NCBI GenBank assembly: GCA_024743215.1
Contig: JANSWZ010000002.1
Coordinates: 1-64,000 of the forward strand
DNA from: Alphaproteobacteria bacterium
Lineage (GTDB): Bacteria; Pseudomonadota; Alphaproteobacteria; Rhizobiales; GCA-2746425
Direction: 5' to 3'
DNA length: 64,000 nucleotides
Position 1 is the first letter of the stretch. Each line of letters opens with the position of its first letter. Positions 1 through 64,000 of this stretch are shown here, piece by piece. The notes beneath the pieces were generated by a model that worked only from the letters and a program-made list of their open reading frames with translations, made no database searches and was not told the origin of the DNA. Position numbers and translations under genes: made by a program.

Positions 1-88
1 ACAGTCGGTTTCGCTCCGGATAGTCTTCCTGCATATAGTTGAGATAGACCTCGGGTGTAATGAGGTCGGCGATTTGTGTCTGTGCCAT
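1..88 (-). CDS. Phage major capsid (coat) protein, N-terminal fragment
   Basis: Only the first 29 codons are in the window. Translation from the ATG at 88 reads MAQTQIADLITPEV and then a short stretch ending at the window edge. This opening (MAQTxIADxIxPEV) is characteristic of P22-type/podoviral coat proteins, which form the icosahedral capsid shell. An AAGGAAAG Shine-Dalgarno sequence precedes the ATG. The gene directly follows the scaffold gene, the usual scaffold-coat order. The identification rests on a very short stretch plus this gene order. Confidence 0.75.
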   Translation of the reverse strand, partial: MAQTQIADLITPEVYLNYMQEDYPERNRL

Positions 89-108
89 AAATAGTGACTT
101 TCCTTAAA

Positions 109-993
109 TCAAAGGCCCCAATTGGCCGGGTCTCTGCCCGCTGCCTGAATGAGAGCCTTTGCACGTCTTGGATCGTTGCGCTGAAGTTCAGACTGTTTCG
201 TGAGGTTTTGGGTGTCCTTGGCAAAGGGATTGTCCGCCGAGCCATCGCCCATCTCTAAGCCGCCAGAGGAACCAAACAGTTCCTTGCCGACATTCGACAT
301 GGCTTTTGCAATAGCTGGGTTGAGAATAATCCCACCGGGTCCGAGCATTCCGGCTTTTGTGAAGCCTTCGATCAACTCATCGCCGCCAAGCTCGCGAATG
401 GCACGATCAGCAAGCGCTACATTTTCCTTGAATTCTGGCGTTCCCTGCTTCGCGCCCCAGTCTTTTTCAAGCTGGCTTGTTGCGGCAGTTGTGCTTTCGG
501 CAAGTTGTGCAGTGGTTGCTTCTATGCCCGACTGATAGCCGCCAACCATTTCACCAACATAGAAGTCGTGAAGGCCCTTGGCTTGTTCAGTCGTGATGCC
601 GTACTTATGCGCGGCTTCTGCGAATTTACTCGCAAATTCCGTGTCATAAGGGAGGTCTTCCGGCATGTCTTCGGGTGGTGTCAGTTCATAACCCGACACG
701 TCCTTTGGACGGCCCAGACGCTCATAAAAGGCATCAATCTCGCTTTGGTCCGCATCCTCACCCGGCTTTTGAAACGACTTCCCGATTAAACTCTCGGAAT
801 TCCGCGCCATCTTGACCAGGCTTTCAACGTCTTTCACTCCTGCGTTTTCAATCCAATCGCGGCTACCTTCTTCTTGAAGACCATCGAAAGGACTTGCGGC
901 ACTCAATGCAGCCGGAGATCCGTTGTCGCTGCCAGCACCGTTTTGACCCTCGCCCTGCCCGGCATCGCCGGAAGCTCCTGGTTCATTGCTCAT
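109..993 (-). CDS. Phage capsid assembly scaffolding protein
   Basis: A 294-residue acidic protein with a low-complexity Gly/Ser/Asp/Asn N-terminus (about residues 1-35) and a helical, charged middle. The C-terminus is basic (DPRRAKALIQAAGRDP). This composition and its place between the portal-side genes and the coat gene fit T7/P22-like scaffolds, which fill the procapsid and leave before packaging. The segment ERLGRPKDVSGYEL recurs in scaffold proteins of podovirus-like prophages. Its start codon overlaps the stop of the upstream Bbp19-like gene (ATGA), indicating translational coupling. No catalytic motif is visible. Confidence 0.8.
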   Translation of the reverse strand: MSNEPGASGDAGQGEGQNGAGSDNGSPAALSAASPFDGLQEEGSRDWIENAGVKDVESLVKMARNSESLIGKSFQKPGEDADQSEIDAFYERLGRPKDVSGYELTPPEDMPEDLPYDTEFASKFAEAAHKYGITTEQAKGLHDFYVGEMVGGYQSGIEATTAQLAESTTAATSQLEKDWGAKQGTPEFKENVALADRAIRELGGDELIEGFTKAGMLGPGGIILNPAIAKAMSNVGKELFGSSGGLEMGDGSADNPFAKDTQNLTKQSELQRNDPRRAKALIQAAGRDPANWGL

Positions 994-1322
994 AGTTCAC
1001 CTTCTTCTGTGTTGGTGAGTTGTTCTTGCCTTGCCGCGTCTTCCAACTGTTGCTGGATTTCGCGAGGCATTCGCAGATGGTGGAGAATTCGTGCCATCAC
1101 GAACCTCTTGCCTTCTGCAAATCTCAATTCCGCATCGCCGGTATCAGCCAGTGAAACGCGGTAATATCCTGTTTGATTAGCCAGATCGGTTAGGACCAAA
1201 TCCCTGTCTTGCTGTGTGGCGTTGCCTTCGACCAAGACCCGGCGATATGCACCGGTCATCAACAGCCGCGCGGGAGCGCTCCTGCGCAAACCTTGCGCGA
1301 ATAGAGCCCTGAATCTGATCAT
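990..1322 (-). CDS. Bbp19-like phage structural protein
   Basis: A 110-residue basic protein with the segment GDAELRFAEGKRFVMARILHHL. It resembles the small Bbp19 family first named in Bordetella phage BPP-1 and found between portal and scaffold genes of podoviruses. Its biochemical role is unknown; a head or connector accessory role is inferred from position only. It overlaps the portal gene by one base (TAATG) and the scaffold gene by four, so it belongs to a tightly coupled morphogenesis operon. Confidence 0.65.
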   Translation of the reverse strand: MIRFRALFAQGLRRSAPARLLMTGAYRRVLVEGNATQQDRDLVLTDLANQTGYYRVSLADTGDAELRFAEGKRFVMARILHHLRMPREIQQQLEDAARQEQLTNTEEGEL

Positions 1323-3031
1323 TACTGAGCCAGTGCGCCCGTGAGCGCTGCCGAACCCTCAACAGCTTGTGCGCCCTCGCCAACAGCCTTAGCAGCCTCG
1401 CCGCCCGCCTGCGCCATCTGCATAGCCTGAACCATCTGCTGCCGTTGTTCTGTGGCTTCCTGTGCAGCCTGCAGTTCTTCTTCAGATTTAAACATGTTGG
1501 CAGGGCCACCAAACACCTTGCGGGCCGTGTCGAGCATTTGGTCTTCGTCAAACTTATCCATGATTTTCGGATTCTGCTTCAATTCCGCAATGGTTGCACC
1601 AAATTCCAACGTGCGTTGCATACCGGTCACCTCGCCAGAGCGGCGCATGCGATCAAGCGGCGTATCCATCTGCACGGCGATGTCTTTGCCCTGCATCGCA
1701 TCTGGAAGAGCAAGCGGTTGCTCCGGCTCAAACGCCCCTTGATCTGCCAAATACTGTGTTTCAACATCCACCAAACGGGCGATGCCTGTGTAAAGCGAGG
1801 CTGCAGCAGGCCCGAGCAACTGGCCCTTTTCTTCTGCGCGTATCAACGCTTCTGTTGCTGTCATCTTTGGCGAATTGATCAGCATTTGCCAGAGATTGAC
1901 GTACAGACTTTCTTTGATCTGCTCGCGCTTGAGTTCAAGAACGCTCTGCGCGAAATCAGGACGCGGCGCAGTGACAATCGGGGCAACCAACAAACGACCC
2001 TCAGCAGACATCAGACCCGGATTGTTTTTGCCCGGATTGAGGTTCACACGGCCAAAACCATCATCAATGCTGGCGGTAGGCGGGTTTACGGCTTGCTGTG
2101 ACGCCATCAGAGCGTCTTTCGACAACGCATTGAGGCTTTTCACCTCAGCGAGCGCCAACGCCATGGGTCCTTCCGAATAGGCCTCATGACCCATCTGGTT
2201 CCAATGGTAGACCACATACGGAAATGCGTTGTAGCCACCTTCAAACAGCAGATGCTTGGTCTTCTTCTCGAAATAGAACTCAGCCCAAGGCGCATTCCGT
2301 CGTGTGTTCAGCCCCGAACCACGTTCAGAGCGTGGCAACACGGCATGGACAAGTTCAATGCGTTCGTCTTTTTTCTTCGCGTTAGATGCCTTTTCCTTCA
2401 CATCAGCAGAGCATTTATCGCCCCACTTTTGAACGCATTGCGCAGCGGTCTTTGTGAAGCACCGAAAATTGGTATCAACGATCCCCTCATAGTTGGTTGC
2501 CAGATAACTTTCCGACAATTGAACATATCGATAGGACATCGGAGCGCTTGAGCCGCGCTGCAGGTTCTCACTGACAAACTGAACGCCAGTCCCCAACGCC
2601 CACATCGCACGAAGTGCTGACTTGTGGGAAATCCAAAAGCCCGTTTGCGGGTTGTTGCGCATCGTGTGCAGGTAGTTGGCGAACTTCTCCGACCATTCAT
2701 CGGTTGCCTGATCGCTTTCACCGGCCAGCGCATCAACGCCCGCAATGCCGTGCCACGTTTCCGATTGCGGCGTAATCAGCGACATAAAGCCAGAAACACC
2801 GCGATCAACAGCCCAAAGGCTGGTGGTGTCATAGATGGACTTTGAACGTTCAGCACCTTTCGGCCCATTTGCCCATCGGTCGATTGATCCAGCACCATTG
2901 TTGAATAGCCGGTCAAAGCGATCCACATTCGGCAGCGCATAGGTAGCCACGTCATACCAATGCCCTTCCCACTGGTGGCGATCCTTGGCTAATCCCGCCT
3001 GCCTATCCAGCAGGTCGTCGATAACGCCCAT
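1322..3031 (-). CDS. Podovirus portal (head-tail connector) protein
   Basis: A 569-residue protein resembling the T7 gp8-type portal, the dodecameric ring at one capsid vertex through which DNA is packaged and ejected. The N-terminus has the RHQWEGHWYDVATYALP stretch typical of this family. The C-terminal third is Gln/Glu/Ala-rich and helical (EELQAAQEATEQRQQMVQAMQMAQ), as expected for the crown or barrel of podoviral portals. Length fits the usual 500-600 residues. It is coupled to neighbours on both sides through TAATG overlaps. The gp8-like type, rather than a siphovirus portal, indicates a short-tailed virion. Confidence 0.88.
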   Translation of the reverse strand: MGVIDDLLDRQAGLAKDRHQWEGHWYDVATYALPNVDRFDRLFNNGAGSIDRWANGPKGAERSKSIYDTTSLWAVDRGVSGFMSLITPQSETWHGIAGVDALAGESDQATDEWSEKFANYLHTMRNNPQTGFWISHKSALRAMWALGTGVQFVSENLQRGSSAPMSYRYVQLSESYLATNYEGIVDTNFRCFTKTAAQCVQKWGDKCSADVKEKASNAKKKDERIELVHAVLPRSERGSGLNTRRNAPWAEFYFEKKTKHLLFEGGYNAFPYVVYHWNQMGHEAYSEGPMALALAEVKSLNALSKDALMASQQAVNPPTASIDDGFGRVNLNPGKNNPGLMSAEGRLLVAPIVTAPRPDFAQSVLELKREQIKESLYVNLWQMLINSPKMTATEALIRAEEKGQLLGPAAASLYTGIARLVDVETQYLADQGAFEPEQPLALPDAMQGKDIAVQMDTPLDRMRRSGEVTGMQRTLEFGATIAELKQNPKIMDKFDEDQMLDTARKVFGGPANMFKSEEELQAAQEATEQRQQMVQAMQMAQAGGEAAKAVGEGAQAVEGSAALTGALAQ

Positions 3032-3237
3032 TATCCAGACTGCCCAAGCAGGGTTGCTTTGCCGACGTTCTGGCCAAAGTTGCTGTCACCAAGCGCAGTT
3101 GTGAATACCGATCCTGCAGCACCCTTGGCATTGCGTGCGCGCCTTCGCGCCTCCTGCGTCAATGATGCGTCCTCATCGCGCTGTGGCGCTGTCGGCAATG
3201 GCTTTGGTTTCGCAATTTTTGGCTTAGACATGCACAT
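3031..3237 (-). CDS. Small phage protein between gp13-like protein and portal
   Basis: A 68-residue basic, proline-rich protein (KPKIAKPKPLPTAPQ) ending in the pattern LGDSNFGQNVGKATLLGQ. Short proteins with a similar ending are common beside podoviral portal genes, but no function is assigned. The start shown (ATG) has GGAG ten bases upstream; a second in-frame ATG lies two codons later. It overlaps the gene before it by 14 bases and the portal by one. A virion accessory role is inferred from position only. Confidence 0.6.
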   Translation of the reverse strand: MCMSKPKIAKPKPLPTAPQRDEDASLTQEARRRARNAKGAAGSVFTTALGDSNFGQNVGKATLLGQSG

Positions 3238-3763
3238 TTTTGATGATCTCCGAATATCGGCGTAATTGGCGTAGGATTTGTTTCAGTCGGCCTTTGTGCC
3301 AGGCGAATAGAATGAACTGCTCACCGTTGCGGCCTAGATCGTGCAGCGGACCTTCTTCAATTGCGCCGGCTGATTTGAGCCACCGATGTGCCTCGGCATG
3401 GCCAACGAATGAGCGCGCCTCTATGCGTGTGACGCCCCGAGCGATCCAGTCGCGCAGAAGGTTGTCCCTGATCCACAATGTGAGTGAGTGAATAACTTTG
3501 CGGCTGTCATCGGTACCAAAAGCCCAGGCATTCAGCGCATTACCGGCCAGCGTCATAGGATCGAAGCCAAACACCATCACGGGTTTGCCGTTCAGATACG
3601 CAATGAAACTTGTTCCTGGACGGGTGCAGATGTAGCCAATTTGTTGCTGTGTGATGCCCTGCGGAAGCTGGCACATGATTTCTGTCTGGTCGTTCTGTCT
3701 CAGATTGCCCGCGATGTAGGAAACATCCCGGATATTGGCCGGACCAACCTCAAAACGCGCCAA
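3224..3763 (-). CDS. T7 gp13-like/GNAT-like phage protein
   Basis: A 179-residue protein with an acetyltransferase-like fold suggested by the pattern of strands and helices (SFIAYLNGKPVMVFGFDPM, then GVTRIEARSFVGHAEAHRWLKSAGA). This matches the DUF2833/T7 gene 13 group, which lies among podoviral structural genes and affects virion morphogenesis. Whether it binds acetyl-CoA is not evident; the usual Q/RxxGxG/A loop is not convincing. It overlaps terL by 14 bases and so is in the same late operon. Confidence 0.62.
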   Translation of the reverse strand: MARFEVGPANIRDVSYIAGNLRQNDQTEIMCQLPQGITQQQIGYICTRPGTSFIAYLNGKPVMVFGFDPMTLAGNALNAWAFGTDDSRKVIHSLTLWIRDNLLRDWIARGVTRIEARSFVGHAEAHRWLKSAGAIEEGPLHDLGRNGEQFILFAWHKGRLKQILRQLRRYSEIIKNVHV

Positions 3764-5081
3764 GGGGATCGGCCATGTCGGCGTGGCTTTGGTGGTTGCT
3801 GTAATCCGTAGCGGAAACCATCATGGTCGGTGTGACCCGTTCAGCGAAAGTGAGCGACAGCGCATCTCCAAGATCCGGCGATGGAATACCGCGTTTTTTC
3901 ATGTCGTCTTTCTTTTCAAGCTGAATGCGGTTGTTTACATCGTAGCTGTATTCAGGGCCGAGCAGATCGAATTCCAGCTCAGGATTCGGCAGAATGGACC
4001 CGCGATCCTTGAGCCAGTCGCGCATGCGGCCCCAGCATTCAGCGCGCTTGTTGTAGTAGCGTGAGCTATCTGTCGCCCGACCACCGGCATTCACATCAAC
4101 AACACGCAAGCCCAACTGCCTTAGCCGGTCCACGACACCACCACCGACGCCCACACCATCAACAAATATGCGGTCCGGGCGGGCTCTGGCTGCAATCTCA
4201 GCAACCTTCGATGCCGTTTGCATCGTGTCCAGACCCTTCCATTTGGTCAGTTGCATAAGCTTGTCGCCGTGGCGGATAGCCAGCGCAGAGCGGTCATCAC
4301 CAAACCGTGCAACATCCAGCCCGAATATCACCGGTTTCAACGGGTCTGCCATTGTCCGATCAAGAGCCTGCCCGATGTGCTCATATGTGATGAATTGAAC
4401 GGCTTCAGCGGCTTCGAAAGAGCAATAATACTCTTGCTGAATTTTCTCTTCCGACATGCCGGAATCGCGTTCTTCCTGAATTTGCGCTTCAGTCAGAACC
4501 TTCGTGTCATCAACGGTCAGGCGCTCAAAGAACCATTCCGGGTTCTTCTGCGCCATAACGGCCATTTGATAGGCATGGTTGCGCCCGCGCGGCGTTGTGT
4601 TGAACCAAGCCCAACCGCCGTTTTCAAGCAAGATAGGGCGAATGAAATCCCATGCTGTAGGGTTTGTCAGCGCCCATTCTGAGAAGATTACGCCAACCGG
4701 GTTTGCGCCAACCAGACTATCGTAATTATCCGCTCCTGCCAGTTGCCACATGGAGCCGTTCTTGAACTCGACAAGCATTTCATCGTCGCGTTTTTTGGCT
4801 CTCAGTTCTTCAGGAAATGCCTGATCGACCATCTTGCGGCCTTGGCGATCCACATTGTTCCACACAACCTTGCGGGCCTGTGTTTGTGTGGGAAGCAAAT
4901 GCCAGTAAACGCCAGGACGGCGGAACATTTCCTTGGCGGCGTAATTCAGCCCGGCAGAATCTTTACCGGCACGACGATGCCAGAGCGACATCGCCCGTTT
5001 ACCGCCGCCATCCAGATAGGACATGACCGGGATTTGATAGTCTCGCGGGTTCCAGTCATGCGGCAGTGTTATTTCAGGCAT
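3750..5081 (-). CDS. terL: Terminase large subunit (packaging ATPase-nuclease)
   Basis: A 443-residue motor that cuts and pumps DNA into the procapsid. The ATPase domain has Walker A WHRRAGKDSAG at about residues 34-44, Walker B VGVIFSEW at about 129-136, and a coupling TTPRGR motif near 162. The RNase H-like nuclease domain has its acidic residues in FGLDVARFGDD (near 253-263), IFVDGVGVGGG and SPDLGDALSL. All key residues appear present and the length is normal. It overlaps the small subunit by eight bases. The nuclease motifs are of the general TerL type and the packaging mode cannot be read from the sequence. Confidence 0.95.
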   Translation of the reverse strand: MPEITLPHDWNPRDYQIPVMSYLDGGGKRAMSLWHRRAGKDSAGLNYAAKEMFRRPGVYWHLLPTQTQARKVVWNNVDRQGRKMVDQAFPEELRAKKRDDEMLVEFKNGSMWQLAGADNYDSLVGANPVGVIFSEWALTNPTAWDFIRPILLENGGWAWFNTTPRGRNHAYQMAVMAQKNPEWFFERLTVDDTKVLTEAQIQEERDSGMSEEKIQQEYYCSFEAAEAVQFITYEHIGQALDRTMADPLKPVIFGLDVARFGDDRSALAIRHGDKLMQLTKWKGLDTMQTASKVAEIAARARPDRIFVDGVGVGGGVVDRLRQLGLRVVDVNAGGRATDSSRYYNKRAECWGRMRDWLKDRGSILPNPELEFDLLGPEYSYDVNNRIQLEKKDDMKKRGIPSPDLGDALSLTFAERVTPTMMVSATDYSNHQSHADMADPLGAF

Positions 5082-5610
5082 CAGTGTTTGGGCCAGATTT
5101 TGAATAGTCTATAACCCGAACCCCAACCTCTCCGGAATGTTGCACCTTTTCAACGAACATGCCGAGGTGTTTGGCGATCTTTTCGAGCGCCGAATTCTTA
5201 TCCCACATTTTGATTTTGTGAGTGTGGTCGACAACCTTGCGCCCGTCTGCATCTTTGCCAAAATCACCGGTATTTGTAACAACCTCAATTGAGGAAACCG
5301 CCGCTGCAAAATCATCATCCCAATCTAGTGGGTTGAGCAACGCGCCGTTTGGTGTGAGCGCTTGGCGGATATCGGATGTTCCGATGCGGACCAGTTCTTT
5401 CAGCGTGCGGGCAATGTCGATTTCCGCACGTTCCGCACCAGCTTCAACCAATTCCTCAAATCGGGCTTGAATGTTTTCATTTGTTTTCAATCGTCCAGCA
5501 TTGCAGCGATTGGGCTTATAGCCAGCCTCTATGTACGCTTGATTCGATGTGAGGCCCTTTGCAAGCCCTTGTGCGAAAGCTTCGTGACGTTGGTTGTTTA
5601 GGATTGGCAC
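5074..5610 (-). CDS. terS: Terminase small subunit
   Basis: A 178-residue DNA-recognition subunit. The N-terminal helix-turn-helix (QRHEAFAQGLAKGLTSNQAYIEAGYKP, about residues 7-33) is the classic Terminase_2 signature. It is followed by a helical oligomerisation region and a C-terminal stretch (WDKNSALEKIAKHLGMF) shared with many small terminases. It is the first gene of the leftward packaging/head operon and overlaps terL by eight bases. It faces away from the membrane protein at 5730, with about 120 bases between them that should contain the late promoter unless transcription arrives from the nusG-like gene upstream. Confidence 0.9.
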   Translation of the reverse strand: MPILNNQRHEAFAQGLAKGLTSNQAYIEAGYKPNRCNAGRLKTNENIQARFEELVEAGAERAEIDIARTLKELVRIGTSDIRQALTPNGALLNPLDWDDDFAAAVSSIEVVTNTGDFGKDADGRKVVDHTHKIKMWDKNSALEKIAKHLGMFVEKVQHSGEVGVRVIDYSKSGPNTDA

Positions 5611-5729
5611 GATGTCTCACTCCAACGAAAAATCCGCCGACCCTTGTGAATAACGAGGAATTGACGCTAATAGCAATCTGGTCAAAAAGTTCAATTTGGG
5701 CTTAATATAAGCTCCGGAGAAGTATCTCG

Positions 5730-6515
5730 ATGTCTACATCAAAGATAAAGTTGAGTTTGGTTGTAAAGGCTCGAATGTTAGCCCGACAAGAAGTGCTAAG
5801 AGACAAAGCTTTAGACACCAACATATTTGATAACAGCCTGATCCTCGGACTAATAGAACAGAACGGGAAACTGCGCCATCAGATGTATTCTATGACGCGT
5901 AACGCAGTTTTTTTACTCTTTCTCGCATTCGTTGCTTTGAGTGGGGGCGATATCACTATCCCCGGCACCGGTTCCAAAATTGGAGATATTCCGGCGTTCT
6001 TTGAAATCTCGCTCGTACTTTGCGCAATTCAACTTTCTTTCATTCCGGTCCAATTTTTAAGCACTCAATTGTATGCAGGAGTGATCTCCGTTTTTATTGA
6101 GGCTAGATCGGCAGACGGGTCAGTGGATCATGATTTGGTCAATGCGTCCAAAGAGCCCGTTTGGTTGTTTGTCAAGTATGCCACATCACCAATTACGGTT
6201 AGGCGACCAGATGCCTATGAAATCTCGGAGGTGGGCCGGATTTTTTACGCACTGATGGTTGCGTCATTTAGCATTTTGATTTTGTCTGCGTACCTGATGA
6301 TCAATGTTTCAATGCTATACCTTGCGCACTTTGGTCTATCGGACAGTTTTGTCCAATGGTGTATTTATATCTTCTGCTGGTTCTGTTTTGCGGTTGTTGT
6401 TTTTGGGGCTATTGGGAACGGGATTGCGTTCACACATACGACACGTGAAGAATTGATTCTTGAGGATCCGATGTATTCGATGAACGGAGAGGAGGCGGTC
6501 GAAAAGGATGATTGA
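5730..6515 (+). CDS. Four-helix membrane protein, probable phage cargo gene
   Basis: A 261-residue protein with no recognised family. Hydrophobic segments occur near residues 58-75 (NAVFLLFLAFVALSG), 88-112 (FFEISLVLCAIQLSFIPVQFL), 168-192 (IFYALMVASFSILILSAYLMI) and 205-230 (FVQWCIYIFCWFCFAVVVFGAIG). The ends and the loop of about 50 residues between helices 2 and 3 are polar. It points against the late operon in the gap between packaging and early genes, a common place for morons, and its base composition looks more AT-rich than the flanks. Superinfection exclusion or defence is possible but unproven. Confidence 0.7.
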   Translation: MSTSKIKLSLVVKARMLARQEVLRDKALDTNIFDNSLILGLIEQNGKLRHQMYSMTRNAVFLLFLAFVALSGGDITIPGTGSKIGDIPAFFEISLVLCAIQLSFIPVQFLSTQLYAGVISVFIEARSADGSVDHDLVNASKEPVWLFVKYATSPITVRRPDAYEISEVGRIFYALMVASFSILILSAYLMINVSMLYLAHFGLSDSFVQWCIYIFCWFCFAVVVFGAIGNGIAFTHTTREELILEDPMYSMNGEEAVEKDD

Positions 6516-6615
6516 GAAGCCAGTGATCGCAAGACCTTTCAGCGCGAAACCTAGGTGGCTAGTACCGGATATGCAACTCAACAAAATGCATGCAAATATT
6601 TCAATTTTTTTGCAA

Positions 6616-6642
6616 GCGCTGCACTGGTTCGCAGCGCGAACC
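6616..6642. other. Two mutually exclusive stem-loops
   Basis: Arms GGTTCGC (6626-6632) and GCGAACC (6636-6642) form a seven-pair hairpin. The segment 6631-6637 (GCAGCGC) can instead pair with GCGCTGC at 6616-6622, also seven pairs. Only one structure can form at a time. No T-run follows the hairpins on either strand, so neither is a simple intrinsic terminator. The pair lies between the membrane-protein gene and the nusG-like gene. Confidence 0.45.
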
Positions 6643-6678
6643 ATGATCAACCAATAACGACCATCGGGTCATCTGGGG

Positions 6679-6747
6679 CGTGACAGTTGCGTTCTGTTGG
6701 GGGCGGTTTGGCTACCGCTCAGCCGTTTTACGCTGATCCCTGTCACG
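6679..6747 (-). other. Structured three-way-junction-like element with ops-like core
   Basis: A perfect eight-pair outer stem (CGTGACAG 6679-6686 with CTGTCACG 6740-6747) encloses two hairpins: GCGGT/ACCGC (6703-6707 with 6714-6718) and TCAGC/GCTGA (6719-6723 with 6732-6736). It lies 19 bases past the stop of the nusG-like gene. Read on the minus strand, the first hairpin contains GCGGTAGC (6711-6718), identical to the hairpin-forming core of the RfaH ops site. It could act as RNA or DNA; whether it is transcribed is not known. Confidence 0.5.
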
Positions 6748-6765
6748 TCATTACTCTTTTCCGAA

Positions 6766-7401
6766 CTATGCGGCCTTCTCCAAATTGTCAAGCCCGATTT
6801 CAACTTCTTGCGTCCCGCCGAACAGTTCCAGCAGAATGCGTGCATGGCTCCCTTTGATCGTTTTCACGTCCACGATGTTGCCATCAAAAGGTCCACTGAC
6901 GATCTGGACACGGTCCCCAATTTTGAACTCGTGATGTGTCCGCATAAACCGTTCTTCGTCAGCCGCACCAAATCGAAATTTGTTTTCGGTGATGAACCTA
7001 TTCAGGCGATTTCCATCCAGGGCGACAGGGTAGCCATTGGCACCCAACACGCCGTACAAATTGGGCGCTCGTTGGAATACTTCGTACCAATTTTCTTGCC
7101 CGCGCTCAAACCCAAGGAACAAGCTTCCCGCGATTGCCGGATAGGCAATGCGGACCTTTTCTCGACGGTAACGGTTAACACGTCGCCACTTCTGGCAGAG
7201 TGGCAGATACGGAACCGCTCCGACACGCTTCAACAATTTCTGGGCTATGAATTCCTTGCCGGACAAAACAAAGCCCGCATACCAAACACGGTCGGTATCG
7301 ACCATCGACGCCCGCGCTTCCCTGTTCGTTCGGCGTGCGCCCTGCTCCAAAGCTTCGCGTCGGCTGGCGGTTGGTTCAATCTTTTTGCGGCGATCTGTCA
7401 T
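6766..7401 (-). CDS. Phage-encoded NusG/RfaH-family antitermination protein
   Basis: A 211-residue paralogue of NusG, the RNA polymerase-binding elongation factor. An NGN domain spans about residues 38-140 (RVWYAGFVLSGKEFIAQKLL, then the YRREKVRIAYPAIAGSLFLGF strand typical of NusG). A KOW domain lies at about 158-211 (FKIGDRVQIVSGPFDGNIVDV). A basic 35-residue leader precedes the NGN. The ATG at 7401 is chosen because AAGGA stands eight bases upstream; a GTG at 7431 has no good site. It is the last gene of the leftward early operon and lies upstream, on the same strand, of the late operon. A processive antiterminator role is inferred. Confidence 0.85.
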   Translation of the reverse strand: MTDRRKKIEPTASRREALEQGARRTNREARASMVDTDRVWYAGFVLSGKEFIAQKLLKRVGAVPYLPLCQKWRRVNRYRREKVRIAYPAIAGSLFLGFERGQENWYEVFQRAPNLYGVLGANGYPVALDGNRLNRFITENKFRFGAADEERFMRTHHEFKIGDRVQIVSGPFDGNIVDVKTIKGSHARILLELFGGTQEVEIGLDNLEKAA

Positions 7402-7434
7402 CAGTTCGTCCTTTCCAATTTCTGCCAACACTCG

Positions 7435-7635
7435 CCGGACATCGGGGGCCTCTTAAGAGGGCTCCCCGAAATGTCCGGTTGCGTCTGTGTTCCGTGTCCG
7501 CCGGACAAAACCTTTATGTCCGGTTGATTTGCTTTATTTTCCAGATAGTTAGGTCGTTTTTGGGTTCTTGCCGGACATTTCCGTTTTGTCCGGCAAACGC
7601 TGAAATGAAATTCTTTTTGTCCGGCAAATGTCCGG
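7435..7635. repeat. Cluster of TGTCCGG repeats with long palindrome (possible origin or operator)
   Basis: Eight exact TGTCCGG heptamers lie in 201 bases. Direct copies start at 7472, 7517, 7587, 7618 and 7629; inverted copies start at 7435, 7501 and 7571. A one-mismatch copy (TGTCCGC) starts at 7495. Several pair as inverted repeats, for example 7495-7507 and GCCGGACA/TGTCCGGC at 7570-7577/7587-7594. The segment 7435-7478 is an extended palindrome around CCTCTTAAGAGG. AT-rich sequence (7641-7680) adjoins. It lies between the helicase gene and the nusG-like gene. It could be an iteron-type replication origin or a regulatory site for the nusG-like gene; no coding is convincing here. Confidence 0.75.
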
Positions 7636-7674
7636 CATATCGGTAAACTTTTATTAACTTCATAGAATATTTTT

Positions 7675-9645
7675 CTAATCATCGTTTTCGCCCTCTGGTC
7701 CAAAGAAGCCGTCGACCGTATTCAACCACCCATCATTTTCGACAACCAGTTCCTTCTTTTTTAGTTCCTGAAGGGACCGCTTGAACTGATCAGCGTTTTC
7801 AAAATCACCTTCTGCCAGCACCAGATTGCGCAGTGTGTCCCGGTCAATAGGTGCTTCCTGCGCGATCAGATCGTACAGCGCCGCCTGTTTCCCTTTCAGC
7901 GGCTTTTCTTCCACGACAGGCGCGGCGCAAGCGTCGAAGACCAGGCTTGTCATTTCGTCATCGTCAAAGCCGCCGACGATGATTTCCCGCCCTTCAAACC
8001 ACGTCGCTGCCGGTTCCTTGGCGTCTTTCATCTTGGTGCAGGACAGACAGGCCGTCATACCCATTTCCGTCTTGTCCACGCGGTATTCAAAGTCCATGCC
8101 ACCTTTGAGCGCCGTCGCGCCCCTGGCGCGTTCCTTGTGGCTGTGGCCGGTATGGTGAACGATCATGACGGTTGCCCCGAAGCGAGCGCGCAAAAGACCG
8201 TCAACGTGGTTCAGGAAGACACCCATGTCGGTGTTGGAATTTTCATCACCGCCGCCGAAATTCCGGGCCAGTGTGTCGATCACGATCAACGCCGGTTCCG
8301 GGGCTTTCCTGGTGATAGCCTGGACGGCTTCCACCACGTCGGCGGCACTCTCCGCATCATAGAATTGCGCGGCTTGCGCACTGGCATAGATCGGCAGATC
8401 AGCCAGTTGCACGCCGTGGTGCCGTTCCCAGGCTGCGAAGCGTCTGGCAAGACCACCATGGCCTTCACCGGCAATGTATATCACCGGGCCTTGTTTCACC
8501 GCGTGGCCGTGCCAGTCTTTACCGGCAGCGACATGGAACGCCATATCGAGCGCGATGAACGATTTGAATGAGCCGGGATCGCCGAATATCAGCCCCGTGG
8601 TATCCTCTTCCAGAAAGTCTTTGATGCGCCAATTGATAGGGCCAAGTTTGGCAAGCACTTCATGCGCATGGATCAAATGGAACTTGGTTTGTTTCGGCCT
8701 TGTGCGCTTTTGGTATTCCCGTTTGGCCAATTGCAGGATCGTGGCGGCGGTTACGGGATTTGTGCCACGCAAGTCCGCGTCAAACGACCGCCAGCGACCG
8801 CGCATGGTGTTGGGCTCGTACTTGACGCCTTCTGAACTCCAACTATCCCAGAGCGCGAAACCGGCATCGTCACCGTCGCACTGGTGGTAGAGCGCCATGC
8901 CGATGCGCACCCAATCGTGCATGCGCATATCCGGGTCCAGATAGGTCAAAGACCTTTCAAGCTGGGTATACGTCACATCTGCTTTCGGCTTGGCGTGCGC
9001 AAGGATGCGCTCGGCAGCAGGGATAGATTTGTCAACTTTGAGGGACGTGCGGGCATTGTCGACCAGTTCCCAATCATCCGGAATGATGGTCTCGAAATAG
9101 TCGACCAGTTCTTGCGCCTGATCGGCTGATATCGTGGGTAAATCGCTGATCGCGGTTTCCGCCAGATTGTGTTCCGACACCCATTCATAGGGCTTGCCGG
9201 TATCGGGATGCGTGGCAAATGCAACGAATTGCTGCCCGTCACCCAGAATTTCAACTTTGTGTTCAAGGCCAAGGAAATCGACATATTTCTTACTGGCGAT
9301 CTTTGAAAACGGTTCGTCTGTCCGGTAGACAAGCAACTGTTTTGGGGGCTTCCCGACGCGCTGAACGGTCCGGCCGATTTTTGATTTGCACCACTCAATC
9401 AGCTTGTCCACGATTTCAGGATCTTGAACGTCCAGATCAACCGCGGGGATTTCACGGGTTAGAACACCGACACCGCCCCGAATGAAGCCATTGGACAACC
9501 AACCCTGTAAAAGATTCTCGTTCGCGACCGTCTTTTGCCAACCGTCAAATCCCGGATATTTCGTATTGGGTTTGATTGGTATGATGGGATAGCCGGCTTG
9601 AAGCAGTGGCGGGCCATAGGTCGCGAGGAAGGATGCCTTTGTCAT
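7675..9645 (-). CDS. Bifunctional primase-polymerase/replicative helicase
   Basis: A 656-residue fusion. The N-terminal archaeo-eukaryotic-type Prim-Pol domain (about residues 1-190) has the metal-site pattern AVDLDVQDPE and the PIIPIKPNTKYP opening. A PriCT-2-type linker follows at about 225-310 (HDWVRIGMALYHQ). A RepA/AAA_25 RecA-like ATPase follows, with Walker A GDPGSFKS, Walker B ALIVIDTLARNF and a VMIVHHTGHS segment. It should lay primers and unwind phage DNA. Its ATG overlaps the stop of the methyltransferase-like gene (ATGA), and it lies directly upstream of the TGTCCGG cluster, consistent with an adjacent origin. Confidence 0.88.
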   Translation of the reverse strand: MTKASFLATYGPPLLQAGYPIIPIKPNTKYPGFDGWQKTVANENLLQGWLSNGFIRGGVGVLTREIPAVDLDVQDPEIVDKLIEWCKSKIGRTVQRVGKPPKQLLVYRTDEPFSKIASKKYVDFLGLEHKVEILGDGQQFVAFATHPDTGKPYEWVSEHNLAETAISDLPTISADQAQELVDYFETIIPDDWELVDNARTSLKVDKSIPAAERILAHAKPKADVTYTQLERSLTYLDPDMRMHDWVRIGMALYHQCDGDDAGFALWDSWSSEGVKYEPNTMRGRWRSFDADLRGTNPVTAATILQLAKREYQKRTRPKQTKFHLIHAHEVLAKLGPINWRIKDFLEEDTTGLIFGDPGSFKSFIALDMAFHVAAGKDWHGHAVKQGPVIYIAGEGHGGLARRFAAWERHHGVQLADLPIYASAQAAQFYDAESAADVVEAVQAITRKAPEPALIVIDTLARNFGGGDENSNTDMGVFLNHVDGLLRARFGATVMIVHHTGHSHKERARGATALKGGMDFEYRVDKTEMGMTACLSCTKMKDAKEPAATWFEGREIIVGGFDDDEMTSLVFDACAAPVVEEKPLKGKQAALYDLIAQEAPIDRDTLRNLVLAEGDFENADQFKRSLQELKKKELVVENDGWLNTVDGFFGPEGENDD

Positions 9646-10322
9646 GCAGCAATCCCCATGTCATCGGCGGTGCCGCCCCATTGGCCAGCCATTGCGTCGG
9701 CCATACAAGGAAAAAACCGGCTTCGTTCTTTGCCGCGATCACCACTTGGTGACATGCGCCAGACCCGGTTCCACGCTTTCCACTCCTCTGACCCTTTTTC
9801 GGGCTCTGGTAGACGATCTGTCTCGATGAGATTTGGAAGCCCGCGCGTGTACCAGCCAGTCGCCTTGTATTCGGGATGACCGAACTGAAAGGGCTGTACG
9901 ATATGGGGCTTCGGAAGGTCCGGCGGCATGTGTGAACGGGCGATATCGTGCATAACCGGATTCTCGATAGCCACGCGGTCAATGGGCGCATTCCAACAAC
10001 TGACGAACAGATCGACCCCACCATTGAATTCATCAATCATACTCTGCCATGTGCGGCCCTTTGGGAGCTTTTTGGGCGGGGTCATGTGGCCGGGGCCTGA
10101 CAACCATCTGCGACCAGAGCGGCATAGGCGCGTACAAGGTGGATGCGCGACAATCATCAAGTCCCAACCGTCATCGAGAATGTCCCGAACGTCACCGGTT
10201 ATGTGGCGGTTCGATCCATCTTCACTTGGCAAAAGATCACACGACCACGCGTCGTGGCCGTGGGCCAGGAATGCGCGCCGGACAATCCCGGAGTACTCGC
10301 AGGCGACAAGAACACGCGCCAT
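9642..10322 (-). CDS. DNA cytosine methyltransferase-like phage protein
   Basis: A 226-residue protein with a Rossmann-like start (VLVACEYSGIVRRAF, motif I-like), a HPPCTRLCRSG segment resembling the PPCQ catalytic motif IV of C5-cytosine methyltransferases, and IENPVMHDIA resembling motif VI (ENV). No target-recognition domain is evident, so it is shorter than a typical C5 enzyme. Such proteins are common hypotheticals in phages; DNA modification is plausible but not established. The start is the ATG overlapping the upstream stop (ATGA); a GTG one codon earlier is also possible. Confidence 0.6.
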   Translation of the reverse strand: MARVLVACEYSGIVRRAFLAHGHDAWSCDLLPSEDGSNRHITGDVRDILDDGWDLMIVAHPPCTRLCRSGRRWLSGPGHMTPPKKLPKGRTWQSMIDEFNGGVDLFVSCWNAPIDRVAIENPVMHDIARSHMPPDLPKPHIVQPFQFGHPEYKATGWYTRGLPNLIETDRLPEPEKGSEEWKAWNRVWRMSPSGDRGKERSRFFPCMADAMAGQWGGTADDMGIAA

Positions 10323-10768
10323 CACACATCCCCACGCGCCAGATGTGTTTCCAGTGCTGTAAGCTGTTCAGCCAAGCCCCCGACACGTTGACGCAATATC
10401 GGCATTTCTGTGTGATCAATCCGGCCATCTTCCAGAAAGCGGGACAGGTGCGCGCTGAACTCCAGCGCTTCTGATAGAAGCCGTTGCGGCGTTATATCGG
10501 TCGGGTCAGTCGATTTGACCTCATAAGACAGATGCTCGATTGTCGCCGCGAAGAATGCCTGTCCAAGCACCGCACAAAGCGATTGGTATTTCTCGATGGT
10601 CGGTGTCGCCTGCCCGGATCGGTAGCTTTCCACTGTGCGTAATGCGATGCCGGTTGCCTCGGATACAGAAGCACACGACCAGCGCCGCCCCTGCCCTACA
10701 AACAGCCGCATAGCATCGTGAAACTTTTGATAAGCAAGTTCCTGCGGAACAATGGTGGCGTTGGTCAT
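10322..10768 (-). CDS. Phage helix-turn-helix early regulator
   Basis: A 148-residue protein with an N-terminal helix-turn-helix (WSCASVSEATGIALRTVESYRSGQATPTIEKYQSL, about residues 30-65) and a helical C-terminal region of about 70 residues ending in a heptad-like segment (LRQRVGGLAEQLTALETHL) that could mediate oligomerisation. It follows the Cro-like gene with an ATGA overlap. Position and size recall CII-type or replication regulators, but no specific family is recognised. Confidence 0.6.
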   Translation of the reverse strand: MTNATIVPQELAYQKFHDAMRLFVGQGRRWSCASVSEATGIALRTVESYRSGQATPTIEKYQSLCAVLGQAFFAATIEHLSYEVKSTDPTDITPQRLLSEALEFSAHLSRFLEDGRIDHTEMPILRQRVGGLAEQLTALETHLARGDV

Positions 10769-10977
10769 TGATGCGCCTCGCCGATTGCGGGATCATCAAC
10801 CCAACTGGACGCGGGAACCGTGCCACCTGTCATCTGTTCGATGCGTACAGCAAGTTCAAGCGACGGGCGTCGTTGCCCCGAGAGAAGTTGTGAAAGATAG
10901 GCTTGAGACACCCCAAGTTGTCGGGACACATCAAGTTGTGGGCGGACGGATAGATGTTTTTGGGCTAAAGTGTTCAT
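10765..10977 (-). CDS. Cro-like transcriptional regulator
   Basis: A 70-residue single-domain XRE-type protein. The helix-turn-helix is VSRQLGVSQAYLSQLLSGQRRPSLELAVRIEQM. It is the first gene of the leftward operon and divergent from the CI-like gene. Its start codon lies seven bases after the -10 of the strong leftward promoter, so the mRNA may be nearly leaderless. The size and the divergent position support a Cro role: repressing at the operators to favour lytic growth. No effector domain is present. Confidence 0.75.
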   Translation of the reverse strand: MNTLAQKHLSVRPQLDVSRQLGVSQAYLSQLLSGQRRPSLELAVRIEQMTGGTVPASSWVDDPAIGEAHQ

Positions 10978-10984
10978 GCCGCAA

Positions 10985-11041
10985 AATATTGCACATAGCT
11001 ATATTTCTGTCAATTATAAGAAATTGCTGGGAGCTATAAAA
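10985..11041 (-). promoter_or_regulatory. Leftward early promoter with CI/Cro operators
   Basis: On the minus strand TTGACA (11008-11013), a 17-base spacer and AATATT (10985-10990) form a good sigma-70 promoter firing toward the Cro-like gene. The spacer overlaps the operator TTGCACATAGCTATATTT (10989-11006). A second, weaker copy, TTGCTGGGAGCTATAAAA, lies at 11024-11041, toward the repressor gene. The same motif recurs in the rightward control region. Confidence 0.78.
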
Positions 11042-11089
11042 TTGCTGCTATCTAATTGCCCTACACCAACGTGCGCGTACCATTGGGGC

Positions 11090-11701
11090 ATGAAATACAA
11101 AATCAAAAAAATCCGGAAAGAAAGAGGGCTTACGCAGGCCGCCGTTGTTGAGGCGGCCAGCATTTCGCAACCCTATCTATCCCAGCTGGAAAACAGTTCT
11201 GGCGGGCGCGCGCCGTCCATGGATACGTTGATCGCAATTGCCGAAGTATTGAACGTGCGACCAAGTGAGTTATTCGATGATGCCAAACCTGTCGCCATAG
11301 CAGGCAAGGTTGGTGCCGGAGCCAGGGTGCCTTTGGTGGATGCCTATGAAAAAGGCGACGGCCTGTATCTCGTGGCGTGCCCATCTGAGTTACCGCACGA
11401 CATAAGTATCGTCGGCGTTGAGGTCGAGGGCGACAGTATGACCCCGGTCTACAGAGACGGCGATGTACTTTTCTACTCTCGCGACGTGATCGGTGTACCG
11501 ACTGAAGCCGTTGGCGCCATCTGTGTCTGCGAAGATGAAAACGGAAACGGCTGGGTCAAGCACGTCAAGCCGGGCAGCGAGCCCGGAAAGTTCCACCTGA
11601 TCAGCCTAAATCCCTTGGTAGATAACATGTTCGATATCACTCTGAAATGGGCGACGCCAGTACGTCTTGCGTGGCCCCGAGCGCTGGTTGAACGCCTTTA
11701 G
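11090..11701 (+). CDS. CI-like LexA/S24-type phage repressor
   Basis: A 203-residue repressor. An XRE DNA-binding domain (about residues 3-63, GLTQAAVVEAASISQPYLSQLE) is joined to a LexA-like peptidase domain. The catalytic pair is Ser116 in GDSMTPVYRDGD and a Lys near 157 in WVKHV. An Ala-Gly bond at 71-72 is the likely self-cleavage site, so induction by RecA/SOS is expected. The ATG at 11090 is chosen because the domain begins there; upstream in-frame codons overlap the operators. No clear Shine-Dalgarno site is seen. A terminator follows at 11741. Confidence 0.9.
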   Translation: MKYKIKKIRKERGLTQAAVVEAASISQPYLSQLENSSGGRAPSMDTLIAIAEVLNVRPSELFDDAKPVAIAGKVGAGARVPLVDAYEKGDGLYLVACPSELPHDISIVGVEVEGDSMTPVYRDGDVLFYSRDVIGVPTEAVGAICVCEDENGNGWVKHVKPGSEPGKFHLISLNPLVDNMFDITLKWATPVRLAWPRALVERL

Positions 11702-11740
11702 GCACTATCCACCTATCCTACACCCACATAGTCGAATCAA

Positions 11741-11762
11741 GGTCGCAGAGTGCGGCCTTTTT
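11741..11762 (+). terminator. Intrinsic terminator of the repressor gene
   Basis: GGTCGC pairs with GCGGCC (six pairs including one T-G) around a five-base loop, followed by TTTTT. It lies 40 bases after the repressor stop and before the rightward promoter, so it isolates the repressor transcript from the early right operon. Confidence 0.75.
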
Positions 11763-11807
11763 CATGAGTAATACTCAGCACGCGTTTACGTTCAACGCAA
11801 TATTTTA

Positions 11808-11858
11808 TTGCACACAGCTATTTTTAATCTTGACGTTAAAATAGCTGTGTGCAATATT
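11808..11858 (+). promoter_or_regulatory. Rightward early promoter with paired operators
   Basis: TTGACG (11830-11835), a 17-base spacer and AATATT (11853-11858) form a promoter firing toward 11941. A perfect 17-base inverted repeat flanks it: arms TTGCACACAGCTATTTT (11808-11824) and its complement at 11838-11854. Each arm is a copy of the operator seen in the leftward control region, and one overlaps the spacer, so repressor binding would block RNA polymerase. The identical -35/spacer/-10 geometry at both ends of the repressor gene supports coordinated CI/Cro control. Confidence 0.8.
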
Positions 11859-11940
11859 TTCTCCATCAGCAGCACCGAAGACGCGATAATTTTCCGACAG
11901 GGAATAGCGGATCGTGCGGTTGCCACACGGAGAACGAAAC

Positions 11941-12204
11941 ATGCAAACCGAAACACGAAAACGTAAACCGCACAACGATCTCGCAGGCTATCTTTTTGAG
12001 CGGAAATTCAAGAATGGCCACCTTGCTTGCTACATCGCAGATGAAGCCGGGATTGATTGCGAAGATAAGTACGTCGCGGTCTACCACAGCCCCGACGCAG
12101 GCCACATAGGGCCGTCCTTTACCTCACTGCCTAAAGCCCGCGCATTCGTAAAAGACTGCTTGGAAGCCCCTGACGATTATGACTGGGCGGAGGCTGCGCA
12201 ATGA
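11941..12204 (+). CDS. First gene of right operon, unknown function
   Basis: An 87-residue polar protein of no recognised family. It has a basic N-terminus (TRKRKPHNDLAGYLFERKFKNGH) and a mixed C-terminus rich in Asp/Ala. The ATG at 11941 has GGAGAA nine bases upstream. It is the first gene after the rightward promoter, a position often held by host-takeover or small regulatory proteins. Its stop overlaps the next start (ATGA), so the following 31-residue protein is translationally coupled. Confidence 0.6.
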   Translation: MQTETRKRKPHNDLAGYLFERKFKNGHLACYIADEAGIDCEDKYVAVYHSPDAGHIGPSFTSLPKARAFVKDCLEAPDDYDWAEAAQ

Positions 12205-12296
12205 CCTTCCTGTTTGCCCTTGTGAAAGAACTTTGCGCCATGGCTGCGCTGATCCTGTTTTGCCGGGCGCTGTTCCTTTGGGCGGGGCTGGTGTGA
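12201..12296 (+). CDS. 31-residue membrane miniprotein
   Basis: A very short gene (MTFLFALVKELCAM, then a hydrophobic stretch to LWAGLV) predicted to be a single membrane helix. It is supported by exact coupling on both sides: its ATG overlaps the preceding stop (ATGA) and its TGA overlaps the following ATG (TGATG). No family is recognised. It could be a small inhibitor of a membrane process, or a spacer for translational coupling. Confidence 0.5.
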   Translation: MTFLFALVKELCAMAALILFCRALFLWAGLV

Positions 12297-13108
12297 TGAC
12301 CTGGACACCATTCAACAAATTTACCGACGAGGAATTAATCCGCGAATTCCGCACATCGGATGACCCGGCAGTACAGGAATTTGTGCTTCGCCTGGCCGAC
12401 ACCATCGATAATTCCGGATTTGAAATTGACGAGTTGAAAGACGAAATCGCTGACCTCGAAAAGGCGTCTTGTGAAGGCTGCGCGGAATTGAAAGCCAAGC
12501 AGGAAGAACGCGAAGACGAACACGGCGACAAGGTTGCCGAACTCGAAGAACAACTCGCGCACGAATGCACTCGCATCGATGAATTTCATGCAGAGAACCG
12601 GCAGTTCATTGCCGAAATCGAACGCCTCAAAACGATAACAACCCCAAATCAAGAGGAACCTCAGATGCTAGAACAGCAAATCGAAAAACTGACTGAGCGC
12701 GTTGGCGCAGTCGAATCCAAGCAAGACAAAACCAACGAACTGTTGGCCGACATCCTGGACGCGATACGCGATAGCGGCTCAGTTCCACCGGCGACAGCCA
12801 AGGTCGCCAAGGCGCCCAAGTCTACTAGGAAAGTGGAGCTTGTCGCAGACAACGATACCGGCGGCGAAGTACAACAAGAAAAAGTTGCGGAGCTACCAAA
12901 AGGGGCTGAGCCGGAAACGGTCGAAACATCGGTAGATGATGCGCGGGACGCGTTGCTGGGCATTCAGGAACGCCATGGCCGAGAAGCCGCGGTTAAGATT
13001 GTCGAACAGTTTACTGGCGGCACCCGCAAGCTTAGCGACATCCCAGCTGACAAATATTCTGATGTGCTAGCCGCTTGCGAAGCACGCGATGAGAAGGCGG
13101 CGGCGTGA
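12296..13108 (+). CDS. Coiled-coil phage protein with internal start
   Basis: A 270-residue acidic protein. A coiled coil covers about residues 35-115 (IDELKDEIADLEKASCEGC, then repeated Glu/Lys heptads), followed by a second short coiled coil (QQIEKLTERVGAVESKQDKTNELLADI). A Pro/Lys/Ala linker and a C-terminal helical domain (DDARDALLGIQERHGREAAVKIVEQFTGG) follow. Position before the DUF2800 and DUF2815 genes suggests a recombination or replication accessory role. A GAGGA site precedes an in-frame ATG at 12665, so a 147-residue C-terminal product may also be made. Confidence 0.65.
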   Translation: MTWTPFNKFTDEELIREFRTSDDPAVQEFVLRLADTIDNSGFEIDELKDEIADLEKASCEGCAELKAKQEEREDEHGDKVAELEEQLAHECTRIDEFHAENRQFIAEIERLKTITTPNQEEPQMLEQQIEKLTERVGAVESKQDKTNELLADILDAIRDSGSVPPATAKVAKAPKSTRKVELVADNDTGGEVQQEKVAELPKGAEPETVETSVDDARDALLGIQERHGREAAVKIVEQFTGGTRKLSDIPADKYSDVLAACEARDEKAAA

Positions 13109-14253
13109 TGTCAGAAAAACAACACGCCAAATTATCCGCTTCAGGCGCACACCGCTGGATGAAATGCCCGGGTAGTGTGCGCCTGGAAGAAACGCTGCCG
13201 GATTCGACCAGCAGCTATGCCGAAGAAGGCACCGCAGCCCACCAACTCGCGGAGCGATGCTTGCGCGAAAACGCGAATGCAGAAGCCTTCCTTGGTGAGC
13301 TTTTCAACGACCATGTGGCCGACAAGGAAATGACAGACGCGGTTCAAATATATCTGGACTACGTTCGCGATCTGCCCGGCGCGAGCTTCATAGAAAAACG
13401 GGTCGATTTCAGCCCATGGGTGCCTGAAGGATTTGGAACCGGCGACTTCATCTGCATCAATGACAACGTTCTTACCATCGTCGATCTGAAGTACGGCAAG
13501 GGCGTCGAAGTCGATGCGGTCGAGAACGAGCAAGAAGCACTATACGCCCTGGGTGCGCTGAACGAATACGGCTTTCTGTACGACTGTGAAAAGTTCAAAA
13601 TGGTCATCGTGCAGCCCCGTAAGGACCACATCAGTGAGTGGACCATTGCCCGCGAGGAATTGCTGGCTTTCGGTGAAGTTGCCAAGGAATGCGCCGCCCG
13701 TGCATTGGAAGATGACGCACCGCTGATACCAGACACCAAAGCTTGTCAGTTCTGCCGCGCTCGCGGTTCCTGTCGTGCATTGGCTGAACACAATTACGAT
13801 CTCGCAGTAGTAGGGTTTGAAGCCATTGGCGAGCCGATTGAACTGAAAAACAGCGACCTGCTGACCGAGGCAGAGCTTTCAAGCCTGCTTGAAGAAATCG
13901 ACATTCTTGCGGGTTGGGCCGACGCTGTGAAATCCGACGCCACGACCAGACTGATGCGTGGTGATCCTATCCCCGGCTTTAAACTTGTCGAAGGCAGGTC
14001 GAACCGCAAATGGGCGGATGAAGAAGCAGCCGGCAAAGCGCTGGCCCGCAAGCTGACAGCCGGAGTCGCCTACAACAAGAAGGTGATCACCATCACCGAA
14101 GCTGAAAAGCATCTGGGCAAGAAAAACCCACTGATCGCGAAATACACAATCAAACCGGAAGGCAAGCCAACGCTCGCCCCCGAAAGTTCACCCAAAGAGG
14201 CTTTGCAATTCAATCCCACAGACGGGTTTGAAGACGTGAAACAAGCCGCCTGA
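13108..14253 (+). CDS. DUF2800 PD-(D/E)XK nuclease-like protein
   Basis: A 381-residue protein of the DUF2800 group, related to Cas4/RecB-type nucleases of phages. The opening KLSASGAHRWMKCPGSV is typical. The catalytic core is GTGDFICINDNVLTIVDLKYGKG (about residues 110-132), supplying the D...DxK acidic/lysine pattern. A Cys pattern (CQFCRARGSCRAL, about 212-224) may contribute to an iron-sulfur or zinc site, as in Cas4. It probably processes DNA ends for recombination with the DUF2815 partner next to it. The ATG is coupled to the preceding stop (TGATG); a GTG one codon earlier is possible. Confidence 0.82.
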   Translation: MSEKQHAKLSASGAHRWMKCPGSVRLEETLPDSTSSYAEEGTAAHQLAERCLRENANAEAFLGELFNDHVADKEMTDAVQIYLDYVRDLPGASFIEKRVDFSPWVPEGFGTGDFICINDNVLTIVDLKYGKGVEVDAVENEQEALYALGALNEYGFLYDCEKFKMVIVQPRKDHISEWTIAREELLAFGEVAKECAARALEDDAPLIPDTKACQFCRARGSCRALAEHNYDLAVVGFEAIGEPIELKNSDLLTEAELSSLLEEIDILAGWADAVKSDATTRLMRGDPIPGFKLVEGRSNRKWADEEAAGKALARKLTAGVAYNKKVITITEAEKHLGKKNPLIAKYTIKPEGKPTLAPESSPKEALQFNPTDGFEDVKQAA

Positions 14254-14283
14254 CGACGCCAACGGTAAAAGGAGAAAAGAACC

Positions 14284-14853
14284 ATGGCTGACAACGATAT
14301 GATCATGATTGGGGGTGTGCGGATCTCGTTCCCCCACCTGTTCCAACGCCCCATCATAAACGGGGAAGAGGGCAAGTGCGGCGCAGCGTTGATGCTGGAC
14401 CCCGAGAAACACGCCAAGGCCATCGCCCAGATCGAAGAGGGAATTTCAGCCCTTTGCAAAGAGAAACTGAAAGGCCGGAAACTACCATCTGACAAGCTTT
14501 GCCTGCGGGATGGTGCCGACAAAGGCCGCACCGAATATGAAGGCTATCAGATCCTATCAGCCAATTCTAAGGGCAAGCCCCTGGTGATCGGCGGAGACGG
14601 TTCAACTGTCATTTCGAGTGAAGAAGACAGCCCGATCTATGCCGGTTGCTACGTCAACGCGAAGGTTCGCCTTTGGGCGCAGGACAACAAATTCGGCAAG
14701 CGCATCAATTCGGAACTCGTCGCCGTTCAGTTCTTCAAGGACGGAGAACCACTCGACGGCTCATACGTCAGCGCTGAGGACGCAATGAGCGGCTTTGGTG
14801 GCATCGACGGCGCCAATGACAACGAAGATGGGGACGATTTTCTAGCGGCGTAA
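14284..14853 (+). CDS. DUF2815 single-strand DNA-binding-like protein
   Basis: A 189-residue protein of the DUF2815 family, commonly found between DUF2800 nucleases and phage polymerases and regarded as an OB-fold single-strand binding or annealing protein. It begins with the conserved VRISFPHLFQ segment and ends in an acidic tail (DNEDGDDFLAA) like the interaction tail of SSB. A strong AAGGAGAA site lies upstream of the ATG. Sequence assignment is good; the biochemical role is by analogy. Confidence 0.8.
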   Translation: MADNDMIMIGGVRISFPHLFQRPIINGEEGKCGAALMLDPEKHAKAIAQIEEGISALCKEKLKGRKLPSDKLCLRDGADKGRTEYEGYQILSANSKGKPLVIGGDGSTVISSEEDSPIYAGCYVNAKVRLWAQDNKFGKRINSELVAVQFFKDGEPLDGSYVSAEDAMSGFGGIDGANDNEDGDDFLAA

Positions 14854-14965
14854 TTCGCCGGGAAACCGCATTTCGGCAGGTGAGGAATGACACCTGAACA
14901 GCGCGACCGGGACGGCACGTGCCGAGAACCGTCCCACCATCAAATTAACGAAGGAGGCGCAAGCC

Positions 14966-15139
14966 GTGAAAACCAAGCTGACAGATATCGAAGCGCGTCT
15001 CGTCCACGAAACTGATGACGCCTGGCTGCTCGATACGGGCGGAGAAGAAACGGTGTGGGTGCCAAAATCCATGGCTGAGTTTGACGGCGAAACACTGGTT
15101 TTGTCGGAACATGCAGCAATCAACAAGGGGCTGATCTGA
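14966..15139 (+). CDS. Small conserved phage protein, GTG start
   Basis: A 57-residue protein starting at GTG with an excellent AAGGAGG site seven bases upstream. It contains TVWVPKSMAEF and ends KGLI, a pattern I recall from small proteins beside phage polymerase genes, with no known function. Its TGA overlaps the next ATG (TGATG). The 112 bases before it contain another ATG reading frame without any supporting features. Confidence 0.65.
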   Translation: MKTKLTDIEARLVHETDDAWLLDTGGEETVWVPKSMAEFDGETLVLSEHAAINKGLI

Positions 15140-15363
15140 TGCCCGTTGAACGTCGCACCACAACAAATGACTGGCAGATCGTATCGCTTGAAGCGAGCGG
15201 CTGGACGCGAATTGGTCAAACACCATCTGGTGAAGTGCATTTCGAACGTGAAATGTCCGGCGTCACACTCGCCCAACACATCGTCAGTCAGTCAACAGAA
15301 TTCACCTACGCACAATCACGCGTCTTGCGGCAGGCGCTCGCGGCGCTGCAGAGCGGGGCGTAA
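15139..15363 (+). CDS. Small phage protein upstream of the polymerase
   Basis: A 74-residue protein of unknown function, coupled to the gene before it by TGATG and ending two bases before the polymerase start. It contains a strand-rich middle (WTRIGQTPSGEVHFERE) and a C-terminal helix (YAQSRVLRQALAALQSG). Tight spacing on both sides supports it as a real gene rather than a chance frame. Confidence 0.6.
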   Translation: MPVERRTTTNDWQIVSLEASGWTRIGQTPSGEVHFEREMSGVTLAQHIVSQSTEFTYAQSRVLRQALAALQSGA

Positions 15364-15365
15364 CT

Positions 15366-17450
15366 ATGCTGTATCTTGACCTTGAAACCTTCAACACACA
15401 AGACATCAGCGTTGGCACGTATTGCTACGCAGAGACAGCCGAAGTGCTGCTGTTTGCCTACGCGATGGACGACGGACCGGTAAGGGTCTGGGACCGCACT
15501 CAAGATATTTTTCCGGCCGATTTGTTCCGTTGGCTGAACGATGACAGCATTTTTCTGACAGCGCACAATGCGATGTTTGATCGCACCATGATCACACATG
15601 CGCTCGATATCCCCACGCGCCCGGAGCGCTGGCGCTGTACGATGGCAAAAGCCTACTCGCACGCCTTCCCCGGCTCACTGGAAGCCTGCGGCGCTGCTTT
15701 GGGATTGCCCAAAGACAAGGCAAAACTGGCTGACGGCAAGAAACTGATCAATCGCTTCTGCAAACCGGCGCCGAGCAACCACAAGGCGGAGCGCTACGAC
15801 CACACCACACACCCGGAAGAATGGGCGAAGTTCATCCACTACGCCGCCATGGATATCGAGGCCGTGCGCGAAGTCGACAAGCGGCTACCCTCCTGGAACT
15901 GGAAAGAAAGTGACGTCGCGCTCTACCATTTGGATCAACGCATCAATGATCGCGGGTTTCGTGTCGATCAGGAATTGACTGCAGCGGGAGCCAGAGCCGC
16001 CGCCGCTGACAAAGCGCGGATGGCCGCTGAATTTGTACAGATCACCGGTGAAGCCGTAGAGCGACCAACCCAGCGGGCAAAGTTCTGCGACTATCTGAAC
16101 GACCGGTTCGATCTTGGTATCGACAACACCCGAGCCGAGACGTTCCGTGAACTTATCGCCGGTGATCAGGAGCTAGACCCTGAGTGCCAACAGCTGATGG
16201 AAATCAGCATCATGTCCAACAAAACATCGACAGCCAAATACGCCACTCTGGCACCGGCTGTTTCAAAAGATGGACGGTTCCGGGGCGGGTTGCAATTCCG
16301 TGGTGCAGCCCGAACCCGGCGTTGGGCGGGGCGGACCTTTCAACCGCAAAACCTCCCTAGTCGGGGTCTCCCCGCCCAACGATCAATTGATCAATATATT
16401 CGTGCGCTCAAAGCCGACATGCACGAAGTCCTGTTCGATGATCTGATGCTGTACGGCTCAGCTGCGCTGCGCGGCGTTGTGATCGCTCCTGATAATCAGA
16501 AACTGGCAATTGCTGATCTGTCAAATATCGAAGGCCGCGTGAATGCCTGGCTAGCTGGTGAAAGCTGGAAGATACAGGCCTTCTTTGATTTTGACGCTGG
16601 ACGCGGCCCTGATCTGTACAACATCACTGCTGGCGGCATTCTGGGCAAGGACCCGTATAAGATCGGCAAAAAAGACCGGAACGTCTTTGGTAAAGTGCCA
16701 GAACTGGCCCTTGGATATGAAGGTGGATACGGGGCTCTCGAAACTTTCTGTAAGAGCTACGGCGTGCTGATGGCGGACCACGAAGAAACGATCCGCGCAA
16801 ATGTCGATTCAAAATACCTGTCAGCGGCCAAGGCCAACTACACCAAATGGGGCGCGGAAAAGAACCCCGAAGCCGATCCAACTGAATGGTTGGCGCGGGA
16901 GACGGTCAAACTAGGATGGCGCGGAAGGCATCCAAAAATTGTACAGCTTTGGAAAGCCTGCAAGGAAGCCGCGAAGCTGGCTATCCAGAACCCGGGCAAG
17001 ACGTTTCGTGCTGGCGCGCATCTGCGTTTCAAAGTGCAGCGACATGCCGGGCTTCCCTACCTCTTGTGCCGCCTGCCTTCCGGAAATTTCCTTTGTTACT
17101 GCGAGCCGCGCTACCACGAGAAAGACGGCGCGATCACCTACATGGGGATCGACAGCTCCGCGACCGGCGGAATGTATGGCAAATGGCAACGCCTCTACAC
17201 CTACGGCGGCAAGATCGTCGAGAACGCCTGCCAGTCACTCGCTATGGACATCATGGCGGCAAACATGCCGGAGATCGACGCCAGCGGCTTCCCGATCATC
17301 CTAACCGTTCACGATGAAGATATTTGCGAACCGACCAATGGCGGCACCGGGGCGGTACTGGCAGCGATGATGGCCAAGAACCCTGAATGGTTGCCTAACT
17401 TCCCGCTAGCTGCAGCGGGCTATGAAACTTATCGATACAGAAAGGACTGA
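15366..17450 (+). CDS. Phage family A DNA polymerase with 3'-5' exonuclease domain
   Basis: A 694-residue replicative polymerase. The N-terminal DEDD exonuclease (about residues 1-180) shows LYLDLETF, FLTAHNAMFD and a YAAMDIEAV segment. The polymerase domain has IADLSNIEGRVNAWLAG (motif A, near residue 380), a motif B region around KIGKKDRNVFGKVPELALGYEGG, and motif C TVHDED near residue 645. All catalytic acidic residues appear intact. It belongs to the phage-type polymerases that travel with DUF2800/DUF2815, VRR-nuclease and SNF2 genes, exactly as here. The pentapeptide gene interrupts that set on the opposite strand. Confidence 0.93.
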   Translation: MLYLDLETFNTQDISVGTYCYAETAEVLLFAYAMDDGPVRVWDRTQDIFPADLFRWLNDDSIFLTAHNAMFDRTMITHALDIPTRPERWRCTMAKAYSHAFPGSLEACGAALGLPKDKAKLADGKKLINRFCKPAPSNHKAERYDHTTHPEEWAKFIHYAAMDIEAVREVDKRLPSWNWKESDVALYHLDQRINDRGFRVDQELTAAGARAAAADKARMAAEFVQITGEAVERPTQRAKFCDYLNDRFDLGIDNTRAETFRELIAGDQELDPECQQLMEISIMSNKTSTAKYATLAPAVSKDGRFRGGLQFRGAARTRRWAGRTFQPQNLPSRGLPAQRSIDQYIRALKADMHEVLFDDLMLYGSAALRGVVIAPDNQKLAIADLSNIEGRVNAWLAGESWKIQAFFDFDAGRGPDLYNITAGGILGKDPYKIGKKDRNVFGKVPELALGYEGGYGALETFCKSYGVLMADHEETIRANVDSKYLSAAKANYTKWGAEKNPEADPTEWLARETVKLGWRGRHPKIVQLWKACKEAAKLAIQNPGKTFRAGAHLRFKVQRHAGLPYLLCRLPSGNFLCYCEPRYHEKDGAITYMGIDSSATGGMYGKWQRLYTYGGKIVENACQSLAMDIMAANMPEIDASGFPIILTVHDEDICEPTNGGTGAVLAAMMAKNPEWLPNFPLAAAGYETYRYRKD

Positions 17451-17463
17451 GCGGATGGCAGTT

Positions 17464-18693
17464 CTAACAACCTTCAGGTTTTCCTTCATTTTTTGCGGCC
17501 TCATAAGCTGGACGCAAAGCGGGATCGCAACGGGGTGGCGGTCGTTTGAATGGCAGACCCTCAGCGCCCGCACTGATTTGAGGCGGGCGATCTGCCCAAC
17601 CCCAAGCAGTTTGTATTTGGATTTGGGTGAGGTTTTTAGTGCAAACCACTGCAGATCCAGCCGCGCTTTTCCTGCAAAATACAGTACCCGACAAATTTGC
17701 ATCCAACAAATCGGCACCCGCCAAATCGGCTCCCGCCAAATCGGCACCCGTCAAATCGGTATCCGACAATTTGGCACCCGTCAAATCAGCACCCGACAAA
17801 TTGGCACCCGACAAATTGGCATCCGACAAATCAGCAGCCGACAAATTGGCACCCGACAAATTGGCATCCGACAATTTGGCAATCAACAAATTGGCACCCG
17901 TCAAATTGGCATCCGACAAATTGGCCCCCATCAAATCAGCAACCGACAAATTGGCACCCGACAAATAGGCACTCGTCAAATAGGCACCTATCAAATTGGC
18001 ACCCGTCAAATTGGAACCCGACAAATCGGCGCCCGGCAAAAAGGAATCCGACAAATCGGCATCCGACAATTCGGCACCCGACAAGTTAGTATTGACCAAC
18101 AAGGAACCCGACAAACGGGCAGACCGCAAATTGGAACCCGACAAATTGGAACCCGACAAACGGGCTTTTGGCAATTCAAGATTCCTGAGCCATGTTTTTC
18201 TAGAACACCTCTCAGCACCTGTGTCCCAACCACCCATCGTTGCACACGACAGATCAATCCCGCGCAGGGATTGTCTAGCCCTGTTGAGGGCTTCAAGCGC
18301 TTCTATTTTTCCCGAATTCCCCGGCGCTTTGGTCGTCAAAATTTGCCAAGCTTGGATGACTTGGTTGCGCTCAATTTCATTTCGGGCGATTTCCAAACTC
18401 GTATGCGAAAGCTCAGTTTGTCGTCGGGTCTCCGCAAGGCCGTCAAGCGCCAACTTGGATTGTTGTTTTGTTTCCTCCAAGGCGGCTCGGGTCAACTGAT
18501 TGTTTTGAACAGTCTCCAACAGCGCCCATATCGCGATAGCAAATCCACAAACCTCAAGCACTCGCCAAAGGAAAATTGGTCGAACCCTAAATCGCCAAAC
18601 GCCTGTTTTGGGTTCGACAATCTCTACCCGTTGAACTTGAGAGCGGTGCTTGAATTTCGCATTCGCCAAGCGTCGTTTTGCTACTTTATTCAC
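17464..18693 (-). CDS. Membrane-anchored pentapeptide-repeat protein, antisense cargo
   Basis: About 409 residues. There is a basic N-terminus, one membrane helix (about residues 40-58, VLEVCGFAIAIWALL), a coiled coil (60-115), and a conserved linker (QAWQILTTKAPGNSGKIEALEAL). About 33 tandem A(D/N)LXX pentapeptides follow (about 168-336), which should fold as a right-handed quadrilateral beta-helix. A Cys/Pro-rich tail ends it. The start is uncertain: a GTG at 18693 with AAGGA upstream is preferred over a TTG at 18753. It is convergent with the polymerase (13-base gap) and divergent from the VRR-nuclease. It is probably expressed in the lysogen; function unknown. Confidence 0.82.
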   Translation of the reverse strand: MNKVAKRRLANAKFKHRSQVQRVEIVEPKTGVWRFRVRPIFLWRVLEVCGFAIAIWALLETVQNNQLTRAALEETKQQSKLALDGLAETRRQTELSHTSLEIARNEIERNQVIQAWQILTTKAPGNSGKIEALEALNRARQSLRGIDLSCATMGGWDTGAERCSRKTWLRNLELPKARLSGSNLSGSNLRSARLSGSLLVNTNLSGAELSDADLSDSFLPGADLSGSNLTGANLIGAYLTSAYLSGANLSVADLMGANLSDANLTGANLLIAKLSDANLSGANLSAADLSDANLSGANLSGADLTGAKLSDTDLTGADLAGADLAGADLLDANLSGTVFCRKSAAGSAVVCTKNLTQIQIQTAWGWADRPPQISAGAEGLPFKRPPPRCDPALRPAYEAAKNEGKPEGC

Positions 18694-18755
18694 CGAATAA
18701 CACCCCAAATCCTTACATCGACTTACCCAAACACATTTGAATTCGAGGCTCAACC

Positions 18756-19019
18756 ATGCGTGAGAGCCTGATTGAAAAGAAGACCTGTGCCACTGCCAAA
18801 GCGCAAGGCTGGCTAGTTCATCCCAAAGCGGCAGTCGGGACGCGCGGCTGGCCAGATCGCACGCTCACCAAACCAAACCGATTGATCTTCGTCGAGTTCA
18901 AAGCCCCCGGCAAAAAGCCCACCAAGTTGCAGGCGCACACGCACCAGAAACTGAGAAAGCAAGGATACGATGTTTATGTCATCGACAGCATTGAAGCCGG
19001 CACCGCGCTTTTCGCGTGA
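18756..19019 (+). CDS. VRR-NUC domain nuclease
   Basis: An 87-residue standalone VRR-NUC protein of the PD-(D/E)XK superfamily. Motifs are the N-terminal Glu in MRESLIEKK, the GTRGWPDRTL segment with its Asp, and FVEFKAPGKKPTKLQ with the ExK pair. Such single-domain phage nucleases are thought to resolve branched DNA. It is encoded just before the SNF2 helicase, with which it overlaps by 50 bases, the standard arrangement in phage replication modules. Confidence 0.88.
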   Translation: MRESLIEKKTCATAKAQGWLVHPKAAVGTRGWPDRTLTKPNRLIFVEFKAPGKKPTKLQAHTHQKLRKQGYDVYVIDSIEAGTALFA

Positions 19020-20397
19020 CAGCCTGCACGGCTACCAGGAACGAGCAGTGTCTTTCGTCAAAGACACACCATCCTGCGCGCTGTGGGTTGATATGGGCTT
19101 GGGCAAGACCGTCACAGTCCTGACGGCAGTCTCCGACCTTCTGCACCGCTTTGAGACGGGCCGGGTGTTGGTGATCGCACCACTGCGCGTGGCTATGAAA
19201 ACATGGCCTTCGGAAGTCCAGCAATGGGAACACACGCAGCACCTGACATCGCGGGTGATCAAGGGAACCCCAGCGCAGCGTTTAAACATACTGCTGCATG
19301 ACCGGTCAGACATCCACATCATTAATCGGGAGTTGATTACTTGGCTGGTCGAGACGATCCAGAACAACCCGGAATCGCGCACCGATGCTCTGGCGAATGG
19401 CTGGCCCTACGACATGGTGATTATCGACGAGGCGTCCAGTTTCAAATCATCAAAGACGAAACGCTTTAAAGCGCTGCGGCGAATGTTGCCGTGGATCGAC
19501 CGGCTGATTGAACTCACCGGTACACCGGCCAGCAATGGCCTGTTGGATGTGTGGTCACAGATATTTCTGATGGATCGCGGCGACCGCCTGGGCAAGACCT
19601 TTACCAGCTTCCGGGATCGCTACTTCCTCGGAGATTTCCACGGGTATAGCTGGACGATCAAGAAGAATGCCGATCAGAAAATATATGAAAAGCTCGATGA
19701 TATCTGCCTGACATTGACGGCGGCTGACTATCTGGAGCTTCCCAAGCGCATCGACAACATGGTTGAAGTCGAACTGCCAACGAAGGCGCGGCAGCAATAC
19801 CAGCAACTTGAAAAAGAGTTTCTCGCCGAGATTGGTGAAGGCGAGATTGTGGCGGTCCTGCACGCAGCTGCATTGACCAACAAGCTGCTGCAATTCGCCA
19901 ATGGCGCGATCTACACCGACGATCAAAAGAACTGGTCGCCCGTTCATGACGCCAAGCTGGAGGCTCTGGCCGAGTTAGTGGAAGAAGCAGCCGGACAACC
20001 GCTGCTGGTCGCGTACAACTACAGAACCGATCTGACGCGCATCCTGGACCGGTTCCCTCAGGCTGAAGCTATCGGACGCGATCCCAACACAATCGACCGA
20101 TGGAACAAGGGCGACATCCCCTTGCTGTTGGCGCACCCAGCTAGTGCGGGCCACGGCCTCAACCTGCAGCACGGCGGCAACACGATCATTTGGTTTGGTT
20201 TGAACTGGTCCCTGGAACTCTACCAGCAGTTCAACGCCCGCCTGCACAGACAAGGCCAAGAGAAGCCAGTGATCATTCACCACATCGCCGCGCACAACAC
20301 GGTCGATGAAACAGTGCTGGCCGCTCTGGCGCGCAAGGACGTCACGCAGCGAGCGTTACTAAACGCCTTGAAGCAAGACATTGGGGGCCGGGCATGA
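18970..20397 (+). CDS. SNF2-family DNA helicase/translocase
   Basis: A 475-residue superfamily 2 ATPase. Walker A-type motif I is WVDMGLGKTVT (about residues 39-49), motif II is VIIDEASSFK (DEAS instead of DEAH), motif III ELTGTPASNG, and the C-terminal helicase half carries LLLAHPASAGHGLNLQ and QFNARLHRQGQEKPV (motif VI). All motifs of phage SNF2-like translocases are present. It likely remodels forks or recombination intermediates with the VRR nuclease. The first ATG lies inside the nuclease gene; another in-frame ATG follows two codons on. Confidence 0.9.
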   Translation: MFMSSTALKPAPRFSRDSLHGYQERAVSFVKDTPSCALWVDMGLGKTVTVLTAVSDLLHRFETGRVLVIAPLRVAMKTWPSEVQQWEHTQHLTSRVIKGTPAQRLNILLHDRSDIHIINRELITWLVETIQNNPESRTDALANGWPYDMVIIDEASSFKSSKTKRFKALRRMLPWIDRLIELTGTPASNGLLDVWSQIFLMDRGDRLGKTFTSFRDRYFLGDFHGYSWTIKKNADQKIYEKLDDICLTLTAADYLELPKRIDNMVEVELPTKARQQYQQLEKEFLAEIGEGEIVAVLHAAALTNKLLQFANGAIYTDDQKNWSPVHDAKLEALAELVEEAAGQPLLVAYNYRTDLTRILDRFPQAEAIGRDPNTIDRWNKGDIPLLLAHPASAGHGLNLQHGGNTIIWFGLNWSLELYQQFNARLHRQGQEKPVIIHHIAAHNTVDETVLAALARKDVTQRALLNALKQDIGGRA

Positions 20398-21023
20398 CCG
20401 CACCAGCATTACACCGATTGATAGAGCCTCTGTTGTGGCAAGCAGCTACGGCAAAAGGGGAAGTCCTGAAGGCCGATACGCTGACCGTCCGCTATACCAT
20501 CAGCAAGACGCCGAGCGGAAGATTCGAAGCAATTTGGAACACCTGGTTTCACGTCACGAACGATACGTTCGGCGACATAGGGGGCGCTATCAAAGCCTGT
20601 CAGGAAGATTATGAACTGCGAATGAAATCCGGTCTTAATCTGGAAAGTTTTCAGTCTCGCGTTAACCCGTGGCTGCATGCCTGTTTCGGTTCCGAAATCG
20701 CAGCAAATCGTATCGAGCGCAACCATCGCTTTTTGGAAGAAGCTTTGGAATTGGTTCAGGCAAATGGCTGCACCCCAGACGAAGCACACCAGTTGGTCGA
20801 TTACGTCTTTGGCCGCCCAATTGGCGTGATCAGCCAGGAGGTTGGCGGGGTCATGGTCACCCTCGCCGCCCTGTGCTTGGCATCAGGTCCAGATATGCAT
20901 GAGGCCGGGGAAACAGAATTGGCGCGTGTCTGGACGAAGATAGAGGCAATCCGCGCAAAGCAGGCGGCAAAGCCGAAGTACTCGCCCGGCACCGCAATAA
21001 ATTCAACAACAGCGAAAGATTGA
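20394..21023 (+). CDS. MazG-like nucleotide pyrophosphohydrolase, phage type
   Basis: A 209-residue protein. The C-terminal half (about residues 100-200) has the helical all-alpha NTP pyrophosphohydrolase pattern found in phages: RNHRFLEEALELVQANG (EExxE-type metal ligands), then QEVGGVMVTLAALC, then ARVWTKIEAIRAKQAAKP. The first 90 residues form a separate domain of unknown role. The enzyme may hydrolyse dNTPs or alarmone-type nucleotides. It overlaps the helicase stop (ATGA) and precedes a deoxyribosyltransferase-like gene, hinting at a nucleotide-pool function. Confidence 0.72.
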   Translation: MTAPALHRLIEPLLWQAATAKGEVLKADTLTVRYTISKTPSGRFEAIWNTWFHVTNDTFGDIGGAIKACQEDYELRMKSGLNLESFQSRVNPWLHACFGSEIAANRIERNHRFLEEALELVQANGCTPDEAHQLVDYVFGRPIGVISQEVGGVMVTLAALCLASGPDMHEAGETELARVWTKIEAIRAKQAAKPKYSPGTAINSTTAKD

Positions 21024-21028
21024 ACACA

Positions 21029-21481
21029 ATGTCACGAATTTATCTCGCATCATCATGGAGAAACGAACGCCAACCCGAAATGGTGGGTATCTTGAGGGAT
21101 GCAGGCCACGACGTATACGATTTCAGGAATCCACCAAACGGCGTGCCTGGCTTCGCGTGGTCTGAAATCGATCCCGATTGGCAAACTTGGCAGGCGAAAG
21201 AGTATCGCGATCTGCTGACATCGCACCCGATAGCAGCTCGCGGTTATGTCAGCGATCTGCGCGGCATGGAATGGGCCGATACTTGCGTTTTGCTTTTGCC
21301 TTGCGGACGGTCGGCGCACCTTGAAGCCGGTTGGTTCTGCGGGCGCGGCAAGCGCTGCATCATTCTCACTCAGGACGGCGAAGAGCCGGAATTGATGGCA
21401 TTACTGGCGACAGATATCGCGATTTCAGCGGAAGAAGTTCTCGCCATGCTGGATGCTGGAGAATTGAAGGAATCCGCATGA
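21029..21481 (+). CDS. Nucleoside 2-deoxyribosyltransferase-like protein
   Basis: A 150-residue Rossmann-like protein starting SRIYLASSWRNE, the phosphate/ribose-binding opening of nucleoside 2-deoxyribosyltransferase-like proteins. MEWADTCVLLLPCGRSAHLEAGWFCGRGK contains the typical D..V.LLP.G.S...E.G segment, with the Glu as probable nucleophile. It may exchange or strip bases from nucleotides. The ATG at 21029 is chosen over a TTG three codons earlier because the motif begins there. Its stop overlaps the next gene's ATG. Confidence 0.72.
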   Translation: MSRIYLASSWRNERQPEMVGILRDAGHDVYDFRNPPNGVPGFAWSEIDPDWQTWQAKEYRDLLTSHPIAARGYVSDLRGMEWADTCVLLLPCGRSAHLEAGWFCGRGKRCIILTQDGEEPELMALLATDIAISAEEVLAMLDAGELKESA

Positions 21482-21762
21482 CCCAATGGGAGACAGACAC
21501 ATTCGAATTGGCCGTAGCCGTCAAAGAGTTTGAAACCGCCCTGCCCGGCTTCTGGTGGTCGATTGGGCAATGCTCTGTCGGCGCGCACGCTTCATGCGCT
21601 GTTGACGGCAACGGCTCGCAATCTGCACTTCTAGAGGGTGTGAAAGCGGGCGAACCTTTTGACGAGGGCTTTCATTGCGATACCACCAATGGAGCGCCCG
21701 CCGAGGCGCTGCGGGATGTCATGCGCCAGGCACTGGAATATCTGGCGGAGCCAGGACAATAA
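21478..21762 (+). CDS. Phage protein of unknown function
   Basis: A 94-residue acidic protein ([28 protein letters not shown], then a mixed C-terminus ending in a helix). No family is recognised. It is coupled by ATGA to the deoxyribosyltransferase-like gene and lies one base before the next gene's start, so it is a real member of the rightward operon. The Trp-rich middle resembles small phage proteins of unknown role. Confidence 0.55.
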
Positions 21763-21763
21763 A

Positions 21764-22237
21764 ATGACCCTTATCATCCCGGAAATACTGGTGCAAGCGA
21801 AGGAAGAAACGGCGCACCACCGCTCACAGATACAAGGTTTCTTGTATTGCAAAAAGGGCGCCGAAAAGGCCGGGCAGCACGTCCTGCGCGACTGCACCAA
21901 ACCCCCGGGGGATCAAGTCCTGTGGAGCAAGTTCGCAGAGGCGTACTGGTACGAGGAAACGCACCGCGAAATGGAGCTGGAAACGGAGATTGCGAAATCG
22001 CGCATCATTGCGGCTCAGTACGACCGCATTGTCCGGGAGCTTCAGCCGGGCGATGAATTAGCAGCTGGTCCTCTTAGAAAGTTCCCCTGCCCTTGCGGCG
22101 GTGAATACGGCATCGTTGTCGATAGCCGCCCCAATTTTGACGGCACCATCCGGCGGCGGCGCAAGTGTTCATCCTGCGGGAAACGCACATCGACTGCGGA
22201 ATTCGCCATCGAAGATATCTGGCCATCCGATGGCTAG
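21764..22237 (+). CDS. Phage zinc-ribbon protein
   Basis: A 157-residue protein. The N-terminal two-thirds is helical and charged ([26 protein letters not shown]). The C-terminus carries [10 protein letters not shown] and, 27 residues on, [13 protein letters not shown], a pair of CxC/CxxC knuckles that should bind zinc. A nucleic-acid or regulatory role is plausible. The ATG at 21764 follows GGAGCCAGGA. It overlaps the excisionase-like gene by eight bases. Confidence 0.6.
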
Positions 22238-22568
22238 ACACATTGTTCAGTACGTGAAAGCGCGGGATCTGGCCACAATCACCGGCTTCACGCCCCGGTA
22301 TTTTACAGAACTTGCAGCAACAGGTAGGATTCCGGGTGCGCACCAACCGACAGGCCCCGGTGGCGCTTGGCGTTTTGATCTTACAAAGTTCCGCGAATGG
22401 TGGAACTCAACCGAATCTAAGGTGTCTCCGATATGGCAAGCGTCTACAAACGAGGGAGCACCTATTGGGGCAAGATACAGCGGCAAAACCGAGTTTTCCG
22501 ACAGTCCCTTAAAACAAAGAGTAGATCAGAGGCTGAGCGCCGTCTTAGGCAATGGGAATCGGACCTAG
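22230..22568 (+). CDS. Excisionase-like helix-turn-helix protein
   Basis: A 112-residue basic protein with a winged helix-turn-helix near the N-terminus ([29 protein letters not shown]), followed by [15 protein letters not shown], the classic pattern of MerR-like excisionases that read DNA through the wing. It lies directly upstream of and overlaps the integrase start by 136 bases in another frame, so the two are translationally linked. It probably sets the direction of site-specific recombination. Confidence 0.72.
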
Positions 22569-23461
22569 AAGCGATTGCATGGGGCGACAGACCCAAACTG
22601 GAATTCGACAAGGCTATCATTTCTTTCATTGACGATTACCTGCCGACACTAAAGCCCCAGAGCGCACGCCGATACGCGGTATCAATCAGAAACCTTGTCC
22701 CTTCCTTTGAGGGCAAGTTTCTCCATAAGATCGGATCAAAGGAACTATCTGACTTTGAAACGCTCAGACGGACGCAAGGCGTGTCATCGCCAACAATTAT
22801 CCGGGATCTGGCCTGCCTTTCCTCTATGTTCACATTTGCAGAGGACCGGGAGTGGATCGAGGGTAATCCCGTAAAGATCTATCTGAGGCGGCGATCAAGG
22901 CGCGGACTAAAGAACGCGCCGCCAAGAACCAAGTATTTGACCATCGAACAGGAACACGCGCTGCTGCACCATGCAAAAGGGCCGATGAGAGACGCCATCA
23001 CCCTGGCGATCGATACCGGCATGCGCTGCGAAGAACTGCTGTCCTTGAAATGGAACCAGGTTGATCTGCGCAATGGAACGGTCTCAACAACAACGGACAC
23101 AAAAACAGGCACAGCCCGCACAGTACCGTTGTTGCCCCGCGCAATGGACGTCCTAGGGCGCATGCCCAGAAACATCAGAAGCCAGTATGTTCTTTGCCAT
23201 GGAGACGGTGCGCGCTTTACCACATTCCGCAAGGGGTTTGGTTCTGCAGTGAAGAATGCCGGGCTTTCAGATGTGCGCTGGCACGACCTACGCAGAACCT
23301 GCGGTTGCCGATTATTACAAGAACACAAGATGAAACTGCACGAAGTCTCAATGTGGCTTGGGCACAAGTCAATCAAGACAACAGAATCAACCTACGCGTT
23401 CTTGCGGATAGAGAACCTGAAAGATGCCGTCACAAAAACGGGCACAGGACACGCGGATTGA
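22433..23461 (+). CDS. int: Tyrosine-family phage integrase
   Basis: A 342-residue site-specific recombinase. It has an arm-binding-like N-terminus ([25 protein letters not shown]), a SAM-like core-binding domain (about 65-160) and a catalytic domain. Active residues are Arg in DTGMRCEELLSL, Lys in TKTGTARTVPL, His-x-x-Arg in WHDLRRTCG, His in WLGHKSIKTTE and the nucleophile Tyr in STYAFL. All are present, so it is likely active. AAGG lies about ten bases before the ATG. It ends 43 bases from the 3' end of tRNA-Phe, its presumed target. Confidence 0.95.
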   Translation: MASVYKRGSTYWGKIQRQNRVFRQSLKTKSRSEAERRLRQWESDLEAIAWGDRPKLEFDKAIISFIDDYLPTLKPQSARRYAVSIRNLVPSFEGKFLHKIGSKELSDFETLRRTQGVSSPTIIRDLACLSSMFTFAEDREWIEGNPVKIYLRRRSRRGLKNAPPRTKYLTIEQEHALLHHAKGPMRDAITLAIDTGMRCEELLSLKWNQVDLRNGTVSTTTDTKTGTARTVPLLPRAMDVLGRMPRNIRSQYVLCHGDGARFTTFRKGFGSAVKNAGLSDVRWHDLRRTCGCRLLQEHKMKLHEVSMWLGHKSIKTTESTYAFLRIENLKDAVTKTGTGHAD

Positions 23462-23504
23462 TTTTTAGGTTGTTTCGGATAACTGTTTTATATCAGTGAG
23501 TTAA

Positions 23505-23579
23505 TGGTGCCCGGGGGCGGATTTGAACCACCGACACGCGGATTTTCAATCCGCTGCTCTACCCCTGAGCTACCCGGGC
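23505..23579 (-). tRNA. tRNA-Phe (GAA), presumed prophage attachment site
   Basis: A complete cloverleaf on the minus strand. Acceptor arms are GCCCGGG (ending at 23579) and CCCGGGC, with discriminator A and encoded CCA at 23505-23507. The anticodon stem GCGGA/TCCGC encloses loop TTGAAAA, anticodon GAA. The T loop is TTCAAAT. The 3' end faces the integrase, so the attachment core should lie in the 3' half of this gene, and the prophage restores an intact tRNA at this junction. Confidence 0.95.
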
Positions 23580-23742
23580 ATACTGATCGTCCGCCAGCGC
23601 TGATGCGTGATTGTGCGGTAGCCCCGAGGTAAGAGCTGATCATGTTGCTGACGGGTTATAGGCAAGTCACAAACGCCTGTCCAGTGGCGATTTTTGTTCC
23701 TTTTGGAAAAGTTTCTCAAGCAACCAATCGTGCCGAATTACT

Positions 23743-23940
23743 CTAGTTTTCTATGTCGAATTCGTCGCTGGAGGGGTCCTGCTCTACCACGGGAATTGCA
23801 TATTTCCCGTCGAACCAGCGGCCCAGATCAACATCAGCGCAATGTTTGGAACAAAACGGATAGCTATCGCGGTGTGACAGCTTCTTGCAGATGGGGCATG
23901 GCACCGGCTTCCTGAGAGGGGTAATCTTGTTATCGCTCAT
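23743..23940 (-). CDS. yacG: DNA gyrase inhibitor YacG
   Basis: A 65-residue zinc protein. Ligands are CPICKK near residue 15 and CSKHCADVDLGRW near residue 30, the CxxC...CxxxC pattern of YacG. Known members bind gyrase B and block DNA binding. It is in its usual alphaproteobacterial place next to maf and tRNA-Phe, here separated from maf by nnr. The acidic C-terminus (DPSSDEFDIEN) is typical. It is the first host gene beyond the prophage insertion and its tRNA. Confidence 0.9.
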   Translation of the reverse strand: MSDNKITPLRKPVPCPICKKLSHRDSYPFCSKHCADVDLGRWFDGKYAIPVVEQDPSSDEFDIEN

Positions 23941-23952
23941 GGGTTTGTCACT

Positions 23953-25629
23953 TTATTGCGTTTCGGCATTAACCTGTTGGAGAACGCGGGGTAGCATGTC
24001 AGGCAGGTCTTCGGCAATAAGGCCGGGGCCGAACATCCTGGCGCATTCGACATGCAGCCACGCTCCGGCCCTTGCGGCCTCGAACGGATCAAAACCGCGT
24101 GCCATCAGGCCTGTAATGAACCCGGCCAGAACGTCGCCTGCACCTGCTGTTGCAAGCCAGGGAACCTGTCTCTGGCCCAGCGCTGCAGAGAGTTCTGTGC
24201 GGCCATCGGGCGCCGCGATGATGGTCACGGCCCCTTTCAGCAGAACACAGCAGCCAGCCATCTTTGCGGCTTGGCGGGCTGTCTCAATTCCAGACGCTCC
24301 AACCCCGTTTTTGGCGGTTCCGACGGCCTCATCTGCCCTAATAATATCTGGAAAAAGGCGGGCAAACTCTCCACTATGCGGGGTCAAAACTACATTTTGA
24401 TGCAGGCGGGCAAACAGGCTTGGCGGATCCTCTTCAAAGCTGGTCAGGGCATCTGCATCCAGCACAATCGGGCGTTGGCTTTTGAGCGCGGCACAGACCA
24501 ATGATCGGGTGTTTTGGCCACGCCCCATGCCCGGCCCCAGGCAAAGGGTGTTTTTTCTGGTGTCCTTGAGAAGGACGTCCAGCTCTGCCACCGTTGCAAT
24601 CGGTGTCAGCATGACTGCATTCAGTTGCGCGGCGTTTTCAATCAGTGCGGCGGGTGGACAGGTCAGAGTGACAGCGCCTGCGCCGACGCGTAATGCCGCC
24701 CTTGCAGCCAACCGCCCTGCCCCGCCATGGCCACTAGCGCCTGCAAATACCACCGCATGTCCATGCTGATATTTATGAGCCAGATTGAGCTCTTTCAGCC
24801 CGGCGGGAATTCCGCCGGTGTATATGGGATGATCCAGGTCAGCGCCATCAGATTTGCCACCGCTGGATGGTTCAAACGCCTCGATACCAAGATCGACAAT
24901 CGAAAGAACAGGGCCGGTTTTGTCTGCACTTGCCTCTTTGGCCATTGCATCAACCAAAAAGAGATGGCCGGGCTTCATGCGCTGGAAGGTGACAATACGG
25001 TCCGCTCTTGGCCAGGATAATAGGGCCCCGTTAGCTTCTGGTGGTATCTCGGCCTGTATGCTTTTGAGCATCTGACCGCTGTCGGCGCTCATCCCGGATG
25101 GCATATCCACAGCAATGATGGTTTTGGCGTGCTGTGCCACCATATCCAGTTTTGTAACAATTTCGGTGCCAAGGGGACGCGTCAGGCCGGTGCCGAACAA
25201 GGCATCGATCACAACGTCCTGACCAGAAATATCCGACGCGGTCAGCTCAGACAGAGGTTGGCTGCGATCAAGCTGTGCCCATAATCGTGCATTCTCTGCA
25301 GCGTCAGTGGGCAGCTTGTCGGGATTGCCATAGTGAAAGACGGTGACTTTCCACCCGAGCTTGTGCAAGCGCCGGGCAATGACATAACCATCACCGCCAT
25401 TGTTGCCAGGGCCGCACAACACTGCGGCGGAGTACTCTTTTCCCTGAAATTGCGGCTGGGATTGCAACAGGGCATCCACCACACCGCACCCGGCAGTTTC
25501 CATCATTGTTAGGCCGGTTACATGACCGGACGCGATTGCGCGCTGTTCGGTGTCACGCATCTGTTGTTCTGTCAGGAGCTTGTGTCGCGTCTGATCGAAA
25601 TTGACGCGCGTAATGGTGCCGCTGGTCAT
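23953..25629 (-). CDS. nnr: Bifunctional NAD(P)H-hydrate epimerase/dehydratase
   Basis: A 558-residue fusion that repairs damaged NAD(P)H. The N-terminal epimerase (YjeF-N, about residues 15-220) shows AVLCGPGNNGGDGYVIAR and DALFGTGL. The C-terminal ADP-dependent dehydratase (ribokinase-like, about 255-550) has LCLGPGMGRG, VLTPHSGEFARLF, LLKGAVTIIAAPDG and the catalytic TAGAGDVLAGFI segment. Length and domain order match the usual bifunctional enzyme. Twelve bases separate it from yacG, so the two may be co-transcribed. It stands between maf and yacG. Confidence 0.93.
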   Translation of the reverse strand: MTSGTITRVNFDQTRHKLLTEQQMRDTEQRAIASGHVTGLTMMETAGCGVVDALLQSQPQFQGKEYSAAVLCGPGNNGGDGYVIARRLHKLGWKVTVFHYGNPDKLPTDAAENARLWAQLDRSQPLSELTASDISGQDVVIDALFGTGLTRPLGTEIVTKLDMVAQHAKTIIAVDMPSGMSADSGQMLKSIQAEIPPEANGALLSWPRADRIVTFQRMKPGHLFLVDAMAKEASADKTGPVLSIVDLGIEAFEPSSGGKSDGADLDHPIYTGGIPAGLKELNLAHKYQHGHAVVFAGASGHGGAGRLAARAALRVGAGAVTLTCPPAALIENAAQLNAVMLTPIATVAELDVLLKDTRKNTLCLGPGMGRGQNTRSLVCAALKSQRPIVLDADALTSFEEDPPSLFARLHQNVVLTPHSGEFARLFPDIIRADEAVGTAKNGVGASGIETARQAAKMAGCCVLLKGAVTIIAAPDGRTELSAALGQRQVPWLATAGAGDVLAGFITGLMARGFDPFEAARAGAWLHVECARMFGPGLIAEDLPDMLPRVLQQVNAETQ

Positions 25630-25704
25630 ATCTGCCCGCTTTTGATGTGTATCATCGCGATCGCCCGGACCCGGTTAACAGTCGTATAATGCGGCTGGCC
25701 GTGA

Positions 25705-26388
25705 TTATTCGTGGTTCAACCAGTTCAGCACAACCGGGAAACCCTCGCCCTGCAGCAGGGAAACGGTCTCAAACAAGGGCAAGCCCACCACACTGGTGTA
25801 AGAGCCCTGAAGATTGGTCACAAAGGCTGCAGCCAGACCCTGAATGGCGTAGCCCCCAGCTTTGCCGCGCCACTCATCAGATGCCAGATAGGCGTCGATT
25901 TCGATGCGTGACAGCTTTTTGAAGCGGACTTTGGATTCAACCAACCGCTTGCGCAGTCCGCCTCTTGGCGTCACAAAGGCAACGCCTGTGTAAACCCGAT
26001 GGGCGCGGCCTGACAGACGTTCCAACGCCTCGACAGCTTCGTTCACTGTTTCGGTTTTGGGTAATATGCGTTGACCGACAGCAACAACTGTATCTGCGCC
26101 GAGAATAAAAGCATCATCATAGCGTTCTGTTTTTGGCGCAAGGTCCGCAAACTCGCTGTCCTTGGCGTCCATGGATTTAGCCATGGCCACAAGCATCTCG
26201 CGCGCTGTTTTTGCCTTTGCGGTGGCAAGACGGGCTGCCAATGCTCGCGGGCTTTCACGACGACGTGGTGTTTCGTCCAGGTCTACCGGCTGCAAACGAT
26301 CCGGCTGCAGCCCAACTTGTTGTAGCAGAGCAAGCCGCCTTGGTGACGATGATGCAAGAACCAATTTGGGAGTGGATTTGGCAGCCAT
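25705..26388 (-). CDS. maf: Maf-like nucleoside triphosphate pyrophosphatase
   Basis: A 227-residue Maf/HAM1-type house-cleaning enzyme. It starts [19 protein letters not shown] (the SSPRR phosphate-binding motif) and has [17 protein letters not shown] with the active Asp, then [28 protein letters not shown]. Known members hydrolyse modified pyrimidine nucleotides (for example dTTP, UTP, m5UTP). An insertion of about 20 residues ([20 protein letters not shown]) before the ADTV motif is longer than in many relatives. It follows infA, the common alphaproteobacterial order. Confidence 0.93.
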
Positions 26389-26434
26389 GTTTACAATTTA
26401 CCCGCAAGCAGCGACGCTGGAAGCGTCGTTCTGA

Positions 26435-26653
26435 TTACTTAAAGCGGTAGGTAATGCGCCCTTTTGTCAAATCGTAAGGCGTCATTTCCACAAGAATTTT
26501 GTCGCCAGCCAGAACCCGGATACGGTTTTTACGCATGCGGCCCGCTGTATGGGCAATGATTTCATGGTCGTTTTCCAGCTTCACACGAAACATCGCGTTT
26601 GGCAGCAACTCGGTGACCACACCGGGAAACTCAAGGATTTCTTCCTTAGCCAT
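26435..26653 (-). CDS. infA: Translation initiation factor IF-1
   Basis: A 72-residue OB-fold protein beginning [27 protein letters not shown] and ending [13 protein letters not shown], standard IF-1. It binds the 30S A site during initiation. Length is exactly usual. It heads the infA-maf-nnr-yacG set; 46 bases separate it from maf. The bases between 26654 and 26910 hold no gene and should carry its promoter. Confidence 0.97.
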
Positions 26654-26910
26654 AGGATTCCTTATCTACAGTATTTTACAGACCTGAACTGGATTTACCG
26701 TTCAGACATATCGTTAAGATGCCCGCGCCAGCCTGTTAAGCCGACTTTTCGCATCACATTGGATGGTCTGTTACCAGATCATCAGCCAAAGGTCACCATT
26801 AAGTGCGGGAATTCTGACAATTCGTAGGAAATTCAATCTTTGAGACCCGGTGTTTCCCAAGATTGGTGCGTCATCTGGTCAGACAGAGAGCAGGAAATTT
26901 TGCTGGAAAC

Positions 26911-26950
26911 CAAAAAAATACGACACCATGCGATATGCATGATGCCGTAT
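26911..26950 (-). terminator. Intrinsic terminator downstream of the GGNDR-repeat gene
   Basis: On the minus strand, arms of 14 bases (26937-26950 and 26918-26931, 12 of 14 pairs) enclose a five-base loop, followed by a run of seven T residues (complement of 26912-26918). It lies 78 bases past the stop of the repeat protein gene and upstream of infA, insulating the housekeeping operon. Confidence 0.8.
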
Positions 26951-27027
26951 CAATTTTGCGATTTATCCAGGTGTTCCAGAGTTCAGGGCATCAGATCATT
27001 CTGATTGCCTGAATTCCAGTTGCAGCG

Positions 27028-27810
27028 CTAGTTGCTGCCGCCGCCCTGGCCACCACGGTCGTTACCGCCACGGTCATTGCCGCCACGGTCGTTTCCACCG
27101 CGGTCATTGCCGCCACGGTCGTTTCCACCGCGGTCATTGCCACCACGGTCATTGCCGCCACGGTCATTGCCGCCACGGTCGTTTCCACCACGGTCATTGC
27201 CGCCACGGTCGTTTCCACCACGGTCATTGCCGCCACGGTCGTTTCCACCACGGTCATTGCCGCCACGGTCGTTTCCACCACGGTCGTTTCCGCCTTTGCG
27301 GTCATCACCCTTGCGGCCTTTACGACCTTTACGGTCTTTACGGTCTTTACGGCCTTTGGTGATTTTATTGAGTTTTTTCTTTTTACTTTTCAGGTTTTTA
27401 GAAACTTTCTTTTGTTTCTTTTTCAGGTTTTTGATCTTCTTACCTGGAACGTCATCTTTTTTCTTAAGTTTTCTGATTTTCTTTTTAATTTGCTTTTTCT
27501 TCTTCTGAAGCACGTGAATTTTTTTCTTGAGCTTCTTCACTTTGTGATGCTTGTGCTTGCGAGGCTTCATCTTTTCAAGCTTGCTGCTCGGTTCTGTAGT
27601 AGCTGCGACAACCGCGCGCTCTTCTGCATTGGATTCAACCAGGAAGGCTGATCCTGAGCAGTTATATTCTACACGAATGTGCTGAGGAAGCTGATTGCAA
27701 ACTTCCTGGCTTGGTCCTTGCTGAGCTTGAGCCGGGGTTACTGTCATGGCGGCTGCCATGACAGCACCGGCGATCAAACCTGAGGATACTCCCCAAATAT
27801 ACTTAATCAT
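27028..27810 (-). CDS. Secreted Lys-rich protein with sixteen GGNDR repeats
   Basis: A 260-residue extracytoplasmic protein, no recognised family. The signal peptide covers about residues 1-29, with cleavage probably after AQA. A short domain with two cysteines (EVCNQ and YNCSG) follows. Residues 77-165 are extremely lysine-rich (KKLKKKIHVLQKKKKQIKKK), probably a long basic helix. Residues 173-252 are sixteen exact GGNDR repeats, then GGQGGGSN. GGAGAAA precedes the ATG. The mixed basic rod and disordered repeat suggests binding to an anionic polymer or surface, but this is speculation. It has its own terminator. Confidence 0.75.
   Translation of the reverse strand: MIKYIWGVSSGLIAGAVMAAAMTVTPAQAQQGPSQEVCNQLPQHIRVEYNCSGSAFLVESNAEERAVVAATTEPSSKLEKMKPRKHKHHKVKKLKKKIHVLQKKKKQIKKKIRKLKKKDDVPGKKIKNLKKKQKKVSKNLKSKKKKLNKITKGRKDRKDRKGRKGRKGDDRKGGNDRGGNDRGGNDRGGNDRGGNDRGGNDRGGNDRGGNDRGGNDRGGNDRGGNDRGGNDRGGNDRGGNDRGGNDRGGNDRGGQGGGSN
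27055..27294 (-). repeat. Tandem 15-base repeat array, 16 copies, encoding GGNDR
   Basis: Sixteen in-frame 15-base units differ only at a few synonymous positions (for example the GGN and AAY codons), so the repeat is maintained both in DNA and protein. Such arrays change length easily by slippage; copy number may vary between strains. Confidence 0.9.
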
Positions 27811-28600
27811 GATATTTCTCCGATTTACGCAATACTTTTAATCGGAAGCACTTTATTTTCTTGAGAATGATTTTTGGAAAATGCCTTCCGCAACTCCAAT
27901 TTAAATACTTATTACTTGTTGTTTTCAACAGAAATTTAACAACTTCTTAATTATATCGAACTTATAATTAATTGTTATTGTTAATTTATTTGCTTAATTA
28001 GTTAATTTTCTTACTTTAAACCACACAACATAAAAAGCCCGCTGCTAAGCAACGCGGCTCGATTTTCATCAATGATTTGTGGAGTAGTGCCTGGTTCTTC
28101 GTTTCACTTGGGAGAAACGAAATCGCTCTCGGCACCCTTCAAGAGGCAAGCAGTTGGGCAAGCCTCAAAATGGAAGCAGCTCTCGGGGCGAACGATTGCA
28201 ACCTTCATTAAAAATGCAAGAAACTTGCCCAACCGATGCCACCATGGGCGAATGGTGGCAACTTTATTTCTTCAATTCTGAAATAGTACCTCAGAAAAAA
28301 ACTGCATCTTTTAATATATAAGCCCTTGTTGGCATATTTATTAAATTCTCTTTCGCCCTTAATTCCTATGTCTACACTTATCTTCTATTCCTGATTTGTA
28401 ATCAACAGCTTCATATACTCATAATAAAAAATTAACACTAACATGGAGATTTTTATTAAAATTTTATACATCGAAAATGTTCGGAAAAGCCATTGGCCGA
28501 CGTTCGTTTTCTCTGTATAGCGCCACAAGACACACTGTTCATGACACTTCCCGAAAAATTTGTGTCAAACTAAATCTGTGAACAATCCAGGAGCACTGTT
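27811..28600. other. AT-rich intergenic region, no protein gene supported
   Basis: About 790 bases separate the divergent repeat-protein and pirin genes. The parts next to the repeat gene (27830-28020) and before pirin (28290-28500) are strongly AT-rich. The middle (28030-28260) is GC-richer and highly structured, with a T-run terminator on the minus strand; see the candidate small RNA. A hairpin with arms GCCACCAT/ATGGTGGC lies at 28238-28259. No reading frame here has a convincing start or composition. Confidence 0.7.
28033..28235 (-). ncRNA. Candidate structured small RNA with intrinsic terminator
   Basis: Read on the minus strand, a GTGCC/GGCAC outer helix (28120-28124 with 28090-28094) encloses a perfect TTCGTTTC/GAAACGAA hairpin (28113-28120 region with 28097-28104) whose loop holds CTCCC. 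Upstream is a GAGGC/GCCTC hairpin near 28142-28168. It ends in a GC-rich stem-loop around GCCGCG...GCGGGC followed by TTTTT at 28033-28037. No minus-strand gene lies nearby that this terminator could serve, so an RNA gene is suspected. The 5' end is a guess, and no named family was recognised. Confidence 0.4.
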
Positions 28601-29512
28601 ATGTCTGTCCGCCCGGTCAACCAAATTCTGCAAGCCCAACCCACAATGGAAGGGGCTGGCGTTAAGCTACATCGTGCATTTGGATTTGGTGATCCGAATT
28701 TGGCTGATCCGTTTCTGCTGTTTGACGATTTTCGAAATGACCGCCCGCAAGATTTTGAACGCGGGTTCCCTTGGCATCCACATCGGGGCATTGAGACAAT
28801 CACCTATGTGCTTTCAGGCTCAGTGGAACATGCTGACAGTCTCGGCAATACAGGCGCTCTGGGTGCCGGTGATGTCCAGTGGATGACAGCAGGCAGTGGC
28901 ATCCTGCATCAGGAAATGCCGGAAGGTGACATAAAGGGGCAAATGCATGGCTTTCAGCTTTGGGCGAATTTACCCCGTGATCTGAAGATGACTGACCCGC
29001 GCTATCAGGATGTGAGTGCCAGCGAAATTCCACTTTTGCAGGAAGATGATGGCACAGAAGTCAAAATCATCTGCGGCGAGTTCTGGGATCGCAAAGGCCC
29101 GGTTGATGGTATTGCCGCCGATCCGCGCTATCTGGATGTTTTTGTACCCGCCGGGAAAAAACGCACCCTGCCCGTCAGCACCTATCAAAAGGCATTTGCC
29201 TATATTTTTGAAGGCTCGGGCACCTTTCGCGATGCCTCAAAGCCCATTGGGGTTTTGACCGAGAAAGAAGCCAATGGAGAAGAACTGCTGATCCGGGACC
29301 AGAGCGGCAACCGATCTTTGGTGCTGTTTGGTACAGGTGATGAAATCACAGTCCAGGCAGGTGATGAGGGCATCCGCTTCCTGCTGGTGTCGGGGACACC
29401 CATTCAGGAGCCGGTTGCCTGGCACGGCCCAATCGTCATGAACACACGCCAGGAACTGCAACAGGCCATCAGTGAATTGAACGCGGGAACCTTTATCAAG
29501 AAGTCCGCATGA
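28601..29512 (+). CDS. Pirin family protein
   Basis: A 303-residue bicupin. The N-terminal cupin has the metal-binding set FPWHPHRGIETITYVLSGSVEH and the later MTAGSGILHQEMPEG. The C-terminal cupin (about 170-290) is less conserved. Some pirins act as quercetin dioxygenases or redox sensors; the role here is unknown. AGGAG precedes the ATG. It stands alone, convergent with the amidohydrolase gene. Confidence 0.9.
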   Translation: MSVRPVNQILQAQPTMEGAGVKLHRAFGFGDPNLADPFLLFDDFRNDRPQDFERGFPWHPHRGIETITYVLSGSVEHADSLGNTGALGAGDVQWMTAGSGILHQEMPEGDIKGQMHGFQLWANLPRDLKMTDPRYQDVSASEIPLLQEDDGTEVKIICGEFWDRKGPVDGIAADPRYLDVFVPAGKKRTLPVSTYQKAFAYIFEGSGTFRDASKPIGVLTEKEANGEELLIRDQSGNRSLVLFGTGDEITVQAGDEGIRFLLVSGTPIQEPVAWHGPIVMNTRQELQQAISELNAGTFIKKSA

Positions 29513-29528
29513 TGTCCTGTTTGCAAGC

Positions 29529-30503
29529 CTAGAGGCGCAGCAATGTCTTGGCGTTCTGGTAACACACCATGGTGCGCTCCTCATCGGACAGGCGTGCGCT
29601 GTCTATCCACGCGCCAGCCTCATCTATCTTCTCAAATGGATAGTCGACCGAAAACATCACACGCTCAGGGCCCATGGCGTCCATGGCACAACGCAGCGGC
29701 TCATCTGAACAGACACCCGCAGTGGTCGCGTAAATATTGCGCTTGAAATAGTCAGAGGGCTTCATGTCCAGGGTCATGTCACCACGATTGCTGATCACCC
29801 AACGGCTGTCAAAACGCCAAAGCTGGTAAGGCAGGGTTTCGCCCATATGACCCAAAATCAGTTTGGCTTTCGGATAGCGGTCAAACACGCCGCTGAACAA
29901 AATCCGCAATGCGTGGTTTCCGGTTTCCACCGTCCATGACCAAACCGGGCCAAACAGCTCAGGATGATTATTGTACATGTAGGGGACATCTGCCGGATTG
30001 TTGGGGTGGATGTAAATCGGGACATCAAGATCAGATGCCCGTTCCCAGACAACTGAAAAGCGATCATCATCCAGATAGGCCCCGTTGGTCTGGCCATTGA
30101 TCATGGCGCCGCAAAAGCCAAGCTGCTTGACGCAGCGTTCCAACTCATCTGCTGCAGCAAGCGGGTCCTGAAGGGCCAGATGGGCGAAACCTGCATAGCG
30201 GTCTGGTTGGGTGCTGATCTGTTCTGCCAGATACTCGTTACAGATCTTTGCCATTTTCACTGCGGTGGCAGTGTTCGTTTCAGCCTGAACACCTGGGCCT
30301 GCCAGCGACAGAACAGCTTTTTCAATGTTGTTTCGCGCCATGCCGGAGAGTCGCAATTCACCAAAGTCCTCCAGTGTACTCCTCACCTTACCGAACAAGC
30401 CCGGGCTGATATTGATCGCCGTCTTGGACCAATAGTCGACAAATTCCGGCATCATGAAATGCTCTTCCAGAGCTATCTTACGGTGTCCCGGTGACTGGTC
30501 CAT
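29529..30503 (-). CDS. Amidohydrolase, gamma-resorcylate/dihydroxybenzoate decarboxylase-like
   Basis: A 324-residue ACMSD-family TIM barrel. Metal or active residues: EEHF near residue 13-16, YIHPNNP (His near 164), LILGHMGE (His near 218) and FSVDYPFE (Asp near 287). The HPNNPADVPYMYNNHPELFGPVWSWTVETGNHALR stretch resembles 2,6-dihydroxybenzoate decarboxylases, which remove CO2 from dihydroxybenzoic acids reversibly without cofactor. Substrate is not proven. It is the last gene of a leftward operon with an M24-fold protein, a 2-hydroxyacid dehydrogenase and a TRAP transporter, suggesting the transporter brings in its substrate. Confidence 0.8.
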   Translation of the reverse strand: MDQSPGHRKIALEEHFMMPEFVDYWSKTAINISPGLFGKVRSTLEDFGELRLSGMARNNIEKAVLSLAGPGVQAETNTATAVKMAKICNEYLAEQISTQPDRYAGFAHLALQDPLAAADELERCVKQLGFCGAMINGQTNGAYLDDDRFSVVWERASDLDVPIYIHPNNPADVPYMYNNHPELFGPVWSWTVETGNHALRILFSGVFDRYPKAKLILGHMGETLPYQLWRFDSRWVISNRGDMTLDMKPSDYFKRNIYATTAGVCSDEPLRCAMDAMGPERVMFSVDYPFEKIDEAGAWIDSARLSDEERTMVCYQNAKTLLRL

Positions 30504-30548
30504 TTGGGCGTCCTTTGTAAAATCTGTAGCTTTTGTCGGGCGTACCGA

Positions 30549-31727
30549 TCAGAGCTCGAAAATCTTCTTGTCAGTTTTATGCAGACATGCGCCCACACCA
30601 CCTTCTTCGATCATGTAATTATCACAGATCACGGCGAAGACTTCGCCATCATCAAATCCGGGATGAACTGCAAAGCACATATTGGCAGCCAATGGCATGG
30701 TTTCATCCTTCCGGATCATGGGGCGTTCCACCATATCAACACCCTGACCATGCGCGTAAAGACGTGTCTCGGGTGGCAGATCATGATCGATCATCCACGC
30801 ATCATGCGCCGCTGCAATTTCAGCTGGGCTGGCACCGGGTTTCATCAGGGAAAGCGTGTAGTCCTGCGCCTTCTTCATCTGTTCAAATGATAGCAGCAGA
30901 TGGTCACTTGGCGTGCCAAGCACCATGGTGCGGGCGATTTCAAGATAAACGCCGCCCGGCCCATTAATCTCAATCAGCAGCGAGAAATGATCGCCTTTTT
31001 CAATTGTACGGGCCTGAAGCGGCCGGCTTGCAAACCGCGATGAACGCCCCAGTGGTGAGGAAGTGCCAAGGAAAATTCCCTGATCACTGCCAAGCCTGTG
31101 GGCCACGGCCTGTGCATGATTGGCAACATCAATGTCCTGCACGCCTGGACGCAGGAAATCGCACACTTCGGCAAATACCTTGTCCTGCAGATCTGCAGTC
31201 TGGATGATGAGTTCGATTTCTTCCGGGCTTTTGATGGCTTTGATCGTATCAACCAGATCCGTCGCGTCGACCTGCTGCGGTCCGTCCGACATTTTCTGCA
31301 CCGCATCCACCAATGAATAAGGCAGTGTGTCGGGTGTCAGCCATCCGATTTTTGCCGGTTTGGTAGTCTGGAATTCCTTCACCAGCATTTCAGCATCGTA
31401 TCTGTTGGTGTAACCGATGGAGGTAAAGGACGGCGTATGGATCATACGGCCAACGCCACGGTGGATTTCATCCGTGCCACCAAGGTCCCGCACAGTATCA
31501 AACGGCCCCATTTCGATAATGCTCATCGGCTGATCACGGTAGAAGACAAGAGTTCTGGGATAGCCATTGCCCGCCGGAATGTCGCTGAACCAGCGCACAT
31601 AACCACCAACCCAATCGCTGGTGTTCTGCATAACCAAAGCATCAATACCATCTGCCTCCATAGCCGTGGCAACAGCCTTCCAGCGGCGCTGCAGTTCTGC
31701 ATCGGTAATGGGAGAGCGCATTTTCAT
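30549..31727 (-). CDS. M24-fold (creatinase/prolidase-like) protein with altered metal site
   Basis: A 392-residue pita-bread protein: a creatinase-type N-domain (about 1-150) and an M24 catalytic domain. The usual five metal ligands (D, D, H, E, E) read here as E in LLIEINGPG, E in YLEIARTM, H in YAHGQG, H in FAVHPGF and E in MIEEGG. Three are changed, so ordinary dinuclear metallopeptidase activity is unlikely. Creatinase and ectoine hydrolase are metal-free relatives that cleave C-N bonds. The ATG at 31727 is chosen for its AAGGA site. It lies in the aromatic-acid operon. Confidence 0.75.
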   Translation of the reverse strand: MKMRSPITDAELQRRWKAVATAMEADGIDALVMQNTSDWVGGYVRWFSDIPAGNGYPRTLVFYRDQPMSIIEMGPFDTVRDLGGTDEIHRGVGRMIHTPSFTSIGYTNRYDAEMLVKEFQTTKPAKIGWLTPDTLPYSLVDAVQKMSDGPQQVDATDLVDTIKAIKSPEEIELIIQTADLQDKVFAEVCDFLRPGVQDIDVANHAQAVAHRLGSDQGIFLGTSSPLGRSSRFASRPLQARTIEKGDHFSLLIEINGPGGVYLEIARTMVLGTPSDHLLLSFEQMKKAQDYTLSLMKPGASPAEIAAAHDAWMIDHDLPPETRLYAHGQGVDMVERPMIRKDETMPLAANMCFAVHPGFDDGEVFAVICDNYMIEEGGVGACLHKTDKKIFEL

Positions 31728-31758
31728 GGGAGAGATCCTTACAGATTTTTCAAAAAGT

Positions 31759-32706
31759 TCAGCGGTCAAATTTTCCGGTCAAACCATCAACACCGGAACG
31801 GGCATATGAGTTGAGATTTTCAGCGACAAGCGGCAAAGCCTGTTGATGATAAATATCTGCCATTCCGCCGATATGGGGCGTGACAATGATTTTGGGATGA
31901 TGCCAAAGCGGGCTGTCTTTCGGCAGTGGCTCAGTTGCAAACACATCCATGCCGGCTCCGGCAATGCGGCCCGCGTCCAGGGCGTCAACCAAAGCCTTTT
32001 CATCGACGCAGCCGCCACGAGAAATATTGATCAAGAAGGCTGATGGCTTCATGACGCTGAATGTTTCGGCGTTGACGATGTTATGTGTTTCTTCAGAGTA
32101 AGGCACAATAACAATGAGGAAATCCGCGTCACTGGCAGCGCTTTCAATGTCAGATCGCTTGTAAATCCGGTCGAAACCTTCAAGTTCCGTGCGTCCATTG
32201 GAAACGCCGGTCACACGCATATCCATCGCCAGACAACGCTTTGCCAGTGTTTCTGCAATGGCACCCAAGCCAACAAGACAGGCGGTTTTTCCAGCCAGCA
32301 GTGGCTGCGGCCATCTTTGCCAGGATGCTGATTTCTGATTTTTCAGCATCGTTGGAAAATCGCGTGCCAGCGACAGCATCAACAGCAACGTCAGTTCCGA
32401 CATCTGGGGACCGTGGAAGCCATTGCAATTCGTGACCACCACTTCCTTGGGCAGCGCGTCCATAGCCAAAAGATTATCAACACCTGTCGTCAGCGCCTGA
32501 ACCCATTCCAGTTTGGGCATGGCGGCAATCAAACCCGGTTTGATGTAGGGCGCAAGGCCGACCAGTATGTCAGCATCTGCAGCGCGTGACACAGCCTCTT
32601 CGTGCGTGGAAGCTGCAACAAACTGATAATTCTGACACAAGCCGCCAAGTTCGCGGGCGTACCAGTCCGCCTTTTGATCGAAAATAAGGGCTGTTTTTGT
32701 GTGCAT
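31759..32706 (-). CDS. D-2-hydroxyacid dehydrogenase
   Basis: A 315-residue NAD(P)-dependent dehydrogenase of the D-isomer family. The NAD site is CLVGLGAIAETLAKR (about 148-162). Catalytic Arg is in INISRGGCVDE, Glu in FATEPLP and His in TPHIGG. It interconverts a 2-oxoacid and a 2-hydroxyacid; the exact substrate cannot be read from the sequence. It starts ten bases after the TRAP large permease stop, so it is in the same operon, probably acting on the imported acid or a breakdown product. Confidence 0.88.
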   Translation of the reverse strand: MHTKTALIFDQKADWYARELGGLCQNYQFVAASTHEEAVSRAADADILVGLAPYIKPGLIAAMPKLEWVQALTTGVDNLLAMDALPKEVVVTNCNGFHGPQMSELTLLLMLSLARDFPTMLKNQKSASWQRWPQPLLAGKTACLVGLGAIAETLAKRCLAMDMRVTGVSNGRTELEGFDRIYKRSDIESAASDADFLIVIVPYSEETHNIVNAETFSVMKPSAFLINISRGGCVDEKALVDALDAGRIAGAGMDVFATEPLPKDSPLWHHPKIIVTPHIGGMADIYHQQALPLVAENLNSYARSGVDGLTGKFDR

Positions 32707-32716
32707 CGGGTCCTTC

Positions 32717-34018
32717 TCAATAAAGAATGGATGGCAACCAAAGCGTCAGCTGAGGAAGCAGGAATAGCATCAGTATGAGCGTCAGCGGCGCAATCAGAAA
32801 AGGGACAATGCCCCGGTAGAGGGTGGCAATATTCGTCCCGGGTATCTGCGCCTGAATGATAAACAGATTCATGCCAACGGGCGGTGTTATCAGGCCCAGT
32901 TCAACAACAACCACGACCAGAACGCCAAACCAGATCGGATCATAGCCGTACCCAATTATGATTGGCAGGAACACAGGCACCGTGATCAGCATCATGCCGA
33001 TCCCCTCCAGAAAACAGCCCATCACAATGTAAAGCAGGATAATGATGGAGACCACTGCGAAGGGGCCCAGTCCAAATTCCTGGGCCGAGGACAACAGCAA
33101 TTCCGGCAGTCTTGTCTGCACGACAAAGTTTGCAAAGATGGTTGCGCCGATCACAATAAGAAAGAGGACGCAGGACGTAATGACCGATGCGCGCACGGCT
33201 TCCGTCAATCGGATCATGGTCAGATTGCCTGTGGCAAAGCCCAGCACAATTGCGCCGAATGCGCCGACTGCCGCAGCCTCGTTGGGGCTGAATACTCCCA
33301 GATAGATACCGCCAATTGTTGCGCTGAAGAGAATGATAAACTGCCATGGCTCACTCAGCGCCTTCAGACGCTCCACCAAACTGGCCGATGCGTCCAAAGG
33401 GGCCTTTTCCGGAGACCTGGCCGCAATGATCATGGCAATGGCCGAGTACAGGACCAGCAAGACCAATCCGGGGATGAGCGATGCTGCGAATAATTTAGGT
33501 ACGGAGACTTCCGCAATCGATCCGTAGATAACGAGGATTATTGAGGGCGGAATGAGAATTCCCAGTGTGCCGCCTGTTGCCACAGAAGAGGCTGCAAAGC
33601 CTTCTTCATAGCCTGCACGGCGCATCTCCGGCATTGCGATACGGGTCATCGTAGCGGCAGTCGCAATAGACGAGCCGCAAATGGCACCAAAAGCACCAGA
33701 AGCCCCGATGGTGGCAACAGAAAGCCCGCCACGCATACCTGAAAGGACAATGCGTGCAGCTTTGAACAGATCGGCTGACAATCTTGATTTTGAGGCTATT
33801 TCACCCATCAGAATGAAAAGCGGTATGACCGACAGACCATATCCTGACGCAATGTCGAAGGCGTTGGTGCCGGTTACCAGTTTTGCCACGCTCACATTGG
33901 ACAAAAGCGCATTGCCAATAATACCGCATAGAGCCAAAGCCAGCCAGACAGGCTGGCGCAACAGTAACAGGCTGAATAGCACAGCAATGGACAGCAGACC
34001 CATGATTGGCATGCTCAT
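32717..34018 (-). CDS. dctM: TRAP transporter large permease (DctM type)
   Basis: A 433-residue membrane protein with about twelve hydrophobic segments and the DctM signatures GASGAFGAICGSSIATAATMTRI and GILIPPSIILVIYGSIAEVSVPKLFAA. It forms the sodium-driven channel of a tripartite transporter with the DctQ-like and DctP-like proteins of the same operon. The ATG overlaps the dctQ stop (ATGA). Normal length. Confidence 0.94.
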   Translation of the reverse strand: MSMPIMGLLSIAVLFSLLLLRQPVWLALALCGIIGNALLSNVSVAKLVTGTNAFDIASGYGLSVIPLFILMGEIASKSRLSADLFKAARIVLSGMRGGLSVATIGASGAFGAICGSSIATAATMTRIAMPEMRRAGYEEGFAASSVATGGTLGILIPPSIILVIYGSIAEVSVPKLFAASLIPGLVLLVLYSAIAMIIAARSPEKAPLDASASLVERLKALSEPWQFIILFSATIGGIYLGVFSPNEAAAVGAFGAIVLGFATGNLTMIRLTEAVRASVITSCVLFLIVIGATIFANFVVQTRLPELLLSSAQEFGLGPFAVVSIIILLYIVMGCFLEGIGMMLITVPVFLPIIIGYGYDPIWFGVLVVVVVELGLITPPVGMNLFIIQAQIPGTNIATLYRGIVPFLIAPLTLILMLFLLPQLTLWLPSILY

Positions 34019-34530
34019 ATGTCCGTGCCCCGCTCGTCAGAAACGTCTGATTTTCCTGACGAAAATACAGTCATGACAGCAGCCAGAATCGCCCCTGCCA
34101 AACCTACCAGAGACAAGGCCCAGGTCAGCCAGACCGGCAGGTTGAGTTCCAGCGAACGGTCCCCATAACGTTGGGCGCTGATCATCGGGCCAATCATTGA
34201 CCAGAAAATGAAAAGGAGAACGCCCAATGCAATGAGACTTGCAATTACCATCAGCAGACGCACGAGCACTGGCGGCACGACATTGTCCACAATGTCGATG
34301 GTGATTTCCGCACGCTCGGAAATTACCTTTGCCAGACCGAAAAAGACCATAATGGCAAGCAATATGCCAACAAGATCATACGTACCGGGGATCGGCGCGT
34401 TAAATGTGTATCTCATGAAAACATCTGCGACGATGATGATCATCATCGCGACTAACGCAAGCATTGACAGCTTCAACTGCAGTTCGAAAATGGAATGTAA
34501 AACTCGTCGAACTTGGCCGTTATGCGGCAT
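34015..34530 (-). CDS. dctQ: TRAP transporter small permease (DctQ type)
   Basis: A 171-residue four-helix membrane protein (hydrophobic segments near residues 17-37, 50-70, 90-115 and 138-160). The VADVFMRYTFNAPIPGTYDLVGILLAIMVFFGLAKVISERAEITIDIV stretch is a typical DctQ signature. It tethers the large permease. The ATG at 34530 is chosen because AGGGA lies upstream; a longer frame extends to 34581 without support. Overlaps dctM by four bases. Confidence 0.88.
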   Translation of the reverse strand: MPHNGQVRRVLHSIFELQLKLSMLALVAMMIIIVADVFMRYTFNAPIPGTYDLVGILLAIMVFFGLAKVISERAEITIDIVDNVVPPVLVRLLMVIASLIALGVLLFIFWSMIGPMISAQRYGDRSLELNLPVWLTWALSLVGLAGAILAAVMTVFSSGKSDVSDERGTDI

Positions 34531-34629
34531 ATGGCTATCCCTGCTTGCAGCCAGGGCGTGAACGCCGATGGCAAGGGTCAAGGCAAAAGCCGAACATCCA
34601 GTTCATGAATGCCCGGCCTTGCTTCATTT

Positions 34630-35631
34630 CTATTTCGTGTAAGCTGCTACAAAGTCACTGCCGGGTTTTCCGGACTCATTCACAGCACCAATGAAGCTGT
34701 CGCTGATTGGCGCAACAACGCTTTCCAGAGTGGCCCGTTCAGCGTCCGACAATTGAACGATGCTCACGCCGCCATCTGCCATGTATTGACGGGCTTCGGC
34801 TTCACCATCATCCCACATTTTGCCAAATGCTTCGCCCCGGTCAGGACCGGTGGTGTCGTCAATGATTTTTTTCATTTCCGGGCTGAGGCTGTTGTAGGTG
34901 TTTTCGTTCATCACCACTGCAAAGGTTGCCGAGGCGATGCCTGGCTCCAGAGAGTATTTGATGAGGGGCGCCATATCGAACGCCTTTGTTGCTTCAAATG
35001 GGAATGAAGCTGCATCAGCAACGCCCTTTGAAATGCTGTCCGCAGACTGTGCTGGCGGAATTCTCAATGGAACGGCCTCAAGTTTCTCGACAACCTGCTG
35101 CCAGATGGCACCGGCATACCGAATACGTTGGCCCTTGATGTTTTCCAGTTTGCTCAGATCGGCTTTGGCCGAGTGGATTTTCAAAGGTGGCGTGACGGCC
35201 ATCCACATAATCTTGGTTCCAGCGTGTTCCTCCGCCAGATATTCTGGCGCAAGCTCGGTCAGGCGCCGTGATGTGATGGCGCTCAAATCACCAGCAGAGG
35301 GATAGCTGAGCGGCAACCCGGCCAGTTCTGTCATTGGGAAGCGACCAGGCGTTGCGCCGTGCAGGATGATCGACAGATCAGCAGCACCCGCGGCAACCAG
35401 TTCAAACTGGCGTGGAGGTGGGCCAAGCTGGCCAGACGTAAAGACTTCCAAAGACATTTCGCCATTGGATTTTTCGCTCATTTCATCTGACCACAATTTT
35501 AGCATTTTGTGGAATGTGTGGTTGGGCGGCAGAAAGCTGGACACTTTTAGTTTCTGCGCCGAAACAGCAGAAATGGATGCGGCGCTGATGGCCACAGCCA
35601 AAGCAATTTTCACGACCGGATTTTGCAACAT
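34630..35631 (-). CDS. dctP: TRAP transporter periplasmic solute receptor (DctP type)
   Basis: A 333-residue secreted receptor. The signal peptide covers about residues 1-25 (ending ISAVSAQ). The mature part opens with LKVSSFLPPNHTFHKMLKLWSDEM and has the DctP-type RYAGAIWQQVVEKL segment with an Arg likely to hold a carboxylate. GGAGGA-type site (GAGGAGAAAC) sits before the ATG at 35631. It is the first gene of the operon. The ligand is probably an organic acid; the neighbouring decarboxylase-like gene suggests an aromatic one. Confidence 0.9.
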   Translation of the reverse strand: MLQNPVVKIALAVAISAASISAVSAQKLKVSSFLPPNHTFHKMLKLWSDEMSEKSNGEMSLEVFTSGQLGPPPRQFELVAAGAADLSIILHGATPGRFPMTELAGLPLSYPSAGDLSAITSRRLTELAPEYLAEEHAGTKIMWMAVTPPLKIHSAKADLSKLENIKGQRIRYAGAIWQQVVEKLEAVPLRIPPAQSADSISKGVADAASFPFEATKAFDMAPLIKYSLEPGIASATFAVVMNENTYNSLSPEMKKIIDDTTGPDRGEAFGKMWDDGEAEARQYMADGGVSIVQLSDAERATLESVVAPISDSFIGAVNESGKPGSDFVAAYTK

Positions 35632-35785
35632 GTTTCTCCTCCATTGTGCCGCAGCATCGGTTTCCTCCCCATGTTCCCCTGACCATGAGTGACCTGCTTG
35701 GCGGTACACTTGTATCGTATCGTGGCTTTTCCCCAAATGTCAATTGTGCTAGGCACGGCACAGATTGCAAATGGAGGACCGAGCA

Positions 35786-36577
35786 ATGAAACTTTATCAC
35801 AATAATAATAGTGTCTGTTCGCAAAAGGTGCGCGTTACGCTGGCAGAAAAAGAATTGGCGTGGGAAAGCGTACATCTCGACCTTGCCAAAGGTGAGCAAT
35901 CCAATGCCGAATACATGAAGCTAAACCCGGAAGGTGTCGTGCCGACATTGGTTGATGGCGATATCGTTTTACGAGAATCCAGTGTGATTGCCGAATATCT
36001 GGATCAACTGTCCGATTACAATCCATTGGCCCCAACAGCACCCAAAGATCAGGCGGCCATGCATCTGTGGCTGACACGTGCGATTGATATTCATGCCGCT
36101 ATCAACTCCGTAACATTTGCAACATTGATGCGCCAAAACCAATTGCGTGACAGCACGCCTGAACAGGTAAAAGCGCGCATTGCGAAATTCCCGAACCCGC
36201 AAATCCGGTCAAAGCGCATTGACCTGTATACCAATGGCGTGAACTCACCTTACGTTGCAGGTGCCCTTTTCACGCTCAAGCGTATGTTCGATGATATGTC
36301 CGCTATTCTGGAAAGCGCAGACTGGTTGACCGCCGGTCAATATGGCCTGTCAGATATCGCGGTTATCGCTTATGTGGACCGTCTGGATCGGCTTAGCCTG
36401 TCCGGCTTGTGGACCGAGCGCTACCCTGCGATTGATCCATGGCTGCGTGCCAATCAGGCACGGCCAAGCTACAAGACGGCAATTGGTGATCTCATTCCAT
36501 CCGCAGCGGCGGAACGATCCCTCCAGGTGGGCAGCGAAGCCTGGCCAGAAATCAAGACAATCTGGGCGGGAATTTAG
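35786..36577 (+). CDS. Glutathione S-transferase family protein
   Basis: A 263-residue GST. The thioredoxin-like N-domain opens KLYHNNNSVCSQKVRVTLAE, with a SxC motif at the usual catalytic position, and has LNPEGVVPTLVDGD with the cis-Pro and ESSVIAEYLD glutathione-binding segment. The C-domain is helical, with ADIAVIAYVDRL-like LSDIAVIAYVDRL. It is similar along its length to the GST at 44891. GGAGGACC precedes the ATG at 35786. Its TAG stop is formed by the TA dinucleotide that flanks a MITE-like element, so the original C-terminus may have been different. Confidence 0.85.
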   Translation: MKLYHNNNSVCSQKVRVTLAEKELAWESVHLDLAKGEQSNAEYMKLNPEGVVPTLVDGDIVLRESSVIAEYLDQLSDYNPLAPTAPKDQAAMHLWLTRAIDIHAAINSVTFATLMRQNQLRDSTPEQVKARIAKFPNPQIRSKRIDLYTNGVNSPYVAGALFTLKRMFDDMSAILESADWLTAGQYGLSDIAVIAYVDRLDRLSLSGLWTERYPAIDPWLRANQARPSYKTAIGDLIPSAAAERSLQVGSEAWPEIKTIWAGI

Positions 36578-36840
36578 GGTGCGGACCCTTTATGGGTGGT
36601 AAAATAGTCGGGATCGGTTTGTTTGCAGACTAGGAGCAAAGAAGCAGGAAGTCTGAAGACTTTCAAGTCTTTGCGACGCAGGCTGCGGGCAAACAGGCCC
36701 GATCCCTGATGGACAGAAAAATGGCTGCGACCTGCCGCGTCAAAGCGCTTGATCGGGCAGAAAGCCCGCCCTGCGCGCATTTCCTTGCATATCTTTGCCA
36801 TTTGTTCTGCTATTTCATCACCCATAAAGGGTCCGCACCC
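36577..36840. mobile_element. MITE-like element with 22-base terminal inverted repeats
   Basis: A 264-base element bounded by perfect 22-base inverted repeats: left GGGTGCGGACCC... at 36577-36598, right at 36819-36840, extended to about 31 bases with two mismatches. Both ends are flanked by TA (36575-36576 and 36841-36842), the target duplication typical of IS630/Tc1-mariner. The interior has no transposase gene. It is a non-autonomous miniature element, mobilised presumably by a transposase elsewhere in the genome. It abuts the GST stop codon. Confidence 0.85.
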
Positions 36841-37043
36841 TAAGCAAAAGCTGGCGCGGCGATGGCAGAACAATCCTCGCCCGCCGCTTCAATCTGCTTT
36901 ACCAATTCGCAATAGCGAGCTGTTAAACACAGAATTGCCGGATTTTGGCCCTCTTTTGCCCGAAAGCGACGCGGCGCATCTATGTTGCCGATGCTTTCAT
37001 GTGTGAAACCCGGTAATCGGATCAATGTTTTAACGAGGCTTGT

Positions 37044-37856
37044 ATGCGCAGAAAAATTGGAATTATTGTTGGCGCAGTTACATTTGCGCTTGTCTCCGGC
37101 TCCGCCATGGCAGCTAAATGCAGCAATAACGGATCAGGATTTGACGCTTTCAAACGTGATTTCGCCAAGGAAGCAAAAGCTGCTGGTATCGGGCGGCGCG
37201 GTCTGGCAGCTCTGGCTGCAACTCAGTATTCGCCCGGAGTTATCAAGTATGATCGCAGCGTCAACCGAAGCTTCAAGCGTGCGAAAACCAATTTTCCAAG
37301 CTTCTATGCCAAGAAGACCAAAGGCCTGCTGAGCCCAACACGCAAACGGTTGAAAAGCTATGCAAGGCTGTTGAACCAGGTTGAAAAAAAATACGGCGTG
37401 CAAAAAGAAGTACTTGTCACCATCTGGGGCATGGAAACAGGCTTTGGCGGCTTTACCGGAAAGCATGACATTGTCACATCACTGGCCTCGCTCACCCATG
37501 ACTGCCGAAGGTCCGGCTTTTTCAAGCCCAATCTGATGGCTGCACTGGTGATTATCGACAAGGGTTGGATTGACAAAAAGCAGATGCGCGGCGCGCGTCA
37601 TGGCGAGATTGGTCAAACCCAGTTCATGGCCAAGAACTACATAAAATTTGGCGTGGATTTTGATCGCGATGGGCGGCGGGATCTCATCCGTTCGGTTCCA
37701 GATGTGATGGCGTCAACAGCGAACTACCTGCGTGCGCATGGATGGCGTGCTGGCCAGCCATTTGGCAAGGGAACACATAATTTCAGAGTGCTGAAAGAAT
37801 GGAATGCATCCTCGGCCTACCAGCAGGCGATTGCCAAATTTGCAGCGACTCTTTGA
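37044..37856 (+). CDS. Lytic murein transglycosylase (MltB-like)
   Basis: A 270-residue periplasmic muramidase of the SLT_2/MltB group. A signal peptide covers about residues 1-23 (cleavage after AMA). The catalytic Glu is in WGMETGFGGFTG (near residue 135), followed by RHGEIGQTQFMAKNYIKFGVDFDRDGRRDLIRS and the MASTANYLRAHGW segment. It cleaves peptidoglycan with 1,6-anhydro bond formation. No peptidoglycan-binding domain is attached, as in short alphaproteobacterial members. A terminator follows. Confidence 0.92.
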   Translation: MRRKIGIIVGAVTFALVSGSAMAAKCSNNGSGFDAFKRDFAKEAKAAGIGRRGLAALAATQYSPGVIKYDRSVNRSFKRAKTNFPSFYAKKTKGLLSPTRKRLKSYARLLNQVEKKYGVQKEVLVTIWGMETGFGGFTGKHDIVTSLASLTHDCRRSGFFKPNLMAALVIIDKGWIDKKQMRGARHGEIGQTQFMAKNYIKFGVDFDRDGRRDLIRSVPDVMASTANYLRAHGWRAGQPFGKGTHNFRVLKEWNASSAYQQAIAKFAATL

Positions 37857-37924
37857 TGCGCCACCAGACTGGGAAGTCAGTCCGGCACGCGCCGACATAA
37901 GGTGCATTAGCAAAAGAAAACCAT

Positions 37925-37958
37925 AAGAACTTAGACATTTTTCGGGCTAAGTTCTTTT
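37925..37958 (+). terminator. Intrinsic terminator between convergent genes
   Basis: AAGAACTTAG (37925-37934) and CTAAGTTCTT (37947-37956) pair perfectly around a 12-base loop and are followed by TT (TTCTTTTC overall). It lies between the lytic transglycosylase and the convergent aglK-like gene and may serve both. Confidence 0.75.
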
Positions 37959-37980
37959 CACTGGCGGCAAAGCCTCAAAA

Positions 37981-39078
37981 TCACCGATACAGCAATGATT
38001 TGCCATTGCTGAATATGTGCAGCTTTGATGGGTCGGCGGTCATACGCAGCAGGTTGCCACGCACATTGCGGTGAATGCCAGGGAGTTTTGCTATAACTGG
38101 ATCATGCGAGGGATTGGTTTTTGCAAAATAGACCTGAGTTACTTCGCCAAGCGCTTCGCTGATTTCCACCTTGGCTTCAAAGGCATAATTCTCGCCATCG
38201 GTGAGCGCCATGTCTTCCGGCCTGATACCAACATTGACTTTCAGTCCTATATCGGTGGCCTGGGTCGGAATATCGGCCATGATGGTGCCTTTGCCTTCCG
38301 ACAATTTGACACCGGTCTTTTCGCCGGTGGAAACAACTTCGCCAGCAAACAGATTCATCGCCGGAGACCCGATAAACTGGGCCACGAATTCATTTTCGGG
38401 GCGCTCATAAAGATCAAGAGGGCTGCCCACTTGTGCAATGCCCTTATTGGCCAGAACCACGATGCGAGTTGCAAGAGTCATCGCCTCCACCTGATCATGG
38501 GTCACGTAGACCATAGTGGAATTGGGCATGGACTCCTTCAACTGGGCAATCTCAATGCGTGTAGCTACCCTCAGCGCCGCATCCAGATTGGAGAGCGGTT
38601 CATCGAACAAATAGACCTTTGGATCGCGGACGATTGAACGGCCAATGGCAACACGTTGGCGCTGACCGCCGGACAGGGCTTTGGGCAGCCGGTCCAGATA
38701 TTCTGTCAATTGCAGCGTATCAGCAGCCTTTTCCACCGCAGCCTTGATTTCTTCGGGAGATTTCTTGGCCAGTTTCAGGGCGAAGGACATGTTGTCGCGA
38801 ACTGTCATATGCGGATACAGTGCATAAGACTGGAACACCATGGCAATGCCGCGCTGGGCGGGCGGCACGTCATTCATCAACTCACCGTCGATGTAGAATT
38901 CGCCACCACTGATTTTCTCCAGCCCGGCGATCATCCGCAGCAGGGTGGACTTGCCGCAACCCGATGGGCCGACAAAAACAATCAATTCACCAGTTTTGAT
39001 ATCAAGATCGATGTGTTTCAGGACTTCCACAGTCCCACCATATGTCTTTGCGACGTCTATAAGTTTCAGGTCGGCCAT
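37981..39078 (-). CDS. aglK: Alpha-glucoside ABC transporter ATP-binding protein
   Basis: A 365-residue MalK/UgpC-type ATPase. Walker A is GPSGCGKST (residues 37-45), the signature LSGGQRQRVAIGRS (about 134), Walker B VYLFDEPLSNLD, then the switch His in VTHDQVEAM. The C-terminal 120 residues are the regulatory OB/TOBE region. It energises the AglFG permease. It is the last gene of an operon in the order aglE-F-G-A-K, known from Sinorhizobium meliloti. Confidence 0.92.
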   Translation of the reverse strand: MADLKLIDVAKTYGGTVEVLKHIDLDIKTGELIVFVGPSGCGKSTLLRMIAGLEKISGGEFYIDGELMNDVPPAQRGIAMVFQSYALYPHMTVRDNMSFALKLAKKSPEEIKAAVEKAADTLQLTEYLDRLPKALSGGQRQRVAIGRSIVRDPKVYLFDEPLSNLDAALRVATRIEIAQLKESMPNSTMVYVTHDQVEAMTLATRIVVLANKGIAQVGSPLDLYERPENEFVAQFIGSPAMNLFAGEVVSTGEKTGVKLSEGKGTIMADIPTQATDIGLKVNVGIRPEDMALTDGENYAFEAKVEISEALGEVTQVYFAKTNPSHDPVIAKLPGIHRNVRGNLLRMTADPSKLHIFSNGKSLLYR

Positions 39079-39093
39079 ATGTTCTCTCCCCGT

Positions 39094-40755
39094 TTATGCT
39101 TTTGTCTTGAGTGCCAGACATGGTTGCCACGGCCCCAAATGTAATTTCCCATCTACCGAAACATTGGCACTGCCGAGCTCAGCGCCGGTCTGAAGCCATG
39201 TGCCCGATGGCATATCCAGCGCTGATGGCGAGTCACTCAGGTTGAATGCACAGAACATATGCTCGCCGCCAAAACTGCGAATGAAATAGACAATGTCGCC
39301 TTCGCAATGGACGCCATTATCGGCTCCCTTGGTCAGAGAAAGATGCGCTTGACGAAAGGCAATGGCCTTGCGGTAGTGATGCAGCAATGATGTTGGATCT
39401 TCTTCTTGTCGCTCCACGCAAAGAGCCAGATGTGCAGAGGCAACAGGCAGCCAGGTTTTGCCGTCTGACGCGCCTGCATTCAAATTGGATTTGTCCCAGG
39501 TCATCGGTGTCCTGCAACCGTCCCGCCCCTTGTATTCAGGCCAGAACTCAATGCCATACGGATCCTGCAAATCTTCAAAGGCGACATCAGCTTCCGGAAA
39601 GCCCAATTCTTCTCCCTGATAAAGACAGACAGATCCGCGCAGACACATCATCATGGTGGCGTAAAGGCGCAGTGCTGCCGGTGGCAAGTCCCAGCGTGAG
39701 CTGTGACGCTTCACGTCGTGATTGGAAAACGCCCAACAGGCCCAGCCGTCTTTTGCCACGTCGTCGAGCTTGGCGAACACTTCGGCTATGCGCGCAGCCG
39801 TCAGCCTCTCCTGAGCCAGAAATTCAAAGGCGTAGCACATGTGAACATGATCATCGCCGCTGGTATACTGGCCCAATATATCGAGACCCAATTGCGCATC
39901 CCCCACTTCCCCCAGCGATGTGGTGGATGGGTATTCATCCAGTACCGAGCGGAAGCGTTCCAGAAACGCCAAATTTTCCGACTGGTTCTTGGAATAGATA
40001 TGTTCCTGGTGATTATAGGGATTTACAGATGGTGCAATGTTGGAATTACGTTGTTCCGGCGGCAAAGGCGGGTTCGAGCGCAGTTCCTTGTCAGCAAAGT
40101 AGAAATTGATGGTGTCCAGACGAAATCCGTCCACCTTACGCTCCAGCCAGAAGCGGGTCACATCCAGAAGTGCGTCCTGAACATCGGCATTGTGGAAGTT
40201 CAAATCCGGCTGAGACATCAAAAAATTGTGCAGATAATATTGCTCGCGGCGCGCATCCCAATGCCAGGCTGACCCGCCAAAAATCGACAACCAATTGTTT
40301 GGCGGCGTTCCATCCGGCTGTGGGTCAGCCCACACAAACCAATCAGCTTTGGGGTTGGTGCGATCAGCACGGCTTTCCACGAACCATGGATGCTGATCTG
40401 ACGCATGGCTGAGGACCAGGTCGATCATGACCCGAACGCCCAGCCTGTGCGCTTCATCAACAACAGCATCAAAATCAGCCAGTGATCCGAACAAAGGATC
40501 AACATCGCAGTAGTCACTGACGTCGTAGCCAAAATCCTTCATGGGCGAGGTGAAGAATGGCGATATCCAGATGGCGTCAACACCCAGCGAGGCGATGTAG
40601 GGCAGACGCTGCAGAATGCCCAGCAAGTCGCCTATGCCATCGCCATTACTGTCCTGGAAGCTGCGCGGATAGATCTGATAGACCACCGCGCCGCGCCACC
40701 AGTCCTTGTCAACAGCCGGAAGCTGATTGGGCACCAAATTGACCAATGCGTTCAT
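39094..40755 (-). CDS. aglA: Alpha-glucosidase, GH13 (AglA)
   Basis: A 553-residue cytoplasmic glycosidase. It opens WWRGAVVYQIYPRSFQDSNGDGIGDL. The (beta/alpha)8 conserved regions are MIDLVLSHASDQHPWF (region I), DGFRLDTINFYF with the nucleophile Asp (region II), TSLGEVGD with the acid Glu (region III) and FSNHDVKRH (region IV). It hydrolyses imported alpha-glucosides such as sucrose, maltose or trehalose. No signal peptide is present at the chosen ATG (40755). It begins 11 bases after the aglG stop. Confidence 0.93.
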   Translation of the reverse strand: MNALVNLVPNQLPAVDKDWWRGAVVYQIYPRSFQDSNGDGIGDLLGILQRLPYIASLGVDAIWISPFFTSPMKDFGYDVSDYCDVDPLFGSLADFDAVVDEAHRLGVRVMIDLVLSHASDQHPWFVESRADRTNPKADWFVWADPQPDGTPPNNWLSIFGGSAWHWDARREQYYLHNFLMSQPDLNFHNADVQDALLDVTRFWLERKVDGFRLDTINFYFADKELRSNPPLPPEQRNSNIAPSVNPYNHQEHIYSKNQSENLAFLERFRSVLDEYPSTTSLGEVGDAQLGLDILGQYTSGDDHVHMCYAFEFLAQERLTAARIAEVFAKLDDVAKDGWACWAFSNHDVKRHSSRWDLPPAALRLYATMMMCLRGSVCLYQGEELGFPEADVAFEDLQDPYGIEFWPEYKGRDGCRTPMTWDKSNLNAGASDGKTWLPVASAHLALCVERQEEDPTSLLHHYRKAIAFRQAHLSLTKGADNGVHCEGDIVYFIRSFGGEHMFCAFNLSDSPSALDMPSGTWLQTGAELGSANVSVDGKLHLGPWQPCLALKTKA

Positions 40756-40766
40756 GATTATAAGCC

Positions 40767-41915
40767 CTACTTTACCGACCCGGCCAACAGGCCGCGAACG
40801 AGATATTTCTGCATGGCAAAGAACACCAACAAAGGCACCGCAATTGAAACGAAGGCGGATGTCGCCAGAATTTCCCAATTGCCGCCACGTGTGCCAAGCA
40901 ATTCAACAATCTGCTTGGTCATCACGGTCGTTTCGCCGGTTGAGTCGATCAGGAATACCAGAGCCACCAACAAATCATTCCATGTCCACAGGAACTGAAA
41001 AATGGCAAAGGAAGCCAAGGCCGGGAAGCTGAGCGGCAAGATGATTTTTACAAAAATCTGGAAATCCGTCGCACCGTCAACCTTGGCATTTTCGATGATA
41101 TCCCGAGGCAGCCCCACCATGTAGTTTCGTAATAGATAAATCGCCAATGGGAGGCCGAAGCCGGTATGGGCCATCCAGGCACCCAGATACCCCTTTCCAA
41201 TACCAATCTCATTGTGAAATTTCAAAAGTGGTATCAGCGCCAATTGCAAGGGTACGACCAGCAAGCCAACCACGACGGCAATGAGCAGAGCGCGACCTGG
41301 AAAATCCATCCATGCCAAGGCATAGGCCGCAAAGGCGGCAACCAGGATGGGTATAATGGTGGCCGGAATTGTCACCGTCAGCGTGTTGAAGAACGCCTTT
41401 GCCATACCCTCCCTGTTTGACGGATCAAACAGGACGTTCTGATAGTTTCTCAAGGTGAATTCAGGCGGTGTTGTCGCCGTCACGAAGATTCGGCTTCCAC
41501 GGCTGCCCGTCAGCTCTTCTGCGCTTTCCTGACGATAGTCGCCATTGCTCTGAACGGTTACTGTTGAACCGTTTCTCAGCTCCGCTGTATCCCCAGCATT
41601 GTAAGTGCCGATTTCGCGGGACGAGATGCCAAAAACCGAAATTTCGGCGGCACCTACTTCACCAAACAGGTTGCCTTCGATGACAAAGACATCTCCATCC
41701 TGCACCTGCGTATCAGGATCTCCTGTTCTCAGTGTCAGGTTCTGTTCAGAAGGAAAGCCTGCTTTCCACCAGCCGCTTGTGGCAATCTGGTCGGACGTTC
41801 TGAAAGACGAGACCAATAGCCCAAGTGTGGGAAAGAGCCACAAAGCAACCAGCAAAGCCACCGAGATGTGTACAGCCCAGGTGAGACTGGATTTTGTTCC
41901 TGCAATATTATCCAT
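40767..41915 (-). CDS. aglG: Alpha-glucoside ABC transporter permease AglG
   Basis: A 382-residue inner-membrane permease. The first helix (about 12-35) is followed by an unusual 120-residue periplasmic insertion typical of AglG (SEQNLTLRTGDPDTQVQDGD). Five further helices follow. The EAA loop is ENAKVDGATDFQIFVKIILPLSFPALASFAIF. The ATG at 41915 has GAGGGAGAC upstream. It pairs with AglF and the AglK ATPase. Confidence 0.9.
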   Translation of the reverse strand: MDNIAGTKSSLTWAVHISVALLVALWLFPTLGLLVSSFRTSDQIATSGWWKAGFPSEQNLTLRTGDPDTQVQDGDVFVIEGNLFGEVGAAEISVFGISSREIGTYNAGDTAELRNGSTVTVQSNGDYRQESAEELTGSRGSRIFVTATTPPEFTLRNYQNVLFDPSNREGMAKAFFNTLTVTIPATIIPILVAAFAAYALAWMDFPGRALLIAVVVGLLVVPLQLALIPLLKFHNEIGIGKGYLGAWMAHTGFGLPLAIYLLRNYMVGLPRDIIENAKVDGATDFQIFVKIILPLSFPALASFAIFQFLWTWNDLLVALVFLIDSTGETTVMTKQIVELLGTRGGNWEILATSAFVSIAVPLLVFFAMQKYLVRGLLAGSVK

Positions 41916-41926
41916 TGTCGTCTCCC

Positions 41927-42934
41927 TCAGCGCATTTCTTTGCGGGCGTTGTAGACATTCCAAATGAGGATCGGTGTCACCAGAAGCATGATCACCATGG
42001 CGCTGGCAGAGCCGACGCCCCAATCATTGGCACGGAACAATTTGTCATACATGTAGTTGGCCAGAACCTGCGTCTCCCACTGACCGTTGGTCATGGCGAA
42101 CACGATGTCGAAGACCTTCAAAACCACAATGGTAATGGTCGTCCAGACCACAACAATGGTTCCCATGATCTGAGGCACCTTGATCTTGAAAAAGATCTGG
42201 AAAGGATTGGCACCATCCAGAATGGCCGCCTCTATGGTTTCTTCAGGAATACCGCGCAATGCGGCTGAAAGGATAACCATGGCAAATCCGGTTTGAATCC
42301 AGATCAGGACTGCCATCAGGAAAAAATTGTTCCAGAAGGGCATGGTCAGCCAGGTATTTGGTTCCGCGCCACCGAACCAGAGATACAGCGCGTTCAGGAC
42401 GCCGATCTGCTCCTGATCCACAGGGCGGGTGTCATAAACAAGTTTCCAGATCACGGCGGCACCAACGAAGGAGATGGCCATGGGCATGAAAATCAGGGAT
42501 TTTGCAATGTTACCCCAGGAAATGCGGTCGGTCAGTTGCGCCGCCAACAGGCCAAAGGCTGTCGACATTGCAGGCACGACCAGAAGCCAGAAGAAATTGT
42601 TCTGCAACGCCTCCCAGAACTTCGGCTCGCTCATCATCTGCCCGTAATTGTCGAGGCCGACAAACTGAGAGCCACCGCCCGGCAGACGCTCGGACAAGGA
42701 CATGCGCAATGTCTCAACAACGGGATAGGCCAGATACAGCCCAAGCGCCAAAAGAGCTGGAAACAGAAACAGCCACGGCCGAACCATATTGGCCCGATTG
42801 ATGTTCCGCCCGATATTTGCCCCTTTGGCAGGGAACAGAACCTTGTCCAAAAACTGGTTGGAAAAATAATAATAGCCGACACAACCGCCAACGCCGATGA
42901 TAATCGTCAGCAATCCCTGGAATGCAGGATGCAT
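41927..42934 (-). CDS. aglF: Alpha-glucoside ABC transporter permease AglF
   Basis: A 335-residue permease of the MalF type with about eight hydrophobic segments. The EAA loop is EETIEAAILDGANPFQIFFKIKVPQIMGTIVVVW. The N-terminal pair of helices, FQGLLTIIIGVGGCVGYYYFSN and PWLFLFPALLALGLYLAYPVVETL, is typical of AglF. It starts 11 bases before aglG and follows aglE after an intercistronic stem-loop. Confidence 0.9.
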   Translation of the reverse strand: MHPAFQGLLTIIIGVGGCVGYYYFSNQFLDKVLFPAKGANIGRNINRANMVRPWLFLFPALLALGLYLAYPVVETLRMSLSERLPGGGSQFVGLDNYGQMMSEPKFWEALQNNFFWLLVVPAMSTAFGLLAAQLTDRISWGNIAKSLIFMPMAISFVGAAVIWKLVYDTRPVDQEQIGVLNALYLWFGGAEPNTWLTMPFWNNFFLMAVLIWIQTGFAMVILSAALRGIPEETIEAAILDGANPFQIFFKIKVPQIMGTIVVVWTTITIVVLKVFDIVFAMTNGQWETQVLANYMYDKLFRANDWGVGSASAMVIMLLVTPILIWNVYNARKEMR

Positions 42935-42967
42935 AGTCCCCTCCCCAATGTCTTTTAAGTATGGGTG

Positions 42968-42994
42968 GGAACCCGGCAGCTTGGGCCGGGTTCC
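42968..42994 (-). other. Intercistronic stem-loop between aglE and aglF
   Basis: GGAACCCGGC and GCCGGGTTCC pair perfectly (ten pairs) around a seven-base loop. It lies between the stop of the receptor gene and the start of the first permease gene, with no T-run on the minus strand. Such hairpins protect the receptor part of the mRNA or reduce read-through, so receptor is made in excess over permease. Confidence 0.7.
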
Positions 42995-43018
42995 TCAATA
43001 GCCGTCAAGGCCTGCTGA

Positions 43019-44371
43019 TTACTTCAGCGAGTCCCAGGAGGCCTGAATTTCTGCGGCAACTTCTGCCGCAGGCTTGCCACCTGCATAGTCCACCATTCCG
43101 GTCCAGAACGAACCAGCGCCCACGCCACCTGGCATCAGATCGGATCCGTCGAAGCGGAAGGTTGTTGCACCCAAGAGAACATCTCCAAGTGCACGTTGTG
43201 TATCGTCAGCATAAATTCCAGTGTCGACACCTTTATGTGGTGTCAGGAAACCGGACTGCGCCATCCACAATTCGTGGGCGATCGGCGACTTCAGGAATTC
43301 AACCAATGCCTGAGCCCCTGGGCTGTCGCTTGTGATAGCCCAAAGTGTTCCTGCACCCAGAACCGGATTTCCAAGATCCTTGCCGGAATAGGCTGGGAAG
43401 TAGAAGAAGTCCGCATCTTCACCAACACTTGTCCCTTCAGGGAAAAAAGCCGGGATGAAAGAAGCCTGACGGTGCATGTAGCACTGAGGAGGCGATGAGA
43501 AGAGGCCTTTGGGACTATCACGGAAGTCTGTTGAAGCAACAGCTCCAGCGCCTCCGGCAACAAAATCATTGTTGCGTGCAAATGCACCAAACTCGTCAAT
43601 AGCAGCGACAACACGTTCGTCTGTGAACGGAATCTCGTTCGTCACCCATTGGTCATAGACCTCTGGTGTCTGCGTACGCAGCATCATGTCTTCAACCCAG
43701 TCGGTTGCAGGCCAGCCTGTTGCGCCACCTGATCCCAGACCGATACACCATGGCGTTCCGCCATCGGCCACGATCTGCTCTGACAAGGCCTTCAGATCTT
43801 CCATGCTTGTTGGAATTTCGTAACCAGCATCTTCAAAGTTTTCAGGCGAATACCAAACCAGTGATTTGACATCGACTTTGTAGAAGAAACCGAAGAGTTC
43901 ATCTTCGCCGCTTGCATTTGCATAGGTGCCAAGATCGACCCAAGACTGGCCAGCTGCGTAGTTTTCACGAATCCAGTCACCGGTTCCGCCTGCCAGAGGC
44001 GACAGGAACCCGCGTGCAGCCATATCTGCCGCAAGGCCTGGCTGAGGGAATACGGCAACATTTGGTGCAGAGCCGGCTTCGGCATCAATCATGATCTGTT
44101 GCTCGAAACTATCGGAACCAACATATTTGACGTCAGCACCCGTTGCTGCCCCGAAATAGGCCAACACGCTTTCAACCACTTTCTGATCGGGTCCAAGCCA
44201 CGGGCCAAAGACTGTGACCTGCTCGCCGTTCAGTTGTGTGGATTTTAGAGCCTCGTAGCTCTCCCAGTTAAAATCACCGGAGCCAGGCTCAAACATAAGC
44301 GCAGTCTGCGCTTGTGCGGAACCAGCAGCAAGCACCCAAGCCATGGCTGTTGAGTAGAGTATTTTCTTCAT
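43019..44371 (-). CDS. aglE: Alpha-glucoside ABC transporter periplasmic receptor
   Basis: A 450-residue solute-binding protein (SBP_bac_1 family). The signal peptide covers about residues 1-22 (ending AGSAQAQ). Mature features include FGPWLGPDQKVVESVLAYFGAATG and PWCIGLGSGGATGWPATDWVEDMM, as in AglE proteins. GGGAGGAAAA precedes the ATG at 44371. It heads the operon; two LacI-type operator-like palindromes lie upstream. Confidence 0.92.
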   Translation of the reverse strand: MKKILYSTAMAWVLAAGSAQAQTALMFEPGSGDFNWESYEALKSTQLNGEQVTVFGPWLGPDQKVVESVLAYFGAATGADVKYVGSDSFEQQIMIDAEAGSAPNVAVFPQPGLAADMAARGFLSPLAGGTGDWIRENYAAGQSWVDLGTYANASGEDELFGFFYKVDVKSLVWYSPENFEDAGYEIPTSMEDLKALSEQIVADGGTPWCIGLGSGGATGWPATDWVEDMMLRTQTPEVYDQWVTNEIPFTDERVVAAIDEFGAFARNNDFVAGGAGAVASTDFRDSPKGLFSSPPQCYMHRQASFIPAFFPEGTSVGEDADFFYFPAYSGKDLGNPVLGAGTLWAITSDSPGAQALVEFLKSPIAHELWMAQSGFLTPHKGVDTGIYADDTQRALGDVLLGATTFRFDGSDLMPGGVGAGSFWTGMVDYAGGKPAAEVAAEIQASWDSLK

Positions 44372-44440
44372 AAATTTTCCTCCCAGAAAAAGCATGCATA
44401 ACATGAAAATCTTGTCCGAGCACTCATCATTTGAAAAATT

Positions 44441-44616
44441 CAAAGCGCTTTGGAAACAAATATACCGCTTTTTTTGCTCTGCTTGTCAAGCCGTTTTCAT
44501 ATTCATTTGGCAATACCCGCTGTTTTCAGCCATTTCAAAAACAATTTTGTTAACAGTGCACAGATCTGGCCATGCAACCATGCTTTCACATACGCCTCTA
44601 AATTCAAGGCGCTTTG
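44441..44616 (-). promoter_or_regulatory. Two LacI-type operator-like palindromes upstream of agl operon
   Basis: CAAAGCGCTTTG (44441-44452), a perfect 12-base palindrome with central CG, and CAAGGCGCTTTG (44605-44616), one mismatch, lie 70 and 234 bases upstream of aglE. This central-CG form is the kind bound by LacI-family sugar regulators; agl operons are controlled by AglR of that family. No regulator gene lies in the window. The rest of 44372-44890 contains no gene that I can support. Confidence 0.55.
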
Positions 44617-44890
44617 GTATTTTTGAAACGGAATTTGAAAGCCGGTTTGAAACGTTCAGTTTTTGCCTCTGCCGGATTTATCGAGCGACACAAAACCAGC
44701 CAATCCAAGGAGTCTGGCCTGGAATCTCAACAAACACACCCAAAATAGCGACGGTATTTTTAGATCAAAAGACAGGGCATATTGATGACAAAAAACAACC
44801 CAAGGATGATATCAGCTTTGGAAAACAAACCAAACTGGCAACGACACGGTTGTTCGCGTCAGGAAAGGTTTTCATGACAGGGGCTTCCGT

Positions 44891-45682
44891 TCAACCGAAA
44901 CGCGCGCCAAGCTGTGGCCAGGCAGCCCTTCCGGAAGCCGCAAAATTGGCGATTGCGCTGGCGGGAACGACGGCCCCGATTGCCGTTTGAAAGCTGGGAC
45001 GCTGCATCATGGCCACATGCCAGCGAGCCAGACTGCCCTCTCCCCATAATTGGTCAAATCCCAACAGATGCAACCGATGCACAAACGGAAACATCGCAAA
45101 ATCAGCCAGAGTTGCACGATCGTCCGTCAACCATCTGTGGCTTCGGGTCGCCGTTTGAAGTTTTGGCAATATGTCGTTGAGTGTTTCCAACGCAGCCAGA
45201 ACGGGAGCGGAATCAAATCCATCGTCTACAATCTGACGCAGTTTTGCCGATCGGACGGGATCCGGGATGTTTTGGTAGCGTTGCTCTCGTTGCTCTGGCG
45301 ACAAGGCCAGCAGCTTTTCGCGATTTACGCTGACATAGGTAATTGCGTGGATTGCAATATGAAACCGGTCAGCACGTTCAAACCATTCAGAGCAAAGCTC
45401 ATTACGATATTCTGTCGCCGCACTGAGTGGATGCGCAGGATTTTGTGCGCATAAATACTGCATGATGGTATTGGATTGCAAAACCACCTGGGTTCCGTCA
45501 ATCAATGTTGGGACAACAGCGTTGGGGTTCAAATGCAGATAATCAGGGGCAAACTGGTCGCCCTTCTTCAAGTCCATGACCCGGCTTTCAAAACCAAGAC
45601 CCAATTCTGCCAAAGCCAGCCGCACTTTTTGAGAGCACACTGAGGTCAGCGAATGATAAAGCGTGATTCCGGTTTCTGACAT
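44891..45682 (-). CDS. Glutathione S-transferase family protein, second copy
   Basis: A 263-residue GST with the opening TLYHSLTSVCSQKVRLALAE, VVPTLIDGTQ with the cis-Pro, and a helical C-domain with ATLADFAMFPFVHRLHLLGF. It shares the same SVCSQKVR motif and overall plan with the GST at 35786, so they are paralogues on either side of the agl operon. Bacterial GSTs of this type often act on aromatic or halogenated compounds, which would fit the neighbouring catabolic genes. Substrate unknown. Confidence 0.85.
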   Translation of the reverse strand: MSETGITLYHSLTSVCSQKVRLALAELGLGFESRVMDLKKGDQFAPDYLHLNPNAVVPTLIDGTQVVLQSNTIMQYLCAQNPAHPLSAATEYRNELCSEWFERADRFHIAIHAITYVSVNREKLLALSPEQREQRYQNIPDPVRSAKLRQIVDDGFDSAPVLAALETLNDILPKLQTATRSHRWLTDDRATLADFAMFPFVHRLHLLGFDQLWGEGSLARWHVAMMQRPSFQTAIGAVVPASAIANFAASGRAAWPQLGARFG

Positions 45683-45743
45683 GAAAGACTTCAGGGCTCT
45701 GGCAAGCGTACGTCACGACGCCAGAGCCATATTTGTTTTCCGC

Positions 45744-46964
45744 TTAAGCTGCCTTGCGGGAGCGGATCGCTTCGACGATGGCCTTGAACTCATCATCGCT
45801 CAGAATGTCACGTTTTTTGATACCGGCCTGTTTGACGTGATCGAGCATTTCGGCTGTTTCAGCCTCATCTGATTCACCCAGCCCCAAATCTTCCAGCTTG
45901 TAAGCGATGGAAGCTTTGCCGCTCTTCTTGCCAAGCACCACTTCGCCTGCCCGGCCCGTAAGCGCCGGATGTGTTCCAAACATAACGAGCGGATCATGCA
46001 TCACATAGTTGATGCCGATGCCCGATTCGCGGGTGAAGTTTCCAGACCCCAAAATTGGCTTGTTGCGGGCGATCGGCACATTCGCCAATCGCGACAGCAA
46101 CTCTCCAAGTTCCGGCAGCTTATCCAGCTTGTAGCCAGTGTCATACCCATAAAGCAGGTCAAGACCGAGCATAAGCTCTTCCATGGCCGCGTTACCTGTG
46201 CGCTCACCCAAACCGTTTCCGCAGGAATGTACAACTTCGGCACCAGCTGTCACCGCTGCCAGTTCAGTAGCGACACCCATTCCAAAATCATTATGCGTAT
46301 GGATCTCGATCGGAAGTCCGGTCATACGCTTGACCCATCGCACCATATATTTGATGGCTTCAGGTGTGGCGCAGCCCATCGTATCGACGATGCCAATGGA
46401 ATCGGGTGGGGATTCAGCCATGATGCCCTTGCACAAATTTTCAAGGTCATCTGCGCGGGCACGGGTTGTGTCATAGGGAAAAAACACAGCATAGAGCCCA
46501 TTTTCACGGGCGTAATTGATGACCGGTGCGCTGCGCGCCAGAACATCCTGCCAGGTCCAGCCAAACTGGGTTTTCAGCTTGGGATAACCGATAGGCACTT
46601 CGATGATGACGCCCTGCGCGCCGCATTCCAGCGCCATGTCGATGTCTTTTTTCATGGCACGGGCAAAGGTGAAAATACGGGAGTTCAGGCCTAATTTTGA
46701 AATCTGCTTGATGGCCTCTGCATCCTGCGGGGAAACCGCGGGCATACCAGCTTCAATGCGCTCTACACCAACTTCGGAAAGCTTTTGCGCAATCGCAATT
46801 TTGTCATCAACGGAAAAAACAACACCAGGTGTCTGTTCGCCATCACGCAGTGTCGCGTCATGGATTTCGACCTTTGGGGGCAAGTCCATGGCATCACGCA
46901 CTTCGGGTACAAAATTATATGGGCTGACCCACCATTTATCCTCTTCAAAATGGTTTTCGCGCAT
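45744..46964 (-). CDS. DRE-TIM synthase, homocitrate/isopropylmalate synthase-like
   Basis: A 406-residue metal-dependent acyl-CoA condensing enzyme. VEIHDATLRDGEQTPGVVFS carries the DRE metal/catalytic motif (near residue 40), GIVDTMGCATPEAI and HTHNDFGMGVATELAAVTAGAEVVH carry the HxH metal ligands, and SCGNGLGERTGNAAMEEL is the conserved signature. The LeuA allosteric domain is absent, as in homocitrate and citramalate-type enzymes. It joins acetyl-CoA with a 2-oxoacid; which one is unknown. GGAGAGAC precedes the ATG. It is divergent from a GntR regulator, likely its controller. Confidence 0.82.
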   Translation of the reverse strand: MRENHFEEDKWWVSPYNFVPEVRDAMDLPPKVEIHDATLRDGEQTPGVVFSVDDKIAIAQKLSEVGVERIEAGMPAVSPQDAEAIKQISKLGLNSRIFTFARAMKKDIDMALECGAQGVIIEVPIGYPKLKTQFGWTWQDVLARSAPVINYARENGLYAVFFPYDTTRARADDLENLCKGIMAESPPDSIGIVDTMGCATPEAIKYMVRWVKRMTGLPIEIHTHNDFGMGVATELAAVTAGAEVVHSCGNGLGERTGNAAMEELMLGLDLLYGYDTGYKLDKLPELGELLSRLANVPIARNKPILGSGNFTRESGIGINYVMHDPLVMFGTHPALTGRAGEVVLGKKSGKASIAYKLEDLGLGESDEAETAEMLDHVKQAGIKKRDILSDDEFKAIVEAIRSRKAA

Positions 46965-47400
46965 GTTGTCTCTCCAAAGCTATCGTGAAAGGGCATCTAT
47001 TTACGCCTGCAAAAGCAGGAACCAAACCCAACTTGTCTATATTTTATATTTTTGACAAGAAATATCAATATTATTCTTCATTAAAACCGATGAATTTTTT
47101 GTGCACGCAAATTGCCGCAAGCGGGACAAAAATGATTTAATACATTGAAATAATTATATATTTTTAAACCAACAATTGAATCAACGCCTAGCTGAAATTC
47201 ACTTTGCCGCAAATCACCAAATTTGCTACGCTTAAAAAAATCGATATTATTCCCAACATCCCCGTTTTCCAAGGTACGAATAATTAAATTTTGGGCTACG
47301 TTATGAAGACAGGGACTTGAGAAACAGGATAGACTAACGGTTCTGAACACACATCGTCAGGCTTGGAAATACATGTTTTCCACTGAAGATTGGACTTTTG
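46965..47400. promoter_or_regulatory. AT-rich divergent control region
   Basis: About 436 AT-rich bases separate the DRE-TIM synthase gene and the GntR gene. They contain the inverted pair CTTGTC (47032-47037) and GACAAG (47054-47059), and AATATCAATATT (47061-47072), nearly palindromic, plus an ATCGAT-centred copy near 47240. These are possible GntR sites. No coding frame here is convincing. Confidence 0.45.
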
Positions 47401-48144
47401 ATGAAACAGGAAGACACCGAGCTTATGATGCCTGAATCAGTCGACGATTTCGGTCTGTCTGATACCTCGGACAAAGAGACATCAGGCCGGGCTTCGATGA
47501 CCAGTCGCGCCTATGCCAGATTAAGGGCCGATATCATTGCCGGTGTCTTGATCCCGGGACAGAAGCTCAAGATTGAAGAATTACGGCAGCTCTATGATGT
47601 CGGCACCAGCCCGATTCGCGAGGCGCTGAGCCTACTAACATCGGATCATTTCGTAGAACGCATTGATCAGCGCGGCTTTCGTGTCGCAACTGTCAGCGCA
47701 AAAGAGTTTGACGAATTGCTGAAAACCCGGTGCTGGCTTGAAGAACGTGCTCTGCGCGAGTCCATTGCCCATGGCAATGCCAGTTGGGAAGAGCAAGTTG
47801 TGCTGGCTGCCTATCGGCTATCCCGTGTCCCGCGCTCTGCGGCGGATGATCACTTTGTTGCCAATGCGGAATGGGAAGTGCGCCACAAGCACTTTCATGT
47901 GACTCTGATTTCGGCTTGCGATTCAACCATGCTGATGAAATTTTGTGACCAACTCTATGATCAGAACATCCGGTACCGCCAATTGTCTGGCATACAGGCC
48001 TATCCCACACGAGATGTAACGGCAGAACATGGTGCCATTTGCGACGCAGTGCTGGCGCGTGATGCTGATCTGGCTGCACAATTACTGGTCAGCCACTACG
48101 TCAATACCGGCGATTTCCTGAAAGATCAGCTGGACGCTTACTGA
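47401..48144 (+). CDS. GntR/FadR-type transcriptional regulator
   Basis: A 247-residue regulator. After a 30-residue polar leader comes the winged helix (SRAYARLRADIIAGVLIPGQKLKIEELRQLYDVGTSPIREALSLL), then a FadR/FCD-type all-helical effector domain (about 105-235) with metal-site-like residues in HKHFHVTLISAC and TAEHGAICDAVLARD. Such regulators repress catabolic genes until a carboxylate inducer binds. It is divergent from the DRE-TIM synthase gene and convergent with the dioxygenase gene, so it may control the catabolic block 45.7-53.5 kb. An ATG at 47425 is an alternative start. Confidence 0.88.
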   Translation: MKQEDTELMMPESVDDFGLSDTSDKETSGRASMTSRAYARLRADIIAGVLIPGQKLKIEELRQLYDVGTSPIREALSLLTSDHFVERIDQRGFRVATVSAKEFDELLKTRCWLEERALRESIAHGNASWEEQVVLAAYRLSRVPRSAADDHFVANAEWEVRHKHFHVTLISACDSTMLMKFCDQLYDQNIRYRQLSGIQAYPTRDVTAEHGAICDAVLARDADLAAQLLVSHYVNTGDFLKDQLDAY

Positions 48145-48176
48145 ACCGTCCAGCCGATAGAAGTAAGTGGAGCTGT

Positions 48177-49049
48177 TTACGCTTCTTCGGCCAGAACAAA
48201 ATCAAAATCAACCGTGAAGAATGGTGCCTGTAAACGCTCAGCAATCTCCATCCCATCAGGGATGGCAGTCACGTCGTTTTGTTCAACATATTCCATCACA
48301 AGCTGCTCGCGCACACCGAACACAGCATCTTCATCCAGATACTCGTCATCGCTTGGGAATACTTCTGTCACAAGGCTGCGGTAGCCTGGGGCCGTGATGA
48401 TGAAATGCAGGTGAGACGGGCGCCATGGGTGACGCCCTGTTGCACGCAGCAATTCGCCAACCGGACCATCGCCAGGCACAGTGTAAGGTGCGGGCCGAAT
48501 TGTGGAAAACTGATACAGACCATCATCGCCGACCATGATGTGACCGCGCAGATTGTACTCTGTTTGTTGGTTATCCTGATTGGAGTAAAGGCCATTGTCT
48601 GCGGTTTGCCATATCTCGATTTCGGCTCCCTTGATCGGCTCACCATCCGGGTTGCGCACATGGCCTTTGACAATAACGGCTGCGCCGTCATTGTCTTGTT
48701 TCATGTCACCACCGACAGGCAGGTCTGGTGCGCCCAGAATATGGAAGGGCCCAAGCACACTGGAAGGTGTGCCTTCATCTGGTGAATTGACCATATCAAC
48801 CAGAGAGGACAAGCCGAGCACGTCTGACATAAGAACGAATTCATTGCGTTCCGGGTCGGTCATGTCACCGGTTTTTTCAAGCAGTTCAAGACCCTTGCGC
48901 CACTCCGCATGGGTAAGGTTCGTCTCGCGCACGAAATCGTGCAGATGGCTGACCAGCTTTTCCAAAACGAAACGCACCCGCGGTTCTGTATCGTCACTGC
49001 AATAATCCAGAAACGCCTGTGTGATGTTGTCTTTTGTAACTGTACGCAT
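48177..49049 (-). CDS. Intradiol ring-cleavage dioxygenase, hydroxyquinol 1,2-dioxygenase type
   Basis: A 290-residue Fe(III) dioxygenase. The N-terminal dimerisation domain contains ERNEFVLMSDVLGLSSLVDMVN, characteristic of hydroxyquinol rather than plain catechol enzymes. The iron ligands are Tyr in DNGLYSNQD, Tyr in RPAPYTVPGDGP, and two His in GRHPWRPSHLHF. It would cleave 1,2,4-trihydroxybenzene (or a catechol) to maleylacetate (or a muconate). The next genes upstream on its strand encode a TRAP transporter, an OsmC protein and a nitroreductase. Confidence 0.88.
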   Translation of the reverse strand: MRTVTKDNITQAFLDYCSDDTEPRVRFVLEKLVSHLHDFVRETNLTHAEWRKGLELLEKTGDMTDPERNEFVLMSDVLGLSSLVDMVNSPDEGTPSSVLGPFHILGAPDLPVGGDMKQDNDGAAVIVKGHVRNPDGEPIKGAEIEIWQTADNGLYSNQDNQQTEYNLRGHIMVGDDGLYQFSTIRPAPYTVPGDGPVGELLRATGRHPWRPSHLHFIITAPGYRSLVTEVFPSDDEYLDEDAVFGVREQLVMEYVEQNDVTAIPDGMEIAERLQAPFFTVDFDFVLAEEA

Positions 49050-49077
49050 TTGTTAGCCCTCGTATCTGAAGTTTTGA

Positions 49078-50388
49078 TCAGCCGAGCAATCCGGTTGAGA
49101 GGATCGGATAGCGGATGAGAAGGATGAGCACCAACAGCATAATAACTGCGAAGGGGAACGCCCCCATGAACACATCTTTCAGACTGATCTTTGGATTGTT
49201 TAGTGTGGCTTTGATCACAAAGCAGGAAATGCCCAAAGGTGGTGTCAGCAGACCGATTTCCGCGCCAATCACCGTTACGATGCCGAACCAGATGAGGCTC
49301 AATCCCATGGATTCCATCAAGGTGATGAACAGCGGAACCACGATCAGGATAATGGAAGCAGTATCCAGGAGCGTACCCAAAAAGAGCATCAGGATCACAT
49401 AGATGATCATGATTTCGGCAAAGCCCAGATCATAGGTCTGTAGCAGATTGTCGAGTTCATTTGGCAGACCGGCATAGCCAAGCATGCGGCTGTAAAGTGA
49501 TGCCATTGTAATCAGGAACAGAATGGAAGCCGTGATGTGGCCAGTTTCGATGGCCGTTGCCCAAAGGGATTTCCACGTCATTCTGCGGCGGACGACAGCA
49601 ATCAACAGCGCCACCAGAGCGCCGGCAGCACCCGCTTCAACAGGCGTCAGCCACCCAGTATAGATACCGCCCAACACGATGACGATCAGGCTGACAATAG
49701 GAACTGTTTTTTCCAGCAGTTCATAGGTGCTCAGAGGAATATCTTCTGTAACACCTGCCCCGACACCGAGAAATTTGGGCCAAAAACGCCCGGCTGCCAA
49801 AATACCGACAATATAGGCTGCGGTCAGAATCAAGCCTGGAATAATGCCGGCAATGAACATTTCGCCAACCGATTGCTCGGCGACAAATGAGTAGATGATC
49901 AACATCGCGCTGGGCGGGATGATCATGCCAAGCACAGATGAGCCGGCAACAACGCCAACAGCGAAACGCGGATTGTAATTCAGTCTCAGCATTTCTGGGA
50001 CGGAAATCTTCGTAAAGACCGAGGCAGAAGCAATCGAAGATCCGGTGACGGCAGCGAACACGGCATTTGCGCCGACGGTTGCCATGCCGATACCGCCGGT
50101 AACGCGCCTGAAGCCACGGTTCATAACCGTGTAGATATCGGTCCCCAAACCTGCCCGAGAGACCAAAAGTCCCATGACGGTGAACAGGGGAATGGTGGCG
50201 AACTCATATTCTGCGACACCATCGCCAACGGCAATTTTGAGGAAGTTGAAAGCCAGAATGGATTTTCCGCTGATCAGCCAGATGGAGACAAATGACACCA
50301 ACCCGAGCGCAACCGGAATGTACATGCCCATATAGACGAGCACAACAATGGCCAGAACTGAAAGTGAGCCGATTTCAACAGGAGACAT
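49078..50388 (-). CDS. dctM: TRAP transporter large permease (DctM type), second system
   Basis: A 436-residue membrane protein with about twelve hydrophobic segments and GANAVFAAVTGSSIASASVFTKI and LGMIIPPSAMLIIYSFVAEQSVGEMFIAG, the two DctM signatures. It differs clearly from the system at 32.7 kb. It follows its DctQ-like partner after 27 bases and precedes the dioxygenase gene by 28 bases, which supports transport of the dioxygenase pathway's substrate. Confidence 0.93.
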   Translation of the reverse strand: MSPVEIGSLSVLAIVVLVYMGMYIPVALGLVSFVSIWLISGKSILAFNFLKIAVGDGVAEYEFATIPLFTVMGLLVSRAGLGTDIYTVMNRGFRRVTGGIGMATVGANAVFAAVTGSSIASASVFTKISVPEMLRLNYNPRFAVGVVAGSSVLGMIIPPSAMLIIYSFVAEQSVGEMFIAGIIPGLILTAAYIVGILAAGRFWPKFLGVGAGVTEDIPLSTYELLEKTVPIVSLIVIVLGGIYTGWLTPVEAGAAGALVALLIAVVRRRMTWKSLWATAIETGHITASILFLITMASLYSRMLGYAGLPNELDNLLQTYDLGFAEIMIIYVILMLFLGTLLDTASIILIVVPLFITLMESMGLSLIWFGIVTVIGAEIGLLTPPLGISCFVIKATLNNPKISLKDVFMGAFPFAVIMLLVLILLIRYPILSTGLLG

Positions 50389-50415
50389 ATTGATCCGCCA
50401 GATGGGTTGGGTTCG

Positions 50416-51039
50416 TCATGCCGGGCGATCTCCAATGTTAAACAGATCATCACCCTTGCTTCCAATCAATGCCTTCATGAAGAAGATGATCGTGCACAGC
50501 GTAACGCTAAAACAAATTGCGAGTTTAATTGGCCACCAGGGCGCAGTGAAAATGCCCGGTGTTCCTGAATATTCACACCGTCCGAATGCAGCAGACAAGT
50601 CAGCCAGAAATTCACCTGTCGGCTCTGGTCCAAATTCCGGGGCTGTAAAGAAATGACAGGTCTCGAAGGACTCGATGAACTCGGGCCACATGGTCCATGC
50701 GATCAGCGCCATGAAAACTCCGGCGACAAGATCAATGACCCGGGTCAGAATTCGAGCAGCTTCAGGTCGGGACTCAAAGAGCATCAGCAGCATGCCATCT
50801 GACCGGGTCAGTCTGTTGCTGCGTACCACGTCCGGCAATTGCATGAAGACAATCAAGGCCAGTGAGAAAATAACCATTTCCACGACACCGCGAATTGGGT
50901 CGTGAAAAACACCTCGCGCAACAACATCAGCGTTCAGGATGGCAACGAGAACAAAAATAATGCCCGTTCCCACCATATTGGCAATTGTCGCTACCGAGAT
51001 AGATGCACTGTAGAAACGGCGAAGCGCATTGTTAGACAT
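50416..51039 (-). CDS. dctQ: TRAP transporter small permease (DctQ type), second system
   Basis: A 207-residue protein with four hydrophobic segments (about 13-35, 48-65, 92-113 and 165-190) and VGTGIIFVLVAILNADVVARGVFHDPIRGVVEMVIFSLALIVFMQLPDV, a DctQ-like signature. A 45-residue loop before the last helix (SFETCHFFTAPEFGPEPTGEF) with cysteines is longer than usual. It belongs with the large permease downstream and the receptor upstream. Confidence 0.85.
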   Translation of the reverse strand: MSNNALRRFYSASISVATIANMVGTGIIFVLVAILNADVVARGVFHDPIRGVVEMVIFSLALIVFMQLPDVVRSNRLTRSDGMLLMLFESRPEAARILTRVIDLVAGVFMALIAWTMWPEFIESFETCHFFTAPEFGPEPTGEFLADLSAAFGRCEYSGTPGIFTAPWWPIKLAICFSVTLCTIIFFMKALIGSKGDDLFNIGDRPA

Positions 51040-51068
51040 GATTTTCTGCTCCGCCGTTTCAAATGATA

Positions 51069-52169
51069 TTAGTTGGTCAGTTCTGCTGCCCAGTCACGGA
51101 TAGGCTCTTGGCCAGCAGCTTTCAGCTTCGCCATATAGGCTTTCAACATGTCGGAGCCTGGCGCACCCGCAGTATCGAGCTTCTGAGCCCAATCCACAGC
51201 AATGTTCGGCATGGAGTTAGCCCATGCTGCACGCGCATCAGCGGACATTTCAACCACTGCGCCACCGCCAGCCTTATAGGCATCAAGGGATTCAGCTGCC
51301 CGGTCCATAGCAACACCGGCAACATGGTCGCGATACTCCACGGCCACTTTCTGCAGAGCTGTCTTCACTTCGTCAGGCAGCTTGTTCCAAACATCCTTGT
51401 TGACTGTAACAGTTTTGGAATTCACAGCACCAAGGTCGGCTTTCAACATGTAAGGCGCAACTTCAGCAATCTTGAATGTTTTTGCAGCTTCCGGCCACAA
51501 CATGGCAGCATCAACAACACCTGTTTGAATCATGTTGTAGAAATTCGGCAGGCCACCGCGCACACCGGCAGCACCTTCAATGCCTTCCAGATATCGCAGA
51601 TTATAGCCAGCGCCAGCCACTTTCATGCCACCCAAATCGGACAATTCGTTGATGGGTGTCTTTGAGAATATCTGATAGGTATCCAGCACCACACCGGTTG
51701 CCAGATATACTTGGTTCTCTGCATCCAGCTCAGCGGCCATTTGCGGGAATTCCTTGGCGATCTCATCAACCGCTTTTGCGACCACACGGGCATCGGCGGA
51801 GACAAATGGTGTAACCGCTGAAATACCCTGACTTGGCAGTGCAGAATTGTGGAAAATGGTTGTCACGATGCCAATGTCACCAAGGCCAAGCTTGATGCCT
51901 TCCAGCACACCGCGTGGCTTGACGATTGTGCCGCCATAAGCTTCCTGCCACTCAATCTTGTAATTGCCTGTGGCGGCCAGTTCTTCATTCACCCGCGGAA
52001 TGAAGAATCCGGAGAATTCCTTGACCCACATGGATCGGTCTGGATACCCATCAATTGCAATCATGTTGATGGTTTCTGTTGCGCTTGCCGGTTGCGCATG
52101 CAGTCCTGCAAACAGCCCTGCAGATACAACCGCCGACAGCATGGCACGGCGTAAAGTCATTGTACTCAT
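51069..52169 (-). CDS. dctP: TRAP transporter periplasmic solute receptor, second system
   Basis: A 366-residue receptor. The signal peptide covers about residues 1-29 (ending QPASATE). It has a Trp/Tyr-rich middle (YQIFSKTPINELSDLGGMKVAGAGYNLRYLEGIEGAA) where the Arg near NLRYLEG is the likely carboxylate contact. The ATG at 52169 has GGAGGAAGC upstream. It is the first transporter gene, 38 bases after the OsmC gene on the same strand. Confidence 0.88.
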   Translation of the reverse strand: MSTMTLRRAMLSAVVSAGLFAGLHAQPASATETINMIAIDGYPDRSMWVKEFSGFFIPRVNEELAATGNYKIEWQEAYGGTIVKPRGVLEGIKLGLGDIGIVTTIFHNSALPSQGISAVTPFVSADARVVAKAVDEIAKEFPQMAAELDAENQVYLATGVVLDTYQIFSKTPINELSDLGGMKVAGAGYNLRYLEGIEGAAGVRGGLPNFYNMIQTGVVDAAMLWPEAAKTFKIAEVAPYMLKADLGAVNSKTVTVNKDVWNKLPDEVKTALQKVAVEYRDHVAGVAMDRAAESLDAYKAGGGAVVEMSADARAAWANSMPNIAVDWAQKLDTAGAPGSDMLKAYMAKLKAAGQEPIRDWAAELTN

Positions 52170-52207
52170 TGTGCTTCCTCCAAAGTGTGCTGAGCTTTTT
52201 CCCAAGA

Positions 52208-52663
52208 TCAGCTGTGTGTTGACTTCCAGTTTTCTTCAATAATTGTTCCACCTTGCCGGAACAACTTTGCCAAAGGGCAATATTTCCCAACTTCTGCTGA
52301 AACAAGATCCAGTTCCGATTGCGTGGCCGGGCCATCGGATTCCACAGTCAGAAGTATTTTGACGAAAGGGACATCAACTTCCTGCTGCAAAGTAACGCCC
52401 AAGCGGTCAAAATCGCAAATTGCAGAGATCGTCAGATGGCCTATATCGACGCCTAGGGCATCGGCACATTTGTGTCCAATTACATTTGTGCAGCCCACCA
52501 GGGCGCTTAATGCGGTATCTGTTGGTGTCGGGCCAAGATTTGTGCCGCCACGTTCAACGGGCTCATCAATTGCAAAACGTACGTCCCGCACTGAGATGTT
52601 TGACAATGAATGAGACGGACTGACGGCCGAAGCGCGCAGTTTTACTGTGGTTTTTGATTGCAT
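52208..52663 (-). CDS. OsmC/Ohr-family peroxiredoxin-like protein
   Basis: A 151-residue OsmC-type protein. The two reactive cysteines are in SALVGCTNVIGHK (near residue 57) and GKYCPLAKLFRQGG (near residue 129), with EPVERGGTNLGPTPTDT between strands. Family members reduce organic hydroperoxides. It sits between a nitroreductase and a TRAP transporter, so it may handle reactive products of the catabolic pathway. Confidence 0.88.
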   Translation of the reverse strand: MQSKTTVKLRASAVSPSHSLSNISVRDVRFAIDEPVERGGTNLGPTPTDTALSALVGCTNVIGHKCADALGVDIGHLTISAICDFDRLGVTLQQEVDVPFVKILLTVESDGPATQSELDLVSAEVGKYCPLAKLFRQGGTIIEENWKSTHS

Positions 52664-52699
52664 TGTCGTATCACCTCCCAGTCGACACGTTCTTATTTA

Positions 52700-53371
52700 T
52701 CAGGCGAATTCACAGACATCCCCGAAGTCAAAACGTGGCAAACGCTGGAACAAAGCCGACTCGTCCGCGTAACCCAAATTACACAGAAAGTTCGAGACGA
52801 TTGTTGTGCCGGCAAAAAACTCTGCATCCACAATCTCATTGGAAAAACCCGAGATTGGCCCGGTGTCCAGACCAATGGCTCTCGCAGCCATCATGAAGTA
52901 GCCGCCCTGAAGCGTGGAATTGCGAAACGCAGTGTCAAAGGAATGCTTTTCCTTGTCACGGAAGTGACCCCGGCGATCTTCATGGGGAAACAGTCGTGGC
53001 AGTTCGGTCCAGAATTCCTTGTCGAAAGCGATGATCGCGGTGACCGGTGCCTTCATGACTTTTGGCACGTTGGTGGGCTTCAGCGCCTTTGCCAAACGTT
53101 CCTTACCTTCAGCGGATTTTACGAAGACAAAACGAGCTGGACAGCAATTCATGCTGGTCGATCCCATTTTCGTAATGTCGTAAATCTGTTTCAGTTGCTC
53201 ATCGGATACCGGTTTGTCTTGCCATGCATAGTGAGACCGCGCACGGGTCAACATCAACCCTATTTCGTCTTCACCCAGATGGCTTATTTTGGATCGCAGA
53301 TCGCGCACATCTTCCTGCGCGTGTGTCCGCGCTTGTTCCAGATCCTGTCCCTGAGGTGCATTAGCATTCAT
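52700..53371 (-). CDS. Nitroreductase family flavoprotein (RutE/HadB-like)
   Basis: A 223-residue FMN-dependent reductase. RSHYAWQDKPVSDEQLKQIYDITKMGSTSMNCCPARFVFV is the FMN-binding opening of the RutE/HadB group, with TLQGGYFMMAARAIGLDTGPISGF (the G-rich dimer segment) following. The RutE relative reduces malonic semialdehyde. The ATG at 53371 with AAGGAC upstream is preferred to a longer frame. It is the first gene of the leftward operon that includes OsmC and the TRAP transporter. Reductive aromatic chemistry is a possibility only. Confidence 0.82.
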   Translation of the reverse strand: MNANAPQGQDLEQARTHAQEDVRDLRSKISHLGEDEIGLMLTRARSHYAWQDKPVSDEQLKQIYDITKMGSTSMNCCPARFVFVKSAEGKERLAKALKPTNVPKVMKAPVTAIIAFDKEFWTELPRLFPHEDRRGHFRDKEKHSFDTAFRNSTLQGGYFMMAARAIGLDTGPISGFSNEIVDAEFFAGTTIVSNFLCNLGYADESALFQRLPRFDFGDVCEFA

Positions 53372-53506
53372 GCATGGCTGTCCTTGTAGCGAAAGGCGCG
53401 TGGTTTCACTGTGAAAACAGGCTTTACCCGATTGAGGTAAAGTTGGCTGTTCGATCCGCACCAAATTTTCTAGAAAATACCCACATTTTTTTCGAAACGT
53501 CAATTA

Positions 53507-53518
53507 ATATCGATATTT
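53507..53518. promoter_or_regulatory. AATATCGATATT palindrome between divergent genes
   Basis: A perfect 12-base palindrome lies between the nitroreductase gene and the YciI-like gene. It differs by one base from AATATCAATATT at 47061-47072 beside the GntR gene. It may be a shared binding site, but the region is AT-rich and this is a suggestion. Confidence 0.3.
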
Positions 53519-53589
53519 TGTTTTTCAAAAAACTCTGTATGCTGGCCGACATACCCAGTTGGGAAAACAGGTTTTGAGGAGTGTTGAAT

Positions 53590-53976
53590 ATGCCATTATG
53601 GTCAGAATATCGGGAAACCGCGCGGGCGCGGGGCTCATTGGCGTTTGAACTTTACATTGTTGAATCGACGCCAGCCATGGCACCACCACAAATGCTTGAA
53701 ATCTTGCCTGAACACCTTGCCTACCAAAAACAGATGGAATCAGAAGGCAAACTGTTTATGGCTGGCCCTTTGTCTGATGCCAGTGGGGAGCAAATGAGTG
53801 GTGGCGGAATGATCATCTATCGTGCGGCCTCACTGGAAGACGCAAAATTGCTGACCGAGAACGATCCGATGCATGCAAAAGGTGGCCGCACCTTTACCTT
53901 ACGCAAATGGCTTGTGAATGAGGGTTCTTTGTCCATCTCAGTTGGATTTGCAAACCAAACGGCGGCGCTCAGTTAG
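53590..53976 (+). CDS. YciI-like protein
   Basis: A 128-residue dimeric alpha/beta protein. It has the YciI-type LPEHLAYQKQMESEGKLFMAGPLSDA segment, with the conserved His-Asp/Glu region (the family pattern is H..Y........G....GP) and GGMIIYRAASLEDAKLLTENDPMHAKGGRTFTLRKW. YciI relatives include muconolactone-isomerase-like ferredoxin-fold enzymes and stress proteins. The ATG at 53590 follows GAGGAG. Divergent from the nitroreductase gene; probably part of the same regulated set. Confidence 0.8.
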   Translation: MPLWSEYRETARARGSLAFELYIVESTPAMAPPQMLEILPEHLAYQKQMESEGKLFMAGPLSDASGEQMSGGGMIIYRAASLEDAKLLTENDPMHAKGGRTFTLRKWLVNEGSLSISVGFANQTAALS

Positions 53977-53990
53977 AGTTTGCTTAGGGT

Positions 53991-54863
53991 TCACCCCAGC
54001 TCAAAGCTTGCCAATCCAAAGGTGCGATGGGTCTGCGGATCCGGCTTATCGCCCTTCCACATGCGCGCGGTTTGGAAAACCGGCTGCAGCCCCGAACTGC
54101 GCGCCAGGTCCATTGCGGCCTGATTGCCCTCAGGCACATCAAGTGAGATTTCCGCATCTTTCGGCGTGGTCATGCATAACGAGCGGAAGAGTGCGGCCCC
54201 TACCCTGTCGTCATCAGCAAAAAGTGGGCCAATTTTGTAGCCGCTTCGGCATGCGCGGATCGTTCCGAACCCGATTAGGTTTTCGCCCTCAAAGGCCGCC
54301 AGACTTTGACGTGAAGGCCGGTTTGCACCAACAGCTGCCGGAAGCACCCAGCGTGCGATGAAATCATCACGATCTGCCGGGAAAAACGGTTTTTGGTAGT
54401 TGAGTATTTCAAGCTTGTTGATGTGTTCGACAGGCCGGATGTCTGAATGTTCCAAGTTGGGAACATGGCGTTCTGGCACGCCGGTAAAGCGAATATTTGT
54501 TCCGGCAAACTGGAACCCGCTCCTGGCATAATTCTGTTGCTGTTCAACCACGCCATCAAGCCCGACAATGCGATCTTTCAAATGCGCCATACCGGCATTC
54601 CAGGTGGCCATTCCGACACCGGAACCGCGCCAATCAGGATGGACGATGTAGAAGCCCAGAAAGCCATGTGTTTTCCCATAGCGTACGACTGAAATGCAGG
54701 ATACCGGTCTGTCGTCTTTCCACCCCATCAAAAACCCGCCCGGATCGGTCTGGTGGAAGGCGGCCAAATCATCCAATCCTGGATTCCAGCCTTCGTCAGC
54801 CGCCCAGTTGATGGCGGTTGCGAATTCGTTCTGACTTGCCGGTCGTATCTGAATGTCTGTCAT
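53991..54863 (-). CDS. GNAT-family N-acetyltransferase with two domains
   Basis: A 290-residue protein with a first GNAT domain (about residues 1-115, GFYIVHPDWRGSGVGMATWNAGMAHL carrying the R/QxxGxG/A acetyl-CoA loop) and a second, degenerate GNAT-like domain with FGTIRACRSGYKIGPLFADDDRVGAALFRSL. This tandem type is common and usually acts on unknown small molecules. It ends 15 bases beyond the convergent YciI-like gene and starts near the EamA exporter. Confidence 0.85.
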   Translation of the reverse strand: MTDIQIRPASQNEFATAINWAADEGWNPGLDDLAAFHQTDPGGFLMGWKDDRPVSCISVVRYGKTHGFLGFYIVHPDWRGSGVGMATWNAGMAHLKDRIVGLDGVVEQQQNYARSGFQFAGTNIRFTGVPERHVPNLEHSDIRPVEHINKLEILNYQKPFFPADRDDFIARWVLPAAVGANRPSRQSLAAFEGENLIGFGTIRACRSGYKIGPLFADDDRVGAALFRSLCMTTPKDAEISLDVPEGNQAAMDLARSSGLQPVFQTARMWKGDKPDPQTHRTFGLASFELG

Positions 54864-54878
54864 GTCCTGGTCGGCTCT

Positions 54879-55763
54879 TCATATTTGCGCTTGCTGTTTT
54901 ACCCGCGGTGCGGATTTCCTGAGATTCAGTAAATTGCCGCACAGGATCAAGGCTGCGCCGATGACAGTGTAGACATCAATCGCTTCACTATATACCAGCC
55001 AGCCCACCAGGGCTGTCAAAGGTACACGCAGAAAGTCCATCGGAACCACAATCGTGGCATCGGCGAAGGTCATGGCGCGCGCCATGCAATAATGAGAAAA
55101 CGTCCCGCAGATCGAAACCAGAAGAATCCAACCCCAAAGATTGTTGGGTATGGGCTGCCAGAAAAGCAGGGCCGGTATGAGACCTATGATGCCCTGGATC
55201 ACCAGCATCCAGAAGATAATGCGAACGACACTTTCGGTACGCGTCAGGGCTTTGACAAAAATCACCGAGATGCTGAAGCCGACGGCTGCCACCAGCGAAA
55301 TCAACTGGCCCGGTTCCACACCATCAGCACTTGGCCGAACAATGATCCAGACGCCGACCAGCCCGAGCACCACAGCGGCAATTTTCCAGCTGTTCATTTT
55401 CTCGCCCAGAAAGAAAACAGCCAGAAGAGCTGTCCAGATTGGCATGGTGAATTCAATTGAAATGACCTGAGCCAATGGGATCATCGTGATGGCTACCAAC
55501 CATCCGAATTGCGCTCCATAATGCACCGTGTTGCGCCAGATATGGCGCCAGGGATGCGCGGTCTTCATTCCGGCAAAGCCACCATTGATACGCACCAGCG
55601 GGTAAAGCAAAAACATGCCGATTATGGCGCGCAGCTCCATGACCTGAAATGCGCCAATCTGACTGACCGCCTCACGCCCTGCGACGGCCATGGTCAGCAT
55701 GGCTGTCAGCCAGCCTGCCATCCAAATGGCGGCCTTGGAATTGGAAGGTTCTACCGTGGTCAT
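54879..55763 (-). CDS. EamA/DMT-family transporter
   Basis: A 294-residue inner-membrane protein with about ten hydrophobic segments in two EamA repeats (first ending near residue 150, second ending near 280). The MPIWTALLAVFFLGEKMNSWKIAAVVLGLVGVWIIV repeat is the usual EamA signature. Such proteins export amino acids or metabolites. It follows the GNAT gene with 15 bases between on the same strand order; the substrate is unknown. Confidence 0.9.
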   Translation of the reverse strand: MTTVEPSNSKAAIWMAGWLTAMLTMAVAGREAVSQIGAFQVMELRAIIGMFLLYPLVRINGGFAGMKTAHPWRHIWRNTVHYGAQFGWLVAITMIPLAQVISIEFTMPIWTALLAVFFLGEKMNSWKIAAVVLGLVGVWIIVRPSADGVEPGQLISLVAAVGFSISVIFVKALTRTESVVRIIFWMLVIQGIIGLIPALLFWQPIPNNLWGWILLVSICGTFSHYCMARAMTFADATIVVPMDFLRVPLTALVGWLVYSEAIDVYTVIGAALILCGNLLNLRKSAPRVKQQAQI

Positions 55764-55934
55764 TGGAAAGAGCTTTTCTGAAAATTCGTCGCCACGTGCG
55801 ATTCACAACGCCCGTTTATAGGCCCACCCATCATCGGATGAAAGCCCACACGATCACGGTGACGTGACAAGAGTTTGTTTGATGTGCAGGCGTCTATTGC
55901 AGTTCTATGTTCTGCCACACAGGGGAGAACAGAT

Positions 55935-56489
55935 ATGCTCAAAACATTGCTTCTGGCGGTTGCTCTTGTAACCCCTTTTCAGGTTTCAGCGCACGACCGG
56001 TCAGGAAATGACACAGCCTCCGACTGGGTAGCAAAGCACTATGCTTCTTTCGGACTGTGGGACAGTGTGTGTGATGAACGTATGGAGGCCGGAGAACTAC
56101 AACAGCGGTGCTACTTGCGTTACGTCGAAGTGTTCTCACCGCGGCCGTTGTTTATGGCCAGCTTTGTGTTTGCCTACACGCAGGACAAGCAGACACAAAT
56201 CGAACTCGGCTTTGAACGCGGCGTTCGCTATAGCGAAAACGGATTGCGTGTCGAACGGCAAGGAGAGACGGTCTGGAGCGCCGATGACCGGTGTCTGGAC
56301 ACATCACCCTGCACGCTCTCCAGTGTGGCTGCACAAGACATGCTGGCTCATTTGGCAGGAGGCGATGTGCTCATTCAGGAGTTTGCTGACCGCAGTGGCC
56401 AGATGCGCCTGTTGGAATGGGACCTTTCCAAATTTGCAGATGCGGTCAGCGACTATCGCCGGGAGGCTTCCGCGCGCAATTTGCTTTGA
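55935..56489 (+). CDS. IalB-like periplasmic protein
   Basis: A 184-residue exported protein. A signal peptide covers about residues 1-19 (ending FQVSAH). Four cysteines (SVCDER, QRCYLR, DRCLDT, PCTLSS) could form two disulfides, and the YRREA ending resembles the (L)xDYRR pattern of the invasion-associated locus B family. In Bartonella IalB is linked to erythrocyte entry, while in free-living alphaproteobacteria the role is unknown. AGGGGAGAA precedes the ATG. Confidence 0.6.
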   Translation: MLKTLLLAVALVTPFQVSAHDRSGNDTASDWVAKHYASFGLWDSVCDERMEAGELQQRCYLRYVEVFSPRPLFMASFVFAYTQDKQTQIELGFERGVRYSENGLRVERQGETVWSADDRCLDTSPCTLSSVAAQDMLAHLAGGDVLIQEFADRSGQMRLLEWDLSKFADAVSDYRREASARNLL

Positions 56490-56572
56490 CGGAGCATAAG
56501 CTTTCGAACCGTTCATGAGTTCATCAAATTTATTTGCTTTCTCCCCTGCCCCTAAACCTCTAAGCCCACGTG

Positions 56573-58030
56573 ATGAAGCGCAACTTTCACCATTATGTGG
56601 ATGGCTGCTGGGTTGCCCCAGAAGCCGCGAAAACACTTGAACTGCTTGATCCGACCACGGAACTCCTGCGTTGCCACGTGCCACTTGCCGGCGCTAAGGA
56701 CGTTGCCAAGGCGGTCGAGGCCGCTCATTTAGCGCTGGCGCAAGGTTGGCTGGAGACATCGGTATCGGAACGGCTGAGCTATCTCCTCCGGTTGATTGGC
56801 AAAATCAAAGACAGACGGGATCAGTTCGCCCACATCATTTCCGAGGAAATGGGTGCGCCGATTGATTTCTGCAAAGCTCATCAGGTGGAAGCATCGCTTG
56901 CGCATCTGCAAGGATTTGTAGCAGCAATGAAGGTGCAGGGTGAGATCGATACGCCCATCGCTGATGACCCTATGCATCGTGTGCGTTACGAGCCAATAGG
57001 TGTTGCGGCGCTGATTACGCCATGGAACTGGCCGCTCAACCAAATTGCGCTGAAAGTTGGAGCGGCGCTGATGGCTGGCTGTACCATGGTTTTGAAACCG
57101 TCCGAGCTGACGCCTTTGACCGGCCGTTTATTTGCGCAATGTATGGAGGCAACGGGGCTGCCCCCGGGCGTTTTCAACTTTCTCATCGGGGGAGCGGAAA
57201 CCGGAGAACTGTTGACGGCCCATGAACAGGTCTCGGCCATTTCTTTCACCGGCTCGACACGCGCCGGACAATCGGTGGCAGCGGCAGCTTCGGTGGGTTT
57301 TCGCCGGCTAACTCTGGAACTTGGCGGAAAGTCGCCTAATCTTTTGTTTACCGATTGCGACATCGCGACAGCTGTCCGACAAGGCGTTGCCCATTGTTTT
57401 CGCAATGCCGGTCAATCCTGTAATGCAGCCTCACTGATGCTGGTAGAGGACGGCATTTACGATGAGGTTGTAACTCTGGCCGCCGAAATGGCAGATACTT
57501 ACCGGCTGGACGCGCCACATAAACCAGGCCCGCATATGGGACCGTTGATCAATCAGGCGCAGTTTGTGCGGGTTCAAAGCTCTATCGAAAAAGCCATTGA
57601 GCAAGGTGCCAGATGTGTCGCGGGCGGACCCGGCAGACCGGATGGCTTGAACGAAGGCTATTTTGTCCGGCCAACGGTTCTGGTCGATGTCACACCGGAT
57701 ATGGATGTTGCGCGCGAAGAGGTTTTTGGCCCGGTTCTGGCCATCATGCCATTTCAGGATCTGGATGATGCGGTCCTGAAAGCCAACCATTCAGCCTATG
57801 GGCTTGCGGCCTATATCCAGACCAGCGATGTACACATGGCCAATAAGGCCGCGCGGCGTATCAATGCCGGTATGATCCAGGTGAACGGCAACAGCCGGGC
57901 ATTGGGAGCTCCCTTTGGCGGCACAAAATCATCCGGCCTAGGGCGTGAGGCTGGCATTTGGGGCATCCGGGCGTTTCAGGAATTGAAGTCTATCAGCGGT
58001 CTTCATTCCGTTGAGACCCGGAAATTGTGA
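56573..58030 (+). CDS. Aldehyde dehydrogenase
   Basis: A 485-residue NAD(P)-dependent ALDH. The oxyanion Asn is in ALITPWNWPLNQIALK, the Rossmann fold ISFTGSTRAGQSVAAAA, the catalytic Glu in TLELGGKSPNLLF, the nucleophile Cys in NAGQSCNAASL, and REEVFGPVLAIMPF closes the site. It oxidises an aldehyde to a carboxylate. No Shine-Dalgarno site is obvious; a GTG one codon earlier is possible. It is next to, and opposite in direction from, the LysR regulator and peptide-type ABC transporter. Confidence 0.93.
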   Translation: MKRNFHHYVDGCWVAPEAAKTLELLDPTTELLRCHVPLAGAKDVAKAVEAAHLALAQGWLETSVSERLSYLLRLIGKIKDRRDQFAHIISEEMGAPIDFCKAHQVEASLAHLQGFVAAMKVQGEIDTPIADDPMHRVRYEPIGVAALITPWNWPLNQIALKVGAALMAGCTMVLKPSELTPLTGRLFAQCMEATGLPPGVFNFLIGGAETGELLTAHEQVSAISFTGSTRAGQSVAAAASVGFRRLTLELGGKSPNLLFTDCDIATAVRQGVAHCFRNAGQSCNAASLMLVEDGIYDEVVTLAAEMADTYRLDAPHKPGPHMGPLINQAQFVRVQSSIEKAIEQGARCVAGGPGRPDGLNEGYFVRPTVLVDVTPDMDVAREEVFGPVLAIMPFQDLDDAVLKANHSAYGLAAYIQTSDVHMANKAARRINAGMIQVNGNSRALGAPFGGTKSSGLGREAGIWGIRAFQELKSISGLHSVETRKL

Positions 58031-58070
58031 CAATCGCCAGATCGGCTGCCATCCGGGTAAAATTCATTCT

Positions 58071-59018
58071 CTATTGCCTCTGAAGCAGGCTTGCGCTGGT
58101 TTCGCCAGTTTCCACAATTGCTTTCATTTCGTCCCAAAGCCTGTTCAAGGTTGGCTTTGTGTTTTCCCGGGCGCGATACAGGCGCACTTCCAGCTGGCTG
58201 ACATAGTTCTCGTCACCAACAATCTGGAGCTGCCCGCTCGACAGTTCGTCCTTGCACATTTCCCGCGGCAGCCAGCCCATTCCAAAACCTTCCATGATCA
58301 TCGCCTTTACAGATATCGCCAATGCATTCTGGTTAACAACCAGGATCTTGGGACCATCAATATTCTGTCGAAGCGTGAAGTCCAGAACAGCCCGCAGCGC
58401 GGAGGCGGTACCATAGGACAGCAGGGAAACAGGTTTCTTATCGTTTTTTTCAAAGCTGTGTATCGGACCGATCGCATCTGTTTTGGACACCGGTAAAAAA
58501 TCATCCCGTGACAGAACCAAATAGTCACATTTTCCAACCTCAAGGGGCGCCAGAAAATCCATCGCCGGATGCCAATAGGTCAAAATCACATCGCAATAGC
58601 GCTGCTGCAATGCGGTTACGAATTGATCTGCAGACCAACTCGTGGAGTTCAGATCAATGTCCAACCCTCCCTCTTCAACCAGAGGCGCGATATGGGTTTT
58701 GTAATGCGTCATATAGAGCGACTGGGATGTGGCAAACCGGATGACATGTTCAGCAGCTGCATCAACCGTCTGACAGCGCTCCAATGTCTCATGGTATGTC
58801 CGCAACATGCTGCGCGCCTGCGGCAGAAAGACTTCTCCGGCAGAGGTCAGCGACAGAGGTAGCGTCTGGCGGTCAATCAGCTTGACACCCACGTCCTCTT
58901 CCAATGCACGGATACGGCGGGAAAAAGCTGGTTGGCTGACATTACGCTCTTCGGCCGCACGGGAAAAATTTCTTTGAGCGACCAAAGCTTCAAAATCTTT
59001 CAGCCAGGCTATGTCCAA
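58071..59018 (-). CDS. LysR-family transcriptional regulator
   Basis: A 315-residue LysR protein. The helix-turn-helix (LKDFEALVAQRNFSRAAEERNVSQPAFSRRIRALEEDVGVKLIDR) is standard. A periplasmic-binding-like effector domain spans about 90-300. It lies directly downstream of the dppF-like gene on the same strand (30 bases) and convergent with the aldehyde dehydrogenase gene. It may sense a substrate of the neighbouring transporter. Confidence 0.93.
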   Translation of the reverse strand: MDIAWLKDFEALVAQRNFSRAAEERNVSQPAFSRRIRALEEDVGVKLIDRQTLPLSLTSAGEVFLPQARSMLRTYHETLERCQTVDAAAEHVIRFATSQSLYMTHYKTHIAPLVEEGGLDIDLNSTSWSADQFVTALQQRYCDVILTYWHPAMDFLAPLEVGKCDYLVLSRDDFLPVSKTDAIGPIHSFEKNDKKPVSLLSYGTASALRAVLDFTLRQNIDGPKILVVNQNALAISVKAMIMEGFGMGWLPREMCKDELSSGQLQIVGDENYVSQLEVRLYRARENTKPTLNRLWDEMKAIVETGETSASLLQRQ

Positions 59019-59048
59019 TTTTGTAGTCCGTTCAGCGAATTACAGGAT

Positions 59049-60080
59049 TCAGCTTTCCAACCGGTCTTCTTCAACCGCATGACAGGCCACGATGGAACCA
59101 TCAGCTTGTTGCAGCGGTCTGGGCTGCTCAACCCTACAACGATCATTGGCATATGCACAACGGCTTTCAAATGGGCACCCTTGCGGCAAATTAATCGGCG
59201 TTGGAATTTCGCCCTTGAGCCGAATGTGGTTCGGATGATCATCTTTCAACTGAGGCACAGCCGACAACAAAGCTTTTGTGTAGGGGTGTTTGGGGTTCTC
59301 AAACAGCGTGGCGGTATCAGCCAGCTCACACACGGACCCGAGATAGAGAACAGCAACACGTGTACCAAAGTGCTGAACCACGCTCAAATCATGGGTGATG
59401 AACAGATAGGTTAGGCCTCGCTGGTTTTTCGCCTCCAGCATCAGGTTGAGAACCTGAGCCTGAATAGATACGTCCAGCGCAGAAATCGGTTCATCGGCAA
59501 TGATGAATTCAGGATCGACAGTCAGGGCGCGGGCAATCGCTATGCGTTGGCGCTGACCGCCTGAGAATTCATGCGGGTAGCGTTTCGCCCAACTGGGATC
59601 GACGCCGACCGAGCGCATGACTGTTGCAACCTTTTCCAGCACATCACTTTTGGACATTTCCGGATTGTGGTAGCGCACAGGTTCTTCAAGCGCCTGCTGA
59701 ATGGTCATCCGCGGATTGAGTGATGCATAGGGATTTTGAAAAATCATCTGCATCTTCTTGCGCAGGGGCATCATCGCATGGCGGGAGCGATTGTCGATAC
59801 GCTCCCCTTCATAATGGATTTCGCCTCCACTTGGTGTCAGGAGACCAGCGATCAAACGGGCCACAGTAGACTTTCCACAGCCGCTTTCCCCAACCACACA
59901 CAACGCCTCGCCACGTTCCACATTCAGTGAGATATTGTTGACCGCATGAACCTCACGGCGTTCGCGAACGATCTTGCCGCTGCGGAACTTGATGGTTTCA
60001 AGAAAACCACGGTCCAATTCAAATCGCTTTTCAAGGCCTTTAAGTTCCAGCAGAGGTTGGGCAGGGTTCATATCATTCAT
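59049..60080 (-). CDS. Peptide/opine-type ABC transporter ATP-binding protein (DppF/OppF-like)
   Basis: A 343-residue ATPase. Walker A is GESGCGKSTVA (about residues 63-73), signature FSGGQRQRIAIARAL, Walker B EFIIADEPISALD, switch His in THDLSVVQHFG. The C-terminus has the Cys-rich oligopeptide-specific motif (CPFESRCAYANDRC). It overlaps the DppD-like gene by four bases (ATGA). Pairs with it as a heterodimer. Confidence 0.92.
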   Translation of the reverse strand: MNDMNPAQPLLELKGLEKRFELDRGFLETIKFRSGKIVRERREVHAVNNISLNVERGEALCVVGESGCGKSTVARLIAGLLTPSGGEIHYEGERIDNRSRHAMMPLRKKMQMIFQNPYASLNPRMTIQQALEEPVRYHNPEMSKSDVLEKVATVMRSVGVDPSWAKRYPHEFSGGQRQRIAIARALTVDPEFIIADEPISALDVSIQAQVLNLMLEAKNQRGLTYLFITHDLSVVQHFGTRVAVLYLGSVCELADTATLFENPKHPYTKALLSAVPQLKDDHPNHIRLKGEIPTPINLPQGCPFESRCAYANDRCRVEQPRPLQQADGSIVACHAVEEDRLES

Positions 60081-61069
60081 GCGCTGCGCTCCTCAGATTT
60101 GTCGCTGTGCAGGCGACTGACTTCGTGACAAGCGACTTCAACATGGGCGTATTGCACGATTTCCGGAGCCGTGGTGCGGCAGTGGTCCAAGGCGTATTCA
60201 CACCGGGGATTGAAAGCACATCCGTTTGGAATGGCGGCCAGAGATGGCATGTTGCCCGGTATTTGCTTGAGCGGATTACCGGGCTGGGTCTGTTGTGGCA
60301 GCGCGTTGATCAGACCCTGCGTATAGGGATGCTGTGGGTCATTGATAATCTCGCGTGTGCGTCCAGCTTCAATGATCTTGCCCGCATACATGACCAGAGT
60401 GCGTTCGGTCATCTGGCTGACAACCCCAAGGTCATGGGTGATCAGAATGAGGCCAACCTTGTTTGACTGGCACAGTTCCAACAGCAGTTCCATGATGTCG
60501 GCCTGGATCGTCACATCAAGCGCTGTTGTTGGTTCATCGGCAATAATCAATTGCGGATCCAGCAAGAGTGCGATTGCAATAACAATGCGTTGTCGCATCC
60601 CACCGGACAATTCATGGGGGTACTGGCCCAGACGATCTTCTGGCGAGGGAATGTAAACCTCGCGCAATTTGACGATCGCGATCTGCTCCGCTTCTTTTTG
60701 GCTTAGCTTACGATGGGCTCTCAAGGTTTCAACCATCTGTTGTCCGATCGTAAGCACCGGATTGAGCGTAACCATGGGATCTTGAAAAATCATCGCCATC
60801 TGATTGCCGCGAATCGAGCGCATCTGCGATTCCGACATTTTAACGATATCGTCGCCCTGGAACAGAATTGTCCCATTGTCGATGAAACCCGGGCGACTGA
60901 GCAAATTCATCAAGGAAAATCCGGTGATGGATTTGCCTGCACCCGACTCCCCCACAATTCCAAGACGTTCGCCTTTCGCCAGGTCGAAGCTGATCCGGTT
61001 CAGTGCAGTCACCGAACTATCACGCGTGGCGAATTTAACTGTCAGATCGCGCACTGAAAGCAATGTCAT
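60077..61069 (-). CDS. Peptide/opine-type ABC transporter ATP-binding protein (DppD/OppD-like)
   Basis: A 330-residue ATPase. Walker A GESGAGKSITG (about residues 39-49), signature LSGGMRQRIVIAIAL, Walker B QLIIADEPTTALD, switch His in THDLGVVSQM, and a C-terminal Cys motif (CAFNPRCEYALDHCRT). Starts six bases after the permease stop. Together with the DppF-like protein it drives uptake. Confidence 0.92.
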   Translation of the reverse strand: MTLLSVRDLTVKFATRDSSVTALNRISFDLAKGERLGIVGESGAGKSITGFSLMNLLSRPGFIDNGTILFQGDDIVKMSESQMRSIRGNQMAMIFQDPMVTLNPVLTIGQQMVETLRAHRKLSQKEAEQIAIVKLREVYIPSPEDRLGQYPHELSGGMRQRIVIAIALLLDPQLIIADEPTTALDVTIQADIMELLLELCQSNKVGLILITHDLGVVSQMTERTLVMYAGKIIEAGRTREIINDPQHPYTQGLINALPQQTQPGNPLKQIPGNMPSLAAIPNGCAFNPRCEYALDHCRTTAPEIVQYAHVEVACHEVSRLHSDKSEERSA

Positions 61070-61074
61070 TGCGC

Positions 61075-62019
61075 TTATCCTTTAAACGATTTGGGGTTCA
61101 GAACATCACGCATCCAGTCCCCCAACAAATTGATGACGAGCACCAGAACCACGAGCACCACACCGGGGATTGCGGTAATCCACCAACTGCCGGAGAAGAT
61201 GTAATCAAACCCGGAGGAAATCAGCGACCCAAGGGAGGGTTGGCTTGGCGGCATGCCCAATCCGAGGAAGGAAAGCGACGCTTCTGAAATAATGGCGTTT
61301 GCCACCTGGACCGTAGAAATCACGAAGATGGGTGACATTGAGTTTGGCAGGATGTGCCGCACCATAATGCGCAATGGGCCAAACCCAAGAACCCGGGCGC
61401 CGTCCACATATTCCTTTTTCTTCTCTGCAAGCACCGTTGCACGCACTGTTCGCGCATATTGCGGCCACTCGGCTACGCCAATGACCACGATCAGGAAATA
61501 GATGGCATATTGGTTGAACGTCTCTGACCCGAACATGGCTTGTGTGACAGCCAGAAAGATGATCGCAACCATCAAAGTAGAGAAAGACAGTTGGATATCT
61601 GCCAACCGCATCAACAGACTGTCCAGCCGACCGCCAACATAGCCAGCTATCAGGCCGATGGTGATGCCGAGGAATGCCTGCAAGGCGACTGCGCATAGTC
61701 CAATCAAAAGTGAAAGACGTGTGCCATACAGGATGGTTGACCACAGATCCCGGCCCTGATCATCGGTCCCGAACAGGAAACTCGGATCGGCACCCTCGAT
61801 CCAGATAGGTGGATACTCGCTGTTCATGATGTCGATCTGAGCCGGATCATATGGATCAAACGGCGCGACCAGCGGTGCGAAGATGGCCATCAATGCAACA
61901 GCAACGAAAATAATAAGAGAGACGACTGCAACCGGATTGCGCCGGAAGCTGTAGCCCATATTGGAGTCCCATAAACGGACCCAAAGAGAGGGCGGCGGGA
62001 TTGTTTCCAAAGTGCTCAT
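61075..62019 (-). CDS. Peptide/opine-type ABC transporter permease (DppC/OppC-like)
   Basis: A 314-residue permease with about six hydrophobic segments. The EAA loop is DGARVLGFGPLRIMVRHILPNSMSPIFVISTVQVANAIISEASLSFLGLG, the classic DppC signature. The N-terminal cytoplasmic stretch (WVRLWDSNMGYSFRRNPVAVVSLII) is typical. It overlaps the DppB-like gene by four bases (ATGA). Confidence 0.92.
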   Translation of the reverse strand: MSTLETIPPPSLWVRLWDSNMGYSFRRNPVAVVSLIIFVAVALMAIFAPLVAPFDPYDPAQIDIMNSEYPPIWIEGADPSFLFGTDDQGRDLWSTILYGTRLSLLIGLCAVALQAFLGITIGLIAGYVGGRLDSLLMRLADIQLSFSTLMVAIIFLAVTQAMFGSETFNQYAIYFLIVVIGVAEWPQYARTVRATVLAEKKKEYVDGARVLGFGPLRIMVRHILPNSMSPIFVISTVQVANAIISEASLSFLGLGMPPSQPSLGSLISSGFDYIFSGSWWITAIPGVVLVVLVLVINLLGDWMRDVLNPKSFKG

Positions 62020-62996
62020 GCCCCCATCCTTGCCAGGTTGACCATGGGATTTACCAACCCATAGATCAGATCAACGATGGTATTCGTCACGACAAAAATG
62101 AAGCCGACGACAATCAGATAAGCCACGATCAGCGGCGTATCGACCCGGTTTACAGCTTCCAGAAACATGAACCCCATTCCCGGCCACTGAAACACAGTTT
62201 CTGTGAGAATTGTGTAAGCGACCATGGTTCCGATCTGCACACCGCCAACGGTAATCACCGGCAAGAGCGTGTTTTTGAGCGCATGGACAAAATAGATGCG
62301 CCACGGCCAAATCCCCTTGGCTCTGGCATATTTGACATACTCACTTTGCAGCACTTCCATCATCTCTGACCGGATCAGGCGGATGAACAAAGGCAGCATG
62401 ATTGATGCCAAGGCGAGCGAGGGCAGGAAGATGTGAGACCAGCCATCAAGCGTCGCAAAATTGGTTTCCCAATAGCCAAAGACATGAACCAAATCGCCAC
62501 GGCCGAAGGATGGAAACCAACCATAGCCAACAGCAAATACATAAATCATCAGAATTGCTGTCAGAAAGACCGGCACTGATATGCCGACAATTGACAGGCC
62601 CATGATTATACGACTGAGAATCGTGTTGGGTCGGATCGCGGTATAAACACCCAGCGGCACCGAAAAACCAACGATTATGAAAGTTGCCCCGAGCACCAAT
62701 TCCAAGGTGGCCGGAAGTTTCTTCAAAATGACATCAAGTGCCGGTTCCTTGAAAAAATAGCTGGTACCCAAATCGCCCTGAAGCGCTTTGCCAAGAAAAC
62801 GGGTGTATTGAATCACAAAACTATCGTTCAGGCCCAATTCCTCGCGCAGCTCTTGCCGCACTTCTTCAGAGACTGACTGCCCGAGCAATTCGCGCAGTGG
62901 ATCTCCGAGATTATCCTGAATAGCGAAGCCAATGAGTGAGATTACGAACATCACGGCAACGGCCTGGAAAACACGTTTCACGAGGTAGGCGAGCAT
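62016..62996 (-). CDS. Peptide/opine-type ABC transporter permease (DppB/OppB-like)
   Basis: A 326-residue permease with about six hydrophobic segments. It opens MLAYLVKRVFQAVAVMFVISLIGF, with EYVKYARAKGIWPWRIYFVHALKNTLLPVITVGGVQIG as the EAA-type loop. AAGAGAG precedes the ATG. It follows the receptor gene after a stable stem-loop. Confidence 0.92.
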   Translation of the reverse strand: MLAYLVKRVFQAVAVMFVISLIGFAIQDNLGDPLRELLGQSVSEEVRQELREELGLNDSFVIQYTRFLGKALQGDLGTSYFFKEPALDVILKKLPATLELVLGATFIIVGFSVPLGVYTAIRPNTILSRIIMGLSIVGISVPVFLTAILMIYVFAVGYGWFPSFGRGDLVHVFGYWETNFATLDGWSHIFLPSLALASIMLPLFIRLIRSEMMEVLQSEYVKYARAKGIWPWRIYFVHALKNTLLPVITVGGVQIGTMVAYTILTETVFQWPGMGFMFLEAVNRVDTPLIVAYLIVVGFIFVVTNTIVDLIYGLVNPMVNLARMGA

Positions 62997-63081
62997 ACTC
63001 TCTTAACCTGTTATCCCACTTGTCGTTGCCCCTTCGTTGCGTCGCGAAGAGTGCTGGTGAAAAGCGGTGGTTGCAAATGGC

Positions 63082-63115
63082 CTTCCGGGGCGAGGATTAT
63101 GGCTCGCCCCGGAAG
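63082..63115 (-). other. Intercistronic stem-loop after the dppA-like receptor gene
   Basis: CTTCCGGGGCGAG and CTCGCCCCGGAAG pair perfectly (13 pairs) around an eight-base loop. It lies 21 bases past the receptor stop on the minus strand and has no T-run. As with the aglE-aglF loop, it should stabilise the receptor transcript over the permease part. Confidence 0.75.
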
Positions 63116-63135
63116 ATGATCAAACGAACTGAGAC

Positions 63136-64000
63136 TTACTTGTCGACAACAAGATCGCCAAAGTATGGGAAGTTCAGTGCATTCACGATTTTTTCAGCGT
63201 GGATGCCTTCGCGGGCGCCCCAAGCCAGATTCTGCCAATGGAGCGGAATAAAGGCCGCTTCATCATACAGAATTCCTTCCAGCTTCTGCAGCATTTCCCC
63301 ACGCTTCGCCATGTCGGTTTCGCTGTTGGAAGCATTCATCAATGCGTCAGCTTCTGCATTGCAATAGGCACCGGAATTGTACTGACCATTTCCTGTAGCG
63401 TCGTCCTGGCAAGCAGACAGGAACTGATGGAAATTCGCACTATCTTCCGTATCCGCATGCCAACCAATCATCATCATGTCTGCTGCGCGCTCGTCGAATT
63501 TAGGCCAGTATTGGGCCTTCGGCATTGTTTGCAGGTCAACTTTGATGTTGATTTTGGACAGCATAGACGCAACGGCCTGAGCAATCTTGTCATCGTTCAC
63601 ATAACGGTTGTTTGGCGCCATCATGGTGATTGAGAAGCCATCTTCATATCCGGCTTCCTTCATCAGGGACTGAGCCATTTCCACATCGAAACGCGGTGTC
63701 AGTTCAGCATTGTAACCCAGATAACCAGCAGGGCTGGCCTGTGCACCAACGGTACCAAATCCGCGCATGATGCGATCAACGATACCGGCATTGTTCACCG
63801 CATAGTCGATTGCCTTACGTACGCGAGCATCTTTGAACGCTTCTACGCGATCCTGGTTCATCTGGAATGTGATGATCCGGGTGCCGGGCATAGTGATCAG
63901 GTTTGTGCCGGCATTTTCTTCGACACGCTTCAGATCTGTTGGTGGAACCGGAGCTATGAAATCAACATCTCCGGCGAGAAGTGCTGCTACCCGGGTAGGA
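63136..64000 (-). CDS. Peptide/opine-type ABC transporter solute receptor (partial)
   Basis: The C-terminal 288 residues of an SBP_bac_5 receptor; the frame stays open to the right edge, so the N-terminus and signal peptide are outside the window. Visible parts include TRVAALLAGDVDFIAPVP (the hinge region of DppA-type receptors), RVRKAIDYAVNNAGIVDRIMRGFG and HADTEDSANFHQFLSACQDD. It delivers the ligand to the DppBC-like permease. The ligand is probably a peptide, opine or related compound; this cannot be decided from the sequence. Confidence 0.93.
   Translation of the reverse strand, partial: PTRVAALLAGDVDFIAPVPPTDLKRVEENAGTNLITMPGTRIITFQMNQDRVEAFKDARVRKAIDYAVNNAGIVDRIMRGFGTVGAQASPAGYLGYNAELTPRFDVEMAQSLMKEAGYEDGFSITMMAPNNRYVNDDKIAQAVASMLSKINIKVDLQTMPKAQYWPKFDERAADMMMIGWHADTEDSANFHQFLSACQDDATGNGQYNSGAYCNAEADALMNASNSETDMAKRGEMLQKLEGILYDEAAFIPLHWQNLAWGAREGIHAEKIVNALNFPYFGDLVVDK

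Follow-up and report, generated by a model that had tools for sequence, protein, structure and literature searches.

A prophage in the window (the whole stretch of 64,000 nucleotides analysed here) encodes a NusG-like protein, and directly behind the stop codon of its gene lies a noncoding element that is conserved, in its letters and in its base pairing, behind related genes elsewhere. We consider it probable, on comparative grounds, that both parts belong to a phage-specific system of processive antitermination, in which the NusG paralogue and its cognate leader RNA would together gate the late operon. The computed basis consists of the protein family, the gene order, an element that is conserved, covaries and is linked to the paralogue, and the terminators found in two element classes, here called A and C. 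The element of the window belongs to a third class, B. The features concerned are collected in Table 1.

Table 1. Features of the prophage around the nusG-like gene (positions in the window).
Feature	Position	Strand	Remark
NusG-like protein (NGN + KOW), PHROG 6386	6766-7401	-	last gene, leftward early operon
Class B element (proposed leader RNA), directly 3' of the nusG-like stop codon	6645-6753	-	covariance model R2 matches 6642-6753
P1 outer helix, 5' arm, pairs with 6679-6686	6740-6747	-	one both-side change versus L008
P1 outer helix, 3' arm	6679-6686	-	
P2 inner hairpin	6703-6718	-	without covariation support; 1/5 pairs lost in L008
P3 3' hairpin, then TATTGGTTGA	6656-6673	-	two pairs changed on both sides, window versus L008
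Promoter-like letters TTGACA-17-TAGTTC, site equivalent to the promoter of L078	6763-6791	-	8/12 by reading
Cro-like regulator (PHROG transcriptional repressor families)	10765-10977	-	opens the leftward early operon
CI-like repressor (HTH + S24 peptidase)	10970-11701	+	divergent
Prim-Pol / AAA helicase	7675-9645	-	early operon, upstream of the nusG-like gene
Terminase small subunit, terS	5074-5610	-	first known late gene downstream, presumed target operon
Terminase large subunit, terL	3750-5081	-	
Head-tail adaptor (connector) protein	1322-3031	-	late operon

The nusG-like gene starts with ATG and encodes 211 amino acids. A sequence-only reading of this DNA had claimed an NGN and a KOW domain for this protein, and the domain searches confirmed it. 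Firstly, the NGN domain is found by Pfam PF02357 at residues 39-136 (30.7 bits, cut-off 22.2). Secondly, the profile of PHROG 6386, 'transcription antiterminator', matches residues 31-210 (1.4e-19), as it matches all 35 relatives gathered in alignment A11, and the profile made from these 35 aligns across both NGN and KOW with E. coli NusG as present in solved complexes (6gov, 3.9e-33). In the single protein the KOW domain stays below the Pfam threshold (PF23290, 17.1 bits, cut-off 27); the C-terminal KOW is supported by the alignment to TIGR00922, which spans residues 102-209. The KOW phenylalanine that we take to be E. coli F165, the contact to S10/Rho, aligns with the F of LFGG in the window protein, as read from the alignment.

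In the case of the label 'NusG/RfaH-type', membership in the NusG family stands, but a narrower wording is needed because the protein passed none of the NCBIfam cut-offs: housekeeping NusG (TIGR00922, 27.8 bits, cut-off 135.7), RfaH (TIGR01955, 20.4 bits, cut-off 144.5), LoaP (NF033641, 34.6 bits, cut-off 125) and UpxY (NF033644, 41.4 bits, cut-off 100). A separate housekeeping NusG is present in the host genome (G000, contig C7, 617-928). In a tree of 49 rows this host protein falls into a clade of its own with 10 rows, apart from the window protein (support 99/99).

The early genes at 10977-7675(-) overlap end to end and comprise the Cro-like regulator, one gene without a family match, a DNA methyltransferase-like gene and the Prim-Pol/helicase gene; after a gap of 273 nt the nusG-like gene follows, which agrees with its earlier placement as the last gene of the leftward early operon. 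terS, terL and the head genes lie downstream on the same strand, also as previously read, with two corrections: an ORF on the plus strand intervenes, and the late operon is cut. The latter holds because position 1 of the window is the start of contig C4, so that the left end of the prophage is cut as well. The intervening ORF (5730-6515(+), 261 amino acids) matches neither Pfam nor PHROG and has hydrophobic stretches; it is oriented against the late operon and follows the RNA element on the way to terS. An integrase gene (22433-23461(+)) adjoining a tRNA-Phe gene at 23505-23579, the latter being the likely attachment site, suggests where the prophage ends on the right. The earlier statement that no N- or Q-type antiterminator is visible holds in so far as no such PHROG family is among the matches listed for the 18 other window proteins that were scanned.

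Further observations concern other parts of the prophage. A pentapeptide-repeat protein (17464-18753(-), PF00805, 1.8e-53) is oriented against the surrounding prophage replication genes, and its gene is probably an accessory (moron) gene. Between the Prim-Pol and nusG-like genes, at 7434-7636, there are eight copies of CCGGACA/TGTCCGG in both orientations (counted by reading), together with a GC-rich palindrome at 7444-7465; these repeats look like an iteron-type replication origin. For TGTCCGGC the window has 14 occurrences where 2.7 are expected, a count reached in none of 100 shuffles. Different repeats were seen upstream of the nusG-like genes of two other loci, L006 and L007.

The class B element is noncoding. 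Its stretch 6753-6645 in the window corresponds to 9552-9660 of a viral contig, L008, with a DNA identity of 83% over 106 aligned bases. The nusG-like genes of both loci share 65% and the flanks of the element 52-58%, and 200 random pairs of 109 nt gave a median of 59% and a maximum of 74%. At 1e-6 the packaging proteins of the L008 locus, terminases included, had no BLASTP match in the window's prophage; across the rest of the two loci there is a weak match at the integrase (25%, 6.8e-7). Shadow ORFs opposite the nusG-like gene gave two further matches, which were set aside.

Base pairing in this element was then compared between the window and L008. In P1 and P3, three of 19 pairs changed on both sides and 97.4% of cells are paired, and no both-side changes appear when the pair partners are slid; with two rows the shuffle control is weak (58/500). 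The free folding of single sequences does not mark the element as unusual (z of -1.64 for the window and -0.39 for L008) and was discarded as evidence. A covariance model built from these two sequences (R2) finds a third locus, L078, at the corresponding place behind a nusG-like gene (46.9 bits, E 1.9e-11). There the P1 arms differ yet pair (TGTAACAA/TTGTTACA). A scan of the window's own genome with R2 at E up to 0.1 gave a single match. L003 carries the fourth protein of the clade, and behind its gene a P3-like hairpin and TATTGGT are seen by eye and in alignment A9; its membership is tentative because R2 gives 7.8 bits there, so that class B comprises three sequences (window, L008, L078) with L003 as a tentative fourth. 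L003 itself is a short contig in a Blastopirellula metagenome bin, with its close relative of the window gene beside a Terminase_2 gene; the host of the phage may differ from what the bin label says.

Similar arrangements were found with other elements. In the Nostoc phage Nsp-JY10 and the Sinorhizobium phage phi3LM21, the NusG is annotated as 'transcription antitermination protein' and its gene stands close before the terminase genes; these two phages share a noncoding element unlike that of class B, which defines class A. A 16-mer from class A noncoding DNA matched 64 stretches when scanned over viral contigs. At 44 of these 64 there is a NusG-like ORF (E up to 1e-3), in every case on the strand of the 16-mer and with its stop 141-169 nt upstream. 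Among the remaining 20, five (L023, L042, L044, L059 and L060, whose stored DNA starts 51-196 nt upstream of the 16-mer) carry the element according to model R1 (76-106 bits), and 15 are unrelated, seven of them by R1 scores of 18.5-25.4 bits and eight by flanks shared with the tested ones. L082, found by its protein only, has a class A element at 77.5 bits without the exact 16-mer.

In the case of class A, pairing could be judged on 28 of 40 cores: 89.1% of cells are paired, and both-side changes affect 33 cells, where shuffles gave 10.4 (none of 500 reached 33) and sliding the partners at most 20. This count used helices written from the alignment, of which helix 1 pairs in 70% of cells only, and the fold that RNAalifold derived from the complete downstream alignment was weak. 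An intrinsic terminator follows 120-290 nt after the stop codon in 37 of 41 class A loci (38 distinct ones plus L011, L012 and L082), where shuffles gave a mean of 0.36 and a maximum of 3 out of 41. Regarding the genes farther on, 99 of 121 downstream proteins were scanned, the 22 others being ORFs of six near-duplicate loci and five extra ORFs. They match HNH endonuclease families (up to 18 per family), small (15, 13 and 5) and large (up to 11) terminase subunit families and, in 11 cases including the first ORF of L014, a minor tail protein family.

A third group of loci (L004/L007, L005/L009 and L006), class C, has its own conserved stretch behind the nusG-like gene, with an intrinsic terminator at +95-99 in all three; its pairing was judged by eye, the base-pair counts covering classes A and B. 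Thus a conserved noncoding element lies directly behind the nusG-like gene in all three clades with several sequences, and intrinsic terminators follow it in two of the three classes. The tree of 49 rows groups the window protein with those of L008 and L078 (95/91), and with L003 and the long-branched L083 added (98/86), L004, L005 and L006 with each other (100/99), and the 23 rows of class A likewise (88/95). These groups correspond to classes A, B and C, which indicates that the element class follows the protein clade.

R1 has no match to the B or C elements and R2 none to the A or C elements, so that the three classes are without detectable homology and one common RNA for all of them was rejected. 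A known RNA family was also rejected, as eight loci (L001, which is the window locus, L003, L005, L006, L007, L008, L011 and L012) gave no Rfam match at the gathering threshold. It is important to add that ten further NusG-like loci, single examples each (L010, L079, L080, L081, L083, L085, L102, L114, L115 and L116), match neither R1 nor R2. At L114 the next reading frame starts as close as 11 nt behind the nusG-like stop, too near to accommodate an element; members of the family may therefore exist without one.

Further members of class B were searched for in several ways. Pattern scans returned the contig of L008 again and no new member, protein scans with L078 and L003 confirmed no relative, and a scan with alignment A5 added L114-L116. 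Three relatives came from a search of genome contigs. A threshold of E 1e-24 was passed by no protein but that of the window itself in five genomes of the family and 385 of the class (in the class, with up to eight candidates scored for each genome). In 297 genomes from the order, R2 found the window, the place of L078 in genome G066 (24.8 bits under stricter filters, versus 46.9 in the direct scan) and six matches at 18.4-21.3 bits; over 298 genomes of the class it found the window and two matches at 23.7 and 22.7 bits. R1 found, over 297 genomes, one match behind a NusG-like gene (G186, 77.5 bits) and three others at 24.3-25.6 bits, and in 299 genomes from the phylum (E up to 1e-4) G186 only. 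The weak R1 and R2 matches have no NusG-like ORF at any of their loci, and scores around 24 bits are therefore regarded as chance level.

From these comparisons a mechanism can be proposed. The NusG paralogue would be the last product of the early operon. As the polymerase passes the stop codon of the paralogue, the nascent RNA would fold into the element at 6753-6645; the paralogue would bind this RNA and, via its NGN domain, the elongating polymerase, replacing host NusG. A polymerase modified in this way would ignore the termination barrier before the late operon, and read-through would lead to transcription of terS, terL and the rest of the late operon. In classes A and C this barrier would be the intrinsic terminator. 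In the window, where no canonical intrinsic terminator lies in the 1200 nt after the gene, it is perhaps Rho-dependent termination over about 1 kb without an evident late gene; intrinsic terminators were found at none of the four class B loci, window included. RNA-guided loading and read-through are proposed because the anatomy of paralogue, folded leader, terminator and long operon resembles that of LoaP, and we infer RNA binding, recruitment to the polymerase and timing as well. The claim of the sequence-only reading that a NusG paralogue acts as early-to-late antiterminator thus gains comparative support, from elements in three clades and terminators in two classes, at the level of a predicted function.

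The input to this system could also be a separate promoter. In such a model, similar to lambda pR'-Q, the element would be the promoter-proximal leader of a separate late promoter situated where the nusG-like gene ends, with the paralogue loading there in early elongation; the protein-RNA pair would still work. This is suggested by L078, where a perfect sigma-70 promoter (2084-2112, TTGACA-17-TATAAT, 12/12) overlaps the end of the nusG-like reading frame exactly before the element, with its predicted start at about the first base of the RNA. A score of 12/12 was seen in two of 22,316 tiled 90-nt stretches, and the tiles included L078 and its copy L118. At L078 the element may therefore serve its own late promoter, as the 5' leader of a separate late transcript. 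Elsewhere the best scores are of a size common by chance: 8 of 12 in the window and in L008, 7 in L003, 7-8 in class C and 7-9 in class A. Around the nusG-like stop of the window no score better than chance was reached, and the TTGAC letters double as codons for a conserved Leu-Asp. The sequence-only reading had counted late transcription from a strong promoter of its own before terS against the antiterminator role: none of 9/12 or more lies on the minus strand between 5000 and 8000, yet L078 has a perfect one at the element. As a general explanation we regard the promoter model as rather unlikely.

A site of the RfaH/ops type within the element was weighed as well. The window element contains GAGCGGTAGCCA, which agrees in 9 of 12 letters with the E. 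coli ops site as printed in the available part of PMC8955417, and L005 and L012 also reach 9/12, elsewhere in their downstream DNA. However, this likeness is equalled by 4.2% of 109-nt stretches of the window and drops to 7/12 in L008, L078, L003 and L011, so that a conserved ops site was rejected; base pairing, unlike the ops letters, is kept through both-side changes, and the RfaH family cut-off was missed. An ops-type site is thus unlikely. Alternatively, the paralogue could be a general anti-Rho or host-takeover elongation factor, with the element controlling its own mRNA by 3' end protection or autoregulation. The element does lie in the 3' UTR of this gene, and proteins of the NusG family have general effects on termination according to the part of PMC7819879 at hand; this model leaves unexplained that the element class tracks the protein clade and that a terminator stands ahead of the late genes, and we give it little weight. 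The position of the element between the early region and terS in the window could also suggest a DNA signal belonging to the terminase region, such as a packaging site (cos/pac); this was rejected as highly improbable, because the distance to the nusG-like stop is nearly fixed whereas that to the terminase varies (terS is about 1 kb away in the window, the terminase genes about 5 kb in L008), because minor tail protein matches occur downstream of elements, and because the terminases of window and L008 have no BLASTP match despite the 83% identity of the element.

Returning to the two-part reading, phage antitermination of late genes is known mainly via Q-type proteins, and early control via N and put. 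Lambda Q acts at the end of the early phase. Like Q and AlpA/GafZ, the proposed system would carry transcription past a terminator into a late or target operon; unlike them, it has a NusG fold and a downstream element, where those factors load at a promoter DNA element (PMC11150451, as far as its available text goes). The RNA component is shared with other mobile-element antitermination, namely HK022 put RNA and conAn, with its ConAn1 protein and conAn2 RNA (available parts of PMC9378689 and PMC8955417). In these same parts put is described as acting by RNA alone, and ConAn1 is not called a NusG paralogue in that of PMC8955417; ConAn1 is set beside the window protein by description only. With RfaH/ops the system has in common a NusG paralogue acting on few operons, the difference being that here the ops-like letters are not conserved and the signal appears to be RNA.

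The likeness on which the proposal draws is that to LoaP of Bacillus velezensis (dfn/mln leader hairpin). According to the accessible portion of PMC12691694, the leader RNA hairpin bound by LoaP precedes an intrinsic terminator and is needed for its bypass, LoaP promoting read-through, and according to that of PMC7819879 loaP genes adjoin their target operons. Classes A and C share the combination of NusG paralogue, leader RNA and terminator, and a conserved structured element before the presumed target operon is found in the window too. The two also differ: antibiotic clusters there and phage genes here; one small UNCG hairpin there and an element of about 110-200 nt with several helices here; and class B, window included, lacks the intrinsic terminator. 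In the window no UNCG-type hairpin was found, as the loops of P2 and P3, read from the sequence, are not UNCG.

The strategy had also been called uncommon and little described. The introduction of PMC12691694, in its accessible portion, names TaA, UpxY, RfaH, ActX and LoaP; the available parts of PMC7819879 and PMC6391919 name no phage-encoded NusG family or RNA element; the words phage, prophage, virus and LoaP are all absent from PMC13015549; and the text of the phi3LM21 paper (PMC5537653) does not mention NusG. No description of a phage-encoded NusG system was found in the literature covered; subscription papers lay mostly outside this scope, and an earlier description is possible. 'Little described' therefore holds for the system, but phage NusG proteins were already catalogued as PHROG 6386, an entry that gives no cis element or mechanism, and annotated in two phages.

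Taken more widely, the chances are about even that a new class of phage antitermination is represented here, in which clades of NusG paralogues would each have their own large structured leader RNA to load the protein onto the polymerase, and protein and RNA would move as a single cassette between phages that are otherwise unrelated and set the early-to-late switch. One protein family would then have acquired three or more RNA families of separate origin. If the proposal is true, phage antitermination would gain a further kind, built on a NusG paralogue and a structured RNA dedicated to it, with the direct prediction that element and paralogue suffice for read-through. Research on NusG paralogues would gain three naturally varied classes of protein-RNA pairs beyond the chromosomal antibiotic and capsule operons, and PHROG 6386, a family known by annotation only, would gain a candidate target site.
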